From assembly GCA_030430625.1 (NCBI GenBank), contig JAUIKL010000001.1, forward strand, positions 1 to 64,000: a stretch of 64,000 bases of DNA, written 5' to 3'. The stretch is from Gemmatimonadota bacterium. Its GTDB lineage: Bacteria > Gemmatimonadota > Gemmatimonadetes > Longimicrobiales > Gaopeijiaceae. Made by a program: the position numbers and the translations under genes. The notes below the pieces were generated by a model. That model was not told where the DNA came from and did no database searches. It was given only the letters and a program-made list of their open reading frames with translations. Below, piece after piece: positions 1-64,000 of the stretch. How positions within the stretch are numbered: position 1 is the first letter of the stretch; each line of letters opens with the position of its first letter.

Positions 1-245
1 ACGGTGCGCCGCGTCTCGATGCGTACGACGGCCGGCGTCACTGCGTCGGCCAGATTCGTGAACGCGTCGCTGAGCGTCAGGGCCGGTTGCACGGCCGACG
101 CCGGGACCTGGGCCCCCTCGCTGATCGGCGGCATGGCGTGGGACGTGCTCGTCCAGCCGGCCGCACTCGCGATCCCGAGGCCGACGGTGAACGTGGCCGC
201 GACGAAAAGGATGATGTTCGTCTTGGACTTCAACGGATCGTACAT
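1..245 (-). CDS. DegP/HtrA-type serine protease, N-terminal fragment (cut by window edge)
   Basis: This leftward gene starts at ATG 243-245 and runs off the left edge, so only about 81 residues are visible. They begin MYDPLKSKTNIILFVAATF, a charged N-terminus followed by one hydrophobic helix that is a signal anchor or signal peptide. A linker follows, and then LSDAFTNLADAVTPAVVRIE, the segment that opens the trypsin-like domain of DegP/HtrA proteases. A purine-rich GGAG lies just before the start. The catalytic triad and PDZ domains would lie outside the window. The gene sits 160 nt downstream of dnaK in the same direction but is separated from it by a strong hairpin. The family call rests on this short N-terminus; the role in periplasmic protein quality control is inferred from the family. 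Confidence 0.75.
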   Translation of the reverse strand, partial: MYDPLKSKTNIILFVAATFTVGLGIASAAGWTSTSHAMPPISEGAQVPASAVQPALTLSDAFTNLADAVTPAVVRIETRRT

Positions 246-366
246 GGTCTCCGCCCCTCTATTCTGAACGCGGCCTCGGTGGTGGAAGCCGCTCCGTTTC
301 CGGATACCCGAGGGGGTCGAACGGTGGTCCGAACCCCTCACTTCTACACCTGTATGGGATGACGTC

Positions 367-398
367 GGAGAGCGGGCGGGTTGCCCCGCCCGCTCTCC
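367..398 (-). terminator. Hairpin downstream of dnaK
   Basis: A perfect 14-bp GC-rich inverted repeat (367-380 with 385-398, loop TTGC) begins 7 nt after the dnaK stop codon in the direction of transcription. It has no T-tract on either side, so it may terminate, pause or protect the 3' end of dnaK mRNA. It separates dnaK from the downstream DegP-type gene. Confidence 0.55.
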
Positions 399-404
399 AG
401 CCCG

Positions 405-2348
<1,944 letters not shown>

Positions 2349-2600
2349 GCTGTCCTCGTGTAGGTGAATGCGCGCTGAACGCAGGTGAACTGGGCACGGG
2401 AAGTGCAATCACCATGCCGGTACACGGGGGGTGAAGCGCGCCGATATGGCGGGGATTACCTCGACGGGGCTGCCAAAGTGACAGGGCGGGCGTCGTCGAG
2501 TCCGCTCGGCGAGCCAGGCGTCCGGCGCAGGTTGCACGCAGTTCGAGTGGCCACTACGGTGGGCGTTCGGTTCGACCACCGTGTGACGGAAGGGCTGATC

Positions 2601-3824
2601 GTGCTCAGATGCGGAAAGGTGGCCCGGGCGCCCCTCGCCAAGTGTGTCGGAGTCGCCGCGGTGTGTTTGACGGGTGTGCCCGCCTCCGTGTGGGGGCAGA
2701 CCACCCTGGTGGTCGAACTCACAGACGAACCCGCGTGGGGCCCCGTGACCCTGGTCGAGGAACTCCGTCTCGGGCAGCTGGATGGAGCGCCGCACGAGGC
2801 GTTCGGGTCGGTCGTTTCGGTCACGATCACCCCGACGGGCGAACTGCTTGTCGCGGACGGCATCGGCCCGGGGCTGTTTCGGTTCGGGGAGAACGGCCGG
2901 TTTCTCGGAGCTCTGGGTGGTGTCGGCGAAGGGCCGGGGGAGTTCTCCGCGATTGAGTTGGTCCGTGCCCTGGCCGACGGTTCGATCGTGGCGGTTGACC
3001 CTCGCGCCTCACGAGTCACTCGTTTCGACGCCGAGGGTACGCTCGATCGGACCTTCCCGGTGGCGGGAGGCTCGTTCAGCCTCTTCCCGGTTGCCCAGGT
3101 GGGAGATGACGGAGGGGTATTCATGCGACGGTTGGCGGGGATCCCGCGTCCCGGCGAGGCCGGGGGGGCGATCCACTGGCTGCGGTACGACCCCGAGGGC
3201 GTACTTCTCGACACCCTGGTTGCGCCTGAGCCGGACCCCAGCGGAGCGACCTTCTACGCGAGAACGCCGGATGGACCGCGCGAGCCGTTCACGACCAACA
3301 CGTACCACGCGGTGAGCCCGCGCGGCTATCTGGTATGGGGGCGGAACGACGTGTATCGGATCAGATGGCCGACGAACGGCGGTGACGTCGTCGAGCTTCG
3401 CCGCTCGGGCGTCATGCCTGTCCCGGTCACTGCTCAGGAGCTCTCGGAGTGGAGGGGGATGGGAGACTACCTGAACCGGTCCTCGGGCATCGACTACCCA
3501 CGGCCGCCTGACGAGAAGCCGATCTTTCGAGGGCTGTGGGTCGACCAGGACGCCCGCATCTGGGTCCACAGGTACGTCGAGTCGTACGAGTACACGTACT
3601 CCGACCTCGAACGAGAAGAGCGAGGAGACCGCCCCCTCGTACGTTTCCGCGAGCAGAACACCTACGACTTGATCGACCCACGCGGCCGGTACCTGGCTAC
3701 GATCTCGATCCCTCGGAAGTCGCGCGTGATGGCCGCGTCGGGGGCGGTCGTGTGGGTGCTCGAGACGGGGGCGTTCGGTGAGGAGTATCTCGTACGCCTT
3801 CGCGTGGAGCCGGAGCCCGCTTGA
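2601..3824 (+). CDS. Secreted 6-bladed beta-propeller protein
   Basis: A 407-residue exported protein of unknown function. The proposed start is GTG 2601, 6 nt after a GGAAGGG ribosome site. It gives an N-terminus with basic residues, a hydrophobic core (CVGVAAVCLTGVPASVWG) and a likely cleavage after WGQ, i.e. a signal peptide. The reading frame is open for 72 more codons upstream, but those look non-coding. The mature part contains NHL/propeller-like repeats such as GELLVADGIGPGLFRF, the loop GGVGEGPGEF and GSIVAVDPRASRVTRFD, typical of proteins annotated as 6-bladed beta-propeller. It is divergent from dnaK and lies about 100 nt upstream of a rhomboid protease gene. No catalytic motif is visible and the ligand is unknown. 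Confidence 0.8.
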   Translation: MLRCGKVARAPLAKCVGVAAVCLTGVPASVWGQTTLVVELTDEPAWGPVTLVEELRLGQLDGAPHEAFGSVVSVTITPTGELLVADGIGPGLFRFGENGRFLGALGGVGEGPGEFSAIELVRALADGSIVAVDPRASRVTRFDAEGTLDRTFPVAGGSFSLFPVAQVGDDGGVFMRRLAGIPRPGEAGGAIHWLRYDPEGVLLDTLVAPEPDPSGATFYARTPDGPREPFTTNTYHAVSPRGYLVWGRNDVYRIRWPTNGGDVVELRRSGVMPVPVTAQELSEWRGMGDYLNRSSGIDYPRPPDEKPIFRGLWVDQDARIWVHRYVESYEYTYSDLEREERGDRPLVRFREQNTYDLIDPRGRYLATISIPRKSRVMAASGAVVWVLETGAFGEEYLVRLRVEPEPA

Positions 3825-3920
3825 CCCACCCGCAGGGGCCGAGCCGACCGCGACGACCCTTCGCGGAAGGTTGCTCACCCACCTAGCTTTCCCGCGCGAT
3901 GTCCCCGCAGCCGCCCGCGC

Positions 3921-4664
3921 GTGTTCCCACTCCGAGATCACAACCCGACCGAGATCACGCCGCTCTTCACGGTGGCCATCGGTGTGGTGACCGTCCTGGC
4001 CTGGCTGACCGTGCAGGGCGCGGGTGCGACCGACGCGTTCATCCAGTCGATCTGTGCGCTCGGCGCGGTCCCGGCCACGATCACGGCGGGTGCCGAGATG
4101 GCGACCCTGGGCCTCGATCGGTGTCCGGCTCCGAACGTGGGCGCACCGGCCCTCTTCACCTCCGTCTTCCTGCACGGGAGCTGGGGGCACCTGATCGGCA
4201 ACATGTGGTTCCTGTGGGTCTTCGGGAACAACATCGAAGACTCGATGGGCCACCTCCGATTCCTCGGCTTCTACCTGCTGACGGGGCTGTGCGCCGCGGG
4301 CGCCCAGATCGTCATGGAGCCGACTTCGACGGTTCCGATGGTCGGCGCGTCTGGGGCCATCTCGGGGATCATGGGCGCGTACCTCCTTCTCTATCCGAAG
4401 GCGCGGGTCGATACACTCGTCGCCATCTGGGTCGTCCCGCTCCCCGCGTGGATGATGCTCGGCTACTGGATGCTGCTCCAACTGAGCGGGATCCTGACGC
4501 CGGCGGGCGGCATGGGTGGAGGTGTGGCGTACGGTGCCCACATCGGCGGGTTCGTGGCCGGGCTGGCCCTCATCCCCCTCTTCCGTAACCCGAAGCTGGT
4601 CGCGGCCAAGAAGAGTGGGGTCGTCCTCGCCCGGGACGAGTTGGACCACCGGGGTTGGTACTGA
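3921..4664 (+). CDS. Rhomboid family intramembrane serine protease
   Basis: A 247-residue polytopic membrane protein that is expected to cleave transmembrane substrates within the bilayer. It has the rhomboid signature: HGSWGHLIGNMW (His85, His90, Asn94) in TM2, the catalytic serine in GASGAISG (Ser144) and the catalytic histidine in GAHIGGFVAG (His207), in the expected order and spacing. The start is GTG 3921, without a clear ribosome site. The first 10 residues (MFPLRDHNPT) are short and cytosolic-like, with no extra N-terminal domain. The stop codon overlaps the nupC start by one base (TGATG), so the two are probably co-transcribed. The substrate cannot be deduced from sequence. Confidence 0.93.
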   Translation: MFPLRDHNPTEITPLFTVAIGVVTVLAWLTVQGAGATDAFIQSICALGAVPATITAGAEMATLGLDRCPAPNVGAPALFTSVFLHGSWGHLIGNMWFLWVFGNNIEDSMGHLRFLGFYLLTGLCAAGAQIVMEPTSTVPMVGASGAISGIMGAYLLLYPKARVDTLVAIWVVPLPAWMMLGYWMLLQLSGILTPAGGMGGGVAYGAHIGGFVAGLALIPLFRNPKLVAAKKSGVVLARDELDHRGWY

Positions 4665-6064
4665 TGGAGCCGCTCCTGGGAGCGGTCTCGGCCATCCTCC
4701 CGTCCGTGCTCCCCGATCTCGCGGCAACGCAGGTCGGGGTGCCCGATGGGGTGGGTGATACCGCACTCGTCGACCGGCTCCGCTCGGTCGTGGGCCTCGT
4801 CGTCCTCCTGGGGATCGCGTGGGCGCTGAGCACGGACCGCAAGCGCGTGCCCTGGCGGGTCGTGGGGTGGGGTCTCTCCCTCCAACTCGCCTTCGCGATC
4901 GTCATCCTCAAGACGCCGATCGGCGCGGGTGCCTTCGACGCGGCGGGTGCGGTGGTGACGGGCCTGCTCGGGTATACGCAGGAGGGAGCGTCCTTCGTCT
5001 TCGGGAATCTGGGCGCGGATGTCGTCCCGGTCGGGGTCGTGGGGGAGGGGGGCTTCGAGGCAGCGCCGGGGCAGGTGGCCCGGACCGGCGCCGCCTTCGC
5101 CTTCTTCGTCCTGCCGACGATCATCTTCTTCTCCTCCCTGATGACCGTGCTCTACCACCTCGGCATCATGCAGTGGGTCGTTCGGGGCTTCGCCGCGGTC
5201 ATGCAGCGATCGATGGGCACGTCGGGCGCCGAGACACTTTCGGCGGCCGGCAACATCTTCGTCGGGCAGACGGAGGCGCCTCTCCTCGTGAAGCCGTTCG
5301 TCGAGCGGATGACCCAGTCGGAGTTGATGGCTCTGATGACGTGCGGCTTCGCCACGGTGGCTGGCGGGGTCCTCGCGGCCTACATCGGGATGCTCGTGAC
5401 CTACTTCCCGGACGTGGCGGGCCACATGATGGCCGCCTCGGTCATGTCCGCTCCGGCCGCCCTCGTCGTGGCCAAGCTGATGCACCCCGAGACGGGAGAG
5501 CCCGAGACGTCCGGCTCGCTCGAGATCGCGGTCGACCGCCCGGACGTGAACACGATCGACGCGGCGGCGCGGGGGGCGTCGGAGGGGCTGCACCTGGCGT
5601 TGAACGTCGGGGCGATGATGCTCGCTTTCGTGGCGCTGATCCACCTGTGCAACGGGATTCTCGGCTGGGCGGGCGGACTCGTCGGCTTCGACACGCTCAG
5701 CCTCGAGTGGCTGCTCGGAACGGCCCTCGCGCCCCTCGCCTGGCTGATGGGGGTGCCGTGGGCGGATGCGTTCCAGGTCGGCTCGTTGATGGGCGTGAAG
5801 ACGATCCTGAACGAGTTCATCGCCTACCTCCAACTGGCCGGCGCGTTGGAGGAGGGTAGTGCGCTCCACCCGCGCTCCCTCGTGATCGCGACGTACGCCC
5901 TCTCCGGCTTCGCGAACTTCTCCTCGATCGCGGTCCAGATCGGCGGAATCGGAGGAATCGCGCCGTCCCGGCGAGCCGACCTGTCGCGTCTAGGGATGCG
6001 CGCGATGATCGGCGGCTCGATCGCGGCGTTCATGACCGCCACGATGGCCGGTATGCTGCTGTGA
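4664..6064 (+). CDS. nupC: NupC-type concentrative nucleoside transporter
   Basis: A 466-residue inner-membrane symporter of the CNT family that imports nucleosides with H+ or Na+. The N-terminal helices (VVGLVVLLGIAWAL) are followed by the core with FVLPTIIFFSSLMTVLYHLG, then the binding-site helices bearing GQTEAPLLVKPF, and further on GVKTILNEFIAYLQL and ALSGFANFSSIAVQIGGIG, all CNT landmarks. ATG 4664 is used; a TTG three codons earlier is possible. It is coupled on both sides, overlapping the rhomboid stop by 1 nt and punA by 4 nt (GTGA). Together with purine nucleoside phosphorylase it makes an uptake-plus-phosphorolysis unit for nucleoside salvage. Confidence 0.95.
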   Translation: MEPLLGAVSAILPSVLPDLAATQVGVPDGVGDTALVDRLRSVVGLVVLLGIAWALSTDRKRVPWRVVGWGLSLQLAFAIVILKTPIGAGAFDAAGAVVTGLLGYTQEGASFVFGNLGADVVPVGVVGEGGFEAAPGQVARTGAAFAFFVLPTIIFFSSLMTVLYHLGIMQWVVRGFAAVMQRSMGTSGAETLSAAGNIFVGQTEAPLLVKPFVERMTQSELMALMTCGFATVAGGVLAAYIGMLVTYFPDVAGHMMAASVMSAPAALVVAKLMHPETGEPETSGSLEIAVDRPDVNTIDAAARGASEGLHLALNVGAMMLAFVALIHLCNGILGWAGGLVGFDTLSLEWLLGTALAPLAWLMGVPWADAFQVGSLMGVKTILNEFIAYLQLAGALEEGSALHPRSLVIATYALSGFANFSSIAVQIGGIGGIAPSRRADLSRLGMRAMIGGSIAAFMTATMAGMLL

Positions 6065-6897
6065 GCGTGTCCGAACGGATCGCCGATGTGCTGGCCGACG
6101 CGGCCGCGGAGCCGCCCCGCGTCGGGATCGTGCTCGGCTCCGGGCTGGCGGCGCTCGAGGAGCAGGTGGACGGCGCCCGCACGGTTCCGTTCGCCGAGGT
6201 CGGTCTTCCGACGGCGGCGGTGGCGGGGCATGGTGGGCACTTCACCCTGGGTGCGCTCGGCGGCGTACCGGTCGTCGTGCAGGCCGGTCGGATCCACCCG
6301 TACGAGGGCGCCGATCCCGTCGTCGTCGCGGCCCCCGTTCGGGCCATGGCCGCCCTGGGCGTGCGCGCGCTGGTGATGACGAGTGCGGTGGGCTCCCTCC
6401 GACCGGGGGTCGAGCCGGGCTCACTCGTCCTCCTCGACGACATCCTCAACCTCTCCTTCCGGGCCCCGTTGGCGGGTCGTTTCGCCTCCGGCGACACCGT
6501 GGCCGGCGAAGCCGGCTATCCCGACATGAGCGCCCCGTTCGATCCCGCGCTTCAGGTACTCGCCCTCGAGAGCGCGGCTGCGGTCGGCGTCGAGCTGACT
6601 CGCGCGGTCTACGCCGCGGTGCTCGGGCCCGCCTACGAGACCCGGGCGGAGGTGCGGATGCTCGGGCGCCTCGGCGGAGATGTGGTCGGTATGTCCACCG
6701 TCTCGGAGGCCGTCGTCGCCGCGGCCGCGCGTCTCCCCCTCGTGGCCGTCTCGGTCGTGACGAATTGGGGGACCGGCCTCGGTGGAGAACGGCTCGATCA
6801 CGACGACGTGCTCACCCGGGGACGGGAGAGTGCGGCCGCTTGTGTGCGGCTGGTCGGCGATCTCGTGGCGCGGATCGACGCTCAGGAGCGCTCGTGA
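6061..6897 (+). CDS. punA: Purine nucleoside phosphorylase (trimeric, PunA/PNP-II type)
   Basis: Phosphorolyses purine nucleosides to the free base and (deoxy)ribose-1-phosphate in the cytoplasm. The 278-residue product carries the trimeric-PNP motifs: GIVLGSGLAAL near the N-terminus, GHGGHF, the HPYEG loop, SAVGSLRPGV, GPAYETRAEVRML, VGMSTVSEAV and VSVVTNWGTG. Its length is typical. The GTG start overlaps the nupC stop in a GTGA 4-nt overlap, consistent with one operon in which transported nucleosides are immediately cleaved. The 3' end overlaps the convergent thiD gene by 16 nt. Confidence 0.95.
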   Translation: MSVSERIADVLADAAAEPPRVGIVLGSGLAALEEQVDGARTVPFAEVGLPTAAVAGHGGHFTLGALGGVPVVVQAGRIHPYEGADPVVVAAPVRAMAALGVRALVMTSAVGSLRPGVEPGSLVLLDDILNLSFRAPLAGRFASGDTVAGEAGYPDMSAPFDPALQVLALESAAAVGVELTRAVYAAVLGPAYETRAEVRMLGRLGGDVVGMSTVSEAVVAAAARLPLVAVSVVTNWGTGLGGERLDHDDVLTRGRESAAACVRLVGDLVARIDAQERS

Positions 6898-7712
6898 CCC
6901 GCGAAGTGGTCGAGCGGGCCGTGTCCGGCCCCGAGATCGGGCGCGGAGGCCATGGCGGCGGCCACGAAGGCCAGTCCGCTGTCCACCGCGTCGACGAGCG
7001 TACGACCGTGCGCCAGCTCCGCTGCGATCGCGGCCGAGAGGGTGCACCCCGTGCCGTGGGTGTTCTTCGTGTCGATCCGGGGTCGACGCCAGACGTGGAT
7101 CGTGTCACCGTCGAAGAGGACGTCCACGAGCAACCCTTCGGCACGAGCCGGATCCAGGTGACCCCCTTTGACCAGCGCCGCACCCGCACCGAGCCCCACG
7201 AGGTGGCGAGCGGCCTCTTCCATCTCCTCGGGCGTGCGCACGGAGAGGCCGGTGAGTCGCTCCGCCTCGTCGAGGTTCGGCGTCACGAGTGCGGCCGCCG
7301 GCACGAGCACGTCCCGGACGGCCGTTTCGGCGCCTGCGTCGAGCAGGGCATCACCACTCGTGGCCACCATGACCGGGTCGACGACGAGCGGACAGTCGAG
7401 GCGATCGGCACAGTCGGCCACGAGTCGAACCAGGGGCGCGTTCGCCAGCATCCCCGTTTTGGCCCCCGCCGGCGGGAGATCGTCCATGACCGCGCCGAGC
7501 TGCTCCTCGACGACGTCGAGCGGGATCGGGTGCACGCCGCGGACGCCCAGCGTGTTCTGCGCCGTGACGGCGGTGACGACCGACGTGCCGAAGGTGCCGA
7601 AGCGGTGGAAGGTCTTCAGGTCCGCCTGGATGCCCGCGCCGCCACCACTGTCGCTTCCCGCGATCGTGAGGGCGATCGGTGGGGTACGGGGCGGGGTCGT
7701 CGGCGAGGTCAT
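6882..7712 (-). CDS. thiD: Hydroxymethylpyrimidine/phosphomethylpyrimidine kinase
   Basis: Ribokinase-like enzyme that phosphorylates HMP and HMP-P on the pyrimidine branch of thiamine synthesis. The 276-residue protein has the family opening ALTIAGSDSGGGAGIQADLK, the TAVTAQNT segment, VVDPVMVATSG, TPNLDEAERL, ALVKGGH and the anion-hole/catalytic motif NTHGTGCTLSAA. The start is ATG 7712. It is monocistronic here: convergent with punA (16-nt overlap) and divergently overlapping the upstream region of the SpoU methyltransferase. Another thiamine gene, thiE, lies about 14 kb away, so the pathway is dispersed. Confidence 0.96.
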   Translation of the reverse strand: MTSPTTPPRTPPIALTIAGSDSGGGAGIQADLKTFHRFGTFGTSVVTAVTAQNTLGVRGVHPIPLDVVEEQLGAVMDDLPPAGAKTGMLANAPLVRLVADCADRLDCPLVVDPVMVATSGDALLDAGAETAVRDVLVPAAALVTPNLDEAERLTGLSVRTPEEMEEAARHLVGLGAGAALVKGGHLDPARAEGLLVDVLFDGDTIHVWRRPRIDTKNTHGTGCTLSAAIAAELAHGRTLVDAVDSGLAFVAAAMASAPDLGAGHGPLDHFAGHERS

Positions 7713-7732
7713 CCCGAAAGGTCGCGACGCCG

Positions 7733-8524
7733 ATGGAGCTGAGCCAGCGCCGGGCGGCCCTCGTCCGCCGACTTCACAAGAGGAAAGGTCGGAGCCGGGA
7801 GGGGGCGGTCCTCGTCGAAGGGGTGCGGACGGTTCGCGAGGTGCTCGACGCCGGAATCCAGCCGCGCTTCGCCATCGCCTCGACGGGTCTCGACCAGACC
7901 GAGGGCGGCGCCGAACTACGGAGGCGGCTCACGGGTGTGGTCGGTGACGTCGTCGACGTCGCGGACGACGAACTCACCGGTTTGGCCGGCACGGAGACCC
8001 CACAGGGTGTGCTCCTGGTCTGCGACGAACCGAACGACCCGGTGGAGGCCGTCCTTCCGGGCCCGGTCCTCCTCCTCGACGCGGTCCAGGATCCGGGGAA
8101 CGTCGGCACTCTGATCCGCTCGGCGGTCGCCTTCGGCTTCACCGGCGTGCTCGTGGCGGACGGGTCGGCCGACCCGTGGAGTCCGAAGGCCGTTCGCTCC
8201 TCGACGGGATCATCCTTCCGTATCCCGGTCGTCGGATTGCACCTTACCGAGGCACTCGCTTCACTCCGCGGCGCGGCTGTGTCGATCTGGGCAGCGGACG
8301 CCGACGGCGTCGCCGCCGATACCGTGCGGGCCGGTCCCGATCGAGGGCAGGGGTACTGCCTCGCGGTCGGGAACGAGGGGCGGGGCATTCGGTCCGAGCT
8401 GCGCGAGGCGGCCAGGACGATCGTGAAGGTGGACATGAGGGGACCTGTGGAATCACTGAACGCGGCCGTGGCCGGCTCGATTCTGATGCACGCGATGACG
8501 TCGCCCGGGGGCGGCCCCTCGTGA
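7733..8524 (+). CDS. TrmH/SpoU-family RNA 2'-O-methyltransferase
   Basis: A 263-residue SAM-dependent methyltransferase of the SPOUT class, predicted to modify tRNA or rRNA ribose. An N-terminal substrate-binding domain (KRKGRSREGAVLVEGVRTVR) is followed by the knotted catalytic domain with motif 1 LDAVQDPGNVGTLIRSA, motif 2 VGNEGRGI and motif 3 VESLNAAVAGSILMHA. The start is ATG 7733; upstream in-frame codons overlap the thiD start region and are not conserved-looking. It overlaps the prepilin peptidase gene by 4 nt (GTGA). Motifs alone cannot distinguish RlmB- from TrmH-like targets. Confidence 0.92.
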   Translation: MELSQRRAALVRRLHKRKGRSREGAVLVEGVRTVREVLDAGIQPRFAIASTGLDQTEGGAELRRRLTGVVGDVVDVADDELTGLAGTETPQGVLLVCDEPNDPVEAVLPGPVLLLDAVQDPGNVGTLIRSAVAFGFTGVLVADGSADPWSPKAVRSSTGSSFRIPVVGLHLTEALASLRGAAVSIWAADADGVAADTVRAGPDRGQGYCLAVGNEGRGIRSELREAARTIVKVDMRGPVESLNAAVAGSILMHAMTSPGGGPS

Positions 8525-9402
8525 GCGATTGGGTGATTCCCGTCTTCGCCGGGGTGTACGGCCTGCTCTTTGGCTCCTTCCTCAACGTCTGCGCCCTCCG
8601 CTGGCCGGTCGACGAGTCCGTCATTCGTCCGCGGTCCCGCTGTCCCCGTTGCGACACCCTGATTGCGTGGTACGACAACGTGCCGGTCTTCAGTTGGCTC
8701 GTTCTCCGCGGGCGATGCCGGAAGTGCGGAGAACCCGTGTCGATCCAGTATCCGCTCGTCGAACTGGCCACGGGGCTGATGTGGGCGGGGACCTTCGCGC
8801 TCCACGGCCCGACGATGGAGGCGGTGCGCGGAGCCCTCTTCCTGACGATCCTCTTCGGCATCGCCATCTCCGACGCGCGCTACTACATCATTCCGGATCA
8901 GTTCTCGATCGGCGGTGCCGTACTCGGCCTCGTCCTCTCCGCCTTTCCGGGCGGCCCGTACTGGGCGTGGGCTGCCCTGGACGCCGTGCCGTTCGGCCAC
9001 GAGGTCGCGCCCGCCCTGGCCGGCGCGGTCGTGGGGTACGGGGTGCTCTGGCTGGTCGGCGTCGTCGGCACGGTGATGATCAAGAAGCTGCAGCCGGGCC
9101 GGCTGGAGGAGGCGGGGGTCGACTCCGCCATGGGTGGGGGAGACATCAAGATGATGGCGATGGTCGGGGCCTTCCTCGGCCTCTGGGGCGTGGCGCTCAC
9201 CATCTTCCTCGGGTCGTTCGTCGCCCTGATCACGATCCTCTTCCGATCGGTCCTGGCGATGGCGCGCAGCGGGTCCGACGGCGACGAGTTGGAGCGCCTC
9301 ATCCCCTTCGGTGTCTTCCTGGCCGTCGGGGGCGGCGTGGCCTACGTCTGGGGTGAGCCCATCGTCCGCTGGTACCTCGAGTCGGTCGTCGGCCTGGCCT
9401 GA
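8521..9402 (+). CDS. pilD: Prepilin peptidase / type IV leader peptidase
   Basis: Membrane aspartyl protease that cleaves, and usually N-methylates, type IV prepilins or type II secretion pseudopilins. The 293-residue protein opens with GLLFGSFLNVC, has the two zinc cysteine pairs CPRC (41-44) and CRKC (66-69), and has the two catalytic aspartate regions SDARYYIIPDQ and GGGDIKMM. Several hydrophobic helices follow. The start GTG 8521 overlaps the upstream methyltransferase stop (GTGA); the longer open frame upstream is only the shadow of that gene. No pilin or secretion genes are in the window. Confidence 0.95.
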   Translation: MSDWVIPVFAGVYGLLFGSFLNVCALRWPVDESVIRPRSRCPRCDTLIAWYDNVPVFSWLVLRGRCRKCGEPVSIQYPLVELATGLMWAGTFALHGPTMEAVRGALFLTILFGIAISDARYYIIPDQFSIGGAVLGLVLSAFPGGPYWAWAALDAVPFGHEVAPALAGAVVGYGVLWLVGVVGTVMIKKLQPGRLEEAGVDSAMGGGDIKMMAMVGAFLGLWGVALTIFLGSFVALITILFRSVLAMARSGSDGDELERLIPFGVFLAVGGGVAYVWGEPIVRWYLESVVGLA

Positions 9403-9435
9403 CCGCCGCGGACGGGACCGGGCCCGGGCAGGACG

Positions 9436-9636
9436 CTACGGGTCCGAGCAGTCGCGTTTGTAGCCGCACCGCTCGCAGACGAGCTTGCAGTGCAGGTCGA
9501 GCATCGTGTTGCCGCACAGGTCGCAGACGTAGACGGCGGGTTGCTGTTCGCCGCTCGCGTGGGGTGTCGCCTCGGCCGAATCGGTAGCCTGGACGCGACC
9601 CGTGCGCTCGTGACCTCCGGGTTCGCTTTCGCTCAC
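9436..9636 (-). CDS. Small CxxC zinc-ribbon protein coupled to gamma-CA
   Basis: A 66-residue protein beginning with GTG 9636, whose first bases overlap the stop of the gamma-carbonic anhydrase gene (GTGA, 4 nt). The first half is low-complexity. The second half is a compact cysteine cluster with CDLCGN (Cys38, Cys41), a histidine and Cys50, CERCGY (Cys54, Cys57) and a terminal RDCSDP (Cys63). This pattern suggests one rubredoxin-like or zinc-ribbon knuckle. I believe similar short tails exist as stand-alone small proteins in other bacteria but cannot verify it. Function is unknown; coupling suggests production together with the hexapeptide protein. Confidence 0.75.
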   Translation of the reverse strand: MSESEPGGHERTGRVQATDSAEATPHASGEQQPAVYVCDLCGNTMLDLHCKLVCERCGYKRDCSDP

Positions 9637-10187
9637 GACTCGGCGTCGCCGGAATCCGGACGACCGATCCCCTCGGCCAGATACTGCCTCGACAGCTCGA
9701 CGTAGTGGGCACCACCCCCCGCGATCCAATCGGCCGCGGAGCCCTCGAGCGTTTTTTTGATCCGACCCGGGACCCCCGCCACGACCGAGCGGGGCGGGAT
9801 GTCGGCTCCCTCGAGGAGGACCGTGTTCGCGGCCAGGAGGCACTCGGTCCCGATCGTCGCTCCCTGCAGGAGCACGGCGTTCATCCCCACGACGGTCCGA
9901 TCCCCGATCGTGCAGCACTCGAACTTGGCGCCGTGGCCGACCGTGACATCCTCCCCGATCACGGTGGGACCCCACCGGCCGACGTGGACGACGCAGTTGT
10001 CCTGCACGCTCGTACGGGCTCCGACGACGATCCCGTGGTCCGGGTCGTCACCGCGGAGGACGGCGCCGAACCAGATGCTTGCATCCTCACCCACCGTGAC
10101 GTCTCCGATGAGGACGGCGGTGGGCGCCACGAAGGCCGTCGGGTGGATTACGGGGGATTTGCCGCCGAAGGGGAGGATCGTCGCCAT
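9633..10187 (-). CDS. Gamma-carbonic anhydrase-like hexapeptide protein
   Basis: A 184-residue left-handed beta-helix protein of the gamma-CA/YrdA/PaaY group. It shows hexapeptide periodicity from VIHPTAFVAPTAVLIGDVTV onward. VLRGD provides the conserved Arg45 and Asp47, and VQD the conserved Gln62. Of the three histidines that bind metal in Cam-type enzymes, His68 (VVHVG) and His85 (VGHGAKFECC) are present, but the third position, five residues after His85, is Glu90. The protein may therefore be a non-canonical metal enzyme or a structural relative. The C-terminal helix follows GVPGRIKK. It lies 4 nt downstream of the CorC-type gene and is coupled to the zinc-ribbon gene. Confidence 0.88.
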   Translation of the reverse strand: MATILPFGGKSPVIHPTAFVAPTAVLIGDVTVGEDASIWFGAVLRGDDPDHGIVVGARTSVQDNCVVHVGRWGPTVIGEDVTVGHGAKFECCTIGDRTVVGMNAVLLQGATIGTECLLAANTVLLEGADIPPRSVVAGVPGRIKKTLEGSAADWIAGGGAHYVELSRQYLAEGIGRPDSGDAES

Positions 10188-10191
10188 CGGG

Positions 10192-11430
10192 TCAGTCGTC
10201 GCTCCCGTCGTCGAGCTTCGTCACTCGCGCCTTGATCACCTGCGTCTCCGACGCCTCGAGGACCGCGATGTGGATCCCGTCCACCTCCAGCACTTCGCCG
10301 GCCGTCGGGACGGTCCCGAGTTCCTCCAGGATGAAGCCGTTGAGCGAACGGTTCTCCGAGTCCGGGAAGGAAACGTCGAGCGCCCGCTCGACGTCGCGGA
10401 CGTCGACGGCGGCCTCGCACACCGCGACCCCGTCGTCGACCTGCACGATCTCCTCCTCGTCCAGGTCGGTCTCGTCGTGGATCTCCCCGACCAACTCCTC
10501 GAGAACGTCCTCGAGGGTCACCAGGCCGTCGGTGCCGCCGTGTTCGTCCGCCACGATGCCCATGTGGACACGCTGCGCCCGGAACTCGCGGAGGAGGTCG
10601 GCGCACGACGCCGATCCCGGTACGAAAAAGGGTGCACGCGCGAGGTCGGCCAGCGTCGTCTCGCGCTCACCCTGGGCAAAGCGCGCGTACGCCTCGCGGA
10701 TGTAGAGGATGCCCGTGACGTCGTCGACCGTCTCCCGATAGACGGGGATCCGGCTGTACGGCACCGAGGGGAGTTCCTCGATGACCTCGGCCAGAGTCCG
10801 GCTCTCCGGCCAGGCGAAGATGTCGACCCGCGGCACCATGATGTCCCACGCATCCAATTCGTCGAGCCGGAACGCGCGCTCGACCAACTGGTTCTCCCGT
10901 TCCTCGAGAACCCCCTCCTGCGAGCCGATCTCCTGGATCTCGCGGAGCTCGCGATGATCCTCGGCGATCGTGTCGCCGCCCCCGAGCCGATCCTCGAGCT
11001 TCTCGACCGGGGCCGTGAGCGGCCGTGCGATCCGCTCGACTCTCAGGAGCGCCGGGGCCGACGACAGCGCCAGCCGCACCGGTCGCCGCGCCGCGATCAG
11101 GTGAGGGATCAGATCCGCCACGATCAGGACGATCAAGCCGCCGATCACGATGCTCGGAACCGGACCCAGTCGACCCCAGGTGGACACACCCGTGAGCGCG
11201 ATGACACCCAGGGCGGAGAGATCGAGGACCTGCGTGACCACACGAACGCTGGCCCGGACCGCGTGTTTCCGGTCGCGAACCGTCCCCAGCGCTTCGGCCC
11301 CGTCGAACCCTTCGTCCGCGAGCGTGCGGACGTGCGACGCCGAGATCTGGAACGCGGCGTCGTGGATCGCCGTGAGGATGGCGGAGGTCAGGAGAAGGAC
11401 GAGTACGGCCGCTGCCGCCACGCCCATCAC
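10192..11430 (-). CDS. HlyC/CorC-family protein (DUF21/CNNM, two CBS domains, CorC_HlyC)
   Basis: A 412-residue membrane protein of the CNNM/CorC group, associated with magnesium or cobalt efflux. Hydrophobic N-terminal segments (AAAAVLVLLLTSAILTAI and VPSIVIGGLIVLIVADLI) form the DUF21 domain. After LVERAFRLDELDAWDIMVPR comes the CBS pair, with YSRIPVYRETVDDVTGIL in the first CBS and GIVADEHGGTDGLVTLEDVL in the second. The C-terminal CorC_HlyC domain includes DVSFPDSENRSLNGFI. The start is one of two consecutive ATG codons (11430 or 11427). It leads a leftward run with the gamma-CA gene (4-nt gap), and MoxR is 61 nt upstream. Confidence 0.92.
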   Translation of the reverse strand: MMGVAAAAVLVLLLTSAILTAIHDAAFQISASHVRTLADEGFDGAEALGTVRDRKHAVRASVRVVTQVLDLSALGVIALTGVSTWGRLGPVPSIVIGGLIVLIVADLIPHLIAARRPVRLALSSAPALLRVERIARPLTAPVEKLEDRLGGGDTIAEDHRELREIQEIGSQEGVLEERENQLVERAFRLDELDAWDIMVPRVDIFAWPESRTLAEVIEELPSVPYSRIPVYRETVDDVTGILYIREAYARFAQGERETTLADLARAPFFVPGSASCADLLREFRAQRVHMGIVADEHGGTDGLVTLEDVLEELVGEIHDETDLDEEEIVQVDDGVAVCEAAVDVRDVERALDVSFPDSENRSLNGFILEELGTVPTAGEVLEVDGIHIAVLEASETQVIKARVTKLDDGSDD

Positions 11431-11491
11431 GAGTCCGTCCTCCTCGCGGCGATGCTACTCGGAGGGTCTTCTTTTTCCATGGGACCAGGAC

Positions 11492-12508
<1,017 letters not shown>

Positions 12509-12657
12509 TCCCGTTCCAGTCTCGAGAGGCCGCGAAGATGGACAGCGCGGCGGGTTTCAGTCAAGCGACACGGGCGCCGCGCCGGGTGCTGGCGCGAGCC
12601 CGGAATCGGGCGAAGTTTACACCCGTTACGGTGCTTGATTTCGGGCCCCGTCCTCGC

Positions 12658-12685
12658 TTGCTCTTTTTTTCACAAGCGCTACATT
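12658..12685 (+). promoter_or_regulatory. Candidate sigma-70 promoter of the ATP synthase operon
   Basis: TTGCTC (12658-12663) and TACATT (12680-12685) are separated by 16 bp in an AT-rich patch that stands out from the GC-rich background, about 60 nt upstream of atpZ. The match is 4/6 at -35 and 4/6 or better at -10. The rest of the moxR-atpZ gap contains a small hairpin around 12719-12735 just before the ribosome site. Confidence 0.4.
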
Positions 12686-12747
12686 TCTGAGGCTGACGGG
12701 TCGCGGACATGTAGCGCGTCCGGGTTCGAAAGCCCGAGGAATCCAGG

Positions 12748-13002
12748 ATGGCCGAGCGCGACAAAAACACCGAGCGTGAGAGCGAGGTGGTGCGTGTCTC
12801 GGGGCAGTTCATGGGACACGGCCTCACGTGGGCCATGGCCGTCCTTCTTTTCATGGGCATAGGGTGGTGGGTCGATTCGAAGCTCGGATCGGGGCCCATC
12901 TTGATGATCATCGGCGCTTTCGTCGGTGGCGGCGCAGGTTTCTACAGCTTGTACTATCACATCCTGATCGAACCGCGACTGGGTGAGGACGACCCTCGAT
13001 GA
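12748..13002 (+). CDS. atpZ: AtpZ/AtpI-family small membrane protein
   Basis: An 84-residue protein with a charged N-terminus and two predicted transmembrane helices (MAVLLFMGIGWWVDSKLG and ILMIIGAFVGGGAGFYSLYY). The GxxxD/glycine-rich hairpin is typical of AtpZ, which accompanies F1Fo operons and is linked to Fo assembly or Mg2+/Ca2+ supply. A GAGGA ribosome site precedes ATG 12748. It is the first gene of the ATP synthase operon and overlaps the next gene by 4 nt (ATGA). Confidence 0.85.
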   Translation: MAERDKNTERESEVVRVSGQFMGHGLTWAMAVLLFMGIGWWVDSKLGSGPILMIIGAFVGGGAGFYSLYYHILIEPRLGEDDPR

Positions 13003-13373
13003 CGGCCACGCTGAAATATTCCGTGACCGGCGCTGCGCTCGTGACGCTCGTCGTCGCGATCACGTGGCCGCTCCTCGATGCCGCGAGCCGCAACGGACTG
13101 CTTCTGGCCGCCGCGGTGACGCTGCCGGTCCAGGCGTTCGCCTTCTCGGCCCTCGTGCGCTTCCGCGATCAGGGTACCGGCTTCTTTGCCGCATGGATCG
13201 GTGGGACCTTCCTCAGGATGGCCATCGTCGCGATCGTGGCGACGCTGGTCGTCCGCTCCGGAGCCGAAGGTGGGGTGGCGACGCTGCTCGCGCTGACTGG
13301 CTTCTTTTTCGGACTCCTTCTGCTCGAACCGGTCTACTTCCGGTCCGGGACGACTTCGACAGCGGACGCGTAG
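12999..13373 (+). CDS. AtpI-like four-helix membrane protein of the ATP synthase operon
   Basis: A 124-residue hydrophobic protein with four predicted membrane helices: ALVTLVVAITWPLLDAA, LLLAAAVTLPVQAFAFSAL, FLRMAIVAIVATLVV and LLALTGFFFGLLLLEPVYF. Size, topology and position between atpZ and atpB match ATP synthase subunit I, the assembly factor for the c-ring, although sequence resemblance to characterised AtpI is weak. The start ATG 12999 overlaps the atpZ stop (ATGA), and the stop directly abuts the atpB start codon, so translation of the three genes is probably coupled. Confidence 0.7.
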   Translation: MTATLKYSVTGAALVTLVVAITWPLLDAASRNGLLLAAAVTLPVQAFAFSALVRFRDQGTGFFAAWIGGTFLRMAIVAIVATLVVRSGAEGGVATLLALTGFFFGLLLLEPVYFRSGTTSTADA

Positions 13374-14294
13374 ATGAAGCTGCTCGCCATGCTGCAGGGT
13401 GCCGCCCAGGCGGCGCAGGACCACGGCTCGACCGAGAGTGGGCCGGACCTGCAGGGTATGCTGATGCATCACCTGCTCGACGGGAACGAGCTGGAATTCC
13501 AGGTGCTCGGGATGGGCCCGGTGATCCACCTCCCGCAGTTCGACCCGGTTCACATCGGGCCGCTCACGCTGAACCTCTCCCCGACGAAGCACGTCGTCTT
13601 CCTGCTCCTGGCGGCCGTCCTGCTCCTCGTCGTGTTCATCCCGATCGGTCGGGCGATGCGGACGAAGTACACCGACCGGGCGCCGAGCGGCTTCGCCAAC
13701 GCGATCGAGGCGCTCGTCGTCTACTTCCGGGACGAGGTCGTCCGGCGGAACATCCACCACGGTGCGGATGCCTACACCGGGTACATCCTCACCCTCTTCT
13801 TCTTCATCCTCTTCATGAACCTGCTCGGCCTCGTCCCGTTCGGCGCGACGGCCACCGGCAACTTCATGGTGACGGGTGCCCTGGCCCTCGTGACCTTCGT
13901 CGTCACCGAGATCTCCGGGATGAGGACGCTCGGGTTCGCCGGGTACATGCGGACGATCTTCTTCGCTCCGAAGGGGATGGGACCCGTCGGGACCGGCCTG
14001 ATGTTGCTGATCCTGACCCCCGTCGAGTTCCTCGGGAAGCTCACGAAGCCGTTCGCGCTGATGATCCGACTCTTCGCGAACATGCTCGCGGGTCACACCC
14101 TCGTGCTCTCGCTCCTCGGACTCATCTTCATGTTCGCCACGGGCGGCGCGATCGTCGCCGGTGGGGTCACGATCGCATCCGTCGGCGTCGTCTCGTTGAT
14201 CATGGTCCTCGAGCTCTTCGTCGCCTTCCTGCAGGCCTACATCTTCGCGCTGCTGACGTCCGTCTTCATCGGCATGATCCAGCACGCGCACTGA
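13374..14294 (+). CDS. atpB: ATP synthase subunit a (Fo)
   Basis: Membrane stator subunit that forms the proton half-channels against the c-ring. The 306-residue protein has a long amphipathic N-terminus, the THF-type helix VVFLLLAAVLLLVVFIPIG and, most diagnostic, KPFALMIRLFANMLAGH with the essential arginine in helix 5. The last helix (LELFVAFLQAYIFALLTSVF) carries the conserved glutamine-alanine-tyrosine. The ATG at 13374 immediately follows the stop of the upstream gene. The N-terminal extension of about 60 residues is longer than in E. coli but common in other phyla. Confidence 0.97.
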   Translation: MKLLAMLQGAAQAAQDHGSTESGPDLQGMLMHHLLDGNELEFQVLGMGPVIHLPQFDPVHIGPLTLNLSPTKHVVFLLLAAVLLLVVFIPIGRAMRTKYTDRAPSGFANAIEALVVYFRDEVVRRNIHHGADAYTGYILTLFFFILFMNLLGLVPFGATATGNFMVTGALALVTFVVTEISGMRTLGFAGYMRTIFFAPKGMGPVGTGLMLLILTPVEFLGKLTKPFALMIRLFANMLAGHTLVLSLLGLIFMFATGGAIVAGGVTIASVGVVSLIMVLELFVAFLQAYIFALLTSVFIGMIQHAH

Positions 14295-14357
14295 TTGTCG
14301 TTCTACCTCTGAGTTTCAACCCGTCGTCACGACGACACACTTCCAAGGACAGCTGAA

Positions 14358-14621
14358 ATGCTCTACGGAATGCTCGCGATGTTTCAGGATGCGGCCGCCA
14401 CCGGTGGCCTCGATCTCCTCGGCGCCGGTATCGGCATCGGTCTCGCCGTCATGGGCGCTGGTATCGGCATCGGCCAGATCGGTAACAGCGTAGCCCAGGG
14501 AATCGCTCGTCAGCCCGAGGCTGCCGGTGACATCCAGGGTGCCGGCATCATCCTCGCGGCCCTGATCGAGGGTGCTGCGCTGTTCGGACTCGTCATCACC
14601 GTCCTCTACAAGTTCTTCTAA
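14358..14621 (+). CDS. atpE: ATP synthase subunit c (Fo)
   Basis: An 87-residue proteolipid that forms the rotor ring. Two glycine-rich helices flank the polar loop ARQPEA. Helix 2 carries the ion-binding glutamate in ALIEGAALFGLVI. The residues after the glutamate are GA rather than the ST pair typical of Na+-coupled rings, so proton coupling is likelier, though not proven. The start is ATG 14358 with AAGGAC upstream. It is separated from atpF by an unusually long structured spacer of 219 nt. Confidence 0.97.
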   Translation: MLYGMLAMFQDAAATGGLDLLGAGIGIGLAVMGAGIGIGQIGNSVAQGIARQPEAAGDIQGAGIILAALIEGAALFGLVITVLYKFF

Positions 14622-14651
14622 TCGCAGCGATTCATCCGCGATTCCTGCGTT

Positions 14652-14753
14652 GGGACGTCGTCGGCGTAGCGCTGCTACGCTCTCCTCGTCCCGCCTTGGA
14701 CTCGCGGCGACTCGCCGCGATCGGTGATGGGTCGGCCTGGCCGGTCCCACCGA
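14652..14753 (+). other. Three consecutive hairpins in the atpE-atpF intercistronic region
   Basis: Three inverted repeats lie in a row inside the 219-nt gap. The first is 14652-14692: an outer GGGACG/CGTCCC and an inner 7-bp GCGTAGC stem with a 3-nt loop. The second is 14703-14719: CGCGGCG, loop ACT, CGCCGCG. The third is 14721-14753: outer TCGGTG/CACCGA with inner GGCC pairs. None has a T-tract. They could stabilise the 3' end of an atpE-containing RNA, block exonucleases or attenuate transcription, and so raise subunit c relative to downstream subunits. Confidence 0.55.
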
Positions 14754-14840
14754 TGCTGGTGGAGTCTTGAGTCACTGCGGTCCGCAGCGTACCGGGCCAC
14801 ATGGTGGTTCGGCGCAGCTCGAAGAACCATTGGAGAGACG

Positions 14841-15428
14841 ATGAAAACGAGTCGAATCACAGCGGCGCTGTTGGTTGCGTCGGCCGCGGTCCCGGAGGCG
14901 GTGTGGGCCGGGGGCGGGGAAGGGGGCTCGGGTGGCCTCTACGACATCAACACGGGTCTGTCCTTCTGGACCCTGGTGGTGTTCGGCATCCTCGTCTTCC
15001 TCCTCGGCAAGTTCGCGTGGGGTCCGATCCTCGGTGCCGTTCAGGCGCGCGAGTCGGGCATCCAGTCCGCGATCGACGAGGCCAACGCGGCCAACGAAGA
15101 GGCGACGAGGCTGCTGGCCGAGCACAAGGCTCAGCTGGCGGACGCGCGTCGTCAGGCCAACGAGTTGATCGCCGAGGGTAAGGCGGCCGGCGAGTCGGTT
15201 CGCAAGGAGATCGAGGAAAAGGCGCGCGCGGAGGCCCAGAACATGGTCGACCGGGCGCGGGCCGAGATCGAGCGCGAGCGGGATGCTGCGCTCGACACAC
15301 TCCGGAAGGAGTCGGTCGACCTGGCTCTGGCAGCGGCCTCGCGGCTGATGCAGGAGAACCTCGATCAGGCGAAGGACCGTCAGCTGGTCGAGCGCTACCT
15401 GAGCGAGCTCGGTAGCGGGAGCGCCTGA
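14841..15428 (+). CDS. atpF: ATP synthase subunit b (Fo peripheral stalk)
   Basis: A 195-residue peripheral-stalk protein linking Fo to F1. It begins with an apparent signal-like hydrophobic stretch (ALLVASAAVPEAVWAG), then a glycine-rich spacer, then the membrane helix SFWTLVVFGILVFLLGKFAW. A long charged coiled coil with A/E/R-rich heptads runs to the C-terminus. ATG 14841 is preceded by GGAGAG at 4 nt; the open frame upstream lies in the hairpin region and is not coding. The extra N-terminal hydrophobic segment, also known in some other phyla, may be cleaved. The stop overlaps the atpH start by 1 nt (TGATG). Confidence 0.94.
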   Translation: MKTSRITAALLVASAAVPEAVWAGGGEGGSGGLYDINTGLSFWTLVVFGILVFLLGKFAWGPILGAVQARESGIQSAIDEANAANEEATRLLAEHKAQLADARRQANELIAEGKAAGESVRKEIEEKARAEAQNMVDRARAEIERERDAALDTLRKESVDLALAAASRLMQENLDQAKDRQLVERYLSELGSGSA

Positions 15429-15979
15429 TGCGGGACGACACCATCGCCCGGAACTACGCCGAAGCGCTCTTCGACCTGGCGGCCAAGCACGACCAGTTGG
15501 CCGAGTTCGGAAGTGCGATCGGGACGGTGGCCGAGCTACTCGAGACCGATCCGAAGTTCAGCCTCTTCCTGGCCACACCGCGCGTCGACGCGGATGCCAA
15601 GAAGGCGGTCGTTCGGAAGGCGTTCGGGGGCACGCTCCCGCAGTTGGTGGTGAACTTCGTCCTCGTGACGATCGACAAGCGGAGACAGCGGCTGCTGCGC
15701 AGCATCTCCGCCCAGTATCACGCGCTGCTCGACGCCCACATGGGCCGGGAGCACGTGCAGGTGACGGTGGCCCGTCCGCTGGACGACGCCGCCAAGACGA
15801 TGGTGGCCCAGCGCCTCTCGGCCTCCCTCGGTAAGGAAGCGATCCCCCACGTCCAGGTGGACCCCGACATTCTCGGCGGGATCGTCGTTCGAACCGGTGA
15901 CACGATTTTCGACGGATCGGTCCGTCGCCGCCTCGACGGAATGCGTCGACGGCTGCTCGAGGCCGACTTGCCGCAATAG
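15428..15979 (+). CDS. atpH: ATP synthase subunit delta (F1)
   Basis: A 183-residue OSCP/delta subunit that ties the peripheral stalk to the top of the alpha-beta hexamer. It starts IARNYAEALFDLAAKHD, the standard N-terminal helix. It contains VVNFVLVTIDKRRQRLL and ends with the C-terminal domain featuring DPDILGGIVVRTGDTIFDGS, which is well conserved in the family. The ATG overlaps the atpF stop, and the gene is followed by atpA after 38 nt. Confidence 0.95.
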   Translation: MRDDTIARNYAEALFDLAAKHDQLAEFGSAIGTVAELLETDPKFSLFLATPRVDADAKKAVVRKAFGGTLPQLVVNFVLVTIDKRRQRLLRSISAQYHALLDAHMGREHVQVTVARPLDDAAKTMVAQRLSASLGKEAIPHVQVDPDILGGIVVRTGDTIFDGSVRRRLDGMRRRLLEADLPQ

Positions 15980-16017
15980 AGCGGCGTCCGACCGACCCAA
16001 CATAGGATCACACGAAG

Positions 16018-17583
16018 ATGGCCAACGACTCACAGCTCCGCGCCAGCGAGATCAAAGACGTCCTGCTCACCGAGATCGAGCGGTACGAAGAGGACCTCCA
16101 GGCCGAGGAGATCGGTGAAGTCCTCGAGGTGAAGGACGGAATCGCGCGCATCTACGGCCTGACCAAGGCCATGGCGTCCGAGATGCTCGAGATCACCTCG
16201 TCCCACTCGGGCGAGACCGTGACGGCGCTCGCGCTGAACCTCGAAGAGGACAACATCGGCGCGGTCATCATGGGTGAGTGGACCAGCCTCCACGAGGGAG
16301 ACCAGGTCCGCCGCACCGGGCGCGTCCTCGATGTCCCCGTCGGTGCCGGCTACCTCGGCCGCGTCGTCGATCCGCTCGGCAACCCGCAGGACGGGCAGGG
16401 CCCGATCGACGGGATCGAGGGGAAGCGGCAGATCGACATCGTCGCGCCGGGTATCGTCAAGCGTCAGCCGGTCGGTGAGCCGATGCAGACGGGTATCAAG
16501 GCGATCGACGCCATGATCCCGATCGGCCGTGGCCAGCGTGAGTTGATCATCGGCGACCGCGGTACGGGGAAGACCGCCGTTGCCGTCGACGCGATCATCA
16601 ACCAGAAGAACACGGACATCATCTGCATCTACTGCGCGGTCGGGCAGCGTGCCGGTAAGGTCCGGAACGTCGTCGAGACGCTGCGCGAGCACGGCGCGAT
16701 GGACTACACGATCGTCGTCACGGCGAACGCGTCCGACCCGGCGCCGATGCAGTACATCGCACCGTACGCCGCCACGGCGCTCGCCGAGCACTTCATGTGG
16801 CAGGGCAAGCACACGCTCGTCGTCTACGACGATCTCTCGAAGCAGGCCCAGGCGTACCGCCAGCTGTCCCTGGTCCTCCGCCGTCCTCCGGGACGTGAGG
16901 CCTACCCCGGTGACGTCTTCTACCTCCACTCGCGTCTCCTCGAGCGGGCGGCCAAGCTCTCGGACGAGCAGGGCGGTGGGTCGCTCACCGCGCTCCCGAT
17001 CATCGAGACGCAGGGTGGTGACGTTTCCGCCTACATCCCGACGAACGTGATCTCGATCACCGACGGGCAGATCTTCCTGGAGCCGGACCTCTTCAACTCC
17101 GGTGTCCGCCCAGCGGTGAACGTCGGTATCTCCGTCTCCCGAGTCGGTGGTGCCGCGCAGATCAAGGGCATGAAGAAGGTGGCCGGTCGTCTCCGTCTGG
17201 ACCTGGCCCAGTACCGTGAGCTCGAAGCCTTCGCACAGTTCGGCTCCGATCTCGACGCCGCCACGCAGCGTCAGCTGGCGCGAGGCGCCCGCACGGTCGA
17301 GATGCTCAAGCAGCCCCAGTACCAGCCGATGGCGGTCGAAAACCAGGTCGCCGTGATCTACGCGGTGACGAACGGCTACCTCGACGACATCGACATCGAA
17401 CTCGTCCGGGCGTGGGAGCGCGGCTTCCACGAGACGCTCGGGGCCAAGCACTCCGAGATCCTCGACGGGATCCGCACGGGTGGCCAGCTCACCGACGAGC
17501 TGGTGGAGCAGTTGGTGGCCGCGATCCAGGGCTACAACGCCGCCTTCGCCGCCGAGCACGAGGCCGTCGGGGCCTCGGCCTGA
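16018..17583 (+). CDS. atpA: ATP synthase subunit alpha (F1)
   Basis: A 521-residue non-catalytic nucleotide-binding subunit of F1. Features are the N-terminal crown [16 protein letters not shown], the P-loop [18 protein letters not shown], the signature [19 protein letters not shown], and [20 protein letters not shown]. The C-terminal helical domain is full length. The start is ATG 16018. The 501-codon open frame on the opposite strand is a GC-bias shadow. Confidence 0.98.
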
Positions 17584-17618
17584 CCGACACGACTCCGTCC
17601 GAGTAAGGGAGAGACGAC

Positions 17619-19942
<2,324 letters not shown>

Positions 19943-19951
19943 GCCCCGATC

Positions 19952-20263
19952 ATGGCTTCCCTCAACGTGCGGGTCGTTTCGGCCGAGCAGGTCGTCTTCG
20001 AAGGCGAAGCGTCCGCCATCGTGGCGCCGGCGTGGGACGGGCAGGTGGGAATCCTGCCCGGCCACGCGCCGATGCTGGCCCTGATCGGATCGGGGCCGAT
20101 GAGCATCGAGCGTCAGGGCGGTGGAAGCGACACGTTCTACGTGGCGGCGGGCGTGCTCAAGGTCGAGCGCGACAACGTGACGCTGCTCACGGAGTACGCC
20201 TCCACCGAGCCGCCCACCGAGCTCCCGGAATCCGCCGTCGTCTACGCCGAGGACGTCGGATAA
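19952..20263 (+). CDS. atpC: ATP synthase subunit epsilon, short form (F1)
   Basis: A 103-residue epsilon subunit. The N-terminal beta-sandwich is intact: NVRVVSAEQVVFEGEASAIV, then GILPGHAPMLALIGSGPM and AAGVLKVERDNVTLLTEYA. The protein stops about 20 residues after this domain, so the C-terminal helical hairpin of a typical 130-140-residue epsilon, which can inhibit ATP hydrolysis, is missing or vestigial. There is no frameshift evidence; the stop is a clean TAA before the next gene. Regulation of ATPase activity must then differ from the E. coli model. Confidence 0.93.
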   Translation: MASLNVRVVSAEQVVFEGEASAIVAPAWDGQVGILPGHAPMLALIGSGPMSIERQGGGSDTFYVAAGVLKVERDNVTLLTEYASTEPPTELPESAVVYAEDVG

Positions 20264-20288
20264 TCCTCGTCGCGGGGGCGATTCCACA

Positions 20289-21107
20289 GTGAGGCTCGAC
20301 CTCCACCTCCACACCACCGCCTCGGACGGCGCGTGGTCCCCGGCCGAGGTCGTCCGAGGGGCGATCGAGGGACGGTTGGACGTGATCGCGATCACGGACC
20401 ATGACACGACCGCGGGGGTGGCACCCGCCCGGGCTGCGGCGGAGGGTGAGCGGATCCAGGTCGTGTCCGGCGTCGAGATGTCGTCGGCGTGGTCGGGGCG
20501 CGACATCCACGTTCTCGGCTACTTCGTCGACCCCGACGCCCCGTCTCTACGGAAGCATGCCGAGCGGGCGAGCGGCCATCGGGATGCGCGGATGAAGGAG
20601 ATGGTCGATCGGCTGGTCGGGCAGGGGGTCGAGGTGACCTTCGCCGACGTCGAACGTATGGCCGGTCCCGACAGGGAGATGATCGGTCGCCCGCATCTGG
20701 CGCGCGCGCTCGTGGAAGCGGGGGCCGTCGGATCGATCCACGAGGCGTTCCGGACGCTCATCGGGGACGACAGCGAGGCTTTTGTCCCCGCCCACCTCCT
20801 CGTTCCGGAGGAAGCGGTTGCGCTGATCCTCGAGGCGGGCGGCGTTCCGGTGTGGGCGCACCCCCCGGCGGATCTCGTCGACGCGCTCCTCCCGTCCCTC
20901 CGCGCAGCGGGGCTGGAGGGGGTCGAAGTCTACCGGGCCCGCACGAAGCGTGCGGAAGTTCTGCGCCTGGAGCAGATCTGCCGGACGACCGGGCTCCTGC
21001 CGACGGGGGGATCGGACTGGCACGGCCCTGAAGGGGGAAGTGAACTCGGGGACTTCTTCCTGAATGCCGACGAGGTCGAAGGGCTGCTCCGCCGGGGCGG
21101 AATCTGA
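20289..21107 (+). CDS. PHP-domain phosphoesterase (RNase AM / YciV-like)
   Basis: A 272-residue metal-dependent phosphoesterase. PHP motif I is RLDLHLHTTASDG, motif II is VIAITDHDTTAG, the third site has VSGVEMSS and DIHVLGYFVD, and the C-terminal metal ligands lie in VPVWAHP and TGGSDWHG. This arrangement matches the family of YciV/RNase AM and 3',5'-nucleotide phosphatases that trim RNA 5' ends or degrade pAp. The GTG start at 20289 lies 25 nt after atpC, so it may be read through from the ATP synthase operon. A 14-bp palindrome follows the gene at 21137-21150. Confidence 0.88.
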   Translation: MRLDLHLHTTASDGAWSPAEVVRGAIEGRLDVIAITDHDTTAGVAPARAAAEGERIQVVSGVEMSSAWSGRDIHVLGYFVDPDAPSLRKHAERASGHRDARMKEMVDRLVGQGVEVTFADVERMAGPDREMIGRPHLARALVEAGAVGSIHEAFRTLIGDDSEAFVPAHLLVPEEAVALILEAGGVPVWAHPPADLVDALLPSLRAAGLEGVEVYRARTKRAEVLRLEQICRTTGLLPTGGSDWHGPEGGSELGDFFLNADEVEGLLRRGGI

Positions 21108-21164
21108 CCGAACGGCGCGCGGCTCAACGAGCGACCGCCGACCGGTCGGCCGCCGCACCACGAC

Positions 21165-21776
21165 TCAGGCGCGTGCGCCACTCCACGGACTCAGCAGCGC
21201 CCGCGTGGCCGCCTCCGGGTCCGGTGCCGCCATCACGGCTCCGATGACCGCCGTACCGGCAGCACCGGTCTTCTCCGCGATCGTCCGCGCGCCCTCGACG
21301 TCCACACCGCCGATCCCGACGACCGGGACGTCGACCGCGTCGACCACCGCCTGGAGCCTCTCCAGGCCGATCGGTTCTCCGGCCTCGGGCTTCGACGTGG
21401 TGCGAAAGACGGTGCCGCACCCGATATAGTCGGCCCCGTCCGCCACGAGTGCCCGCGCGCGGGCCGGCTCGTCGGTCGACGTCCCGAGGAGGAAGGGGGC
21501 GGGGGCGAGACTCCGAGCGGCCTCGACCGGCAGGTCGGAGGGGCCGATGTGGGCTCCGTCGGCCCCGATCGCGAGCGCGACGTCGACACGGTCGTTGATG
21601 AACAGGAGGGCCCCGGCCTCACGGGTGAGCGTCAGCAGCGTGCGCCCGATCGACGCGAGTTCCCGAGCCGAGGCGGCCTTGTCCCGCAGCTGGATGGCAG
21701 GAGCGCCCCCGGCCAGCGCCGCACCCACGACGTCCTCGACCGAGCGCGGGGTGGCCTGTGCCACATCCGTGATCAC
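21165..21776 (-). CDS. thiE: Thiamine-phosphate synthase
   Basis: Joins HMP-PP and thiazole phosphate to give thiamine phosphate. The 203-residue frame has AIQLRDKAAS, LLFINDRVDVALAIGADGAH, YIGCGTVFRTTSKP and VVGIGGVDVEGAR, all ThiE TIM-barrel motifs. The first ATG/GTG/TTG codon in frame is GTG 21776, which begins at ITD and cuts into the first beta strand. In-frame codons just upstream encode the expected RLRLIV, with a GGGAG ribosome-like site about 9 nt before a CTG at 21782. A non-canonical CTG start is therefore possible. It is the last gene of the V4R-ruvX-mltG-thiE run, 41 nt after mltG. Confidence 0.9.
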   Translation of the reverse strand: MITDVAQATPRSVEDVVGAALAGGAPAIQLRDKAASARELASIGRTLLTLTREAGALLFINDRVDVALAIGADGAHIGPSDLPVEAARSLAPAPFLLGTSTDEPARARALVADGADYIGCGTVFRTTSKPEAGEPIGLERLQAVVDAVDVPVVGIGGVDVEGARTIAEKTGAAGTAVIGAVMAAPDPEAATRALLSPWSGARA

Positions 21777-21817
21777 GATCAGGCGGAGGCGCTCCCGGAG
21801 GAGCGGCGTCGGGGTCG

Positions 21818-22852
21818 CTACGCCCCCTCCCGGTCCCGCCGTGCCTCTTCCTTGGCCGCGTTGTGTTCGGCCAGCGTCTGGGTGAAGACGTGGAAGCCGT
21901 CGGTCGTCGCCACGAAGAACCAGTAGTCGTGGTCCTCCGGTTCGAGTGCGGCGTCGATGGCCAGCTCTCCCGGTGAGGCGATCGGCCCCGGCGGGAGGCC
22001 CGGCTGGGTGTACGTGTTGTACGGGCTGTCCGCGACCGAGTCGATAGCCGCGTACAGCAGGCGCTCACGGTACCCGCCGAGAGCGTAGATCACGGTCGGG
22101 TCGGCCTGGAGAAGCCACCCGTCCTCGATGCGGTTCGTGTACACGCCGGAGATTCGCGGCATCTCCGTCACCTGGCGGGCCTCGGTCTGGATGATCGAAG
22201 CCAGGGTCACCGCTTCCCGTTCGGAGAGGCCGCGCGCCGCCAACTTCGCTCGGCGCTCCTCCGTCCACACCTCGGCGTACCGCTCGACCATCGCCTCGGC
22301 GATCGACTCGATCGGTACCCCACGCGCGAAGCGGTAGGTGTCGGGGAAGAGGTAGCCCTCGAGCGACGGGCCGGGAACGCCCAGCGCGTCGGCCAGCTCG
22401 GGAGAGCGCAGGGCCTCGACGATCGCTTCCTCCGAGTCGCTGCTGATCTCCGCCAGGACGGGGGCCATCTGCCAGACGGCGAGCCCCTCCGGCACGGTGA
22501 TCGGAAGGGTTTCGACCTCTCCACGCTGGAGCGTGCGCAGCGCCTCACCGACCGAACTACCGGTCTCGAGCACGTACGTGCCGGCTTTCAACTCCCGATC
22601 GGCACGTCGGATGCGGGCGTAGAGGTGGAAGGCTCGGGCGCTACCGACGACCTCGTTCTCGGCCAGGATCTCGGCGACCTGCGGGGACGTCGATCCGGAG
22701 GGGATCTCCACGACCACCGCTTCACCGGGCCGCCCACCCGTCAGAGCCAGGACCGCCATCAGTCCGAGGACGACGGCGGCGACTCTCGTGCGCAGGCTCG
22801 TGGCCGCGAGGCGAGCGCGAAGGCGCTCGACAGGGGGGGGCGCTGCGTTCAT
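21818..22852 (-). CDS. mltG: Endolytic murein transglycosylase MltG
   Basis: A 344-residue inner-membrane enzyme that cleaves nascent glycan strands. A short cytoplasmic N-terminus is followed by one membrane helix (VAAVVLGLMAVLALTGG), a LysM-like subdomain (VVEIPSGSTSPQVAEILAEN) and the YceG catalytic domain. The latter contains LEGYLFPDTYRF, the catalytic glutamate in LASIIQTEARQ, GVYTNRIEDGWLLQADPTV and YNTYTQPGLPPGPIASPG. ATG 22852 overlaps the ruvX stop by 4 nt; the longer frame upstream is a ruvX shadow. Confidence 0.96.
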   Translation of the reverse strand: MNAAPPPVERLRARLAATSLRTRVAAVVLGLMAVLALTGGRPGEAVVVEIPSGSTSPQVAEILAENEVVGSARAFHLYARIRRADRELKAGTYVLETGSSVGEALRTLQRGEVETLPITVPEGLAVWQMAPVLAEISSDSEEAIVEALRSPELADALGVPGPSLEGYLFPDTYRFARGVPIESIAEAMVERYAEVWTEERRAKLAARGLSEREAVTLASIIQTEARQVTEMPRISGVYTNRIEDGWLLQADPTVIYALGGYRERLLYAAIDSVADSPYNTYTQPGLPPGPIASPGELAIDAALEPEDHDYWFFVATTDGFHVFTQTLAEHNAAKEEARRDREGA

Positions 22853-23286
22853 CGAGCGACCTCGGGGTTGTCGAGCCACGCCTGCAGGATCAGCTGGGCG
22901 GCGGCCGCGTCGATCCGACTCTTGTCCTCTCGATCCGACTTCTTGAGGCCCACGCCGCGCACGGCGCGCTCGGCCCGCACGGACGTCATCCGCTCGTCGA
23001 CGAACGCCACGGGCGCCTCGACTCGTTCCGATAGCTTCGTGGCCACGGCCCGGATCTCGGCGCACCAGTCGTTCTCCTCGCCGTCCAGACCGAGCGGGAG
23101 GCCGACGACGAGCTGTCCGACGTCGTGTTCCCGAGAGATCTCCGCCATCCGCGCGATCGGCGGGCGTTTGCCCGGCCGGCGCTTCAGCGTCTCGAGCGGC
23201 TGGGCGATCGTGAGCGTCGGATCGCTCACAGCCAGACCGATCCGCTTCTCGCCGAAGTCGACGCCGAGGGCCCGGGTCCGATCCAC
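22849..23286 (-). CDS. ruvX: RuvX/YqgF pre-16S rRNA nuclease (RNase H fold)
   Basis: A 145-residue RNase H-like nuclease that processes the 5' end of 16S rRNA. The motif ALGVDFGEKRIGLAVSDP carries the first catalytic aspartate, LVVGLPLGLDG the central strand, and VAFVDERMTSV and KSRIDAAAAQLIL the other acidic residues. The mltG start overlaps its stop (ATGA), and the V4R gene ends 5 nt upstream. The yqgF-mltG pairing is common in bacteria. Confidence 0.95.
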   Translation of the reverse strand: MDRTRALGVDFGEKRIGLAVSDPTLTIAQPLETLKRRPGKRPPIARMAEISREHDVGQLVVGLPLGLDGEENDWCAEIRAVATKLSERVEAPVAFVDERMTSVRAERAVRGVGLKKSDREDKSRIDAAAAQLILQAWLDNPEVAR

Positions 23287-23291
23287 CGTTA

Positions 23292-23834
23292 TCAGAGCGC
23301 CGCGAGCGCCGCGGTCAGGTCGGCGCCGTCGACCATGGCCCCGTACAGTTCATGGATGGCGCCCTCGGAGCCGAAGGCGAAGGCGCACCGGGCGTCCCCG
23401 CGTGACCGGCACTCGACCTCGAGCACCGCGACGGGCCCGCCGGCCAGCTGCGAGAGGAGGCCGGAAAGGAAGCCCGCACTGAACGAGCAGGAGGCCTCCG
23501 GGTCGGGGTCGTCCGGCTTGGCCTCGGCCCAATCCTTCGAGGTCAGAAGGCCGACTGCGGGGTGAAGCGTTTCGTGCGAGAGCGTCCCCCACCCACGGCG
23601 CGAAAAGTAGTCGGCCAGATTCGTCCAGAAGCCGGACTCGGAGAGGCGAAACGAGTCCCCCCCGGCACCCTGGTGGACGGCCGTGGCGGCGGCCAGCCCG
23701 GCCTGGTATCCGGCCTGGTGCAGCGACCGCACGGTCCCGAGCATTCCGGCACTCTCCAGAAGCTCGTTGCGCAGGGCGTCGAACGCGGCCACCGGGATGG
23801 CGATTTCCCGCGCGGGGCCTCCGCTCTTGCTCAT
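23292..23834 (-). CDS. V4R-domain protein
   Basis: A 180-residue cytoplasmic protein. The C-terminal half contains the V4R (4-vinyl reductase-like) pattern: Cys116 in EASCSFSAGFLSGLLSQLAG, Cys142 in LEVECRSRGD and Cys150 in ARCAFAFGS. Known V4R domains bind small hydrophobic ligands, tetrapyrroles or metals, and occur in regulators and in photopigment enzymes. The N-terminal half is helical with the conserved-looking YQAGLAAATAVH. ATG 23834 follows AAGGAG at 5 nt. It heads the ruvX-mltG-thiE run, which gives no clue to its ligand. Confidence 0.8.
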   Translation of the reverse strand: MSKSGGPAREIAIPVAAFDALRNELLESAGMLGTVRSLHQAGYQAGLAAATAVHQGAGGDSFRLSESGFWTNLADYFSRRGWGTLSHETLHPAVGLLTSKDWAEAKPDDPDPEASCSFSAGFLSGLLSQLAGGPVAVLEVECRSRGDARCAFAFGSEGAIHELYGAMVDGADLTAALAAL

Positions 23835-23883
23835 GCCGACTCCTTCGTGAGGGCTCCGCCCGTTCTCGGCGGACGGGTACCCG

Positions 23884-23893
23884 CTAATATACA
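23884..23893. promoter_or_regulatory. AT-rich -10 candidate in the V4R/YtxH divergent gap
   Basis: CTAATATACA is an isolated AT-rich decamer in a GC-rich 92-nt gap between divergent genes. On the plus strand TAATAT (23886-23891) is preceded at 16 bp by TTCTCG. On the minus strand the same bases read TATATTAG. It may serve as the -10 element for either gene; no good -35 fixes the direction. Confidence 0.35.
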
Positions 23894-23926
23894 CCGGAAG
23901 ATGCGGCCCTCACGGGGAGAACTCCA

Positions 23927-24181
23927 ATGGAATCGGACCAGGAACGTCAGGCTGCGAGCTTCGCCGTCGGGTTGATTCTCGGAGCTGTGATCGGGGCGGG
24001 GGTGACCCTCCTCACGGCGCCGACGTCGGGAACCCGGGTGCGAAAGCGCATCCGAAAGAGTGCGAAGAAGCTCACCCGATCGACGACGCGTGCACATTCC
24101 GAGGCGATGTCGTCGCTCGACGCGCTGGCGTCGGACCTCAAGAGTCGAATCGACGACGCGGTCGACGCGGCGCGGGGCTGA
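23927..24181 (+). CDS. YtxH-like small membrane protein
   Basis: An 84-residue protein with a short N-terminus, one glycine-rich membrane helix (VGLILGAVIGAGVTLLTAP), the family motif PTSGTRVRKRI directly after it, and a basic, helical C-terminal tail. This is the YtxH/general-stress type of small envelope protein; the function is unknown. A GGGGAGA ribosome site is 6 nt before ATG 23927. It is divergent from the V4R gene and convergent with the PBP gene (22-nt gap). Confidence 0.85.
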   Translation: MESDQERQAASFAVGLILGAVIGAGVTLLTAPTSGTRVRKRIRKSAKKLTRSTTRAHSEAMSSLDALASDLKSRIDDAVDAARG

Positions 24182-24203
24182 CCCCGACGCCGCGTCGTCT
24201 CCG

Positions 24204-26396
24204 CTATCGGCCCCGGATGCGGGGAAAGCGGAAGCGCCGGGTCGATCGATCGCACAACTCGGTCGGCTCGGTGCCGGGGATGTACATCTCCGGGTACTGA
24301 TCCTCTTCCGGGCACCAGCGCGACGCCAGGTGACCGGTCCGCCGGTCCACGAGAACGACGTTGAGCCCCTCGGGGATCGGCCAATCGGCCGGCGCCGCCA
24401 GGAGTGGCGGAGCTTCTTCGATCCCGCTATCGGCATCGCCCTCGACACCGGTGTAAATGCGTTTCATGAACGCGCCCCAGACGGGTGCGGCCTGTCCACC
24501 ACCGGTGGCCACGGTACCGGAGGACAGTCGGAAGATCGGCTGAGGCTGATCCATGCCGAACCAGACCGTGGCCAGCAGGTTCGGTGTGAAGCCGGAGAAC
24601 CAGATGTCCGTACCGTCGTTCGTGGTCCCGGTCTTTCCGGCTGCGGGCACCGAGTAGGGGAGACCCGCGACCTCGCGGATCGGCCGGTACCCGGTACCGC
24701 GGTGCACGACGTCCTGGAGCATCGAGACCATGATGCGCGCGTGCATGCTGTCGAGCACCTCCGTGCGCTCCGGCTGCGGCTCCCAGATCACGTTCCCGGC
24801 ATCGTCTTCGACGCGCAGGATGGGGAAGGGGCGCACCTTCGTCCCGAGGTTCGGATAGGTCGAATACGCCTCGGCGATCTGCAGCGGGATCACCTCGGCC
24901 GCCCCGATCGTCGTCGACGGGAAGCGGTTGATCGGGGTCCGGATTCCGAGGCGCTGGGCCGTCTGGGCTACCGACTCGATTCCGACCTCCTCCCAGCCCA
25001 GCTTGATCGCGATCATGTTCGTCGAGGTGTAGAGCCCCTCACGGATCGTCATCGGGCCCTTGAACTCGTTGCCGAAGTTGGCCGGTCGCCAGTCTTCGCC
25101 CTCGAGCTGGGGGTAGACGACCGCGTTGTCCTCGAGGACGTAGGAGGCCGGGATGCCGGCCTGGATCGCGGCGGTGTAGACGAACGGCTTGAAGGACGAG
25201 CCCGCCTGACGACGGGCCTGACGGGCCCGGTCGAACTTCGACTGGGCGTAGTCGCGGCCGCCGACGAGCGCCCGGACGTGGCCGGTCGCGGGATCGAGTG
25301 CCACGAAGGCACCCTGGAGGTACGGGCTCTGGCCCTGGTAGGTCGTGTCCCCCGGCTCGTAGAGCGGGTGCTCGAAACGGGCATCGGACTCGATGGCGTT
25401 CCAGCCCTCGTTCATCGCGGCCTCGGCCGCCCGCTGCATGTCGTAGTCGAGCGTGGTGAAGACGCGGTAGCCGCCCGAGTAGATCTCGGACCCGAAGCGG
25501 TCGTCGAGGAGCTGGCGCACCCACTCGCCGAAGTACGGAGCGAACTCGGTCGGTGCGCCCTCGGGCTCGGTCTCGGGAAGCGGCCAGGCCTTCCACGTAT
25601 CGGCCTCCGCCTGCGTCAGGAAGCCTTCTCCGGCCATCCGGCTGAGAACCAGGTCGCGCCGCTCGCGTGCCCGCTCCGGGTACCGGAACGGGTCGTAGCG
25701 GCCGGGGCGGTTGAGGATGGCGGTCAGGAGGGCGGCCTCCGCCACGTTCATGTCCTTCGCGTCCTTCCCGAGGTAGCCCTGGGCCGCGCTCTGGAAGCCG
25801 TACCCTCGGCCCATGTAGATCTCGTTCAGGTAGGCCTCGAGGATCTGCTCCTTCGTGTACGACTGCTCCAGCTCGATCGCGACCTGCACTTCTTTGAGCT
25901 TCCGCACGTAGCGGCGGTCGAAACCGATCTCGTCGAACATGTTCCGGGCGAGCTGCTGCGTGATCGTGCTTCCGCCGCCCTGGCCCCGGTTGAAGGTCAT
26001 GACGCCGACCACGGCTCGCGCGATTCCGAGCGGATCGAAGCCCCGGTGGCCGTAGAAGCGCTTGTCCTCGGTCGCGACCACGGCCTGCGCCACGTAGTCG
26101 GGCATCTCGGAGAGGGAGACCGGTGTCCGGCTCTCGAAGCCGATCTCACTGATGAGCTGGCCGTCGTGGGAGAGGATCCGACTCTTCTGGTCGTGCTCGA
26201 AGGTCTTGATCTGTGCCACCGACGGGCATGCATCACCCGCACACAGGTTCTGCCAGGTGCCCCAGACGCCCCCGAAGCCGAGCGCGCCGAGGAAGGCGGT
26301 CACGAGAAGGATCTCACGCGGATACCAGAAGCGCTCGAGCTTCGAGCGGACGGTGTCCGCGGCCGCAGCCACCTTGGGTTTCGCCCGTGCCATCAT
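24204..26396 (-). CDS. Class A penicillin-binding protein (PBP1A-type)
   Basis: A 730-residue bifunctional peptidoglycan synthase. After one membrane helix (ILLVTAFLGALGFGGVWG) comes the GT51 glycosyltransferase domain with VVATEDKRFYGHRGFDP (catalytic glutamate), GGSTITQQLARN and the downstream KLKEVQVAIELE. The transpeptidase domain has SSFKP (SxxK serine), TSTN (SxN) and AAGKTGTTNDGTD (KTG). The C-terminal part lacks any extra PASTA or OB domain that I can recognise. Two ATG codons (26396, 26393) can start the protein; neither has a strong ribosome site. The reading frame extends far upstream only as a shadow of the divergent gene. Confidence 0.96.
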   Translation of the reverse strand: MMARAKPKVAAAADTVRSKLERFWYPREILLVTAFLGALGFGGVWGTWQNLCAGDACPSVAQIKTFEHDQKSRILSHDGQLISEIGFESRTPVSLSEMPDYVAQAVVATEDKRFYGHRGFDPLGIARAVVGVMTFNRGQGGGSTITQQLARNMFDEIGFDRRYVRKLKEVQVAIELEQSYTKEQILEAYLNEIYMGRGYGFQSAAQGYLGKDAKDMNVAEAALLTAILNRPGRYDPFRYPERARERRDLVLSRMAGEGFLTQAEADTWKAWPLPETEPEGAPTEFAPYFGEWVRQLLDDRFGSEIYSGGYRVFTTLDYDMQRAAEAAMNEGWNAIESDARFEHPLYEPGDTTYQGQSPYLQGAFVALDPATGHVRALVGGRDYAQSKFDRARQARRQAGSSFKPFVYTAAIQAGIPASYVLEDNAVVYPQLEGEDWRPANFGNEFKGPMTIREGLYTSTNMIAIKLGWEEVGIESVAQTAQRLGIRTPINRFPSTTIGAAEVIPLQIAEAYSTYPNLGTKVRPFPILRVEDDAGNVIWEPQPERTEVLDSMHARIMVSMLQDVVHRGTGYRPIREVAGLPYSVPAAGKTGTTNDGTDIWFSGFTPNLLATVWFGMDQPQPIFRLSSGTVATGGGQAAPVWGAFMKRIYTGVEGDADSGIEEAPPLLAAPADWPIPEGLNVVLVDRRTGHLASRWCPEEDQYPEMYIPGTEPTELCDRSTRRFRFPRIRGR

Positions 26397-26626
26397 GTCG
26401 TCGCGTCGCGGTCTGTAGGGAAGACGTTGGACGAGTAGTGCAAATGGGGTGCCACCCCCGGTGCGCGTGGAAGCTACCGCCCCTCGGGGAGCGACCTCAA
26501 GCATACCGCGCACGGGATGGGACCCCGAACCCGGACCCGGGGTCCGGCCTCGCCGGCGCCGGGTTGACCGCGCTCCCGGCCGCGACGATGCTCCGCTTTC
26601 CGGCTCACCCAACCGAACGGTGCACG

Positions 26627-27838
26627 ATGACGCGTCGCTCCCTCTGGCTGGCCACGCTCGTGGCGACCTTCTTCGGCACCGCGTGTGGGGCTCAGAGCGG
26701 CTCCGACCAGAGCGGCTCCGATCTGGTGATTTCGTCCGACCCGGAGCTCGCCCGCATTGCCGGTGAGATCCTCCCCGACATCGCGGCGCGCTCGGGAATG
26801 GAGCTGACCCGGCCGGTTCGGTTGGAGGTGCGCACGGCCGAGGAGCTCGAGCGCTACATCCTCTCGAAGCTCGACGAAGATCTCCCGGCCGAAGACGCAC
26901 AGGACCGGGTCGACCTGTACGGGCTTCTCGGTCTCGTCGACCCGGACCTCGACCTCCGTGCCCTCCTCGTCGAGCTGTACAGCGAGCAGGTGGCCGGTTT
27001 CTACGAGCCCGACTCGACCGCATTCTTCATCATCGAGGGACAGCAGGAGGGGGCGCTTCGACCCCTCCTGGCCCACGAACTCGTACACGCGGTTCAGGAC
27101 CAGTCGGCCGATCTGAGCGCCCTGACGGACCCGGACGTCGGCAACGACCGCGCGTCCGCCGCCATGGCCGTGATCGAAGGGCAGGCCACGCTCGTGATGC
27201 TCGAGTACATGACCGAACAGATGACGGGGCAGTCCGTCGATCTGGCGGACATCCAGAACTTCGCGGAACAGGTGCGACCCACGCTGGAGATGACGGCGCA
27301 GTTCCCTGCGATGGCACGAGCGCCGCGGGTGATTCGGGAGTCGCTCCTCTTCCCGTATGTAGAGGGCGCGATCTACCTGCACCATCGGTGGGCGGACGGA
27401 GACCGCGCTTCACCCTTCGACACCGGTATGCCCGTGTCGACCGAGCAGATCCTCGCGCCCGAGCAGCAGCCTCCCCTGAAGCTGACGATCGAGGTGGCGG
27501 GGGCGGACACCGTGATGACCGACGAGCTCGGTCGGCTCGAGTTGGGGATCTTCGCCGAGGACGTACTGGGAGCCCCGGACGCACCCTTCCTGACGGGTTG
27601 GAACGGAGACCGCTTCGCTCTGGTCGAGGGCGCGGGAGGGATGCGCTCACTCGTGTACGCCGTGACGTGGGACGGTCGGGCCGATCACGACGACTTCGAG
27701 GCCCGTGTCCGCTCCGCCGCCGACGCGCTCGGCGGCCCGGTCGAGGTGTCCTTCACGGAGGTCGACGGGCGCGTCGTCTCGATCCTCTGGGTGGGGACCC
27801 CGGCCGCGGTGCAGGTATCGCTGACGGAACCCTCGTGA
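26627..27838 (+). CDS. Putative lipoprotein with HExxH zincin motif
   Basis: A 403-residue exported protein. Its N-terminus (MTRRSLWLATLVATFFGTAC) looks like a lipoprotein signal with Cys20, although the residue at -3 is Gly. The core contains LLAHELVHAVQDQ (His150-Glu151-x-x-His154) and, 30 residues on, VIEGQAT with Glu184, the arrangement of a gluzincin-type metallopeptidase. Upstream of the motif, YSEQVAGFYEPDSTAFFII resembles the strand preceding the active site in such proteins. I do not recognise a named family. Its TGA overlaps the aroB GTG (GTGA), so the two are probably coupled. Confidence 0.75.
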   Translation: MTRRSLWLATLVATFFGTACGAQSGSDQSGSDLVISSDPELARIAGEILPDIAARSGMELTRPVRLEVRTAEELERYILSKLDEDLPAEDAQDRVDLYGLLGLVDPDLDLRALLVELYSEQVAGFYEPDSTAFFIIEGQQEGALRPLLAHELVHAVQDQSADLSALTDPDVGNDRASAAMAVIEGQATLVMLEYMTEQMTGQSVDLADIQNFAEQVRPTLEMTAQFPAMARAPRVIRESLLFPYVEGAIYLHHRWADGDRASPFDTGMPVSTEQILAPEQQPPLKLTIEVAGADTVMTDELGRLELGIFAEDVLGAPDAPFLTGWNGDRFALVEGAGGMRSLVYAVTWDGRADHDDFEARVRSAADALGGPVEVSFTEVDGRVVSILWVGTPAAVQVSLTEPS

Positions 27839-28953
27839 CGACGTCCTCAGTGAACCCCGCGGTGCGCCGCGTGGAGGTCTCCACATCCGGGGCGTCCTAC
27901 CCGGTGCTGGTGGGGGCCGGCGCGGCCGACGCGGTCCCGGACATCGTCGCGGGCGCGACGTCCGGGCGGCGCGTCGCCGTCGTTTCGGACTCCAACGTCG
28001 CCTCCCTCCACGCGGACTCGATCGTCGAGGCGCTGGTGGCGGGGGGAATGGTGGCGACACTGCACACCTTTCCCGCAGGCGAGGCGTTCAAGGTCCGAAA
28101 GAGCTGGGCGACGCTCACGGACGAGCTTCTCGACGCCGGCGTGGGTCGCGATGCGTGCGTCGTCACGGTGGGCGGTGGGGTGACGACCGACCTCGGTGGG
28201 TTCGTGGCCGCGACGTACATGCGGGGGCTTCCCGTCGTCCACGTCCCCACGTCGTCCCTGGCCATGATCGACGCCGCCGTCGGTGGGAAGACGGGTGTCG
28301 ACACGCGGGCGGGAAAGAACCTCGTGGGGGCCTTCCACGCGCCGAGGGCGGTGATCGCCGACACGGACCTGCTCTCCACCCTCCCGAAGGCGTTCTACGC
28401 CGAGGGGCTGGTCGAAGCCCTCAAGCACGGGGCGATCCGGAGCGACGCACACTTCGAGGCGGTGCGCGACGGGGCTCGAGGACTCCTGGACGGGGACGGT
28501 CGTGGGGCCGCCTCGATCGTCCACGACTCCGTTCGTATCAAGGCGGATGTCGTGGCCGCCGACGAGTTCGAGTCGGGGTTGAGGGAGATCCTGAACTTCG
28601 GTCACACACTCGGACACGCCATCGAGTCCGCGTCGGACTTCGCCGTTGGTCACGGAGCCGCGGTCGCTATCGGGATGGTGCTCGAAGCCCGGTTGGGTGA
28701 ACGGATCGGCGTCACCGCGGAGGGGACGGCCCGCCGGCTGACCGAGGCGCTCGAGCCGCTCGATCTGCCCCCGGCGGATGGTCTCGATCTCGAGCGCGTT
28801 CTGGCCTATCTCCTGACCGACAAGAAGGTCCGGGGCGGGCGCCCCCGCTTCGTCCTCCTGGAGCGGATCGGGGCAGCGGCCGTGGACGGGGGAACAGCGC
28901 ACGACGTGCCCGACGAAGTCGTACGCACCGTGCTCGTCGAAGCTTTGAACTAA
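27835..28953 (+). CDS. aroB: 3-dehydroquinate synthase
   Basis: Second enzyme of the shikimate pathway; converts DAHP to 3-dehydroquinate with NAD+ and Zn2+. The 372-residue protein has FPAGEAFKVRKSW, VVTVGGGVTTDLGGFVAATY, VPTSSLAMIDAAVGGKTGVD, KNLVGAFHAPRAVIADTDLL, AEGLVEALKHGAI and NFGHTLGHAIE, which carries the metal ligands. The GTG start at 27835 overlaps the stop of the upstream zincin-like lipoprotein. No other shikimate gene is near. Confidence 0.97.
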   Translation: MTTSSVNPAVRRVEVSTSGASYPVLVGAGAADAVPDIVAGATSGRRVAVVSDSNVASLHADSIVEALVAGGMVATLHTFPAGEAFKVRKSWATLTDELLDAGVGRDACVVTVGGGVTTDLGGFVAATYMRGLPVVHVPTSSLAMIDAAVGGKTGVDTRAGKNLVGAFHAPRAVIADTDLLSTLPKAFYAEGLVEALKHGAIRSDAHFEAVRDGARGLLDGDGRGAASIVHDSVRIKADVVAADEFESGLREILNFGHTLGHAIESASDFAVGHGAAVAIGMVLEARLGERIGVTAEGTARRLTEALEPLDLPPADGLDLERVLAYLLTDKKVRGGRPRFVLLERIGAAAVDGGTAHDVPDEVVRTVLVEALN

Positions 28954-28980
28954 GAGGTCGATCAGCGGGGCACGATCGGG

Positions 28981-28986
28981 TATAAT
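28981..28986 (+). promoter_or_regulatory. Perfect TATAAT -10 element at the start of the AMP-ligase gene
   Basis: A consensus TATAAT occupies 28981-28986; a potential ATG start (28985) lies inside it. A weak -35 (TCGATC, 28958-28963) sits 17 bp upstream. Transcription would begin near 28993, right at the in-frame GTG 28994, which suggests a leaderless message. Confidence 0.5.
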
Positions 28987-28993
28987 GGGCACC

Positions 28994-30610
28994 GTGAACG
29001 ATGCTGCTGCTGATGCCCGAGCACTCTCGGAGTGCGTGGCTGGATTGACCGTCGCCTCGGCCCTCTCGACACGAGCGACGACGGACCCCGAGCGCCCGTA
29101 CCTCCGGACTGACGACCGTGTGTACGCGTACGGGGAGGTCGAGGCCCAAGCCGAGGCGCTCGCCGCGGGCCTGGCGGGACTGGGCGTCGAGGCCGGTGAC
29201 CGGATCGCGCTCGTGCTCCCCGCCTGTCCCGAGTTCGCCGTTTCGATGTTCGCGGCGGCCAAGCTCGGCGCCATCGTCGTGCCGCTCAACCCGCACCTGG
29301 CACCGCTCGAACTCCACTATATGATGCGTCACTCGCAGGCGGTCGCGGCGGTGACGATCGAGCAGGACCGGGACGTCGATTTCCTCCAGCTCTTCGAGGA
29401 GATCATGCCCCAGCTGCCCGAGCTGAAGCACCTGGTGACCGTCGGGGAAGAGGACCTCTGGTACGACGACCGGATCTTCCAGTTCGAAGATCTGTTGTCT
29501 GCGGGGGACGGGCGGGACTTCGAGGCACGCGCGGCGGATCCCGACGACTGCTTCGCGCTGGTGTACACCTCCGGCACGAGTGGGAAGCCGAAGGGGGTCG
29601 AACTCAGCCACGCCAATCTCCTCTCCACGGCTGCGGGCACGGCGGAGGCGATTCGCCTCGGGCCGGACGACATCGTCGTCGGGATCTCCGGGCTCTTCCA
29701 CGTCTACGGTCTCGGCCCGGGACTCCTCGGAACGCTCGCTGCCGGAGCGTCTTTCGTCGTCCTGAATCACGGGGATCCGGCCACCATTCTCGACGCCGCC
29801 GAACGACATGGAGCCACGGTCCACTACGGCATCCCGACGCTCTTCGTCGGAGAGGTGGCCCAGATGCGGCGGCGGCCGCGCGATCTCTCGTCGCTTCGGA
29901 TCGCCGTCGTGGCCGGGGCACCCGCGGATGACACGCTACTGGCCTCGGTCTCGGAGGGATTGGGGACGACGGTCGTCTCCGGGTACTCCGTGACCGAGAC
30001 GGCGTCCACGGTCAGCACCACCGTACCGGGGGACAGCCCCGAGGAGCGTCGGTTCACGGTCGGCCGTCCCCTTCCCGGGACATCGGTGCGCATCGTCGAG
30101 TCGACCGAGGACGGAGACGTCGAGCTACCGGTCGAGAGTGTGGGCGAGATTCGGGTGCGCGGACCCGGTGTCATGCTCGGCTACTACAGGCAGCCCAGGA
30201 AGACGGCCGACTCCTTCGACTCGGAAGGGTATTTCCGTACGGGGGACCTCGGCATTCTCGACGAGGATGGCTTCCTCCATTTGGTCGGCCGTAACCGCGA
30301 CGTTATCATCAGGTCCGGCTTCAACGTGTATCCGCGGGAGGTCGAGTCTCGTGTCGAGGCTCATCCAGCGGTGCGAGAGGCGGCGGCGATCGGCTTGGCC
30401 GATCCGCTCCTCGGAGAAGCCATTTGCGCCTGCGTCGTCCTCGTAGAGGGTGCGATCGTCACGGGGCAGGAAATCGTGGACTGGTGTCGCGACACGCTCG
30501 CGGACGAGAAGGTCCCCGATTTCATCCGCTTCGTCGACGACCTTCCCCGAACGAACACGGGGCATGTGCGACGGGTCGAGCTCTCCCGCAGCGTCTTGTC
30601 GGAGATGTAA
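28994..30610 (+). CDS. AMP-forming acyl-CoA ligase-like protein lacking the A10 lysine
   Basis: An ANL-superfamily protein of 538 residues from GTG 28994 (541 from ATG 28985). It has the P-loop YTSGTSGKPKGVELSH, GYSVTETAS (A5), YFRTGDLG (A7) and the hinge GRNRDVIIRSGFNVYPREVE (A8), so both the large and small domains are present and full length. The A10 motif, normally PxTxxGKxxR, reads LPRTNTGHVRRVEL: the lysine needed for adenylation is histidine (CAT codon). Acetyl-CoA synthetase in this window keeps the lysine. It may act only in a thioester half-reaction, use another base, or be regulatory. The substrate is unknown. The start is chosen because ATG 28985 overlaps a perfect -10 element. 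Confidence 0.85.
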   Translation: MNDAAADARALSECVAGLTVASALSTRATTDPERPYLRTDDRVYAYGEVEAQAEALAAGLAGLGVEAGDRIALVLPACPEFAVSMFAAAKLGAIVVPLNPHLAPLELHYMMRHSQAVAAVTIEQDRDVDFLQLFEEIMPQLPELKHLVTVGEEDLWYDDRIFQFEDLLSAGDGRDFEARAADPDDCFALVYTSGTSGKPKGVELSHANLLSTAAGTAEAIRLGPDDIVVGISGLFHVYGLGPGLLGTLAAGASFVVLNHGDPATILDAAERHGATVHYGIPTLFVGEVAQMRRRPRDLSSLRIAVVAGAPADDTLLASVSEGLGTTVVSGYSVTETASTVSTTVPGDSPEERRFTVGRPLPGTSVRIVESTEDGDVELPVESVGEIRVRGPGVMLGYYRQPRKTADSFDSEGYFRTGDLGILDEDGFLHLVGRNRDVIIRSGFNVYPREVESRVEAHPAVREAAAIGLADPLLGEAICACVVLVEGAIVTGQEIVDWCRDTLADEKVPDFIRFVDDLPRTNTGHVRRVELSRSVLSEM

Positions 30611-30736
30611 TCGGCCCACGGGACAGCCGCGCCCGATGTGGGCGCGCCCAAGGCTTCCCTGACCCTCTTCGCGATCGTCCGATCCGAACCGGGGTGGGGA
30701 GGTCTCGCGAACGACAGTTTACACAGCGAGACACAC

Positions 30737-32944
30737 ATGAATGTGCCGTACACGCGGGCCCCGCATCAGTCGGGCCCCGGCGCCGCGAACCTCGATGCGA
30801 CGCACGCCGCCCTCCTCATCGACTTCGACAACGTCACGATGGGGATGCGCAGCGACCTCTCGAAGGAGCTCAAGAGCCTCCTCGACACCGACGTCATCAA
30901 GGGCAAGGTCAGCGTCCAGCGGGCCTACGCCGACTGGCGCCGGTACCCCCAGTACATCGTGCCCCTCTCGGAGGCGTCGGTCGATCTGATCTTCGCCCCC
31001 GCCTACGGGAGCAACAAGAAGAACGCCACCGACATCCGGATGGCGATCGACGCCCTCGAACTGGTCTTCATCCGACCGGAGATCGGGACCTACATCCTCC
31101 TCACCGGAGACTCCGACTTCTCGAGCCTGGTTCTGAAGCTCAAGGAGTACGGCAAGTACGTCATCGGGGTGGGGATCCAGGAGTCGAGTTCGGACATCCT
31201 CGTGCAGAACTGCGACGAGTACTACTCCTACACCAGCCTCACCGGTCTCACCAAGACGACCGAGATGGACCGCGACGCACGCGACCCCTGGGTGCTCGTG
31301 AAGGAAGCCATCAACAAGATGGTCCAGCGCGGAGACGTCATGCGCTCGGACCGGCTGAAGCAGGTCATGCAGGAGATCGACCCCACCTTCGACGAGGGTT
31401 CGATCGGCTTCTCGAAGTTCTCCAAGTTCCTGACCGAGGCGTCCTCCCGCGGCCTGATCCGTCTGAAGAAGATGGAGAACGGCCAGTACGAGGTGGAGCC
31501 GGGGAAGGGACGCGGCCGTGGCGACGACAGGAAGAAGAGTGACGACGGTCGTGGGCGTGGCGGATCCCGTTCGCGCGGCGGTCGGTCTCGCGGCGGGCGC
31601 GGCCGGGACGAAGGCCGAAGGGACGAGGGCGCGACCGATGCGTCCGACGCCTCGTCCGAGGAGGCCGGAGATGCCGACTCGAGCGGAGATCCGATGGCGA
31701 CCGCGTACGCCGCCATCCGCACGGCGCTCGAGCGGCTCAGGGAGTCCGGGCGCGACCCGGTCCGCGATTCCGACCTGAAGCGGAAGATGCTGGACGCCGA
31801 TCGAAACTTCGACGAGGGCACCCTCGGCTTCCCGAAGTTCAGCAAGTTCCTGGAGCAGGCCGAGGCGGACGGCGTCGTCACCCTTCACCGGGAGGGCCGG
31901 ATCATCGAGGTCTCGCTCGGCTCGGGCGAGGCCAGCGAGCCCTCCGTTTCGACGGACACCGACCGCGACACGAGTCGATCGAGGGACGAGGGGCGGCGGG
32001 CTTCGTCACCGAAGTCCGACCGATCCGAGACTGGCTCCGCACAGGCCGAAGCTACACCGTCCGCAGACGAGGACGGCGACAGCACGAAGGGCCCGGACGG
32101 GCCCTCCGACGGCAAGGCCACGACGATCGAGGTGGAACCGCCGAAGCGGGGACTCTTCGGCCTCCGGCTCGGCCCACGTCGAGGCGCGACGCGACGTCGC
32201 GGTGGAGACGTCGGGTCGTTGTTCGGCTTCGGGAGTGCGTCGGACGAGAAGAACGACGCATCGGACGGGTCCGAGGACGAGGCCGGGACTTCACACGGCA
32301 CCGGGGTCGCGGCGGCCGAACTGGCTGCGCTGGAAGCGGCCGAGGCGGCCGCTGCGGAAGCCGAACTCGAGGATCTGCGGATCGATGAAGAGGCCGTCGA
32401 CTACGGTGACGGAGACGACGACGGGGACGACGAAGTCAGTGCCTCCGACGGACGGAGTGGAGGCAGGACCGACCAGCGAAGCTCGAGAAGCGATCGTTCG
32501 AAGCGCGGCTCCGGCAGGCGGGACTCGGGGAGCCGTGGCTCCGGTAGTCGGGATTCCGGCGCCCGTGACGCCTCCGGGAGTGACAGCGGTCAGGGCGACG
32601 GTCAGAAGCGTGAGAGTCAGAAGCGTGACAGTCAGAAGGGTGACAGCCGCCCCCCCTCGACCGGGGCCGTGCCGGACGTTCCCCTCGATCAGCTCGGCCT
32701 GCCCTCGGACCCCGGCGCCATCGCGCGCTACCTGACGCACCGGTACAAGGGGGTCGGGGAGAAGACCGCCGAGACGCTGGTCGAGAAGCTCGGATCGGGG
32801 CTCTTCACCACGCTGCACGAGCGTCCCGACGAGATCTCTTCGATCGTGCCGCCCAAGCGCGCAGAGCAGGTGCTCGAGGCCTGGCGCAGCGACTACGAGC
32901 GTCGGGCCACGGCACACGCGGAGCGGTCGGCCAAGAAGGGCTAA
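30737..32944 (+). CDS. NYN (LabA-like) nuclease with two OST-HTH/LOTUS domains and a C-terminal HhH
   Basis: A 735-residue protein with an unusual layout. Residues 23-175 are a NYN/PIN-like nuclease domain with acidic residues in LLIDFDNV (Asp29, Asp31), NATDIRMAIDAL (Asp99) and LLTGDSDFSSLV (Asp125, Asp127). Residues about 183-255 and 319-393 are two OST-HTH/LOTUS domains sharing FDEGxxGFxKFSKFL. Between them lies an Arg-Gly-rich linker (257-300). Residues 395-645 are low-complexity, acidic then Ser/Arg-rich with QKR/GDS repeats. The last 85 residues contain a helix-hairpin-helix (YKGVGEKTAETLVEKLGSG). Inferred role: RNA-directed nuclease. ATG 30737 is used; an earlier ATG at 30638 is less family-like. 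mpg follows after 15 nt. Confidence 0.85.
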   Translation: MNVPYTRAPHQSGPGAANLDATHAALLIDFDNVTMGMRSDLSKELKSLLDTDVIKGKVSVQRAYADWRRYPQYIVPLSEASVDLIFAPAYGSNKKNATDIRMAIDALELVFIRPEIGTYILLTGDSDFSSLVLKLKEYGKYVIGVGIQESSSDILVQNCDEYYSYTSLTGLTKTTEMDRDARDPWVLVKEAINKMVQRGDVMRSDRLKQVMQEIDPTFDEGSIGFSKFSKFLTEASSRGLIRLKKMENGQYEVEPGKGRGRGDDRKKSDDGRGRGGSRSRGGRSRGGRGRDEGRRDEGATDASDASSEEAGDADSSGDPMATAYAAIRTALERLRESGRDPVRDSDLKRKMLDADRNFDEGTLGFPKFSKFLEQAEADGVVTLHREGRIIEVSLGSGEASEPSVSTDTDRDTSRSRDEGRRASSPKSDRSETGSAQAEATPSADEDGDSTKGPDGPSDGKATTIEVEPPKRGLFGLRLGPRRGATRRRGGDVGSLFGFGSASDEKNDASDGSEDEAGTSHGTGVAAAELAALEAAEAAAAEAELEDLRIDEEAVDYGDGDDDGDDEVSASDGRSGGRTDQRSSRSDRSKRGSGRRDSGSRGSGSRDSGARDASGSDSGQGDGQKRESQKRDSQKGDSRPPSTGAVPDVPLDQLGLPSDPGAIARYLTHRYKGVGEKTAETLVEKLGSGLFTTLHERPDEISSIVPPKRAEQVLEAWRSDYERRATAHAERSAKKG

Positions 32945-32959
32945 CTCGCGCCGGACCCC

Positions 32960-33621
32960 ATGGCTTCGGCACGACCGAATCTCCCTCTCCCCGGGCCAGG
33001 GCTCGGGGACGAGGGGGCCGAGGGCACCTTCGGCGCCGCCGTCTTTCTCCGACCCGTCAGGGACGTCGCGCGACTCCTCCTCGGCTCCGTGCTCGTCTCG
33101 ACGGTGGGTGGGGTGCGAACGGCCGGTGTCATCGTGGAGACCGAGGCGTACGGCGGCGCGGACGACCCCGCGTCCCACGCCGCCACGAAGGGCGGGATCA
33201 CCGAGCGGAACCGTGCGATGTTCGGCCCGCCGGGGCACCTCTACGTCTACCGGAGCTACGGCGTCCACTGGTGCGCGAACGTCGTGACGGGGCCGGAAGG
33301 GCAGGGTGAGGCCGTTCTCCTGCGGGGGCTGACTCCGACCGACGGGTTGGAGGTGATGCGTGCCCGTCGGGGGCGCACACCCCTGACCGCTGGACCGGGG
33401 CGACTGTCCGAAGCGCTCGGGATCGACGACCACCTGTACGGTCACCCGCTCGACCGACCGCCGCTGTCTCTGCATCGAGGGTGGTCGGTCCCGGACGAGC
33501 GCGTCGCCGCTACACCCCGGATCGGGATTCGGCTGGCGGCGGAACGGCCCGATCGTCTCTATGTTGTCGGCGCGCGGGGTGTGTCACGCCCCCATCGACC
33601 CCGATCCGAACCGACCCAGCG

Positions 33622-33625
<4 letters not shown>
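32960..33625 (+). CDS. 3-methyladenine DNA glycosylase (AAG/MPG type)
   Basis: A 221-residue base-excision repair enzyme that removes alkylated purines. It has the family features LLGSVLVS, VETEAYGGADDPASHA with the catalytic glutamate, NRAMFGPPGHLYVYRSYGVH with the intercalating loop, and GPGRLSEALGI. The N-terminal 25 residues are poorly conserved. It lies 15 nt after the NYN-LOTUS gene and overlaps the antiporter gene by 4 nt (ATGA), so the three may form one transcript. Confidence 0.94.
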
Positions 33626-35034
<1,409 letters not shown>

Positions 35035-35137
35035 GGGGCCGGGCCCGCTCCAACACGTACGAGGTTCTTGCTATCTTCGTAGGCTGCCCGGCGCGCCCAT
35101 GCCGGAGCCGTCTGAACCCGAAGCGGGAGAACCTTCG

Positions 35138-35887
35138 TTGAACGTCATCGTGTGTGTGAAGCGGGTCCCGGATACCGAGGCCCGCATCCGCGTCGACGGA
35201 AGTGGTACTGGAATCGACACGGCCGGCATCAAGTACGACATGAGCCCCTACGATGCCTTCGCGGTCGAGGCGGCGCTTCGGCAGAAAGAGGCCGCGGGGG
35301 AGGGAGAGATCACCCTGCTCACCTTCGGTGAGTCCGCCGCCCAGGAGACGCTCCGGAAGGGGCTGGCCATGGGTGCGGACAAGGCCGTTCTCCTGACGGG
35401 GGAGGTGACGCTCGACGGTCTGGCCACCGCCAAGGTGCTCGCAGCCGAACTCGAGTCGACCGACGCTCCGCTCTTCCTCTTCGGTGTGAAGGCCGCCGAC
35501 GACGATCAGTCGCAGGTCGGCCCGATGGTCGCCGCGCTGACCGGACGGCCGTGCGTGACCGGGGTCTCGACGTACGAGATCCAGGGCGACAAGGCCGTCT
35601 GTCACCGTGACGTCGAGGGGGGCAGCGAGGTCCTGGAAGTCGACCTGCCGGCCGTTCTGTGCATGACCAAGGGGCCGAACGAGCCGCGCCTGGCCGCGCT
35701 CAAGGGGATCATGGCCGCCAAGAAGAAGCCGCTCGAAGAGAAGCCGGCGGCGGCCGCCGAGGCCCGGATGAGGGTGACCGGCTTTTCGGAGCCGCCCGCT
35801 CGCGCCGCCGGACGGATCGTCGGCGAGGGCGCGGGTGCCGTCGACGAACTCGTCCGTCTTCTTCGCGAAGAGGCCAACGCACTCTAG
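35138..35887 (+). CDS. etfB: Electron transfer flavoprotein subunit beta
   Basis: AMP-binding subunit of the ETF heterodimer that takes electrons from acyl-CoA dehydrogenases. The 249-residue product starts NVIVCVKRVPDTEARI, continues with YDMSPYDAFAVEAALR, LLTFGESAAQETLRKGLAMG, DQSQVGPMVAALTG and GPNEPRLAALKGIMAAKKKP (the ETF beta signature loop). TTG 35138 is favoured because GGGAG lies 8 nt before it and the family starts there; an ATG at 35099 would add 13 residues without a ribosome site. etfA follows after 53 nt. Confidence 0.95.
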   Translation: MNVIVCVKRVPDTEARIRVDGSGTGIDTAGIKYDMSPYDAFAVEAALRQKEAAGEGEITLLTFGESAAQETLRKGLAMGADKAVLLTGEVTLDGLATAKVLAAELESTDAPLFLFGVKAADDDQSQVGPMVAALTGRPCVTGVSTYEIQGDKAVCHRDVEGGSEVLEVDLPAVLCMTKGPNEPRLAALKGIMAAKKKPLEEKPAAAAEARMRVTGFSEPPARAAGRIVGEGAGAVDELVRLLREEANAL

Positions 35888-35940
35888 GGCTGCGACACGC
35901 ACCCCTGACCTGACCCACTATCGACGTACGGAGTCGTACC

Positions 35941-36930
35941 ATGGCGAATGTGCTCGCCTTCGTAGAACAGCGTGACGGAGTCATCGGATCGGCCGGTCGC
36001 GAGGCCGTCGGTGTCGCCTCCGCCCTCGCCGCCGGTCTCGGCGGACAAGCTCACGCCCTCATTCTCGGCAACGCATCCGCGGCGGCCGGCGCGGACGGCC
36101 TGGGTGCCGCCGGAGCCGAGGTGGTCGCGGTCGGACAACACGACGCGCTCGGGGACTACAACCCCGAGGGATATGCGTCCGTCGTCGCCGCTCACATTCG
36201 AGACGGCGGCTTCGGTGCCGTGGTCTTCACGGCCACGACCCTCGGAAAGGACCTCGCGCCTCGGGTGGCCGCGCTACTGGACGTGCCGCTCGCGTCGGAC
36301 GTGACCGAGGTGGGTGTGGACGGCGGCGTCGTGACCGCCGTGCGACCGGTGTACTCCGGCAAGGCGTTCGCCACCCTGGCCATCGACGCGTCGCCGGCGA
36401 TCGTTTCGATCCGCCCCAACGTCTTCCAGCCGGCTCAGAACGCCGCGGCGGGAACGGTCTCGACCTTCACGCCGGACGTCGACACGTCGGCCTGGCGGAT
36501 CCGCGTCGTCGACCGGAAGTCGGCCGCGGACGGCCAACTCGACGTGGCCGAGGCCGGGATCGTCGTCTCGGGCGGTCGCGGGATGAAGGGCCCGGAGCAC
36601 TGGGGCCTCCTCGAAGGCCTTCGGGACGCGATCGGTTCGGACGTCGCGCTCGGCGCGTCCCGCGCCGTCGTCGACGCCGGATGGCGCCCACACGGTGAGC
36701 AGGTGGGCCAGACCGGAAAGACCGTTGCACCCAAGCTCTACTTCGCGGTCGGCATCTCCGGAGCGATTCAGCACCTCGCGGGGATGCGGACGGCCAAGAC
36801 GATCGTCGCCATCAACCGCGACGCCGACGCCCCGATCTTTTCGGTGGCGGACTACGGGATCGTCGGGGACCTCTTCGAGGTCGTCCCCGCCCTCAGCGAG
36901 CGGATCGCCGAGCTGAAAGCGGCCGACTGA
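35941..36930 (+). CDS. etfA: Electron transfer flavoprotein subunit alpha
   Basis: FAD-binding ETF subunit, 329 residues. The N-terminal domain (VLAFVEQRDGVIGSAGREAV) resembles that of beta. The C-terminal FAD domain has VVSGGRGMKGPEHWGLLE, GASRAVVDAGW, EQVGQTGKTVAPKLYFAVGI and SGAIQHLAGM followed by VAINRDADAPIFSVADYGIV, the classic ETF alpha signature. With etfB it forms a two-gene operon. A GC-rich hairpin separates its 3' end from the convergent M23 gene. Confidence 0.97.
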   Translation: MANVLAFVEQRDGVIGSAGREAVGVASALAAGLGGQAHALILGNASAAAGADGLGAAGAEVVAVGQHDALGDYNPEGYASVVAAHIRDGGFGAVVFTATTLGKDLAPRVAALLDVPLASDVTEVGVDGGVVTAVRPVYSGKAFATLAIDASPAIVSIRPNVFQPAQNAAAGTVSTFTPDVDTSAWRIRVVDRKSAADGQLDVAEAGIVVSGGRGMKGPEHWGLLEGLRDAIGSDVALGASRAVVDAGWRPHGEQVGQTGKTVAPKLYFAVGISGAIQHLAGMRTAKTIVAINRDADAPIFSVADYGIVGDLFEVVPALSERIAELKAAD

Positions 36931-36945
36931 TTCGTCCCGGGCCGA

Positions 36946-36973
36946 GGCCGCTCCCGCGTCAGCGGGGGCGGCC
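36946..36973. terminator. Bidirectional hairpin between etfA and the M23 gene
   Basis: A 12-bp stem (36946-36957 with 36962-36973, one G-U pair, loop GTCA) sits 15 nt after the etfA stop and covers the stop codon of the convergent M23 gene. No T-tract is present in either direction. Confidence 0.45.
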
Positions 36974-37396
36974 GCCCAGGATCGCGATCGGATCGACCTG
37001 ACGGCCGTACCGCCACACCTCGAAGTGCAGGTGGGGCGCAGTCACGTCACCTGTGGCGCCACTGAGTCCGATCTGTTGGGCCGTCCGAACCGACTCGCCC
37101 GCGCGCACCTCGATGCGTGACAGGTGGGCGTACACGCTCATCAGACCCGCGCGGTGGTCGATGAAGACGACGTTGCCGAAGCCGCGCATCGTGCCCGCAA
37201 AGCGTACGGTTCCGGACGCCATGGCTACGATCGGCGTTCCGACCGGAACGCTCAGGTCCACACCGCGGTGAAGGTCGGGCCGGACTCCGTCGAAGCGGAG
37301 GCCGAAGCCGGAGGTGAGGGGGGCATGAACGGGCCAGGTGGGCAGGGCGCACCCCGAGACCCCCACGACCAGGGCGACCCACAACCCGCGGCGCAC
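36959..37396 (-). CDS. M23 (LytM) peptidase-like lipoprotein
   Basis: A 145-residue, very compact lipoprotein. The N-terminus MRRGLWVALVVGVSGCALP has a lipobox ending in Cys16. Almost all the remainder is an LytM/M23 domain with the zinc-site motifs HRGVDLSVP (HxxxD) and PHLHFEVWR (HxH), so the active site appears intact, unlike the EnvC-like protein elsewhere in the window. It probably cleaves peptidoglycan peptide bridges. It lies 8 nt downstream of moeA in the same direction. Confidence 0.9.
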   Translation of the reverse strand: MRRGLWVALVVGVSGCALPTWPVHAPLTSGFGLRFDGVRPDLHRGVDLSVPVGTPIVAMASGTVRFAGTMRGFGNVVFIDHRAGLMSVYAHLSRIEVRAGESVRTAQQIGLSGATGDVTAPHLHFEVWRYGRQVDPIAILGGRPR

Positions 37397-37404
37397 CGAC
37401 CGAG

Positions 37405-38709
37405 CTACCCCATGGCGCTGGACAGTTCGTTCCCGAACCAGAGGACATCGACGGGGTCACCGGCTTCGATGACGTCGGTCTCGGGCGGGATGACTGCCAG
37501 CCCGTCGGCCGAGGCCAGGCCGCGTACGAGGCCGGAGAGCTGGGGGCCGGTGAGTCCGGCGTAGATCCCGTCGGGGCGGGCTTCGAGTCGGACGCGTTGG
37601 AAGTACGTCAGGGCGGCGGGCGTCGTAAACCGCTCCGACGCCACGCAGGGGATGCGGGGCCGATCCACGTCCCGGTGCCCCGCCAGCCGAAGAAGAAACG
37701 GGCGGACGAAGAGCTCGAAGGTGACGAAGGCGGACGACGGATTGCCCGGGAGACCGAAGACGGCCTGTCGGCGGTCCCCCCGCGGAATCCAGCCGAAGGA
37801 GATCGGGCTGCCCGGCCGCATCTTGACCCGCCAGAAGTCCTGCTCGAAGCCGTAGGTGTCGAGGACGCGCTTCACGAGGTCGGCTTCACCCATCGAAGCC
37901 CCTCCGATGGTCACGAGCACGTCCGCCTCGGCGGCGTCGTCGAGCTTGCTGGAGATCGCATCGTGGTCGTCTGCGGCGATACCGAGGTCGATCGGCTCCG
38001 CCCGGACGGCTCGGGCGGCCGCACCGAGCATCGTGCTGTTCGACTCCGGCACCCCGATACCGGCTCGTACGTCTTCGTACCGATCCGCGCGTCGCAGTTC
38101 GTCTCCCGTCGGGAGGAACGCGACGGTCGGGACCGCTCTCACGGGTACGGTCGACAACCCGGCCGCTGTGAGAACACCGATGACACCGGGAGACACCGTC
38201 TGACCGGCCTCGAAGAGCCGGAGGCCTGCCGTCATGTCCTGCCCGGCGGGGCGGACGTGTCGGCCGACGTCGCGATCGTTTCGGATACGGACCGTACCCG
38301 GCTCGGCCTCTCCGTCGGTGTCCTCGACTCGGATGACCGTGTCGGCGCCGACCGGAGTCGGGGCTCCGGTCATGATCCGGACGGCGGTGCCGTGTTCGAA
38401 GTGGTCCAGGCGGGGGTCACCGGCTCGGACGATGGCCGAGACGGGTAGGGTGATCGGCTCGTCGGGGGACGCGCCGCGGACATCGTCCCCGCGGACCGCG
38501 TAGCCGTCCATGGCGCTGTTGTCCCACGGAGGGAGCGTCGTCGTGGCGTCGATGGCCTCCGACAGCGCGCGCCCCATCGTCTCGTCGATCGGGACCCGGG
38601 TCGGCGGCAGGGGGCGGGCGGCCCGGAGAATCCGGTCCCGCGCCTCTTCGACGTCGAGCCAGTCGGCGACCCGACCCTCGAAGGCGGCCTCGCTCCGTGC
38701 CGGTGTCAC
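37405..38709 (-). CDS. moeA: Molybdopterin molybdenumtransferase MoeA
   Basis: Inserts molybdate into adenylated molybdopterin. The 434-residue protein has LPPWDNSAMDGYAVRGDD, RIMTGAPTPVGADTVIRVED, FLPTGDELRRAD, TIGGASMGEADLVKRVL, KMRPGSPISFGW and FGLPGNPSSAFVTFELFV, all MoeA signatures. The start is GTG 38709, 10 nt after the beta-barrel stop. moaC, another cofactor gene, lies about 18 kb away. Confidence 0.96.
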   Translation of the reverse strand: MTPARSEAAFEGRVADWLDVEEARDRILRAARPLPPTRVPIDETMGRALSEAIDATTTLPPWDNSAMDGYAVRGDDVRGASPDEPITLPVSAIVRAGDPRLDHFEHGTAVRIMTGAPTPVGADTVIRVEDTDGEAEPGTVRIRNDRDVGRHVRPAGQDMTAGLRLFEAGQTVSPGVIGVLTAAGLSTVPVRAVPTVAFLPTGDELRRADRYEDVRAGIGVPESNSTMLGAAARAVRAEPIDLGIAADDHDAISSKLDDAAEADVLVTIGGASMGEADLVKRVLDTYGFEQDFWRVKMRPGSPISFGWIPRGDRRQAVFGLPGNPSSAFVTFELFVRPFLLRLAGHRDVDRPRIPCVASERFTTPAALTYFQRVRLEARPDGIYAGLTGPQLSGLVRGLASADGLAVIPPETDVIEAGDPVDVLWFGNELSSAMG

Positions 38710-38719
38710 CTGGGTCCGA

Positions 38720-39454
38720 CTACCAGCGCCAGAGGAGACTCAACGTGAAGGTGTTGCCCCACAGCCACTCGCTGTCGTCCACGTTCTCGAAGGCCCGATC
38801 CGGATCCGCGAAGCCCGGCGGCGTCTCCACCTGCCAGAGGGAGAAGGTGCCGTCGGCCCGCACCGCGATCCGATCCGTGACGAACCAGCGGGTACCGGCG
38901 CCGAAGGTCCCGAGGAAGCTGGTCCCGAAGTCGAAGACGTCCTCGGGGAGGAGGACGGCGTCCAGGTTGGACGACGGCGAGGCGTCGATCGCGATCCCCG
39001 CGCCCGCGAACAGGAACGGGCTCAGCCGGTGCCACATCCGACGGCCGGGTAGACTGAACCGAAAACGCGCGTCGATCGTGGTGATCCGGCTGACCGCCTG
39101 TCCGATCACACGATCGCCCTCGACCCGGCCGGGGTCGACCACGTCGCGCTCACCGTCGATCAGGCCCCACGTTCCCTCGAAAGCCAGGGGACCGGAGAGC
39201 TCGACCGCGTAGCGCACGCCCGCCGCGACTCCGCCCTCGGGGGCATACCCGAAGCGCCCGGTCTGCGTACCGACCCATCCGCCCCAGAGGCCGATCTCCT
39301 GGCCTCGCTCGAGGTACTCGTACGGTGAAGGGATCGTCTGGGCGGAACCCTGCAGGGGTAGGAGTAGAGTCATCAGCAGGCACACGCCCGCCGAGCACGC
39401 ACCGAGGAGCGACCTCGGGGCTCGGTGGAACTCCTGCGCAGTCTCGGATCTCAA
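38720..39454 (-). CDS. Outer-membrane beta-barrel protein
   Basis: A 244-residue exported protein if started at TTG 39454, which has AGGAG upstream. The N-terminus then has a signal peptide (LLGACSAGVCLLMTLLLPLQ, cleavage near GSAQT). The mature part shows alternating hydrophobic strands typical of an 8-stranded barrel, for example IGLWGGWVGTQTGRFGYA, RITTIDARFRFSL, FLFAGAGIAID and WFVTDRIAVRADGTFSLW, ending in an aromatic strand (LSLLWRW). No enzymatic motif is seen. It precedes moeA by 10 nt; the pairing is probably transcriptional only. An ATG at 39526 in frame is possible but less likely. Confidence 0.75.
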   Translation of the reverse strand: MRSETAQEFHRAPRSLLGACSAGVCLLMTLLLPLQGSAQTIPSPYEYLERGQEIGLWGGWVGTQTGRFGYAPEGGVAAGVRYAVELSGPLAFEGTWGLIDGERDVVDPGRVEGDRVIGQAVSRITTIDARFRFSLPGRRMWHRLSPFLFAGAGIAIDASPSSNLDAVLLPEDVFDFGTSFLGTFGAGTRWFVTDRIAVRADGTFSLWQVETPPGFADPDRAFENVDDSEWLWGNTFTLSLLWRW

Positions 39455-39545
39455 ATTGATTGACGCTCCTGTGAGCCTCGGGCAAATTCTTGGGATGTCA
39501 GCGCTTGCGTCCGTCTCGCGACGCACCTTGTACCACGCACCCCAC

Positions 39546-40598
39546 GTGATCGTTTCCGTCTCGCCGTACCTTCGACGGCACCTCGTCCGGACCTCGTTGC
39601 TCCTCGCCGTGCTCGCGGGTCTCTTCCCGACGACCGGTCAGGGGCAGGAGCCCCTTCAGGTCCTCCTCGAAGAGAACTTCCGCCGCGAACCCAACGGCGT
39701 GATCCTCGGCCGACTCTCGCCGGGATCACCCCTGCGTGTTCTCGCGACGGAAGGTAACTGGACTCAGGTCGAGCTGGAGGGGTGGGTGTGGCTCGCCTCG
39801 CTCGAGGCCAGCGACGAACCGGGGATGGACCTCGTCGTGAGCGTACAGGGCGGGGAGAATCTACGCGCCGCGCCGAGTGGGGAGATCCTGGCCGTGCTCG
39901 AGGAGGGGGCCCTGCTCGAAGAACTCGGCCGCGAGCCGAGTTGGGCGCGCGTGTCCCGGGTGGGGTGGGTCTGGACCGCGTCGCTGGCGCCCCTCGAGAC
40001 GAGTTCCGGCGCCGTCGTCTCTCAGCCGGCCGATCCGGTGCCTTCGGGGTCGGCGGCCCGCGCGCCGGGCGGCTTTCGCAACGTCGGCGCGATGGGTGGG
40101 CCGATTCTCGCTGCGCCGGACGGGGACACCCTGGCCGTGGCGTCCCCCTCGAGCGACCTGGAGGTCGTTCGACGCGAGGGCGGATGGGCGCGCGTCCGAC
40201 TGGAAGGGTGGATGTGGCTGCCGGAGAGCGGTGCGGTGCCGACCGGAGATGCCCCCGATGAACCGGTCGAGGCGGAGGCCCTCGAGCCCGACGCACTCAC
40301 CTCGGCTCCCGACGCGTACGCGGGACGGGTCGTGTCGTGGACCATCCAGTTCATCTCTCTCGAGCGAGCCGAGGCGGTGCGCACCGACTTCTTCGAGGGA
40401 GAACCCTTCCTCCTCGCGCGCTTCGGCGGTCCGGACGGGGCCTTCGTCTACGTGGCCGTTCCGCCGGAGCGGCTCGCCGATGTCGAGGGCCTGGTGCCGC
40501 TCGAGACCGTCGCGGTCACCGGGCGGGTGCGAACCGGGGCCTCGGCCCTCACGGGCGCCCCGATCATCGACCTGATCTCACTCGAGCGGGCACGGTGA
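39546..40598 (+). CDS. Secreted protein with three SH3b-like repeats
   Basis: A 350-residue exported protein from GTG 39546 (an ATG at 39495 is also in frame). The signal peptide core is TSLLLAVLAGLFPTTGQGQ. Three SH3b-type repeats follow, each ending in a Gly-Trp-x-Trp element: EGWVWLASLE, VGWVWTASLA and EGWMWLPESG. A C-terminal domain of about 90 residues (VVSWTIQFISLERAEAVRTD to the end) looks like an OB-type fold. Such repeats often bind peptidoglycan or peptides. It overlaps the downstream M30-like lipoprotein gene by 4 nt (GTGA), which suggests the two are made together. Confidence 0.75.
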   Translation: MIVSVSPYLRRHLVRTSLLLAVLAGLFPTTGQGQEPLQVLLEENFRREPNGVILGRLSPGSPLRVLATEGNWTQVELEGWVWLASLEASDEPGMDLVVSVQGGENLRAAPSGEILAVLEEGALLEELGREPSWARVSRVGWVWTASLAPLETSSGAVVSQPADPVPSGSAARAPGGFRNVGAMGGPILAAPDGDTLAVASPSSDLEVVRREGGWARVRLEGWMWLPESGAVPTGDAPDEPVEAEALEPDALTSAPDAYAGRVVSWTIQFISLERAEAVRTDFFEGEPFLLARFGGPDGAFVYVAVPPERLADVEGLVPLETVAVTGRVRTGASALTGAPIIDLISLERAR

Positions 40599-42760
40599 AT
40601 CGGGCCGTGGTCGGCGTCCGCGCCGCCGTCGGCCTCTTCGTCGCCCTCCTCTCTTCGTCGTGTGGGCCCGGATCGGCCGAGGTCGTCGTTCCCCCCGTCG
40701 AGATCCGGATCGCGAGTGGCGACGGACAGTTCGGGACCACGGGCGCGACGCTCCAGACTCAGCTCCACGTCGTTCTGACCTCCGTTCGGACGCAGCTCCC
40801 GGTTCAGAACGTCACCGTGCAATGGTCGGTCGAGTCGGGCTCGGCCGAGGTGCAGGGGACGAGCGCCACGATCTCGGACGATTCCGGTTCTGCGCGCGTT
40901 TCGATCCGACTCGGTAGCGAGGTCGGTCCGGTCGAAGTCCGCGCGTCGGTGCAGGATCAGGAGGCCGCTTCCGTCGTCTTTCGCCTCGAGACCGTCGATC
41001 GACCCGTCCTCCAGTCCGTTCAGCCAGCAGCGGCGGACCCGGGGGGCACGGTGACGCTGATGGGGCAGAACTTCAGCCCCGTGGCGGATCAGAACACGGT
41101 CCTCTTCTCCGGTATCCGCGGCCGCGTCACCGCGTCTACCCGAACGACGATCACCGCGGTGGTGCCGACGTGCCTTCCCGAGCGAACCGTCGAAGTCACG
41201 ACCCAACTCGGGGTCGTGGCGTCGGTCGGCCGCACCCTCGACGTCGGACCGGGCGGGGAGGTTCTCACCCTCGACGTCGGTGAGGTCCACGACGACGTCG
41301 ACCCCGACGGCTTTGCCTGCACGACGCTCTCCGGCGACGCCGATGCCTCGTACCTGATGACCGTGCAGAGCACGAGCCGGCTCGGCGCCGCCACGTACCC
41401 CTTCACCCTCGTCGGCCTGGTGGGTGGTGGGGCAGCAGCGCAGCCCGCCGAAGCGCGGATTCGCGCGACGCCTTTGCCGACCACCGAGGTGACGCGCGGG
41501 CCCGGCCACCGGCAGGCCGAGTGGGATCGACACCTCCGGCTTCTCGAGGACCGTGCCCTTCGAGGTCGATCGACGTCTCCCGCAGCGTCCACACGGGTGT
41601 CGGAGGCCCCGGCCGGCGTCCCCGAGGAAGGGGAACGACGGTCGTTCTCGGTGTACCGGGCCCCCGGTGACTTCGCCGAGATCGAGGCCGTAGCGGAGTT
41701 CGTGGGCGAGAACGCGGCTTTCTTCGTCGACGTCGAGGCGCCGTCGGGAGGGTACACGCGCGCGGACCTCGAGCGATTCTCTCGTCAGTTCGACGACGTC
41801 ATTCACCCCACCGTGACGGGGCGGTTCGGAGATCCATCGGACCTCGACGACAACGACCGGATCGTGATCCTCCTGACCCCGGTGGTGAACGGGCTGACGC
41901 CCCGCGGCGCCGCCGGCTTCGTGGGAGGCTTCTTCTTCGGTGTCGACCTTCTGCCGGACCGGCAGGGGAGCAACGGCGCCGAGATCTTCTACACCCTCGT
42001 GCCGGATCCGGGCGGCGTGCATTCCGATGCGCGCCCGAAGGACGCCCTGATCGCCCTCACGCCGGCGATCCTCGCGCACGAGTTCCAGCACATGGTGCAC
42101 TTCAACGAGCGGATCCTCGATCTCGGCGCCGACGGGAACGAGGCGGTATGGCTCTCCGAGGGGCTGGCCCAGTTCGCGGAGGAGTTGGTGGCCCGTGCCT
42201 ACGAGGATCGGGGAGATACCAACTCCGCTGCCCTCTTCCGGGGCGGCGCCGTCGAGCGCGCTCGCCGCTACCTGGAGCGTCCCGACACCGTTTCGCTCTT
42301 GATCTCGAGTGGCCAGGGGGGGCTCGCCGAGCGCGGGGGCGGCTTCCTGCACCTGTTGTACCTGGCCGATCGTTTCGGCGTACCTCTCGTCACGGATCTG
42401 ACGAGGACGACACGGACCGGGATCGAGAACGTCGAGGCGGAAACGGGAACTCCGTGGGCCGATCTGCTGTCTGACTGGTGGGCCGCGATGTGGCTCGACG
42501 GGATGGGCGGCGAGTCCGCGCCGAGGTCGTTTCCGTCCGTCGATCTCCGGGAGTACCTCCGGGAGCCGTTCCCGATCGACCCCGGCGACGTGGGAGCCGA
42601 GGACTTCGAGCGAACGGGGTCGATGCGGTCGGCGTCCGTGCGATACTACATTGTGGATCCGGCTGCGGGCGGAAGTATGACGCTGAGGCTGGGTGGACCT
42701 GCCGGGGGAGCGAGTCTGCCGCAGGCGGGGATGGGGATGCGAATCGTTCGTATCCGATGA
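40595..42760 (+). CDS. Lipoprotein with Ig-like and IPT/TIG domains and M30-type zinc peptidase domain
   Basis: A 721-residue exported protein. The signal VGLFVALLSSSC gives a lipidated Cys23. Residues about 30-125 resemble a bacterial Ig-like domain, and about 128-210 an IPT/TIG domain (SVQPAAADPGGTVTLMGQNF). The second half carries AHEFQHMVHF (His495, Glu496, His499) and WLSEGLAQFAEE with Glu522, the zinc-site layout of M30 (hyicolysin-like) metallopeptidases. The preceding DNDRIVILLTPVVNG is also typical of that family. The start is GTG 40595, in a 4-nt overlap with the SH3b gene. Inferred role: surface or secreted protease. Confidence 0.82.
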   Translation: MNRAVVGVRAAVGLFVALLSSSCGPGSAEVVVPPVEIRIASGDGQFGTTGATLQTQLHVVLTSVRTQLPVQNVTVQWSVESGSAEVQGTSATISDDSGSARVSIRLGSEVGPVEVRASVQDQEAASVVFRLETVDRPVLQSVQPAAADPGGTVTLMGQNFSPVADQNTVLFSGIRGRVTASTRTTITAVVPTCLPERTVEVTTQLGVVASVGRTLDVGPGGEVLTLDVGEVHDDVDPDGFACTTLSGDADASYLMTVQSTSRLGAATYPFTLVGLVGGGAAAQPAEARIRATPLPTTEVTRGPGHRQAEWDRHLRLLEDRALRGRSTSPAASTRVSEAPAGVPEEGERRSFSVYRAPGDFAEIEAVAEFVGENAAFFVDVEAPSGGYTRADLERFSRQFDDVIHPTVTGRFGDPSDLDDNDRIVILLTPVVNGLTPRGAAGFVGGFFFGVDLLPDRQGSNGAEIFYTLVPDPGGVHSDARPKDALIALTPAILAHEFQHMVHFNERILDLGADGNEAVWLSEGLAQFAEELVARAYEDRGDTNSAALFRGGAVERARRYLERPDTVSLLISSGQGGLAERGGGFLHLLYLADRFGVPLVTDLTRTTRTGIENVEAETGTPWADLLSDWWAAMWLDGMGGESAPRSFPSVDLREYLREPFPIDPGDVGAEDFERTGSMRSASVRYYIVDPAAGGSMTLRLGGPAGGASLPQAGMGMRIVRIR

Positions 42761-42849
42761 GGGAGAGGAGTCTCCGAAGTGCTGAATCTTCTCCCTGGGG
42801 CGTCCGTAGGGACGAAGGTTGACCGAAGACGATAGGGCCGACGAAATCG

Positions 42850-43650
42850 ATGCGCTGTTCCACATGCGGTGAGAGCCTCCAGCCCGGCGCGGTCCGTTGT
42901 CCCACCTGTGGGACGTCCACACCCGTCGGGCAGGCCGTCACCCGGCCCTCGGGTGTCCGTCGATGCCCCCGCTGCTCGTATCAGGGCGAAGGGATGCCGT
43001 ACTTCCGTCGAGCCGGCCACGTCGGCCTCCTCGTCGGTGCATCCCTCTTCACGTACGGTTTCGGTGGACTGGTCTACTGGCTGGCGCGACGCAAGCATCT
43101 GGTCTGCCCGCGCTGTGGCCTCGGATGGGAGAACGCATCGCGCGCCCTCGCCGTGACCGGTCCCGAGCCCGAGAAGCGGCTCATCGAGGCCGAACCCGAC
43201 GAGAAGCTGCCGAGCGCGGGGATCAAGCGGCGTGTTCTCGGGACGGCGATGGTCCTCATGGCCAGCCTGATGGTTCTGGTCGGCTTTGTCGAGTGGGAGA
43301 TGGCGGCCGTGGCCTTCGGCTCCGTACTCGGCGGCGGTGGCTCCCTGACCTTCTACTGGGGCTGGCAGGGGCTGATGGAGCGCCGCAAGGCGATCATGCA
43401 TGGCCTCCAGCGGAAGATCCTCAAGCTCGCGTCGATGCGCGGGGGCACGCTGACGGTCACCGAAGTGGCGTCGGACCTGAATCTGGCGCTTCCGGCCGCC
43501 GAGAAGATTCTCGAGTCGATGGACGACGGCTTCAGAGTTCGGTCGGACATCTCCCCGGATGGTGTCCTCTACTACGAGTTCCCCGAGATCGTGCACCGAG
43601 CCGCCCTCGGCTCCGCCGACGCCTCTCGCTCGCTCGGTCCCGCCGACTAA
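42850..43650 (+). CDS. Membrane protein with N-terminal zinc ribbons and C-terminal winged-helix-like domain
   Basis: A 266-residue protein. Cys pairs MRCSTC (3, 6) and RCPTC (17, 20) form one zinc ribbon; RCPRC and a later VCPRCG form a second set that brackets the membrane segment VGLLVGASLFTYGFGGLVYW. Two more hydrophobic helices follow (TAMVLMASLMVLVGFV and MAAVAFGSVLGGGGSLTFYW). The C-terminal 80 residues (KILKLASMRGGTLTVTEVA to the end) look like a winged helix. The combination suggests a membrane-tethered sensor or regulator, but the function is unknown. It is convergent with the EamA gene, with a 4-nt overlap of the 3' ends. Confidence 0.75.
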   Translation: MRCSTCGESLQPGAVRCPTCGTSTPVGQAVTRPSGVRRCPRCSYQGEGMPYFRRAGHVGLLVGASLFTYGFGGLVYWLARRKHLVCPRCGLGWENASRALAVTGPEPEKRLIEAEPDEKLPSAGIKRRVLGTAMVLMASLMVLVGFVEWEMAAVAFGSVLGGGGSLTFYWGWQGLMERRKAIMHGLQRKILKLASMRGGTLTVTEVASDLNLALPAAEKILESMDDGFRVRSDISPDGVLYYEFPEIVHRAALGSADASRSLGPAD

Positions 43651-44549
43651 CCTCGTCGGGCGGCCCGCAGGCCGAGAAGGATCACGGCGGCGCCCAGGAG
43701 TTGGAGGCCGGAGGGGACCTCTCCGAGCCAGACCCACGCCGTCGAGAGCGCGAAGACGGGCACGAGGTTCGAGTACACGGCGGTGCGTGTGTTCCCGAGC
43801 CGCTCCACGCCGCGGTACCAGAGCAGGTACGCCACACCGATCGCCAGCACGCCTGCGTAGACCACGCCGACCCAGGCCGCCGGCGGGACCGTCGACAGCT
43901 CCGTGCGCGTGAGGTCGGGCACACCCATGAGAACGAGGAGAGGCGATCCGGCGAAGATCGTCCACGCCGTCATGCGGAGGGACCCATACTTCGCGACCGG
44001 AGCTCGGCCCCACACGGTGTAGACGGACCAGAGCAGGGAGGCCACCACCATCAGGAGGTCTCCTCTCAGCGACTCAGCTCCGAGTGAGAGCTCGTCACTG
44101 CCCCCGAGGACGACGAAGATCATTCCGGCGAACATCGCTCCGACCCCGCCGATCACCCGCCGGCTCGGCCGCTCGTGCCCGCTCAGCGCCGAGAGGATCA
44201 CGGTCCAGACAGGCGTCGTCGACAGGAGGAGGCTCGCGTTTCCGGCTCGCGTGAGGTCGAGCCCGATGATGAAGCAGAGCTGGTAGGCCACATTGCCGAT
44301 CAGGCCGAGCGCCACGATCCGGCCGACGTCGGCCCGTTCGGGGAGAGCGGGCCCCGATCGGCTCCGGAGGAGGATCGCCATCGAAGCCACGGCCAGGGGA
44401 AAGCGCAGCGCGTTGAAGGCCAGCGGTGAAAAGGCCTCGAACGCCGATTTCACGACCGAGAAGTTCACCCCCCAGATGGCTGCCATCGCCACCATTCCGA
44501 TGTCCGTCGCGCGCGAGCCGAGGCGGGAGGAGGTCTGCGACGATAACAT
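43647..44549 (-). CDS. EamA/DMT-superfamily transporter
   Basis: A 300-residue protein with ten predicted membrane helices in two EamA repeats. Examples are MVAMAAIWGVNFSVVKSAF in repeat 1 and LLMVVASLLWSVYTVWGR in repeat 2, both with the typical WG or WS kink motif. Relatives export or import amino acids, nucleosides or other small metabolites; the substrate is not deducible. Divergent from the TPR gene across 69 nt that contain an imperfect palindrome. Confidence 0.9.
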   Translation of the reverse strand: MLSSQTSSRLGSRATDIGMVAMAAIWGVNFSVVKSAFEAFSPLAFNALRFPLAVASMAILLRSRSGPALPERADVGRIVALGLIGNVAYQLCFIIGLDLTRAGNASLLLSTTPVWTVILSALSGHERPSRRVIGGVGAMFAGMIFVVLGGSDELSLGAESLRGDLLMVVASLLWSVYTVWGRAPVAKYGSLRMTAWTIFAGSPLLVLMGVPDLTRTELSTVPPAAWVGVVYAGVLAIGVAYLLWYRGVERLGNTRTAVYSNLVPVFALSTAWVWLGEVPSGLQLLGAAVILLGLRAARRG

Positions 44550-44583
44550 TTCGACGTTGTGCCCCGAGAGGTCGACCGCATAA

Positions 44584-44600
44584 GTTGGTTATGTAACAAC
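44584..44600. promoter_or_regulatory. Imperfect palindrome in the EamA/TPR divergent gap
   Basis: GTTGGTTATGTAACAAC is an AT-rich near-palindrome (GTTG/CAAC and GTTA/TAAC arms) in a GC-rich background. It overlaps the region where a TTGTGC (44557-44562)-16 bp-CATAAG promoter would start transcription of the TPR gene. It may be an operator. Confidence 0.35.
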
Positions 44601-44618
44601 CCCGCCAAAAGAGCGTAG

Positions 44619-46343
44619 ATGTCGACGGCTGACGTGCTGCGGCTCGACGAGTATCGAGACCGCCGAGAACACAGGATGGCGCGTGCACGCGTCTTCGTCT
44701 CGACGGATCCGGATCGGTCGGCTCTCCTTGACCACGTCATGGAGATCGCGGGCCTGACCGGAGCCGATCGAGTCGGCTTGGTATGGGTGGACGAGTACAG
44801 CCCCGAACTCGCCCACCCTTACTTTGTGGTGGACCTCGCCGTCTCCCCGCCGCGCCATCACTACTCGGCCCACTTCCTCGCTCGAGCCTGGGAGGCCGGG
44901 GTGCCCGGAACGCTGGACGAGGCGTACGCCGACTCCGGAAGCGCCTTCGCCGTGGCGCTGGGTAGCGACGGGTCGCGGGGCTGGTTCGTCGTGGCGGACT
45001 CGCTCACGCGTCGTCCCCAGATTTCGGATGCCGCTCGCGAGCGCCTGATGTTCCTGGTCGGTGAGTGCTCGGCGCTCGTCCTGCACAAGGACCTGCGGAC
45101 CGACACCTCTTTCACCGGCGTCGGTGGTAGCGCCTTCCTGCGGGATCTCGAGGGACGTGACGACGACGCACTCGCGAGGGCGGAGATCGAACGTCGCTTT
45201 GCCGTCGGCCGGCTGGGGCGCCTCCTCGTCGACGAGGACATGATCGTCTCCGAGCAGGAGCGCCGGGACACCGCGCGTCGGCTTCGTTCCGAGATCGACG
45301 CCGCGGGCCCGTTGGAGTCGGGTGAAGTGGGCCCGTACCACCGCCTACTGGACGCTTTCGCGGCCTCCGATCACGGTGCGGTTGCCCGTGCCATGCTCGA
45401 CATCGGCTCGTATGCAGAGTCGCGGGACCATCGGTACGGCGCGCTTCAGGCCTATGCCGTCGCCTTCGATGTCGCGGGTCGGCGGCACGACGCCGAGGTG
45501 GCGATCGACGCGGCCCGGTTCGCGGGTCGGATTCTTCGTCGGCGGGCCGAGTGGGAGCGCGCGGATCTCTGGTACCAGGCGGCCGTGAGCATTGCCCGCC
45601 TCGAGCGACTGGACGGGCTGGCGTCGCTGTCGCTGACCGGTGTCGCTGTGGTGAAGCGGGAGCGCGGAAACCTCCCGGCGGCTCGTGCCACCGTGGAGGA
45701 AGCCCTCCGCCTGGCCGACCGCTCCGGGGCGTCCGAACCGATGGCTGCGGCGCGGCACACCCTCATGGGTATGCAGCAGCAGGCCGAGGAGTACACCGAG
45801 GCGCTGCAGAGTGGTTGGACCGCGTACCACCTGTACGACCCAAAGAGCGACAAGCGCGTCAACTGCCTGACCGGTATCGCGGCCCTACTCCAGAAGATGG
45901 GAGACCTGGACGCGTCCGAGGACGCGTTCATCGTCGTGGCCCACACCGCGCGCGAGTTCTACTTCCGCCTGTACGCGCACGATGCGCTGTCCTACATCGC
46001 CGCCCTGCGCGGTGACGGAGCGCTGTTCGACCAGCGTGCGGCCGCGACGGACGCTCTCGATTGGGAGTCCGGCCCGCTTTCCGTGAAGGCAGAGATCCTC
46101 GTCTACCGCGGCCTCAGTCTGAAGGCCCTCGGGCGGGTCTCGGAGGCGGAGGCGTGGTTGGAGCGCGCCGTCGCGTTCTGCTCGGAGCACAACTTCAACC
46201 GATCGCTCTTCGCTGCCGAGGAGGCCCTGGAGCAGCTCCGCTCCGAGCCGGTCGAGGCCGAGCCGACGATCGAGTGCCCGCTCCCCGAGGTCCGCGAGGG
46301 CCTTCGTCAGCTGCGCGAGGCGACCCTGATCGGCGCCTCCTGA
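44619..46343 (+). CDS. TPR-repeat protein with N-terminal GAF-like region
   Basis: A 574-residue cytoplasmic protein without signal peptide. The first 180 residues (for example ADRVGLVWVDEYSPELAHPY) resemble a degenerate GAF sensor domain. The middle (about 190-260) is helical. From residue about 265 to 550, helical pairs of 34-40 residues recur (for example AEWERADLWYQAAVSIARLE and GRVSEAEAWLERAVAFCSEH), typical of tetratricopeptide repeats. No catalytic domain is present. It probably works as a scaffold or signalling adaptor. Followed at 130 nt by a strong terminator. Confidence 0.8.
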   Translation: MSTADVLRLDEYRDRREHRMARARVFVSTDPDRSALLDHVMEIAGLTGADRVGLVWVDEYSPELAHPYFVVDLAVSPPRHHYSAHFLARAWEAGVPGTLDEAYADSGSAFAVALGSDGSRGWFVVADSLTRRPQISDAARERLMFLVGECSALVLHKDLRTDTSFTGVGGSAFLRDLEGRDDDALARAEIERRFAVGRLGRLLVDEDMIVSEQERRDTARRLRSEIDAAGPLESGEVGPYHRLLDAFAASDHGAVARAMLDIGSYAESRDHRYGALQAYAVAFDVAGRRHDAEVAIDAARFAGRILRRRAEWERADLWYQAAVSIARLERLDGLASLSLTGVAVVKRERGNLPAARATVEEALRLADRSGASEPMAAARHTLMGMQQQAEEYTEALQSGWTAYHLYDPKSDKRVNCLTGIAALLQKMGDLDASEDAFIVVAHTAREFYFRLYAHDALSYIAALRGDGALFDQRAAATDALDWESGPLSVKAEILVYRGLSLKALGRVSEAEAWLERAVAFCSEHNFNRSLFAAEEALEQLRSEPVEAEPTIECPLPEVREGLRQLREATLIGAS

Positions 46344-46471
46344 GACCAGGCGTACATCACAAGGCCCGCCGTACATCACGTCGGCCTCGTCGCGCCGGAT
46401 GTGTAGGGTGGTGCTCCTTTCTCGGCCCGGGTGAGCCCGTTCATAGAGTGTCGCACGTCGTCAGAACGAAG

Positions 46472-46507
46472 AAGGGCCCCTCCGCCGGTCGGCGGAGGGG
46501 CCCTTTT
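46472..46507. terminator. Bidirectional rho-independent terminator
   Basis: A perfect 15-bp stem (46472-46486 with 46491-46505, loop GGTC) overlaps TTTT on the plus strand and continues as TTCTTCG on the minus strand. It lies between the convergent TPR gene and the small repeat lipoprotein gene and should stop both. Confidence 0.9.
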
Positions 46508-46545
46508 CGTCGGATCCCCTGAGGGACCGTTGATCCGTCTCGGGA

Positions 46546-46719
46546 TCAGGTACCCGGGTCGGGGGTGTGCGTCCCGGAGTCGGGGAGGTGCGTGCCCGAG
46601 TCGGGGAGGTGCGTGCCGGAATCAGGGAGGTGCGCGTCCGGGCCGAGGATCGACTGCCCGCAGGCGCCGGTGGCGAGGGACAGGACAGCGACCAGGAGCA
46701 GCCGACGAAGGTTCTTCAT
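46546..46719 (-). CDS. Micro-lipoprotein with HLPDSGT tandem repeats
   Basis: A 57-residue protein from ATG 46719, preceded by a GGAGGA ribosome site at about 9 nt. The N-terminus is MKNLRRLLLVAVLSLATGAC, with a lipobox ending in Cys20. The mature chain is only about 38 residues: a short SILGPDA linker, three identical HLPDSGT units and a fourth diverged HTPDPGT at the C-terminus. With so little sequence it can hardly be an enzyme; histidine and aspartate in every repeat could bind metal or serve as a surface tether. It ends before the shared terminator, supporting a real transcript. Confidence 0.7.
   Translation of the reverse strand: MKNLRRLLLVAVLSLATGACGQSILGPDAHLPDSGTHLPDSGTHLPDSGTHTPDPGT
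46549..46632. repeat. Four 21-bp direct tandem repeats
   Basis: Units at 46549-46569, 46570-46590, 46591-46611 and 46612-46632 encode the HxPDxGT repeats of the micro-lipoprotein. The inner three are near-identical at the DNA level; the leftmost is diverged. Copy number may vary between strains by slippage. Confidence 0.9.
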
Positions 46720-46859
46720 CAGGGGGGCTTCCTCCGGCGTAGGGCCGGCGTTGCGGGTGAGTGTTCGCATTCGAGGGAGGGCGGTTCCGACCCCCTGGCG
46801 ACTGAGATAGAACTTCCCCGCACACTCTTAAGCTCGTAATATCCTCGTATCGTCGGGGT

Positions 46860-47678
46860 GTGTCTTTTTCGAAGATCATGACCTTTATCACCGTCCTGAG
46901 CCGTGATCCGACCGTCCGTGGGGTCGTGGAGTCGCTTCCGAGGATCACCTCGGTCTCGACGGCGCGTCGGTGGGAACGCCTCGAGACGCTCGCGCTGGAA
47001 CGCCCGGTCACGGACGTCGTGTTCGACGGTGGGGCCTTCGAGCCAGGGGACGACGTCGGGCGGCTCATCAGCGACTTCCACCAGAACTTCCCGAGCATCG
47101 GCCTGACCTTCGTGGCACCCGGGCGCCTCGACGGGGGTGACTTCCTCTCGGTGGGTCGGTTGATGGAGGGGCGGGGGCTCTACCTCGGTGCCTTCACCGA
47201 CATGGCGAGCGACGTGCGACGCGGGCTGGCCGCCTCGGCGCGCAGGAGTGTGTCCGGCCGACTCCTGCAGGCCGTCGGGAACAGCCTCGGCGGCTTCGAG
47301 CGCACGGTGCTGCAGACGGCCATGTACGCGGTCGTCCTCGGCTGGGACGCCGACCGGTTCGCTCGATACATCGGCTACTCACGTCCTCACCTGTCCCACC
47401 GGCTCCGGGCCGTCGACCTCCCATCGACGGGCCACCTGCTCGTGTGGGGCCGGATGCTGCACGCGGGGCTGTGGCTCACCGATCCTGGGCGAACCGGCCA
47501 GAGCGTGGCTCGACAGCTCGACTACGCGAACGGATCGACCTTCCGGCGCGCCCTCCGGAGCTACGTCGGGCTCACCCCGACTCAGGTCGTCCTGAGCGGG
47601 GGCTTCCGAGCCGTGTGCGAGGCCTTCCTCGACGTGTGTGGCCTCGGTCATCGGAGGCCCGAACGCTCCGTCGCCTAG
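46860..47678 (+). CDS. AraC-family transcriptional regulator
   Basis: A 272-residue DNA-binding protein. The last 80 residues carry an AraC-type double HTH: WGRMLHAGLWLTDPGRTGQS then VARQLDYANGSTFRRALRSY with the signature ending VGLTPTQVV. The N-terminal 120 residues (VLSRDPTVRGVVESLPRITS) look like a receiver-like alpha/beta domain without the usual DD and D/T/K acceptor set, so it is probably not phosphorylated. The GTG at 46860 or ATG at 46878 can start it. A TAATAT at 46837-46842 is a possible -10. It is convergent with dacB (12-nt gap). Targets unknown. Confidence 0.85.
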   Translation: MSFSKIMTFITVLSRDPTVRGVVESLPRITSVSTARRWERLETLALERPVTDVVFDGGAFEPGDDVGRLISDFHQNFPSIGLTFVAPGRLDGGDFLSVGRLMEGRGLYLGAFTDMASDVRRGLAASARRSVSGRLLQAVGNSLGGFERTVLQTAMYAVVLGWDADRFARYIGYSRPHLSHRLRAVDLPSTGHLLVWGRMLHAGLWLTDPGRTGQSVARQLDYANGSTFRRALRSYVGLTPTQVVLSGGFRAVCEAFLDVCGLGHRRPERSVA

Positions 47679-47690
47679 CGCGTCGGGAGG

Positions 47691-49427
47691 CTACGGCGTG
47701 CCCGGGCCCGGGCGGGGGAGATCCAACCATTGGCCGGCCGAGATCCGATCGCGGTCCAGTCGGGGATTCGCCCCGAGGATCGCGTCGACGGAGACTCCGT
47801 ACCGGATGGCGATACCCGACAGGCTCTCGCCGCGCGCGACCCTGTGCCGGTCGGCGAACGCGGTCGAGCGGATCGGTGCCGCGTCTTCCGCCCTGATCTC
47901 CGGCAGCGTGCCCGCCGGGCGGGTGAAGGCGGCCAGTCGCGCGCCGATTTCGTTCTCCGCTCTCTTCGCCCGGTTCTGGGACCGGGTGCGATTGACCATG
48001 AGGGAAAAGGCCAGCCTCTCTCCGTCGTGTGACCGCACCATCCCGCTCAGCGCCGAGACACCCTCAATCGTTCCCGTCTTGGCCCGCAGGTTCCCGGCGG
48101 CGGGAGTGCGGTACATCCGCCCCAGTTCCCGACGGGCGCCGGCCTCGGGAAGAGTGGCCCAGAATTCGTCCCACAAGGGGCCGTCGCTCATCCGTTCCAT
48201 GAGCTGAACGAACGTCCCGGTGCTCACCCGGTTGTCGGCGGCCAGGCCGGAGCCGTCGACCTGGATCAACCCGGCGACATCGACCCCGAGCTCCGTGAGC
48301 GTACGTCGCACGGCCCGGGCACTCGCCTGCGGGCTTCCGGAGCCCTCGACGGCGCGACCGACGGCGCGGAAGACCAGTTCGGCAAAGAGGTTGTTGCTCT
48401 GCTTGTTGACGACTTCGAGATACTCGATGAGGGGGCGGCTGTGGTGCACGGCCACGACCCGGGGGCCTGTGCGGCCCAGCCCCGGTGCGTACACCTGGGT
48501 GACGGGAGACGCTGACTCCGCATCGACGGCGCGGATCGCCCCGTCGACGTGGATGGCTCGGGCCTCCAACGCGGCGTGGAAGGACGCAGCGAAGAACTCG
48601 GCGGGGATCGCCACGGTCATCTGCCGCCAGACGTCGGTCGTCCCCGTGACCATCCTGCCCTCGATCCGAACCGGTTCGTAGGGGTCGTCTCGGAGGATCG
48701 CCAGGCGAGGCCGGGCGCGCCCTGTCGTCATCTCCGCGACGTTCACGATCTCGAGGGCGGATTGGGCGGGGACGGTCTCCACGAGAGGTTGTTGCCCGTC
48801 GTCGGCCGCCTGGATCCGGAAGGACACGACGTTCTCGTTGAACGACAGGGCCGATACACCGGCCGAGAAGTGCTCGTTGAGGTCGCGGGCATCCCAGCCC
48901 GGGTCTCGAAGCGGACCCGGGAAGAAGGAGGCGTCGGCCACGAGGTCACCGGCGACCCGCTCGATCCCGGCGGCTGCGAGATCGTCGATGAGGCGCTGGA
49001 AGACCTCGTCCTTACGGCCGTAGTAGCGATCCGAGATCCCCGGATCCCCGGTCCCGTAGAGCACGAGGTCACCCTGGAGGACACCGTCGACGATCGGTCC
49101 GTCCGCCAGGATCCAGGTGCGGAAGCGGTACTCGGGGCCGAGCACGTGAAGCGCGGCAGCCGTCGTCACCAGCTTCATGTTGGACGCGGGCGACATCGGA
49201 AGGTCGGGTTCCACGGCAAAGAGCGTGTCACCCCCGTCGAGGGAGACGACGAGGGCACTCCAGGTGGCGTCCCCCCAGCCGGTCCCGATGGCCTCGAGCA
49301 GGTCGCTCTGCAACTCCGCGACACTCTGGCCCTCCGACGGGAAAGCCGAACCAAGGAGGGCGGTGAGGGAAAGGGTCAGTGCAGCAAGGCTACCGCGTGC
49401 CGCCGTGGCCAGCCCTCGAGGACTCAC
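47691..49427 (-). CDS. dacB: D-alanyl-D-alanine carboxypeptidase (PBP4, S13) with C-terminal LysM
   Basis: A 578-residue periplasmic peptidase that trims or opens peptidoglycan cross-links. A signal peptide (LAALTLSLTALLGSAFPSEG) is followed by the S13 domain: SASNMK-type serine site (PASNMKLVTTAA, Ser82, Lys85), NKQSNNLFAELV (SxN) and LRAKTGTIEGVSAL (KTG). Unlike E. coli PBP4 it ends with a LysM domain (HRVARGESLSGIAIRYGVSV) that should anchor it to glycan strands. The start is GTG 49427, and fur ends 18 nt upstream in the same direction. Confidence 0.95.
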   Translation of the reverse strand: MSPRGLATAARGSLAALTLSLTALLGSAFPSEGQSVAELQSDLLEAIGTGWGDATWSALVVSLDGGDTLFAVEPDLPMSPASNMKLVTTAAALHVLGPEYRFRTWILADGPIVDGVLQGDLVLYGTGDPGISDRYYGRKDEVFQRLIDDLAAAGIERVAGDLVADASFFPGPLRDPGWDARDLNEHFSAGVSALSFNENVVSFRIQAADDGQQPLVETVPAQSALEIVNVAEMTTGRARPRLAILRDDPYEPVRIEGRMVTGTTDVWRQMTVAIPAEFFAASFHAALEARAIHVDGAIRAVDAESASPVTQVYAPGLGRTGPRVVAVHHSRPLIEYLEVVNKQSNNLFAELVFRAVGRAVEGSGSPQASARAVRRTLTELGVDVAGLIQVDGSGLAADNRVSTGTFVQLMERMSDGPLWDEFWATLPEAGARRELGRMYRTPAAGNLRAKTGTIEGVSALSGMVRSHDGERLAFSLMVNRTRSQNRAKRAENEIGARLAAFTRPAGTLPEIRAEDAAPIRSTAFADRHRVARGESLSGIAIRYGVSVDAILGANPRLDRDRISAGQWLDLPRPGPGTP

Positions 49428-49445
49428 GCCGGTCTCCGGCCTCGG

Positions 49446-49913
49446 TCAGCGGGGACCGACCGCGGCCTTCCGGCCGCGGGCGCACTGGGGGCAGTACCCC
49501 GAGAGCTCGAGTCGATATCCGGTGATCTGGAAGCCGTCGACGGTCTGTCCCAGCCCCTCGACCTCGGGTGGCTCGATGTCGTCCATGACGTCCTGAACGG
49601 CCCCACACGACACGCAGCGGGCGTGGTGGTGGGGCTCCGTCCTTCCGTCGTACCGGGCGGAGTCGTCCCCGAAGGTCAGTTTGAGCGCCAGTCCGCAGCC
49701 CACCAGGGTTTCCAGGCTCTTGTAGACCGTCGCCAGCGAGATTCCCGGCAGTTCCTCTCGAACCGTCGAGAAGACCTGCTCCGCCGTCGGATGCACATCG
49801 GTCGACGCGAGAAAGCGAAACACGGCGGCGCGTTGCTCCGTGAATCGTTGGCCGTTGGCCTCGAGGGCACGGCGCAGAGTCTGCTCGGTCGTCTTGGGCA
49901 TGTCGGGGCACAT
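49446..49913 (-). CDS. Fur-family transcriptional regulator
   Basis: A 155-residue metalloregulator of the Fur/Zur/PerR family. The winged helix has RFTEQRAAVFRFLASTDVHP and the recognition segment ISLATVYKSLETL. The dimerisation domain has PHHHARCVSCGAVQDV (Cys100, Cys103) and YCPQCARG (Cys141, Cys144), the structural zinc site. Whether it senses iron, zinc or peroxide cannot be decided from these motifs. I favour ATG 49913; a TTG at 49937 and ATG 49901 are alternatives. It is transcribed with dacB from a strong promoter and is divergent from a hypothetical gene. Confidence 0.92.
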   Translation of the reverse strand: MCPDMPKTTEQTLRRALEANGQRFTEQRAAVFRFLASTDVHPTAEQVFSTVREELPGISLATVYKSLETLVGCGLALKLTFGDDSARYDGRTEPHHHARCVSCGAVQDVMDDIEPPEVEGLGQTVDGFQITGYRLELSGYCPQCARGRKAAVGPR

Positions 49914-49955
49914 CTCGATTCGGTGATTGCCGCGCAACCACTCGTCAATCCTTAC

Positions 49956-49983
49956 GTTATACGTGTCCGCAAAATTGTGTCAA
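49956..49983 (-). promoter_or_regulatory. Strong sigma-70 promoter upstream of fur-dacB
   Basis: On the minus strand, TTGACA (49983-49978) and TATAAC (49961-49956) are separated by 16 bp, the best promoter match in the window. Transcription would start near 49949, about 36 nt before ATG 49913. The AT-rich core lies in the divergent gap and could also hold an operator for autoregulation. Confidence 0.7.
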
Positions 49984-49999
49984 CCGAGCCGAAAACGCC

Positions 50000-50578
50000 G
50001 TGAACGAAGACCACAGTCAGCCGATTCTGACGCTCGAACCGCTCACGGACGCCGTTCGGACGGGCGTCGAGGGCACGGGCTGGGCGTTGTCGGGTCTCCA
50101 GAAGACGACGAGCCATCAATTCGAGGGCCGCTGGGAGGGCGAATCGACCCGGAGTGCGTACCTCTTCTTCCACCGGCCCGACGGGCCGGAGGAGGTCAGC
50201 ATCGACGTCTACCTCGACGAAACCGGGCGCGGGGTATCCGGAAATCTGGCCCTGGTCGTCGACCTCCGTCCCCTCGGCGCTCTGAAATCGGTGCCGATGA
50301 CGCTCCAGTCGCTGTCGGAGGCGGCCCTCCAGCAGCTTCCCGATCGGGTCCGTAGGCCGGTGACGCTTCGTTTCCGCCTCGCCGATGCGAGCCACGGGAT
50401 CGACGAGGCCGAGACCGAGGTACGCATCAAGGTGCGCCTCCCGAAGTCCGTTATCGGACGGGGCCACGAGGCCACGAAGGACTTCGTGCGCTCCGTGACC
50501 GCGGATTTCGGGGCCTTGCTGGACTCGGAGGTCATTCGCAGCCTTGGTAACGAGGACGACGACCTCGGCGGTCCGTAG
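50000..50578 (+). CDS. Hypothetical protein
   Basis: A 192-residue soluble protein from GTG 50000 that I do not recognise. It has no signal peptide or membrane helix. The N-terminal part mixes strands and polar loops ([20 protein letters not shown]), and the C-terminal half includes [15 protein letters not shown] and [15 protein letters not shown], an all-beta look. It is divergent from fur and followed by acs after 79 nt. Codon use resembles the neighbours, so it is not an obvious recent acquisition. Confidence 0.65.
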
Positions 50579-50657
50579 AGCCGGGACCGCGCCGGGTGGT
50601 TTGCCACCCATCGACCATCAAGATCCGACTTCTTTCTGCCCCCCTGGAGAAGACTGC

Positions 50658-52616
50658 ATGAGCAACGACGCCGGAGCGCTGGACGACCTTCTACACGAGG
50701 AGCGACGCTTTCCGCCACCGGAGGGTTTCGCGGAGGGGGCCGTCATGTCCGATCCCGGAGTCTGGGCGGAGGCGGCCGAGGACCGGGAGGCGTACTGGGC
50801 GTCATGGGCCGCGGAGCTCGACTGGTTCCAGCCCTGGAGCCGCGTCCTCGAGTGGACGCCGCCTCACGCCCAATGGTTCACCGGCGGAACGCTCAACGTT
50901 TCGTACAACTGCCTCGATCGGCATGTCGAGGCAGGGCGGGGAGATCGCCCCGCCTTGATCTGGGAAGGCGAGCCCGGCGACACGCGAACCTACTCGTACG
51001 CCGAGCTTCTCGACGAAGTGAGCCGCTTCGCGAACGCGCTGAAGGGTCTCGGGGTCGAGAGAGGAGATCGTGTGACGATCTACCTCCCGATGATCCCGGA
51101 GGCGACGATCGCCATGCTGGCCTGTACCCGCATCGGCGCGATCCACTCCGTCGTGTTCGGCGGCTTCAGCCCGGACTCGCTCTCCGACCGGAACAACGAT
51201 GCGGAGGCGAAGGTCCTGATCACGGCGGACGGAGGGTGGCGTCGTGGGGGCGTCGTCGCGCTCAAGGCGAATGCGGACATCGCGCTCGAGGACTCCCCGA
51301 CGGTCGAGAGTGTGGTCGTGGTGGCACGCGGGGGCGCACTGACCGAGCAGACACCCGTCGATATGGCGGACGGGCGGGATCACTGGTATCACGACCTCGT
51401 CGCGGCGGCCGACGCCGAGTGCCCTCCCGAGAAGATGGACGCCGAGGACACGCTCTTCATCCTGTACACGTCGGGGACGACCGGGAAGCCGAAGGGGGTC
51501 GTGCACACGACGGGTGGGTATCTGACCCAGGTGTACGCCACCACCAAGGCCGTCTTCGACCTCAGGGACGACGACGTGTACTGGTGCACCGCCGATGTCG
51601 GTTGGATCACCGGCCACAGCTACATCGTGTACGGTCCCCTGGCCAACTGTGCGCAGGTGGTCATGTACGAAGGAGCCCCGGACGCCCCCGACCGTGGACG
51701 CTTCTGGCAGCTCTGCGAGAAGTACGGGGTGACGATCTTCTACACGGCGCCGACCGCGATCCGGGCGTTCATGCGGTGGGGGGAGTCGTGGCCGCAGTCG
51801 TACGACCTCTCGAAGCTCCGTGTCCTGGGCACCGTCGGTGAGCCGATCAACCCCGAGGCGTGGATGTGGTACCACGAGGTCATCGGAGGCGAGCGCTGCC
51901 CGATCGTCGATACGTGGTGGCAGACCGAGACGGGTGGGGCGATGATCACCCCGCTCCCCGCACTGACGACCACCAAACCCGGGACGGCTACGCGGCCCTT
52001 CCCGGGCATCGATGTCGCCATCCTCGACAACGACGGGGACCCGACGCACTCCGGCTACCTGGCGATCACCTCCCCCTGGCCGTCGATGCTCCGCACCATC
52101 TGGGGGGACGACGAACGCTACAGACGCACCTACTGGTCCAAATGGGATGGTCTGTACTTCCCGGGCGATGGCGCCAAGCTCGACGCGGACGACTACGTCT
52201 GGATCCTCGGGCGGGTCGACGACGTGCTGAACGTGGCGGGCCACCGGATCGGTACGGCCGAGGTGGAGAGTGCGCTGGTCGACCACCCCGCCGTGGTCGA
52301 GTCGGCGGTCGTCGGCAAGAGCCACGAGATCAAGGGTGAGTCGATCGCGTCGTTCGTCACCCTGAAGGAGGGCATCGACGCCACCGACGACCTGATGAGC
52401 GAACTCCGTGATCACGTAGGGCACAAGATCGGAGCGATCGCGAAGCCCGAGGTGGTCGTGTTCACGGCCGAGCTGCCCAAGACGCGCTCGGGAAAGATTA
52501 TGCGCCGCCTGCTGCGCGACATCGCGGAGGGACGGACGGTCGGTGACACCACGACCTTGGCCGACCCGGCCGTGGTCAAGCGCCTTCAGGAGCTACACGA
52601 AGCCGACGAAGGATGA
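50658..52616 (+). CDS. acs: Acetyl-CoA synthetase (AMP-forming)
   Basis: Converts acetate, ATP and CoA to acetyl-CoA via acetyl-AMP. The 652-residue protein has the Acs N-terminal region with [18 protein letters not shown], the P-loop [34 protein letters not shown] with the acetate-pocket tryptophan, [34 protein letters not shown] and the C-terminal [15 protein letters not shown], whose lysine is the acetylation-regulated catalytic residue. ATG 50658 has GGAGAAG upstream. Alone or in a unit with the upstream hypothetical. Confidence 0.97.
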
Positions 52617-52705
52617 ACGCCTCGGCTCCGGGCGCCGCCCGCGGGGCGCTCGGGGCCCGGCTCGTTCTGTCGGAGCCTGGCCGCCTCCCGATTTCGGTAT
52701 GTGGC

Positions 52706-53533
52706 CTAGCGGTCGTCGGCCATGGGGTCGGGGGTCCGCGCCGCCTTGGCGGCGCGCTCCTCAGCCGGCTTCTCCTTCACCTTCCGGGCGGGGACGCCGA
52801 CGTACACCCAGTGCGGCTCCGTACTTCTGGTGAGCATCGAGCCCGCGCCGACCATCGAGTCGTCCGCCACGTGGGCGCCCGCCAGAATCGTGGCGTGATA
52901 CGTGATCCTCACACCCCTGCCGATGACCGTCTTCGGCAGAGAGACGATCCGGCCGTCGACGATGTCGTGGGAGTGCGAGTAGACGTTCGCGAAGTCCGAG
53001 ACCGAAGAACCGTCGCCGATCTCGATGCCACCGCGATCGTCGAGCAGGACGTGGCGGTGGATCACCACGTTGTCTCCGACGTGGAGGTTGTAGCCGAAGG
53101 AGACACGAACGTGGGTGAACGCCTTGAAGTTCTTTCCGCAGCTGCCGAAGACGTGCTTGGCCAGGATCCGTCGAAAGTGGATCCCCAACTCGACGTTCTC
53201 ACCCAGGGCGCTCCGGTCGAACATCTCCCACAGCCAGAGCAGCGGCTTCCGCGGGCCGTAGCGCTCGAGGTCCGTCTCGAGGTAGTACTCGGGTTCCAGC
53301 GTGACGTTGCGCGGGTCCATCTGCCCGAGTGCCACACGTTGTGTCGCGGACAGCCCCGAGATGTCGGATTTCGACAGGGACGGGTAGTAGAGATCCGTCA
53401 GAACGGATCGACAGAGCTCGTTCCGATCGGTGCTCGGGTCGTCGAGCGCCTCGCGAACCCAAGCGAGCCATTCATCGTAGAGAGACTGGGCGGCGTCGGC
53501 GACCGGAACGGGTCGCAGTGGCAGAAAGGACAT
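52706..53533 (-). CDS. Hexapeptide-repeat acyltransferase
   Basis: A 275-residue protein with a helical N-terminal region of about 110 residues and a left-handed beta-helix domain. Hexapeptide-type repeats run from NLHVGDNVVIHRHVLLDDRG through GSSVSDFANVYSHSHDI to ADDSMVGAGSMLTRS, with His-x-His residues typical of the active site in maltose/galactoside and sugar O-acetyltransferases. The C-terminus GVPARKVKEKP is standard for the family. The acceptor is unknown. The reading frame ends 90 nt from the convergent acs gene. Confidence 0.88.
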   Translation of the reverse strand: MSFLPLRPVPVADAAQSLYDEWLAWVREALDDPSTDRNELCRSVLTDLYYPSLSKSDISGLSATQRVALGQMDPRNVTLEPEYYLETDLERYGPRKPLLWLWEMFDRSALGENVELGIHFRRILAKHVFGSCGKNFKAFTHVRVSFGYNLHVGDNVVIHRHVLLDDRGGIEIGDGSSVSDFANVYSHSHDIVDGRIVSLPKTVIGRGVRITYHATILAGAHVADDSMVGAGSMLTRSTEPHWVYVGVPARKVKEKPAEERAAKAARTPDPMADDR

Positions 53534-53630
53534 GGCAAGACGCTAACCGCTCTCGTCGTACTCGCAAGACTGTCGCGAAGCGCTCCGCCCGTTACACTTA
53601 CGCGAACCGACCTCGGACCGATCCGATACC

Positions 53631-54023
53631 ATGCACGACGTACTCCGCCAACGCCTCATGCGGCGCATCGAGACTCTGCCCGACGAGCAGGTCTACCAGG
53701 TGCTCGACTACATCGAGTTTCTCGAATCCAAGTATGCGACCCCTGCGGACATCGAGGCCTCGGGGCTCCAGAAGTTCGCCGAGGGCCTCGAGGACAAAAT
53801 GCGGAAGCGGGCGGTCTCGCCGAACACGATTCGGGAGGCCTTCCAACTGATTTCGGCCGCGGACCGGGTCCTCTCCGGCGTGTCGTCGGCGGGCAAGCAG
53901 ATCCTCAACGACCTGAACTCGGTCGTCGAGCCGACGGAGGGAGGGGACGCCGCTGGCCGCGGCTCCCGGGGTGATACCACCGTGATCGAGGCGGACCCCC
54001 GAAAAAAGGGGTCGTCGTCCTGA
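53631..54023 (+). CDS. Small hypothetical protein
   Basis: A 130-residue soluble protein. The N-terminal helix LPDEQVYQVLDYIEFLESKY resembles a short domain found in antitoxin-like and small regulatory proteins (DUF2281 type), but the remainder, with FQLISAADRVLSGVSSAGKQ and an acidic/basic tail ending RKKGSSS, has no match I know. A weak TACACT -10 lies at 53593. There is no adjacent toxin gene, so a toxin-antitoxin role is not supported. Confidence 0.65.
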   Translation: MHDVLRQRLMRRIETLPDEQVYQVLDYIEFLESKYATPADIEASGLQKFAEGLEDKMRKRAVSPNTIREAFQLISAADRVLSGVSSAGKQILNDLNSVVEPTEGGDAAGRGSRGDTTVIEADPRKKGSSS

Positions 54024-54033
54024 CCCCGCCGCG

Positions 54034-54062
54034 TTGACGACCCCCGGAGCCACTCCTATCGT
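54034..54062 (+). promoter_or_regulatory. Candidate promoter of the guaB leader
   Basis: TTGACG (54034-54039) and TATCGT (54057-54062) are separated by 17 bp, 112 nt upstream of guaB. Transcription would begin near 54069 and read through the downstream intrinsic terminator before reaching guaB. Confidence 0.45.
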
Positions 54063-54100
54063 TTTCGATGGCATCAACGACGCCCCCCCTCCTCCATCGA

Positions 54101-54151
54101 CGCCCGTGCCGCCACGTCCGAAACCTTCGGTCGGCGGAGACGGGCGTTTTT
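54101..54151 (+). terminator. Intrinsic terminator 24 nt before the guaB start codon
   Basis: Stem CGCCCGT-g-CCGCC (54101-54113) pairs with GGCGG-ag-ACGGGCG (54133-54146), followed by TTTTT (54147-54151). A smaller CCG/CGG pair is nested inside. It ends the upstream hypothetical gene, but because it lies between a likely promoter and guaB it may also act as an attenuator. Confidence 0.8.
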
Positions 54152-54174
54152 CGTTCTACAAAGGCTGATCGGAC

Positions 54175-55647
54175 ATGACTGCCGCCTCCGCCCGTGACCG
54201 CATCGTGAAGGAAGCGCTGACCTTCGACGATGTCTTGTTGATCCCCGGCCACTCGCTCGTGCACCCGAAGGACACCGTCGTCTCGACTCGCGTGACCCGG
54301 GGCATCGAACTCAACATCCCGTTGCTCGCTGCGGCCATGGACACGGTCACCGAGTCCGCGATGGCGATTCAGATGGCGCGCGAAGGGGGGCTCGGGATCA
54401 TCCACAAGAACCTTTCCCCCGAGGAGCAGGCGGCTCAGGTCGACCGGGTGAAGCGCTCCGAGAGCGGGATGATCCTCAACCCGATCACGCTCACGGCCGA
54501 CGCCTCGCTGAAGGATGCGCACGAGTTGATGGCGCGCTTTTCGATCAGCGGCGTACCGATCGTCGAAGAGGGGAACCGGCTGGTCGGAATCGTCACGAAC
54601 CGGGACCTCCAGTTCGAGAATGACCTCAGCCGCCGGATCTCGGAGGTGATGACCTCCAAGGCGTTGGTGACCGCTCCCGTAGGCACGACGCTCGAACAGG
54701 CCGAGCGCACCCTCCACGAGCACCGCATCGAAAAGCTCCCCGTCGTCGACGAGAACGGGACGCTGAAGGGCCTGATCACCGTCAAGGACATCTTCAAGCG
54801 CCGAAGGTATCCGGACGCCTGTAAGGACGAACACGGCCGGCTGCGGGCCGGTGCTGCGGTCGGTGCCAGTGCTGCAGACATGGACCGGGCACGACTCCTG
54901 GTCGAGGCCGGGGTCGATGTCATCGTCGTCGACACGGCGCACGGTCATTCCGAGGGGGTCCTGAAGGCGGTGAGTCGGGTGCGAGAAGCGTTCCCGGACG
55001 TCCAGCTGGTCGGCGGCAACGTCGGCACGGTCGAAGGTGCACGAGCGCTCGCGGAGCGCGGTGTCGACGCGGTCAAGGTCGGGGTCGGGCCCGGCTCGAT
55101 CTGTACGACCCGAATCGTGACGGGGGTCGGTCTTCCGCAGCTCTCCGCCATCATGGACGCAGTCGACGGTGTGGACGGGAGCGTCCCGATCATCGCCGAC
55201 GGTGGAATCCGCTACTCGGGAGACATCGTGAAGGCGCTGGCCGCCGGAGCCCACTCGGTCATGATGGGGTCGATGTTCGCGGGCACGGACGAGTCGCCGG
55301 GCGAGACCTTCCTCCTCGAAGGGCGGCGCTTCAAGACCGTACGGGGCATGGGGTCGTTGTCGGCCATGGAGGAAGGGTCCGCGGACCGCTACTTCCAGGA
55401 AGGTGAGGCCAAGAAGAAGCTCGTCCCCGAAGGCATCGAGGCCCGGGTTCCGTACAAGGGCCCGGTCTCGGATACGATCTACCAGCTCGTCGGTGGACTC
55501 CGGAGCGGCATGGGTTACTGCGGCGTCGGATCGATCGACGAGCTGCGCACGAAGACACGCTTCAACCGCGTGACGACAGGTGGACTTCGAGAGTCCCACC
55601 CCCACGACGTCACGATCACGCGCGAAGCCCCGAACTACCACATGTGA
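54175..55647 (+). CDS. guaB: IMP dehydrogenase
   Basis: Oxidises IMP to XMP, the committed step to guanine nucleotides. The 490-residue protein has [27 protein letters not shown], two CBS domains at about 95-205 that can sense purine nucleotides, [20 protein letters not shown] with the catalytic cysteine, [35 protein letters not shown] and the flap [17 protein letters not shown]. The ATG at 54175 sits just after an intrinsic terminator with its T-tract. Its stop overlaps mltD by 4 nt (GTGA). Confidence 0.97.
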
Positions 55648-56834
55648 TCGTGGGGGGGCGTTCGAGCTGGAGTCTTCTCGGAGTGCTCGGGATGGCGACG
55701 GGCTGCACGATGCTCCCGCTCGCGGACCCCGTGGCCCCCGATCCGGTGCGGTCGCCTTCGATCGTCGTGGACGAGGCTCCGGTCGAACCCCTCGTCACCG
55801 TCGCGTATCTGGCGCCGCCCGAGGGCGATGCTCTGGTCGACGAAATCCTCGCCTCTCCGGTGCTGCGGGACCCCGAATTCAGACAGGACGTCGGGGGGTG
55901 GATCGACTACTGGGCGGGGCCCGGGCGGCGCGTGTTCCCGGATTACCTCCGGCGGATGGGGGCCTTCGAGCAGACCGTCGATTCGGCGCTGGCCGACCGG
56001 ATGCTCCCGCCCTCTCTCCGTTATCTGCCCCTGATCGAGAGCGGCTACTCCCCGAGTGCGCGGAGTACCGCCAGTGCGGTGGGGATGTGGCAGTTCATGG
56101 CCGGGACCGCGCGCGAGCACGGGATGGAGGTGGGAGCGTTCGTCGACCAGAGGCGCGACCCGTTCCTCTCGACAGCGGCGGCCGTCGACTATCTGGAGCG
56201 GCTGCACGAGCGCTTCGGGTCGTGGTTCCTCGCACTGGCTGCGTACAACGGAGGCCCCAACCGGGCCGCCCGGATCCTGCGGCAGAACGCGCCGCTCGCC
56301 ATCCCGTCGGATAGCCTCTTCTGGGCCCTCCGCCATCACTGGCCCCGCGAGACGCAGGAGTTCGTGCCCAAGCTGCTGGGGGCCATCATCGTGGCTCAGG
56401 ACGCGGCGGACCATGGCTTCGACCCGGTCGTGCCCGAGCCACCGTTCCGCTTCGAGCACGCGCATGTGCCGGATGCCACGACGCTGGACGTCCTGGCCGA
56501 AGCCGCCGAGACCACCGAAGAGGAGATGCGCCGCCTGAACCCCGAACTGTACCGGGGCTTCACGCCACCGGGTGGTGGGTATAGGGTGCGGGTGCCGCCG
56601 GGCCGGGCCGATACCTTCGCCGTTCGGTACGCGGAGATCCCGGCCGATCGCAGACTCACCGTGGTCGAGCACGACGTCCAGGACGGTGAGACCCTCTCGC
56701 ACATCGCCCGCCGGTACGGCGTCAGCGTGGCCGACCTTCAGGCGGCCAACCCTGGGATTCGGGCGCGGTACCTCCGCATCGGGGCGCGACTGACCGTGCC
56801 GGTCACCCTCGCACGCGCCGGGGCCGGGTCGTAA
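55644..56834 (+). CDS. mltD: MltD-type lytic transglycosylase lipoprotein with LysM
   Basis: A 396-residue envelope enzyme that cleaves glycan strands. The N-terminus [21 protein letters not shown] ends in a lipobox cysteine (Cys21). The SLT domain has [18 protein letters not shown] with the catalytic glutamate, [15 protein letters not shown] and [14 protein letters not shown]. The C-terminal LysM is [20 protein letters not shown]. The GTG start at 55644 overlaps guaB, so a cell-wall gene is translationally coupled to a purine gene. Confidence 0.94.
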
Positions 56835-56876
56835 GCCACCCGCGCCTCGTGAGCCGCTAGCGGCCTCGGTCGACCC

Positions 56877-57365
56877 TCAGTCGGTACTCCACGAGCCGGA
56901 CGCACCACCCTCTTTACTCCGGAGCCGAACGCCCTCGATTCGCATACCGCGGTCGATGGCCTTCACCATGTCGTAGACGGTGAGGAGTCCTACCGACACG
57001 GCGGTCAGAGCCTCCATTTCGACACCCGTGCGTCCGCGGTACACCGCGACCGCCTCGGCTCGAACACCGGGGAGCTCCGGATCCGGCTCCAGGCGCAGTT
57101 CGACCGAGCAGCCCGGTAGTGCGTGGCAGAGCGGGATCAGGTCCGACGTCTTCTTTCCCCCGAGGATCCCGGCCAACTCGGCCACCTGCAGCGGGTCGCC
57201 CTTCTTCGTGCGTCCGCCGACGATCGCATCGAGCGTTTCCGCTTCCATGACGATCCGGCCCTCGGCCCGCGCCACGCGGCGGGTCGAGTCCTTCTCGGTG
57301 ACATCGACCATCTGGGGCCGTCCGTCGGCGTCGAGATGGGTGAGTCCGTCGCTTCGTTCGGTCAC
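56877..57365 (-). CDS. moaC: Cyclic pyranopterin monophosphate synthase MoaC
   Basis: Converts the MoaA product to cyclic pyranopterin monophosphate in molybdenum cofactor synthesis. The 162-residue protein has MVDVTEKDSTRRVARAEGRI, KKGDPLQVAELAGILGGKKT, SDLIPLCHALPGCSVEL, RTGVEMEALTAVSVGLLTVYDM and KAIDRGM, which are MoaC hallmarks including the active-site lysine and aspartate. The GTG start at 57365 overlaps the holB stop (GTGA); the longer frame upstream is a holB shadow. Last gene of the leftward operon. Confidence 0.96.
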   Translation of the reverse strand: MTERSDGLTHLDADGRPQMVDVTEKDSTRRVARAEGRIVMEAETLDAIVGGRTKKGDPLQVAELAGILGGKKTSDLIPLCHALPGCSVELRLEPDPELPGVRAEAVAVYRGRTGVEMEALTAVSVGLLTVYDMVKAIDRGMRIEGVRLRSKEGGASGSWSTD

Positions 57366-58522
57366 GAGACGGCTCCCGTCGGATTCGGTCGTCGGATCGC
57401 CCCGCGTAGATCGCGCACCAGGCCGCTCACGACGAGCTGAGGGTTGACGTTGCCCCGCGCCAGTTCGCGGGCCTTTTCGACCGAGGCGAAGGCGTCCGCG
57501 ACGCTGACCGCCTCGATCGATCGCTCCCCCACGTACTGCTCGAGCCGGGACAGGGCGTCCCGATTCAGGACGAGGTGCTGCGCGCCCGCAGCAACCGCGC
57601 CGAGGTCGCGTAGCCACTCCTCGACGAAGCCGAACAGGTCGAGCAGTCCACGCGCTCCGGCGGGAGGAAAGCTCGCCGCGATGGCATGGCCGGCCGACGG
57701 ATCCCGGGCCGTCGCGGCCGCCATGATCTCGAAGGCTCGCCGCCGCGGGGCCTCGAGGGGCCCGAGATCGTCTCCGTCCGGAAGGAAGCCGAGAGCCCGT
57801 CCGGGAGAACCCTGGGAAAGGTCCGCCGCCCACCGCGCCACGCGTGACTCGAGGTCGAGATGGGACTCGAGGAAGTCCAGAACGGTGTCTCGCGGGAGGG
57901 CCGGAACGTGGAGGGGAACCGTTCGAGAGCGGATCGTCGGGAGCAGCATCCCGGGGTCCGAACTGGTCAGGATGAAGCGTGCGTCCCCGGGGGGCTCCTC
58001 GAGGAGCTTGAGAAGGGCGTTGGCCGCCTCGGGGCTGGCCTCCTGGGGGACGAGCATCTCCGCCTGCCCGACGATGAAGACGGGGCCGGCCATCGTCGGT
58101 CGCTTCGACGCCGACGAGCGAAGGGTCGTGATGGCCGCCAGGTAGATCGCCCGGATATCTCCGGTGGCGCTCGCGCGAAGCGGCTCCGCACGGATGTCCG
58201 CCAACTCCGCCATCCGCGCGGACTCGAGGGCGGTCACCAGCTTCTCCCCGGACGCACCCTTGGGGCGAGGCAGGGGGAAGTACCAGTGGATGTCGGGGTG
58301 CTCGAGGTTCAGCGCCATCCGGCAGGGTCCACAGCTATCGCACGGGCCGCCGGGCGTCGGTGCGGCGCACACGACCATACGAGCGATCCAGAGGGCGAAG
58401 TGTTGCTTCCCGACGCCGGTAGGACCGTGGAGGAGGAGGGCGCTGGGCAGGCTCCCCGCAGCGAACGCACGAGCTGCGGATGCGCGGAGCTCCTCGTGAC
58501 CGACGAGGGGGTGGAGGCTCAC
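57362..58522 (-). CDS. holB: DNA polymerase III delta' subunit (HolB-like)
   Basis: A 386-residue clamp-loader subunit. The AAA+ fold is evident from ALLLHGPTGVGKQ (residues 30-40, a Walker A whose final Ser/Thr is Gln, consistent with a non-hydrolysing delta'), a zinc cluster with Cys52 and Cys61-x2-Cys64-x2-Cys67, and a sensor region EAANALLKLLEEPPGDARFI followed by LPTIRSRTVPLHVP. The GTG start overlaps envC (GTGA). Placed inside a cell-division gene run. Confidence 0.92.
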   Translation of the reverse strand: MSLHPLVGHEELRASAARAFAAGSLPSALLLHGPTGVGKQHFALWIARMVVCAAPTPGGPCDSCGPCRMALNLEHPDIHWYFPLPRPKGASGEKLVTALESARMAELADIRAEPLRASATGDIRAIYLAAITTLRSSASKRPTMAGPVFIVGQAEMLVPQEASPEAANALLKLLEEPPGDARFILTSSDPGMLLPTIRSRTVPLHVPALPRDTVLDFLESHLDLESRVARWAADLSQGSPGRALGFLPDGDDLGPLEAPRRRAFEIMAAATARDPSAGHAIAASFPPAGARGLLDLFGFVEEWLRDLGAVAAGAQHLVLNRDALSRLEQYVGERSIEAVSVADAFASVEKARELARGNVNPQLVVSGLVRDLRGAIRRPNPTGAVS

Positions 58523-59739
58523 GCTCCGCCCCGTGCACGGAGCCAGGGAAGGGGGTCCTGGGCCTGGGGGGAGCCCCCGTTGTCCGGGATGCGGATCTGG
58601 AACTCGAGGCGTGCTCCCTCGGGCGTGTCCGCACCGCCGACGGTCCCGACGATCTGCCCGGTGTCCACCGTCCGACCCTGGACCACCCCGATCTCCTCGA
58701 GGTAGGCGTACAGGGTGTATACGCCGCCGCCGTGATCGAGGATCACGGTCGGCCCGTACCCCTCGAAGCGGGCCGCGTAGGCTACGATGCCGCCGCGAAC
58801 GGCCTGGACGGGTGTTCCCGGGGCGGCGCGGATACCGATGCCGTTCCAGCGGACCACCGTCCCGTTCGGGCGGCGCTCCGGGCCGAACCGGTAGACGAGC
58901 TCACCCTCGACCGGCCAGTCGAGGGTCCCCCGGTCCTCGGCGGCCACACCCGCACCGGCCATCCGGTTCCGGACAGCGTCCAACTCGCGGCGGCGCTCCT
59001 CGAGTTCACCGATCAGCGAGGACATCCGGGTCTCGTCCGAGGACAACTCGGCGATCCGGTCGGTCGCTGTCTCCTCACGGGCCCGGTACTGCTGGATCGA
59101 TCTCTGGTGTTCTTCCTCGACGCTGCGCAGACGGGCCACTTCACTGAGCCGATCCTGGCGCAGAGCCCCGAGGGTGCTCATGCGCTCCCGCAGCTCGTCG
59201 TTCCGCTGGGCGAGTTCCGACTCCAACTCGGTGACCCGCTCGACGAGGGTCCGGTCGAACGATGCGATCCGCTGGAGGTACCGGTAGCGGTTGAGCAGGT
59301 CCGTGAAGGACCGCGCTCCCAGGAGGACCTGGACAGTGTGCATCGGGCCCATCTTGTAGATGTCCCGAAGACGGCGGAACAGGACTGCTTCCGACTCGGC
59401 GAGTCGTTCCTGGGACTGGACGAGCTCGACGGTCGTCGCTTGTACCTGCTCGGCGGTCGCCTCGGACTGGAACTCCACCTCGGCCAGAACCGACCTCGAG
59501 GCCGAGAGGCGTCGCTCGACGTTCTCCAACTCGGCTGCGGCGTCGCGGACCCGGTTGCGTACGTCGCCCACCTCCCGCTGAAGGCGCGCCCGCTCCTCCC
59601 GGATCTGCTCGAGACGGCGCTGGCTCTCCCGGATCTCCTGACTGAGATCCCGGTTCTGCGCCTCCACCTCGAGTCCGCCGGACCCGAGACTCGCGAAGCC
59701 GACGACCAGGAAGAGGAGGGTGCGTGCCCCGCTGGCCAT
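58519..59739 (-). CDS. envC: EnvC-like murein hydrolase activator
   Basis: A 406-residue periplasmic protein with a signal peptide (ARTLLFLVVGFASLGSGG) and a long coiled coil from about residue 28 to 275 (heptads such as IRESQRRLEQIREERARLQR). The C-terminal LytM domain (WPVEGELVYRFGPERRP to the end) is degenerate. The usual HxxxD histidine is Asn in RWNGIGIRA, and the HxH site reads ARLEFQIRI, so zinc cannot be bound normally. This matches EnvC, which activates amidases and is recruited by FtsEX. ATG 59739 overlaps the ftsX stop by 1 nt, placing it directly behind ftsE-ftsX. Confidence 0.93.
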   Translation of the reverse strand: MASGARTLLFLVVGFASLGSGGLEVEAQNRDLSQEIRESQRRLEQIREERARLQREVGDVRNRVRDAAAELENVERRLSASRSVLAEVEFQSEATAEQVQATTVELVQSQERLAESEAVLFRRLRDIYKMGPMHTVQVLLGARSFTDLLNRYRYLQRIASFDRTLVERVTELESELAQRNDELRERMSTLGALRQDRLSEVARLRSVEEEHQRSIQQYRAREETATDRIAELSSDETRMSSLIGELEERRRELDAVRNRMAGAGVAAEDRGTLDWPVEGELVYRFGPERRPNGTVVRWNGIGIRAAPGTPVQAVRGGIVAYAARFEGYGPTVILDHGGGVYTLYAYLEEIGVVQGRTVDTGQIVGTVGGADTPEGARLEFQIRIPDNGGSPQAQDPLPWLRARGGA

Positions 59740-60593
59740 CAGACCTCTTGCAGGTGGCGGCGGATCGCCAGACCGCTCGAGAACGCGCCGAAAGCGGCAC
59801 CGGCCAGCAGCCCGATCGCGATCCAACTCCCGGGCACCCATGCGATTTCGAAGAGATACGAGTAGACGCCCCGGTAGGTACCGTACGTGAGGGCACACGC
59901 CAGGAAGGCGCCGGCCAACCCCGCCAGCGCGCCCTCGAGGAGGAAGGGCCGGCGAATGAAGCTCTTCTTCGCCCCCACCAACCTCATCACGTAGATCTCG
60001 TCACGACGCGCGAAGATCGCGATCCGAAGCGCGGTCCCGATGATCAGAGCGGCCACGAGCGCGAAGGCTCCGCCCAGGACCGCCGTGCTCGCCAGGCCGA
60101 TCCGGCGGAGTGCGAAGAGCCGGTCGACCCACTCCTCACCGTACAGGGCGTCCTCGACGAACGGGTAGACCCGGGCCTCCTGGGCGATCCGGTCGACGAC
60201 GTCGGGGGTTCGGAAGCCCGGTTGAAGCTCGACTTCGAGCGACTGCGGCAGCGGGTTCACTCCCGACTCCAGGAAGAGTTCGCCGAACTCCGGGAGCTGT
60301 TCCTGCGCGCGCTCGAGCGCATCGCGCTTCGACAGGTACCGCACCAGGCGGACTTCCTCGAAGTCACCCAACTCTCCGAGCAGGTGGTCGATTTCACTCT
60401 GCCGCGCGTCGTCTCGGAGGTAGACGACGATCTCGACCCGCTCTTCGATAGCGGATAGGGTGAGTTGGAGGTTGTAGGTGGCCAGGGAGAAGAGCCCGAC
60501 GACGAAGAGTGCCAGGGCTACCATGGCCGACGAGAGCCCGGTGAGGACAGGAGCTCGTCGGAACGCCGCGAGGGCCTCTCGGAGTGCGTACAT
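59739..60593 (-). CDS. ftsX: Cell division protein FtsX
   Basis: A 284-residue membrane protein of the FtsEX complex. One N-terminal helix (AMVALALFVVGLFSLATY) is followed by the large periplasmic domain (about residues 45-165, for example VEIVVYLRDDARQSEIDHLL), and then three C-terminal helices (LASTAVLGGAFALVAALIIG onward). The short cytosolic loop IFARRDEIYVMRLVGAKKSF is typical of FtsX/MacB coupling. The start overlaps the ftsE stop and the stop overlaps envC, so all three are coupled. Confidence 0.95.
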   Translation of the reverse strand: MYALREALAAFRRAPVLTGLSSAMVALALFVVGLFSLATYNLQLTLSAIEERVEIVVYLRDDARQSEIDHLLGELGDFEEVRLVRYLSKRDALERAQEQLPEFGELFLESGVNPLPQSLEVELQPGFRTPDVVDRIAQEARVYPFVEDALYGEEWVDRLFALRRIGLASTAVLGGAFALVAALIIGTALRIAIFARRDEIYVMRLVGAKKSFIRRPFLLEGALAGLAGAFLACALTYGTYRGVYSYLFEIAWVPGSWIAIGLLAGAAFGAFSSGLAIRRHLQEV

Positions 60594-61315
60594 CAGTCGC
60601 TACCCAGCCGTTCGGCCGCCGGCGTCGAACGGGGGGCGTCCGTCTCGGCCGTCTCCGAGTCGTACACCAGCGAGCCGTTGTCCAACTCGAAGACGCGTGC
60701 CGTCGGGTGGCGCTTGATCAACTCGAGGTCGTGTGTCGCCATCAGGACCGCCATCCCCTTGGCGTTGATGTCCCGGAACAGCTCCATGATGCCACGGGTC
60801 GCCCGTTCGTCGAGGTTCCCCGTCGGCTCGTCGGCCAGGAGGACGTAGGGATCGTTGGCCAGGGCCCGCGCGATCGCGACCCGCTGCTGCTCGCCGCCGG
60901 ACAGCTCGTTCACGTACGCGCCGATCTTCGGTGCGAGACCGACCTGGGAAAGGAGGCGTTGAGCCTTCGGACGGATCGCCTTCTGCGGCGTATCGGTGAC
61001 CTCGAGCACGAACGCCACGTTCTCGAGCGCCGTCCGGCCGGGTAGGAGGCGGAAATCCTGGAAGACGTAGCCGACGCGACGACGGACCTTCCACAGATCT
61101 CGTTCAGTGATCCGCTCGGACGAGTATCCCGTCACCCGGACCTCACCGTCGGTCGGCTTGTCCGCCATGTGGATCAGGCGGAGCGTCGTCGACTTCCCGG
61201 ATCCGGAGTGACCGGTCAGGAAGGCGAATTCACCCTTCTTCAGATGGAAGGAGACATCCCGGAGCGCAAAGCCCCGCTTGGGATACTCCTTCGTTACGTG
61301 CGTCAGCTTGATCAA
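60593..61315 (-). CDS. ftsE: Cell division ATP-binding protein FtsE
   Basis: A 240-residue ABC ATPase that powers FtsX and so controls septal peptidoglycan hydrolysis. Walker A is LTGHSGSGKSTTLRLIH, the Q-loop VFQDFRLLPGRTALENV, the signature LSGGEQQRVAIARAL, Walker B VLLADEPTGNLD and the H-loop ATHDLELI. The C-terminal 20 residues are a variable acidic tail. ATG 61315 lies 45 nt after pdxA. The ftsX start overlaps its stop. Confidence 0.96.
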   Translation of the reverse strand: MIKLTHVTKEYPKRGFALRDVSFHLKKGEFAFLTGHSGSGKSTTLRLIHMADKPTDGEVRVTGYSSERITERDLWKVRRRVGYVFQDFRLLPGRTALENVAFVLEVTDTPQKAIRPKAQRLLSQVGLAPKIGAYVNELSGGEQQRVAIARALANDPYVLLADEPTGNLDERATRGIMELFRDINAKGMAVLMATHDLELIKRHPTARVFELDNGSLVYDSETAETDAPRSTPAAERLGSD

Positions 61316-61360
61316 GATCCCCGACCGAACCCGGACGATTCCTCGTTCCGGGACACAAGG

Positions 61361-62317
61361 TTAGACAACGTGGTATGGGGTGTCAAAGCGAGTTTTTGCG
61401 AGCCTCCACGCCAACTTCAGCGCCTCGAGCATCGAGGTGGGGTCGGCGGCGCCGGATCCCGCGATATCGAACGCCGTCCCATGATCGGGGGAGGTGCGCA
61501 CGAAGGGTAGGCCGAGGGTCACGTTGACGCCCGACCCGAAGGAGACCGTCTTGAAGGCGGCCATCCCGACGTCGTGGTATGGGGCGACCACCGCGTCGAA
61601 CTCACCCGAGAGTGCACGGCTGAAGACGGTGTCTGCGGGAAGGGGGCCGTCCACCGTCGCTCCCTTGTCCCGCGCGTCTGCCACCGCCGGGCAGAAGATC
61701 CGGGCTTCTTCGTCACCGAAGAGGCCGTCGTCCGACGCATGCGGGTTGAGGGCGCACAGTCCGAGTCGTGGAGTCGACAGTCCCCAGTCCTCGCGGAGCG
61801 CCCGATCGGTGAGCACGAGTTGGTCGACGAGAAGTTCGCGTGTGACCGCTGCCGGTACTTCCGAGAGCGGGAGGTGTGTCGTGGCTAGCACGACACGGAG
61901 GGGGCGATCGAGCCGCGTCCGTTCGGCCGCCATCATCATTCCGACCGTCCGGCTCCCGGAGAGGGCCGCGAGCATCTCGGTCTGACCGGGAAAGACCCGC
62001 CCCGAAGCGTGGAGAGACGGCTTGTGCAGGGGCGCGGTCACGATGGCGTGCACCGATCCCTCCATGGCGTCGCCGACCGCACGCTCGATCGACTCGGCGG
62101 CGAAGGCTCCCGAGAGCGCCTCGGCGCCGTGGCGCCACTCGTCCCGCGCGGCCTGCGCCAGTTCGGTCAGTTCGGTCGGGGTCAGCGGCCCGTCGGGGCC
62201 GACCAACTCCACCTCGGCGCCGCGAATGTCCCGAAGAAACCGCTCTCGTGCCGCGATCGCGACTTCAGGCCCGATCCCGCGCGGGTCGCCGGGGGTACAA
62301 ACGAGGCGGGGTGACAC
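61361..62317 (-). CDS. pdxA: 4-hydroxythreonine-4-phosphate dehydrogenase (PdxA family)
   Basis: A 318-residue NAD+-dependent dehydrogenase of pyridoxal-phosphate synthesis. It has the opening TPGDPRGIGPEVAIAA, IVTAPLHKPSLHASG, FPGQTEMLAALSG, GLCALNPHASDDGLFGDEE, the metal-site PYHDVGMAAFKTVSFGSGVN and FVRTSPDHGTAFDIAG. The N-terminal part is somewhat shorter than in E. coli. The start is GTG 62317, abutting the stop of the surA-like gene. ftsE begins 45 nt downstream. PdxA2-type relatives act on other substrates, so the exact reaction is inferred. Confidence 0.92.
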   Translation of the reverse strand: MSPRLVCTPGDPRGIGPEVAIAARERFLRDIRGAEVELVGPDGPLTPTELTELAQAARDEWRHGAEALSGAFAAESIERAVGDAMEGSVHAIVTAPLHKPSLHASGRVFPGQTEMLAALSGSRTVGMMMAAERTRLDRPLRVVLATTHLPLSEVPAAVTRELLVDQLVLTDRALREDWGLSTPRLGLCALNPHASDDGLFGDEEARIFCPAVADARDKGATVDGPLPADTVFSRALSGEFDAVVAPYHDVGMAAFKTVSFGSGVNVTLGLPFVRTSPDHGTAFDIAGSGAADPTSMLEALKLAWRLAKTRFDTPYHVV

Positions 62318-63622
62318 CTACATCCTGATGTCGATGTACGTCCTGGATCGGAGCTCCGCGAGGATCTCCTGAAACTGCTTTTCCTGCCGCAACTGCGACG
62401 CGATCTGGGCCTTGAGGTCCTCGAACGTGTAGGCGCCCGCCTCGCGGACCTCCTCCACGTATACGAAGGCCACGCGCGGCTCACCGGTCGGCAACTGGTA
62501 GTCGAACGGGCCCCGGTACTCTCCTGCACCCGTCGTGCGCAGGACGGCGTATGCGGGCGGCAGTTCACTGATCTGATCGAACGCGAAGGTCATCGAATCC
62601 GGTGAAGCGGGGTCTCCGTGCTCCTCCCAGAGTTCGCGCATCGACGTCCCGTTCATGGCCTGCTGCTGGAGGTCTGCGGCCAACTCCCGGGTCCTCTCCA
62701 CATCGATGTCGGTCTTCTCGGACGAGATGAGGATGTGCCGTGCCTGGCGCTCACCGGCACGGGATCGCTCGACCTTGATGATGTGGTACCCGAAGTCCGT
62801 CTCGACGACGGGGGAGATCTCGCCGTCGACGAGGCGGAAGGCCGCGTCCTCGAAAGCGCGGACCATACGCCCGCGCCGGAACCAGCCGAGATCACCACCC
62901 AGGGACGCGGTCCCCGGGTCGTCGGAGTAGATGCGAGCCAACTCCGCGAAGTCCTCACCGGCGTGCACGCGCTCGAGCAGAGCTTCGGCCTCGGTGCGGG
63001 CGCTGTCCTTGGCCGCCTGGCTGGCTTCGGGAACCAGCACGACCTGCCTGAAGGTCATGAGCTTGGGGCGCTGATCGAGCGAGCCTCGCGCTTCCTGGAA
63101 GCGCTCGAGCATCTCCTCCTCGCTCACGTCGACTTCCGGCGCGCTGGAGAGTCGCGACTGGAAGAAGAGCTGCTGGATCCGATCCGTACGCGCGTTCGTC
63201 CGAAGCATCTCACGATACTCGGACAGCGTCATCGCCTCTTGAGCGAGTGCCTGCTGGAGCGCCGTCTGGCCGCCGAACTCCGAGGCCAGCCGCTGGATCT
63301 GGTCGTTGACGTTCTCCTCGATGGCTGCGTCGTCCACCGACAACAGCGAATCGCGCGCTGCGGCCTGGAGGACCAGGAGTCGGTCCACGAACTGGTTCAC
63401 CACGTCCTCGAACACGCGCTCGTATCCGGGATCGTTCGGCGGCGGCACCGGCGCGCCCTGGAGCTGCATACGCTGCAACTCCTCGACGATTTGCGTGAAT
63501 ACGACGACCGAGTCCCCGACCACGGCGACCAGTCGCTCGACGACGTCGGGTTCCTGGATCTGCGCCGCGGCGGGGCGGGGTACCAGAAGGGCGGCGATCA
63601 GCAGCAGATAGCGAGTCTTCAT
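62318..63622 (-). CDS. SurA-like periplasmic peptidyl-prolyl isomerase/chaperone
   Basis: A 434-residue exported chaperone for outer-membrane proteins. A signal peptide ([20 protein letters not shown]) precedes a helical SurA-N domain (residues about 30-170, with [20 protein letters not shown]). One parvulin domain follows at about 175-275 ([50 protein letters not shown]). The last 150 residues resemble the C-terminal part of SurA, with [13 protein letters not shown] suggesting a second, degenerate parvulin. ATG 63622 is preceded by GGAGGG at about 12 nt. Confidence 0.9.
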
Positions 63623-63662
63623 CAGGGTTCGTAACCCTCCAGCGGGTGGACGGTTCCGGGCG

Positions 63663-64000
63663 TCAACGGCCCGTAGTGTCGGCGGCGGCGATGGCCGAGT
63701 CGACCGTCTGCTCCATGGGTGAAAGGGCCCGATTGGCCCGGACGTTCGCGACCTCCAGGATCGCCTGTCCCACCCCGGCCTCGAAGACGGCGGTGGAGCG
63801 GCCCTCCCGGAGCTGGAAGCCGATGATGCCGAGGGTGAGAACAGAGGTCGCACCGTTCATGTTGTCGACGATCGCCTCCTCCGCGGCACGCGCCACCGCA
63901 ACCTCGAGGGCCTCGCCCGGCGCCCGATCCAGGTCGGTCAGACCGAGAACGCGGGTGGCCGCCACGAGCTGCCGGCGAGCTTCGTTCTCCAGGGCGGCGA
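63663..64000 (-). CDS. Unidentified protein, C-terminal fragment (cut by window edge)
   Basis: The frame is open from the right edge to TGA 63665-63663; about 111 residues are seen. An internal GTG at 63965 is the first start-type codon, but upstream codons ([10 protein letters not shown]) look coding, so the gene probably begins outside. The visible part is Ala/Val/Glu-rich with helical character ([36 protein letters not shown]). I do not recognise a family. It is read in the same direction as the surA-like gene, 40 nt upstream of it. Confidence 0.6.

Follow-up and report, generated by a model that had tools for sequence, protein, structure and literature searches.

The window analysed here is a stretch of 64,000 nt from a Gemmatimonadota genome (contig JAUIKL010000001.1, forward strand, positions 1 to 64,000). 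The gene under study runs from an ATG at 30737 to a TAA at 32942-32944 and encodes a product of 735 aa, in which an NYN domain is followed by two LOTUS (OST-HTH) domains and by a C-terminal helix-hairpin-helix (HhH). The features of the locus are the following, with residues numbered along this protein.

28985..30610, + strand: AMP-binding ligase, the upstream neighbour, conserved in the window's clade
30737..32944, + strand: gene of the NYN-LOTUS-LOTUS-HhH protein, 735 aa, coordinates including the stop codon; the start MxxPYxRAPH is conserved
30800..31246, + strand: NYN domain (LabA/DUF88-type, PIN-like nuclease), residues 22-170; Pfam, AlphaFold2, Foldseek, invariant Asp
31277..31504, + strand: LOTUS1 (OST-HTH), residues 181-256; Pfam, AlphaFold2, TDRD7 LOTUS match
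31505..31687, + strand: linker 1, RG/GR-rich, basic-acidic and disordered, residues 257-317; composition, low pLDDT
31691..31921, + strand: LOTUS2 (OST-HTH), residues 319-395; Pfam, profile comparison, AlphaFold2
31925..32683, + strand: linker 2, low-complexity Ser/Asp/Glu/Arg, residues 397-649; composition, AlphaFold2
32684..32911, + strand: C-terminal HhH domain with a GVGEKTAExLV motif, residues 650-725; NCBIfam, Pfam (weak), pLDDT
32960..33625, + strand: mpg, methylpurine (3-methyladenine) DNA glycosylase; Pfam Pur_DNA_glyco, E 5e-59

LOTUS1 contains a near-invariant DVMRSDRLKQV helix and a GFxKFxxFL motif, and linker 2 a hydrophobic-basic patch (residues 471-500) and a predicted helix (residues 527-551). 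The gap between the stop codon and the ATG of mpg is 15 nt, exactly as the original prediction had it.

Domain composition and predicted folds

All the parts of the protein that had been named in the original prediction are present, beyond chance. When the full protein was scanned with Pfam, NYN matched residues 24-164 (E 7e-24) and OST-HTH matched two stretches (E 3e-8), all above the cut-off, with a weak match of HHH_5 (E 0.014). The motif FDEGxxGFxKFSKFL is repeated with about 140 residues between the copies, and a comparison of the LOTUS1 and LOTUS2 profiles gave a probability of 99.6% at 38% identity, so that the proposed duplication of the OST-HTH domain holds. The predicted HhH was recovered by NCBIfam at residues 655-723 as the HhH part of the N-terminal region of RecD2 (E 4e-6), and it also shows a weak similarity to the XPF HhH; the SF1B helicase that follows the HhH in RecD2 was not found by NCBIfam in the window protein, which differs from RecD2 in having the HhH part only.

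The full protein was modelled with AlphaFold2 on an alignment of 61 close homologues. In this first model the pLDDT was 92-96 for LOTUS1, 96-98 for LOTUS2 and 94-98 for the HhH, with a winged helix predicted twice, at LOTUS1 and at LOTUS2; the OST-HTH fold, whose absence from either repeat would have told against the prediction, was thus modelled in both. NYN was modelled with poor confidence, the probable cause being too uniform an alignment, as the NYN domain is nearly invariant among those homologues. In a second model, limited to residues 1-260 and with distant NYN-LOTUS proteins added to the alignment, the NYN core reached a pLDDT of 83-94. Residues 260-315 and most linker residues had a pLDDT <50.

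The best Foldseek match of the NYN model was VPA0982 of Vibrio parahaemolyticus (2qip; E 1e-8, prob 1.00), and the NYN domains of mouse and human MARF1 (5yaa, 6fdl) matched with prob 1.00, E ~1e-6 to 1e-5 and a TM of 0.76-0.81 when normalised by target. The LOTUS models matched the TDRD7 LOTUS structures 3rco/2lh9 with prob 1.00, at a whole-chain E of only ~0.03.

Active site and predicted activity

The catalytic residues D358/D426/D452 of MARF1 correspond to D14/D92/D115 of VPA0982 (PMC11346440). By alignment with 2qip, in which an inferred offset of 3 between chain index and residue number was allowed for, D92 and D115 map to D99 and D125 of the window protein; D14 is matched to D29 by location, where the first strand ends. 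All three residues, together with D31, N32, K95, D105 and D127, are invariant in the 61 close homologues and also in 26 sequences with an identity down to 21%. The LabA-like NYN domain with its acidic residues is therefore borne out by profile, by fold and by conservation.

In MARF1 and in a CRISPR-associated NYN protein the homologous acidic residues are required for RNase activity (PMC11346440), and DNE1, which combines NYN with two LOTUS domains, is an mRNA endonuclease (PMC10226599). According to PMC10226599, which cites Ding et al. 2020, the LOTUS domains of MARF1 bind G-rich/G4 RNA. Because of the fold, the invariant catalytic residues and the activity of these three proteins (PMC10226599, PMC11346440), we infer that the window gene probably encodes a bacterial metal-dependent endoribonuclease of the MARF1/DNE1 kind, acting on structured or G-rich RNA. 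Precisely, D29, D99 and D125 would hold the metal ions with which NYN cuts RNA; structured or G-rich RNA would be recruited by the two winged-helix LOTUS domains and the RG/basic linker; the C-terminal HhH or, in other families, a basic tail may give a further, non-specific grip on nucleic acid; and the protein would act throughout Gemmatimonadetes as a standing (housekeeping) factor of RNA processing or decay alongside RNase E/G and RNase Y.

LabA-type NYN proteins first became known as regulators. A LabA-like protein that binds RNA or protein through its NYN fold without cutting, in post-transcriptional or output regulation, would fit that precedent and a clade whose substrate is not known; binding alone, however, would not require the eight invariant residues listed above, and we consider such a regulator very unlikely.

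Distribution and conservation

The class Gemmatimonadetes consists of soil and water bacteria. The nearest 80 loci in GTDB genomes were all in Gemmatimonadota records except one (JAHEKL010000027.1), titled as a Gammaproteobacteria bacterium yet carrying the whole Gemmatimonadota gene neighbourhood, which is likely a mislabelled record or a contaminated bin. We then considered a sample of 150 genomes spread over the phylum, 144 of the class and 6 of the outgroup class. The NYN-LOTUS1 core was found in 140/150 genomes at 67-92% identity, i.e. in 140 of the 144 class members and in none of the 6 outgroup genomes; the 10 genomes lacking it are all the outgroup ones and four class members. In one of these four class members (G107) the gene may be just missing from the assembly, because mpg sits 474 bases from the contig end. 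Another genome, G125, apparently has the gene split between two distant places of its contig C1 (L085/L086); a true split gene was rejected, since both pieces abut runs of N and duplicate the same stretch, as in an assembly artefact.

The identity of the core was compared with that of its neighbours in the 45 loci holding all the genes, with the window as reference. Its median was 81%, vs 51-68% for aroB, the AMP ligase, mpg, nhaC, etfB and etfA. Near-universality in the class, this conservation and a stable neighbourhood of housekeeping genes were counted in favour of the endoribonuclease reading.

Outside the phylum the best relatives on plasmids, from Caballeronia, are ~35% identical. A direct search gave no close relatives on viral contigs, and a broad profile gave only NYN proteins that share 21-27% identity with the core of the window protein, so that a mobile or viral origin was rejected; a defence system was rejected as well, given the stable synteny and the lack of any PADLOC match to a known anti-phage system. 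The proteins found with the broad profile are encoded by nine viral or prophage contigs (L126-L134); several of them seem to carry an OST-HTH-like part at the C-terminus, and it is possible that phages use this nuclease type.

In the outgroup class (f9; L119-L121, e.g. L120:2587-3894, + strand) we observed another type of NYN protein, which scores strongly, is 409-436 aa long, is extended at the N-terminus and has no LOTUS.

Variation of the architecture among homologues

In the window's clade NYN, LOTUS1, LOTUS2 and HhH are present in 70/70 complete homologues, and seven further ones are without HhH because the contig ends there. Families f2, f3 and f7 likewise carry the HhH. It is absent from f4 and f5, whose proteins end in a basic, often K/A-rich tail; we take f5 to be the Gemmatimonadaceae and genome G019 to be Gemmatimonas aurantiaca T-27. 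LOTUS2 of the Gemmatimonadaceae has lost the GFxKF motif and is still recognised by profile comparison (98.6% probability), and LOTUS2 is missing in G047. In our reading, selection holds the nuclease and LOTUS1, plus a nucleic-acid-binding C-terminus of changeable type.

The low-complexity RG/Ser-Arg/acidic stretch of the original prediction corresponds to the two linkers, with their low pLDDT. Linker 1 has no hydrophobic residues and 15 RG/GR dipeptides against ~7 expected from its composition, a count reached by 0/500 shuffles. This excess was counted in favour of a protein working mainly as a scaffold, in which condensates of RNA and protein would be assembled by RG/acidic disorder and by the multivalent LOTUS and HhH, like the C-terminal tail of RNase E, which according to abstracts organises the BR-bodies of alphaproteobacteria; the abstract of PMC8331183 likewise reports germ granules to be promoted by LOTUS proteins that have disordered parts. 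A clear RG box is however present in only ~45% of the homologues, and the nuclease, not the linkers, is the most conserved part. Moreover, linker 2 varies from 4 to ~330 aa, which weakens a fixed scaffold: it is only 4-10 aa long in L043, L058 and L074, in which the whole protein is down to 443 aa, and the long disordered region is therefore not fixed in the design. Condensate formation is possible but unsupported, and a mainly scaffolding protein seems distinctly improbable to us.

Pairing with mpg

We considered as informative the related loci with room for a next gene. There, mpg follows directly, on the same strand, in 77/87 (56/64 in the window's clade and 21/23 in other families), so that the adjacency, the conservation of which the original prediction had proposed to check, is kept across families and the pairing is ancient. 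The other neighbours behave differently: the AMP ligase accompanies the gene in 69/76 loci of the window's clade vs 9/33 in other families, and the AMP ligase, aroB, nhaC and the etf genes are conserved mainly in that clade.

HhH domains are mostly DNA-binding, and mpg, the sole genomic link common to the class, points to DNA; both were counted against the endoribonuclease reading. They keep alive its main rival, a structure-specific nuclease working with MPG in DNA repair or in the processing of R-loops, whose HhH and basic tails would bind DNA while NYN would cut flaps, hybrids or abasic-site intermediates. The RecD2-like and weakly XPF-like HhH, the place of NYN in the 5'-nuclease/PIN superfamily (PMC2848206) and the outgroup class f9, which lacks both NYN-LOTUS and a detectable MPG, are consistent with such a role. 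The gene is nonetheless kept in two essentially complete Gemmatimonadaceae genomes (G129, G004) in which MPG is not detectable, and therefore does not depend on MPG; in addition, the HhH is absent in Gemmatimonadaceae, and the NYN-LOTUS proteins characterised so far act on RNA. On balance we regard the repair role as unlikely.

Relation to the main RNases

RNase E/G was found in 25/26 genomes tested and RNase Y, above the cut-off, in 24/26, so that there is no vacant decay function for the NYN-LOTUS protein, which was counted against the endoribonuclease reading, and a stand-in for a missing main RNase was rejected. In one 95% complete class member (G097, family f8) neither NYN-LOTUS nor RNase E/G was matched and RNase Y gave only a trace, which reflects either a reduced RNA-decay set or an assembly gap.

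The RNase E/G open frames of 25 genomes of the phylum are short (513-652 aa, e.g. G000:C222:1666-2484) and hence without a long C-terminal scaffold tail. This favours the scaffold described above, as RNase E/G itself has little space for such a tail, though the room left for another protein is only circumstantial. A broader role, which we hold to be rather improbable, would join several of these elements: a class-defining core RNase whose added HhH or basic tail would link the cutting of RNA to DNA, e.g. on structured or R-loop RNA of the chromosome beside alkylation damage handled by MPG, and which would organise RNA decay where RNase E/G has no scaffold tail.

Comparison with known systems

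The pairing of NYN with OST-HTH, given in the original prediction as a known one of the MARF1 type, was indeed described in bacteria in 2010, and the NYN fold matches that of MARF1. NYN with one or two OST-HTH domains is the stereotypic arrangement in bacteria (Anantharaman, Zhang and Aravind 2010, PMC2848206), in which an N-terminal NYN/DUF88 (LK-nuclease) precedes the OST-HTH domains in a predicted standalone RNase. The window protein shows what defines that family, i.e. the NYN/DUF88 fold, the catalytic Asp and two OST-HTH domains with the Ghxph insert motif (GFxKF). It differs in the C-terminal HhH and the long charged linkers, which are not described in the parts of PMC2848206 covered; in its conserved gene neighbourhood, whereas no linkage to known RNA-processing systems is given there; and in being near-universal in one class, whereas the family is sporadic there. 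The layout had also been called uncommon. This does not stand for NYN with two LOTUS domains, a type already known from PMC2848206 and DNE1, and it does stand for the added HhH, which is apparently lineage-specific in the literature and searches covered.

Among eukaryotic proteins, Arabidopsis DNE1 (PMC10226599) has the same order, NYN followed by two LOTUS domains, and is an endoribonuclease of mRNA decay, but it comes from a plant and is connected with decapping and NMD, through partners that have no bacterial counterpart, and no HhH is reported for it. Human and mouse MARF1 (Limkain b1) share the NYN fold, the catalytic Asp and the presence of several LOTUS domains; unlike the window protein, they have RRM domains and more LOTUS domains, with a NYN identity of only ~15-17%. 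RRM domains, which would mark an orthologue, were not found in the Pfam scan of the full protein, and the likeness to MARF1 may be taken only as one in the way of working. VPA0982, the best structural match, has the NYN/DUF88 domain in a short single-domain protein without LOTUS or HhH.

The core domain order is also found in a human gut contig labelled as phage, a label that is unverified (MT836735; L084, 3-887, NYN-LOTUS-LOTUS, 28% identical to the window protein and probably bacterial or prophage), and in Caballeronia plasmids (L082, NYN-LOTUS, the LOTUS being read from the alignment and not scored by Pfam). At 28-38% identity, these differ in having no HhH and other neighbours.

In the literature searched we found no biochemical characterisation of the Gemmatimonadota family, which was counted against the endoribonuclease reading, and no function assigned to any bacterial NYN-LOTUS protein, although these were predicted in 2010. 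Nor did it describe that an HhH is added, that C-terminal modules are exchanged between families, that nearly all of a class has the protein, that the gene is paired with mpg or that the NYN-LOTUS1 core is more conserved than six neighbour proteins. The window gene is thus ordinary in its core and noteworthy in its conservation. Since nearly every genome of the class has it, with a conservation above that of the adjacent genes and in fixed surroundings, and since cultured species are among its carriers, the ancestral LOTUS/NYN role is directly testable here: the family is the bacterial counterpart to MARF1, DNE1 and the germ-granule proteins, and makes bacterial LOTUS biology tractable.
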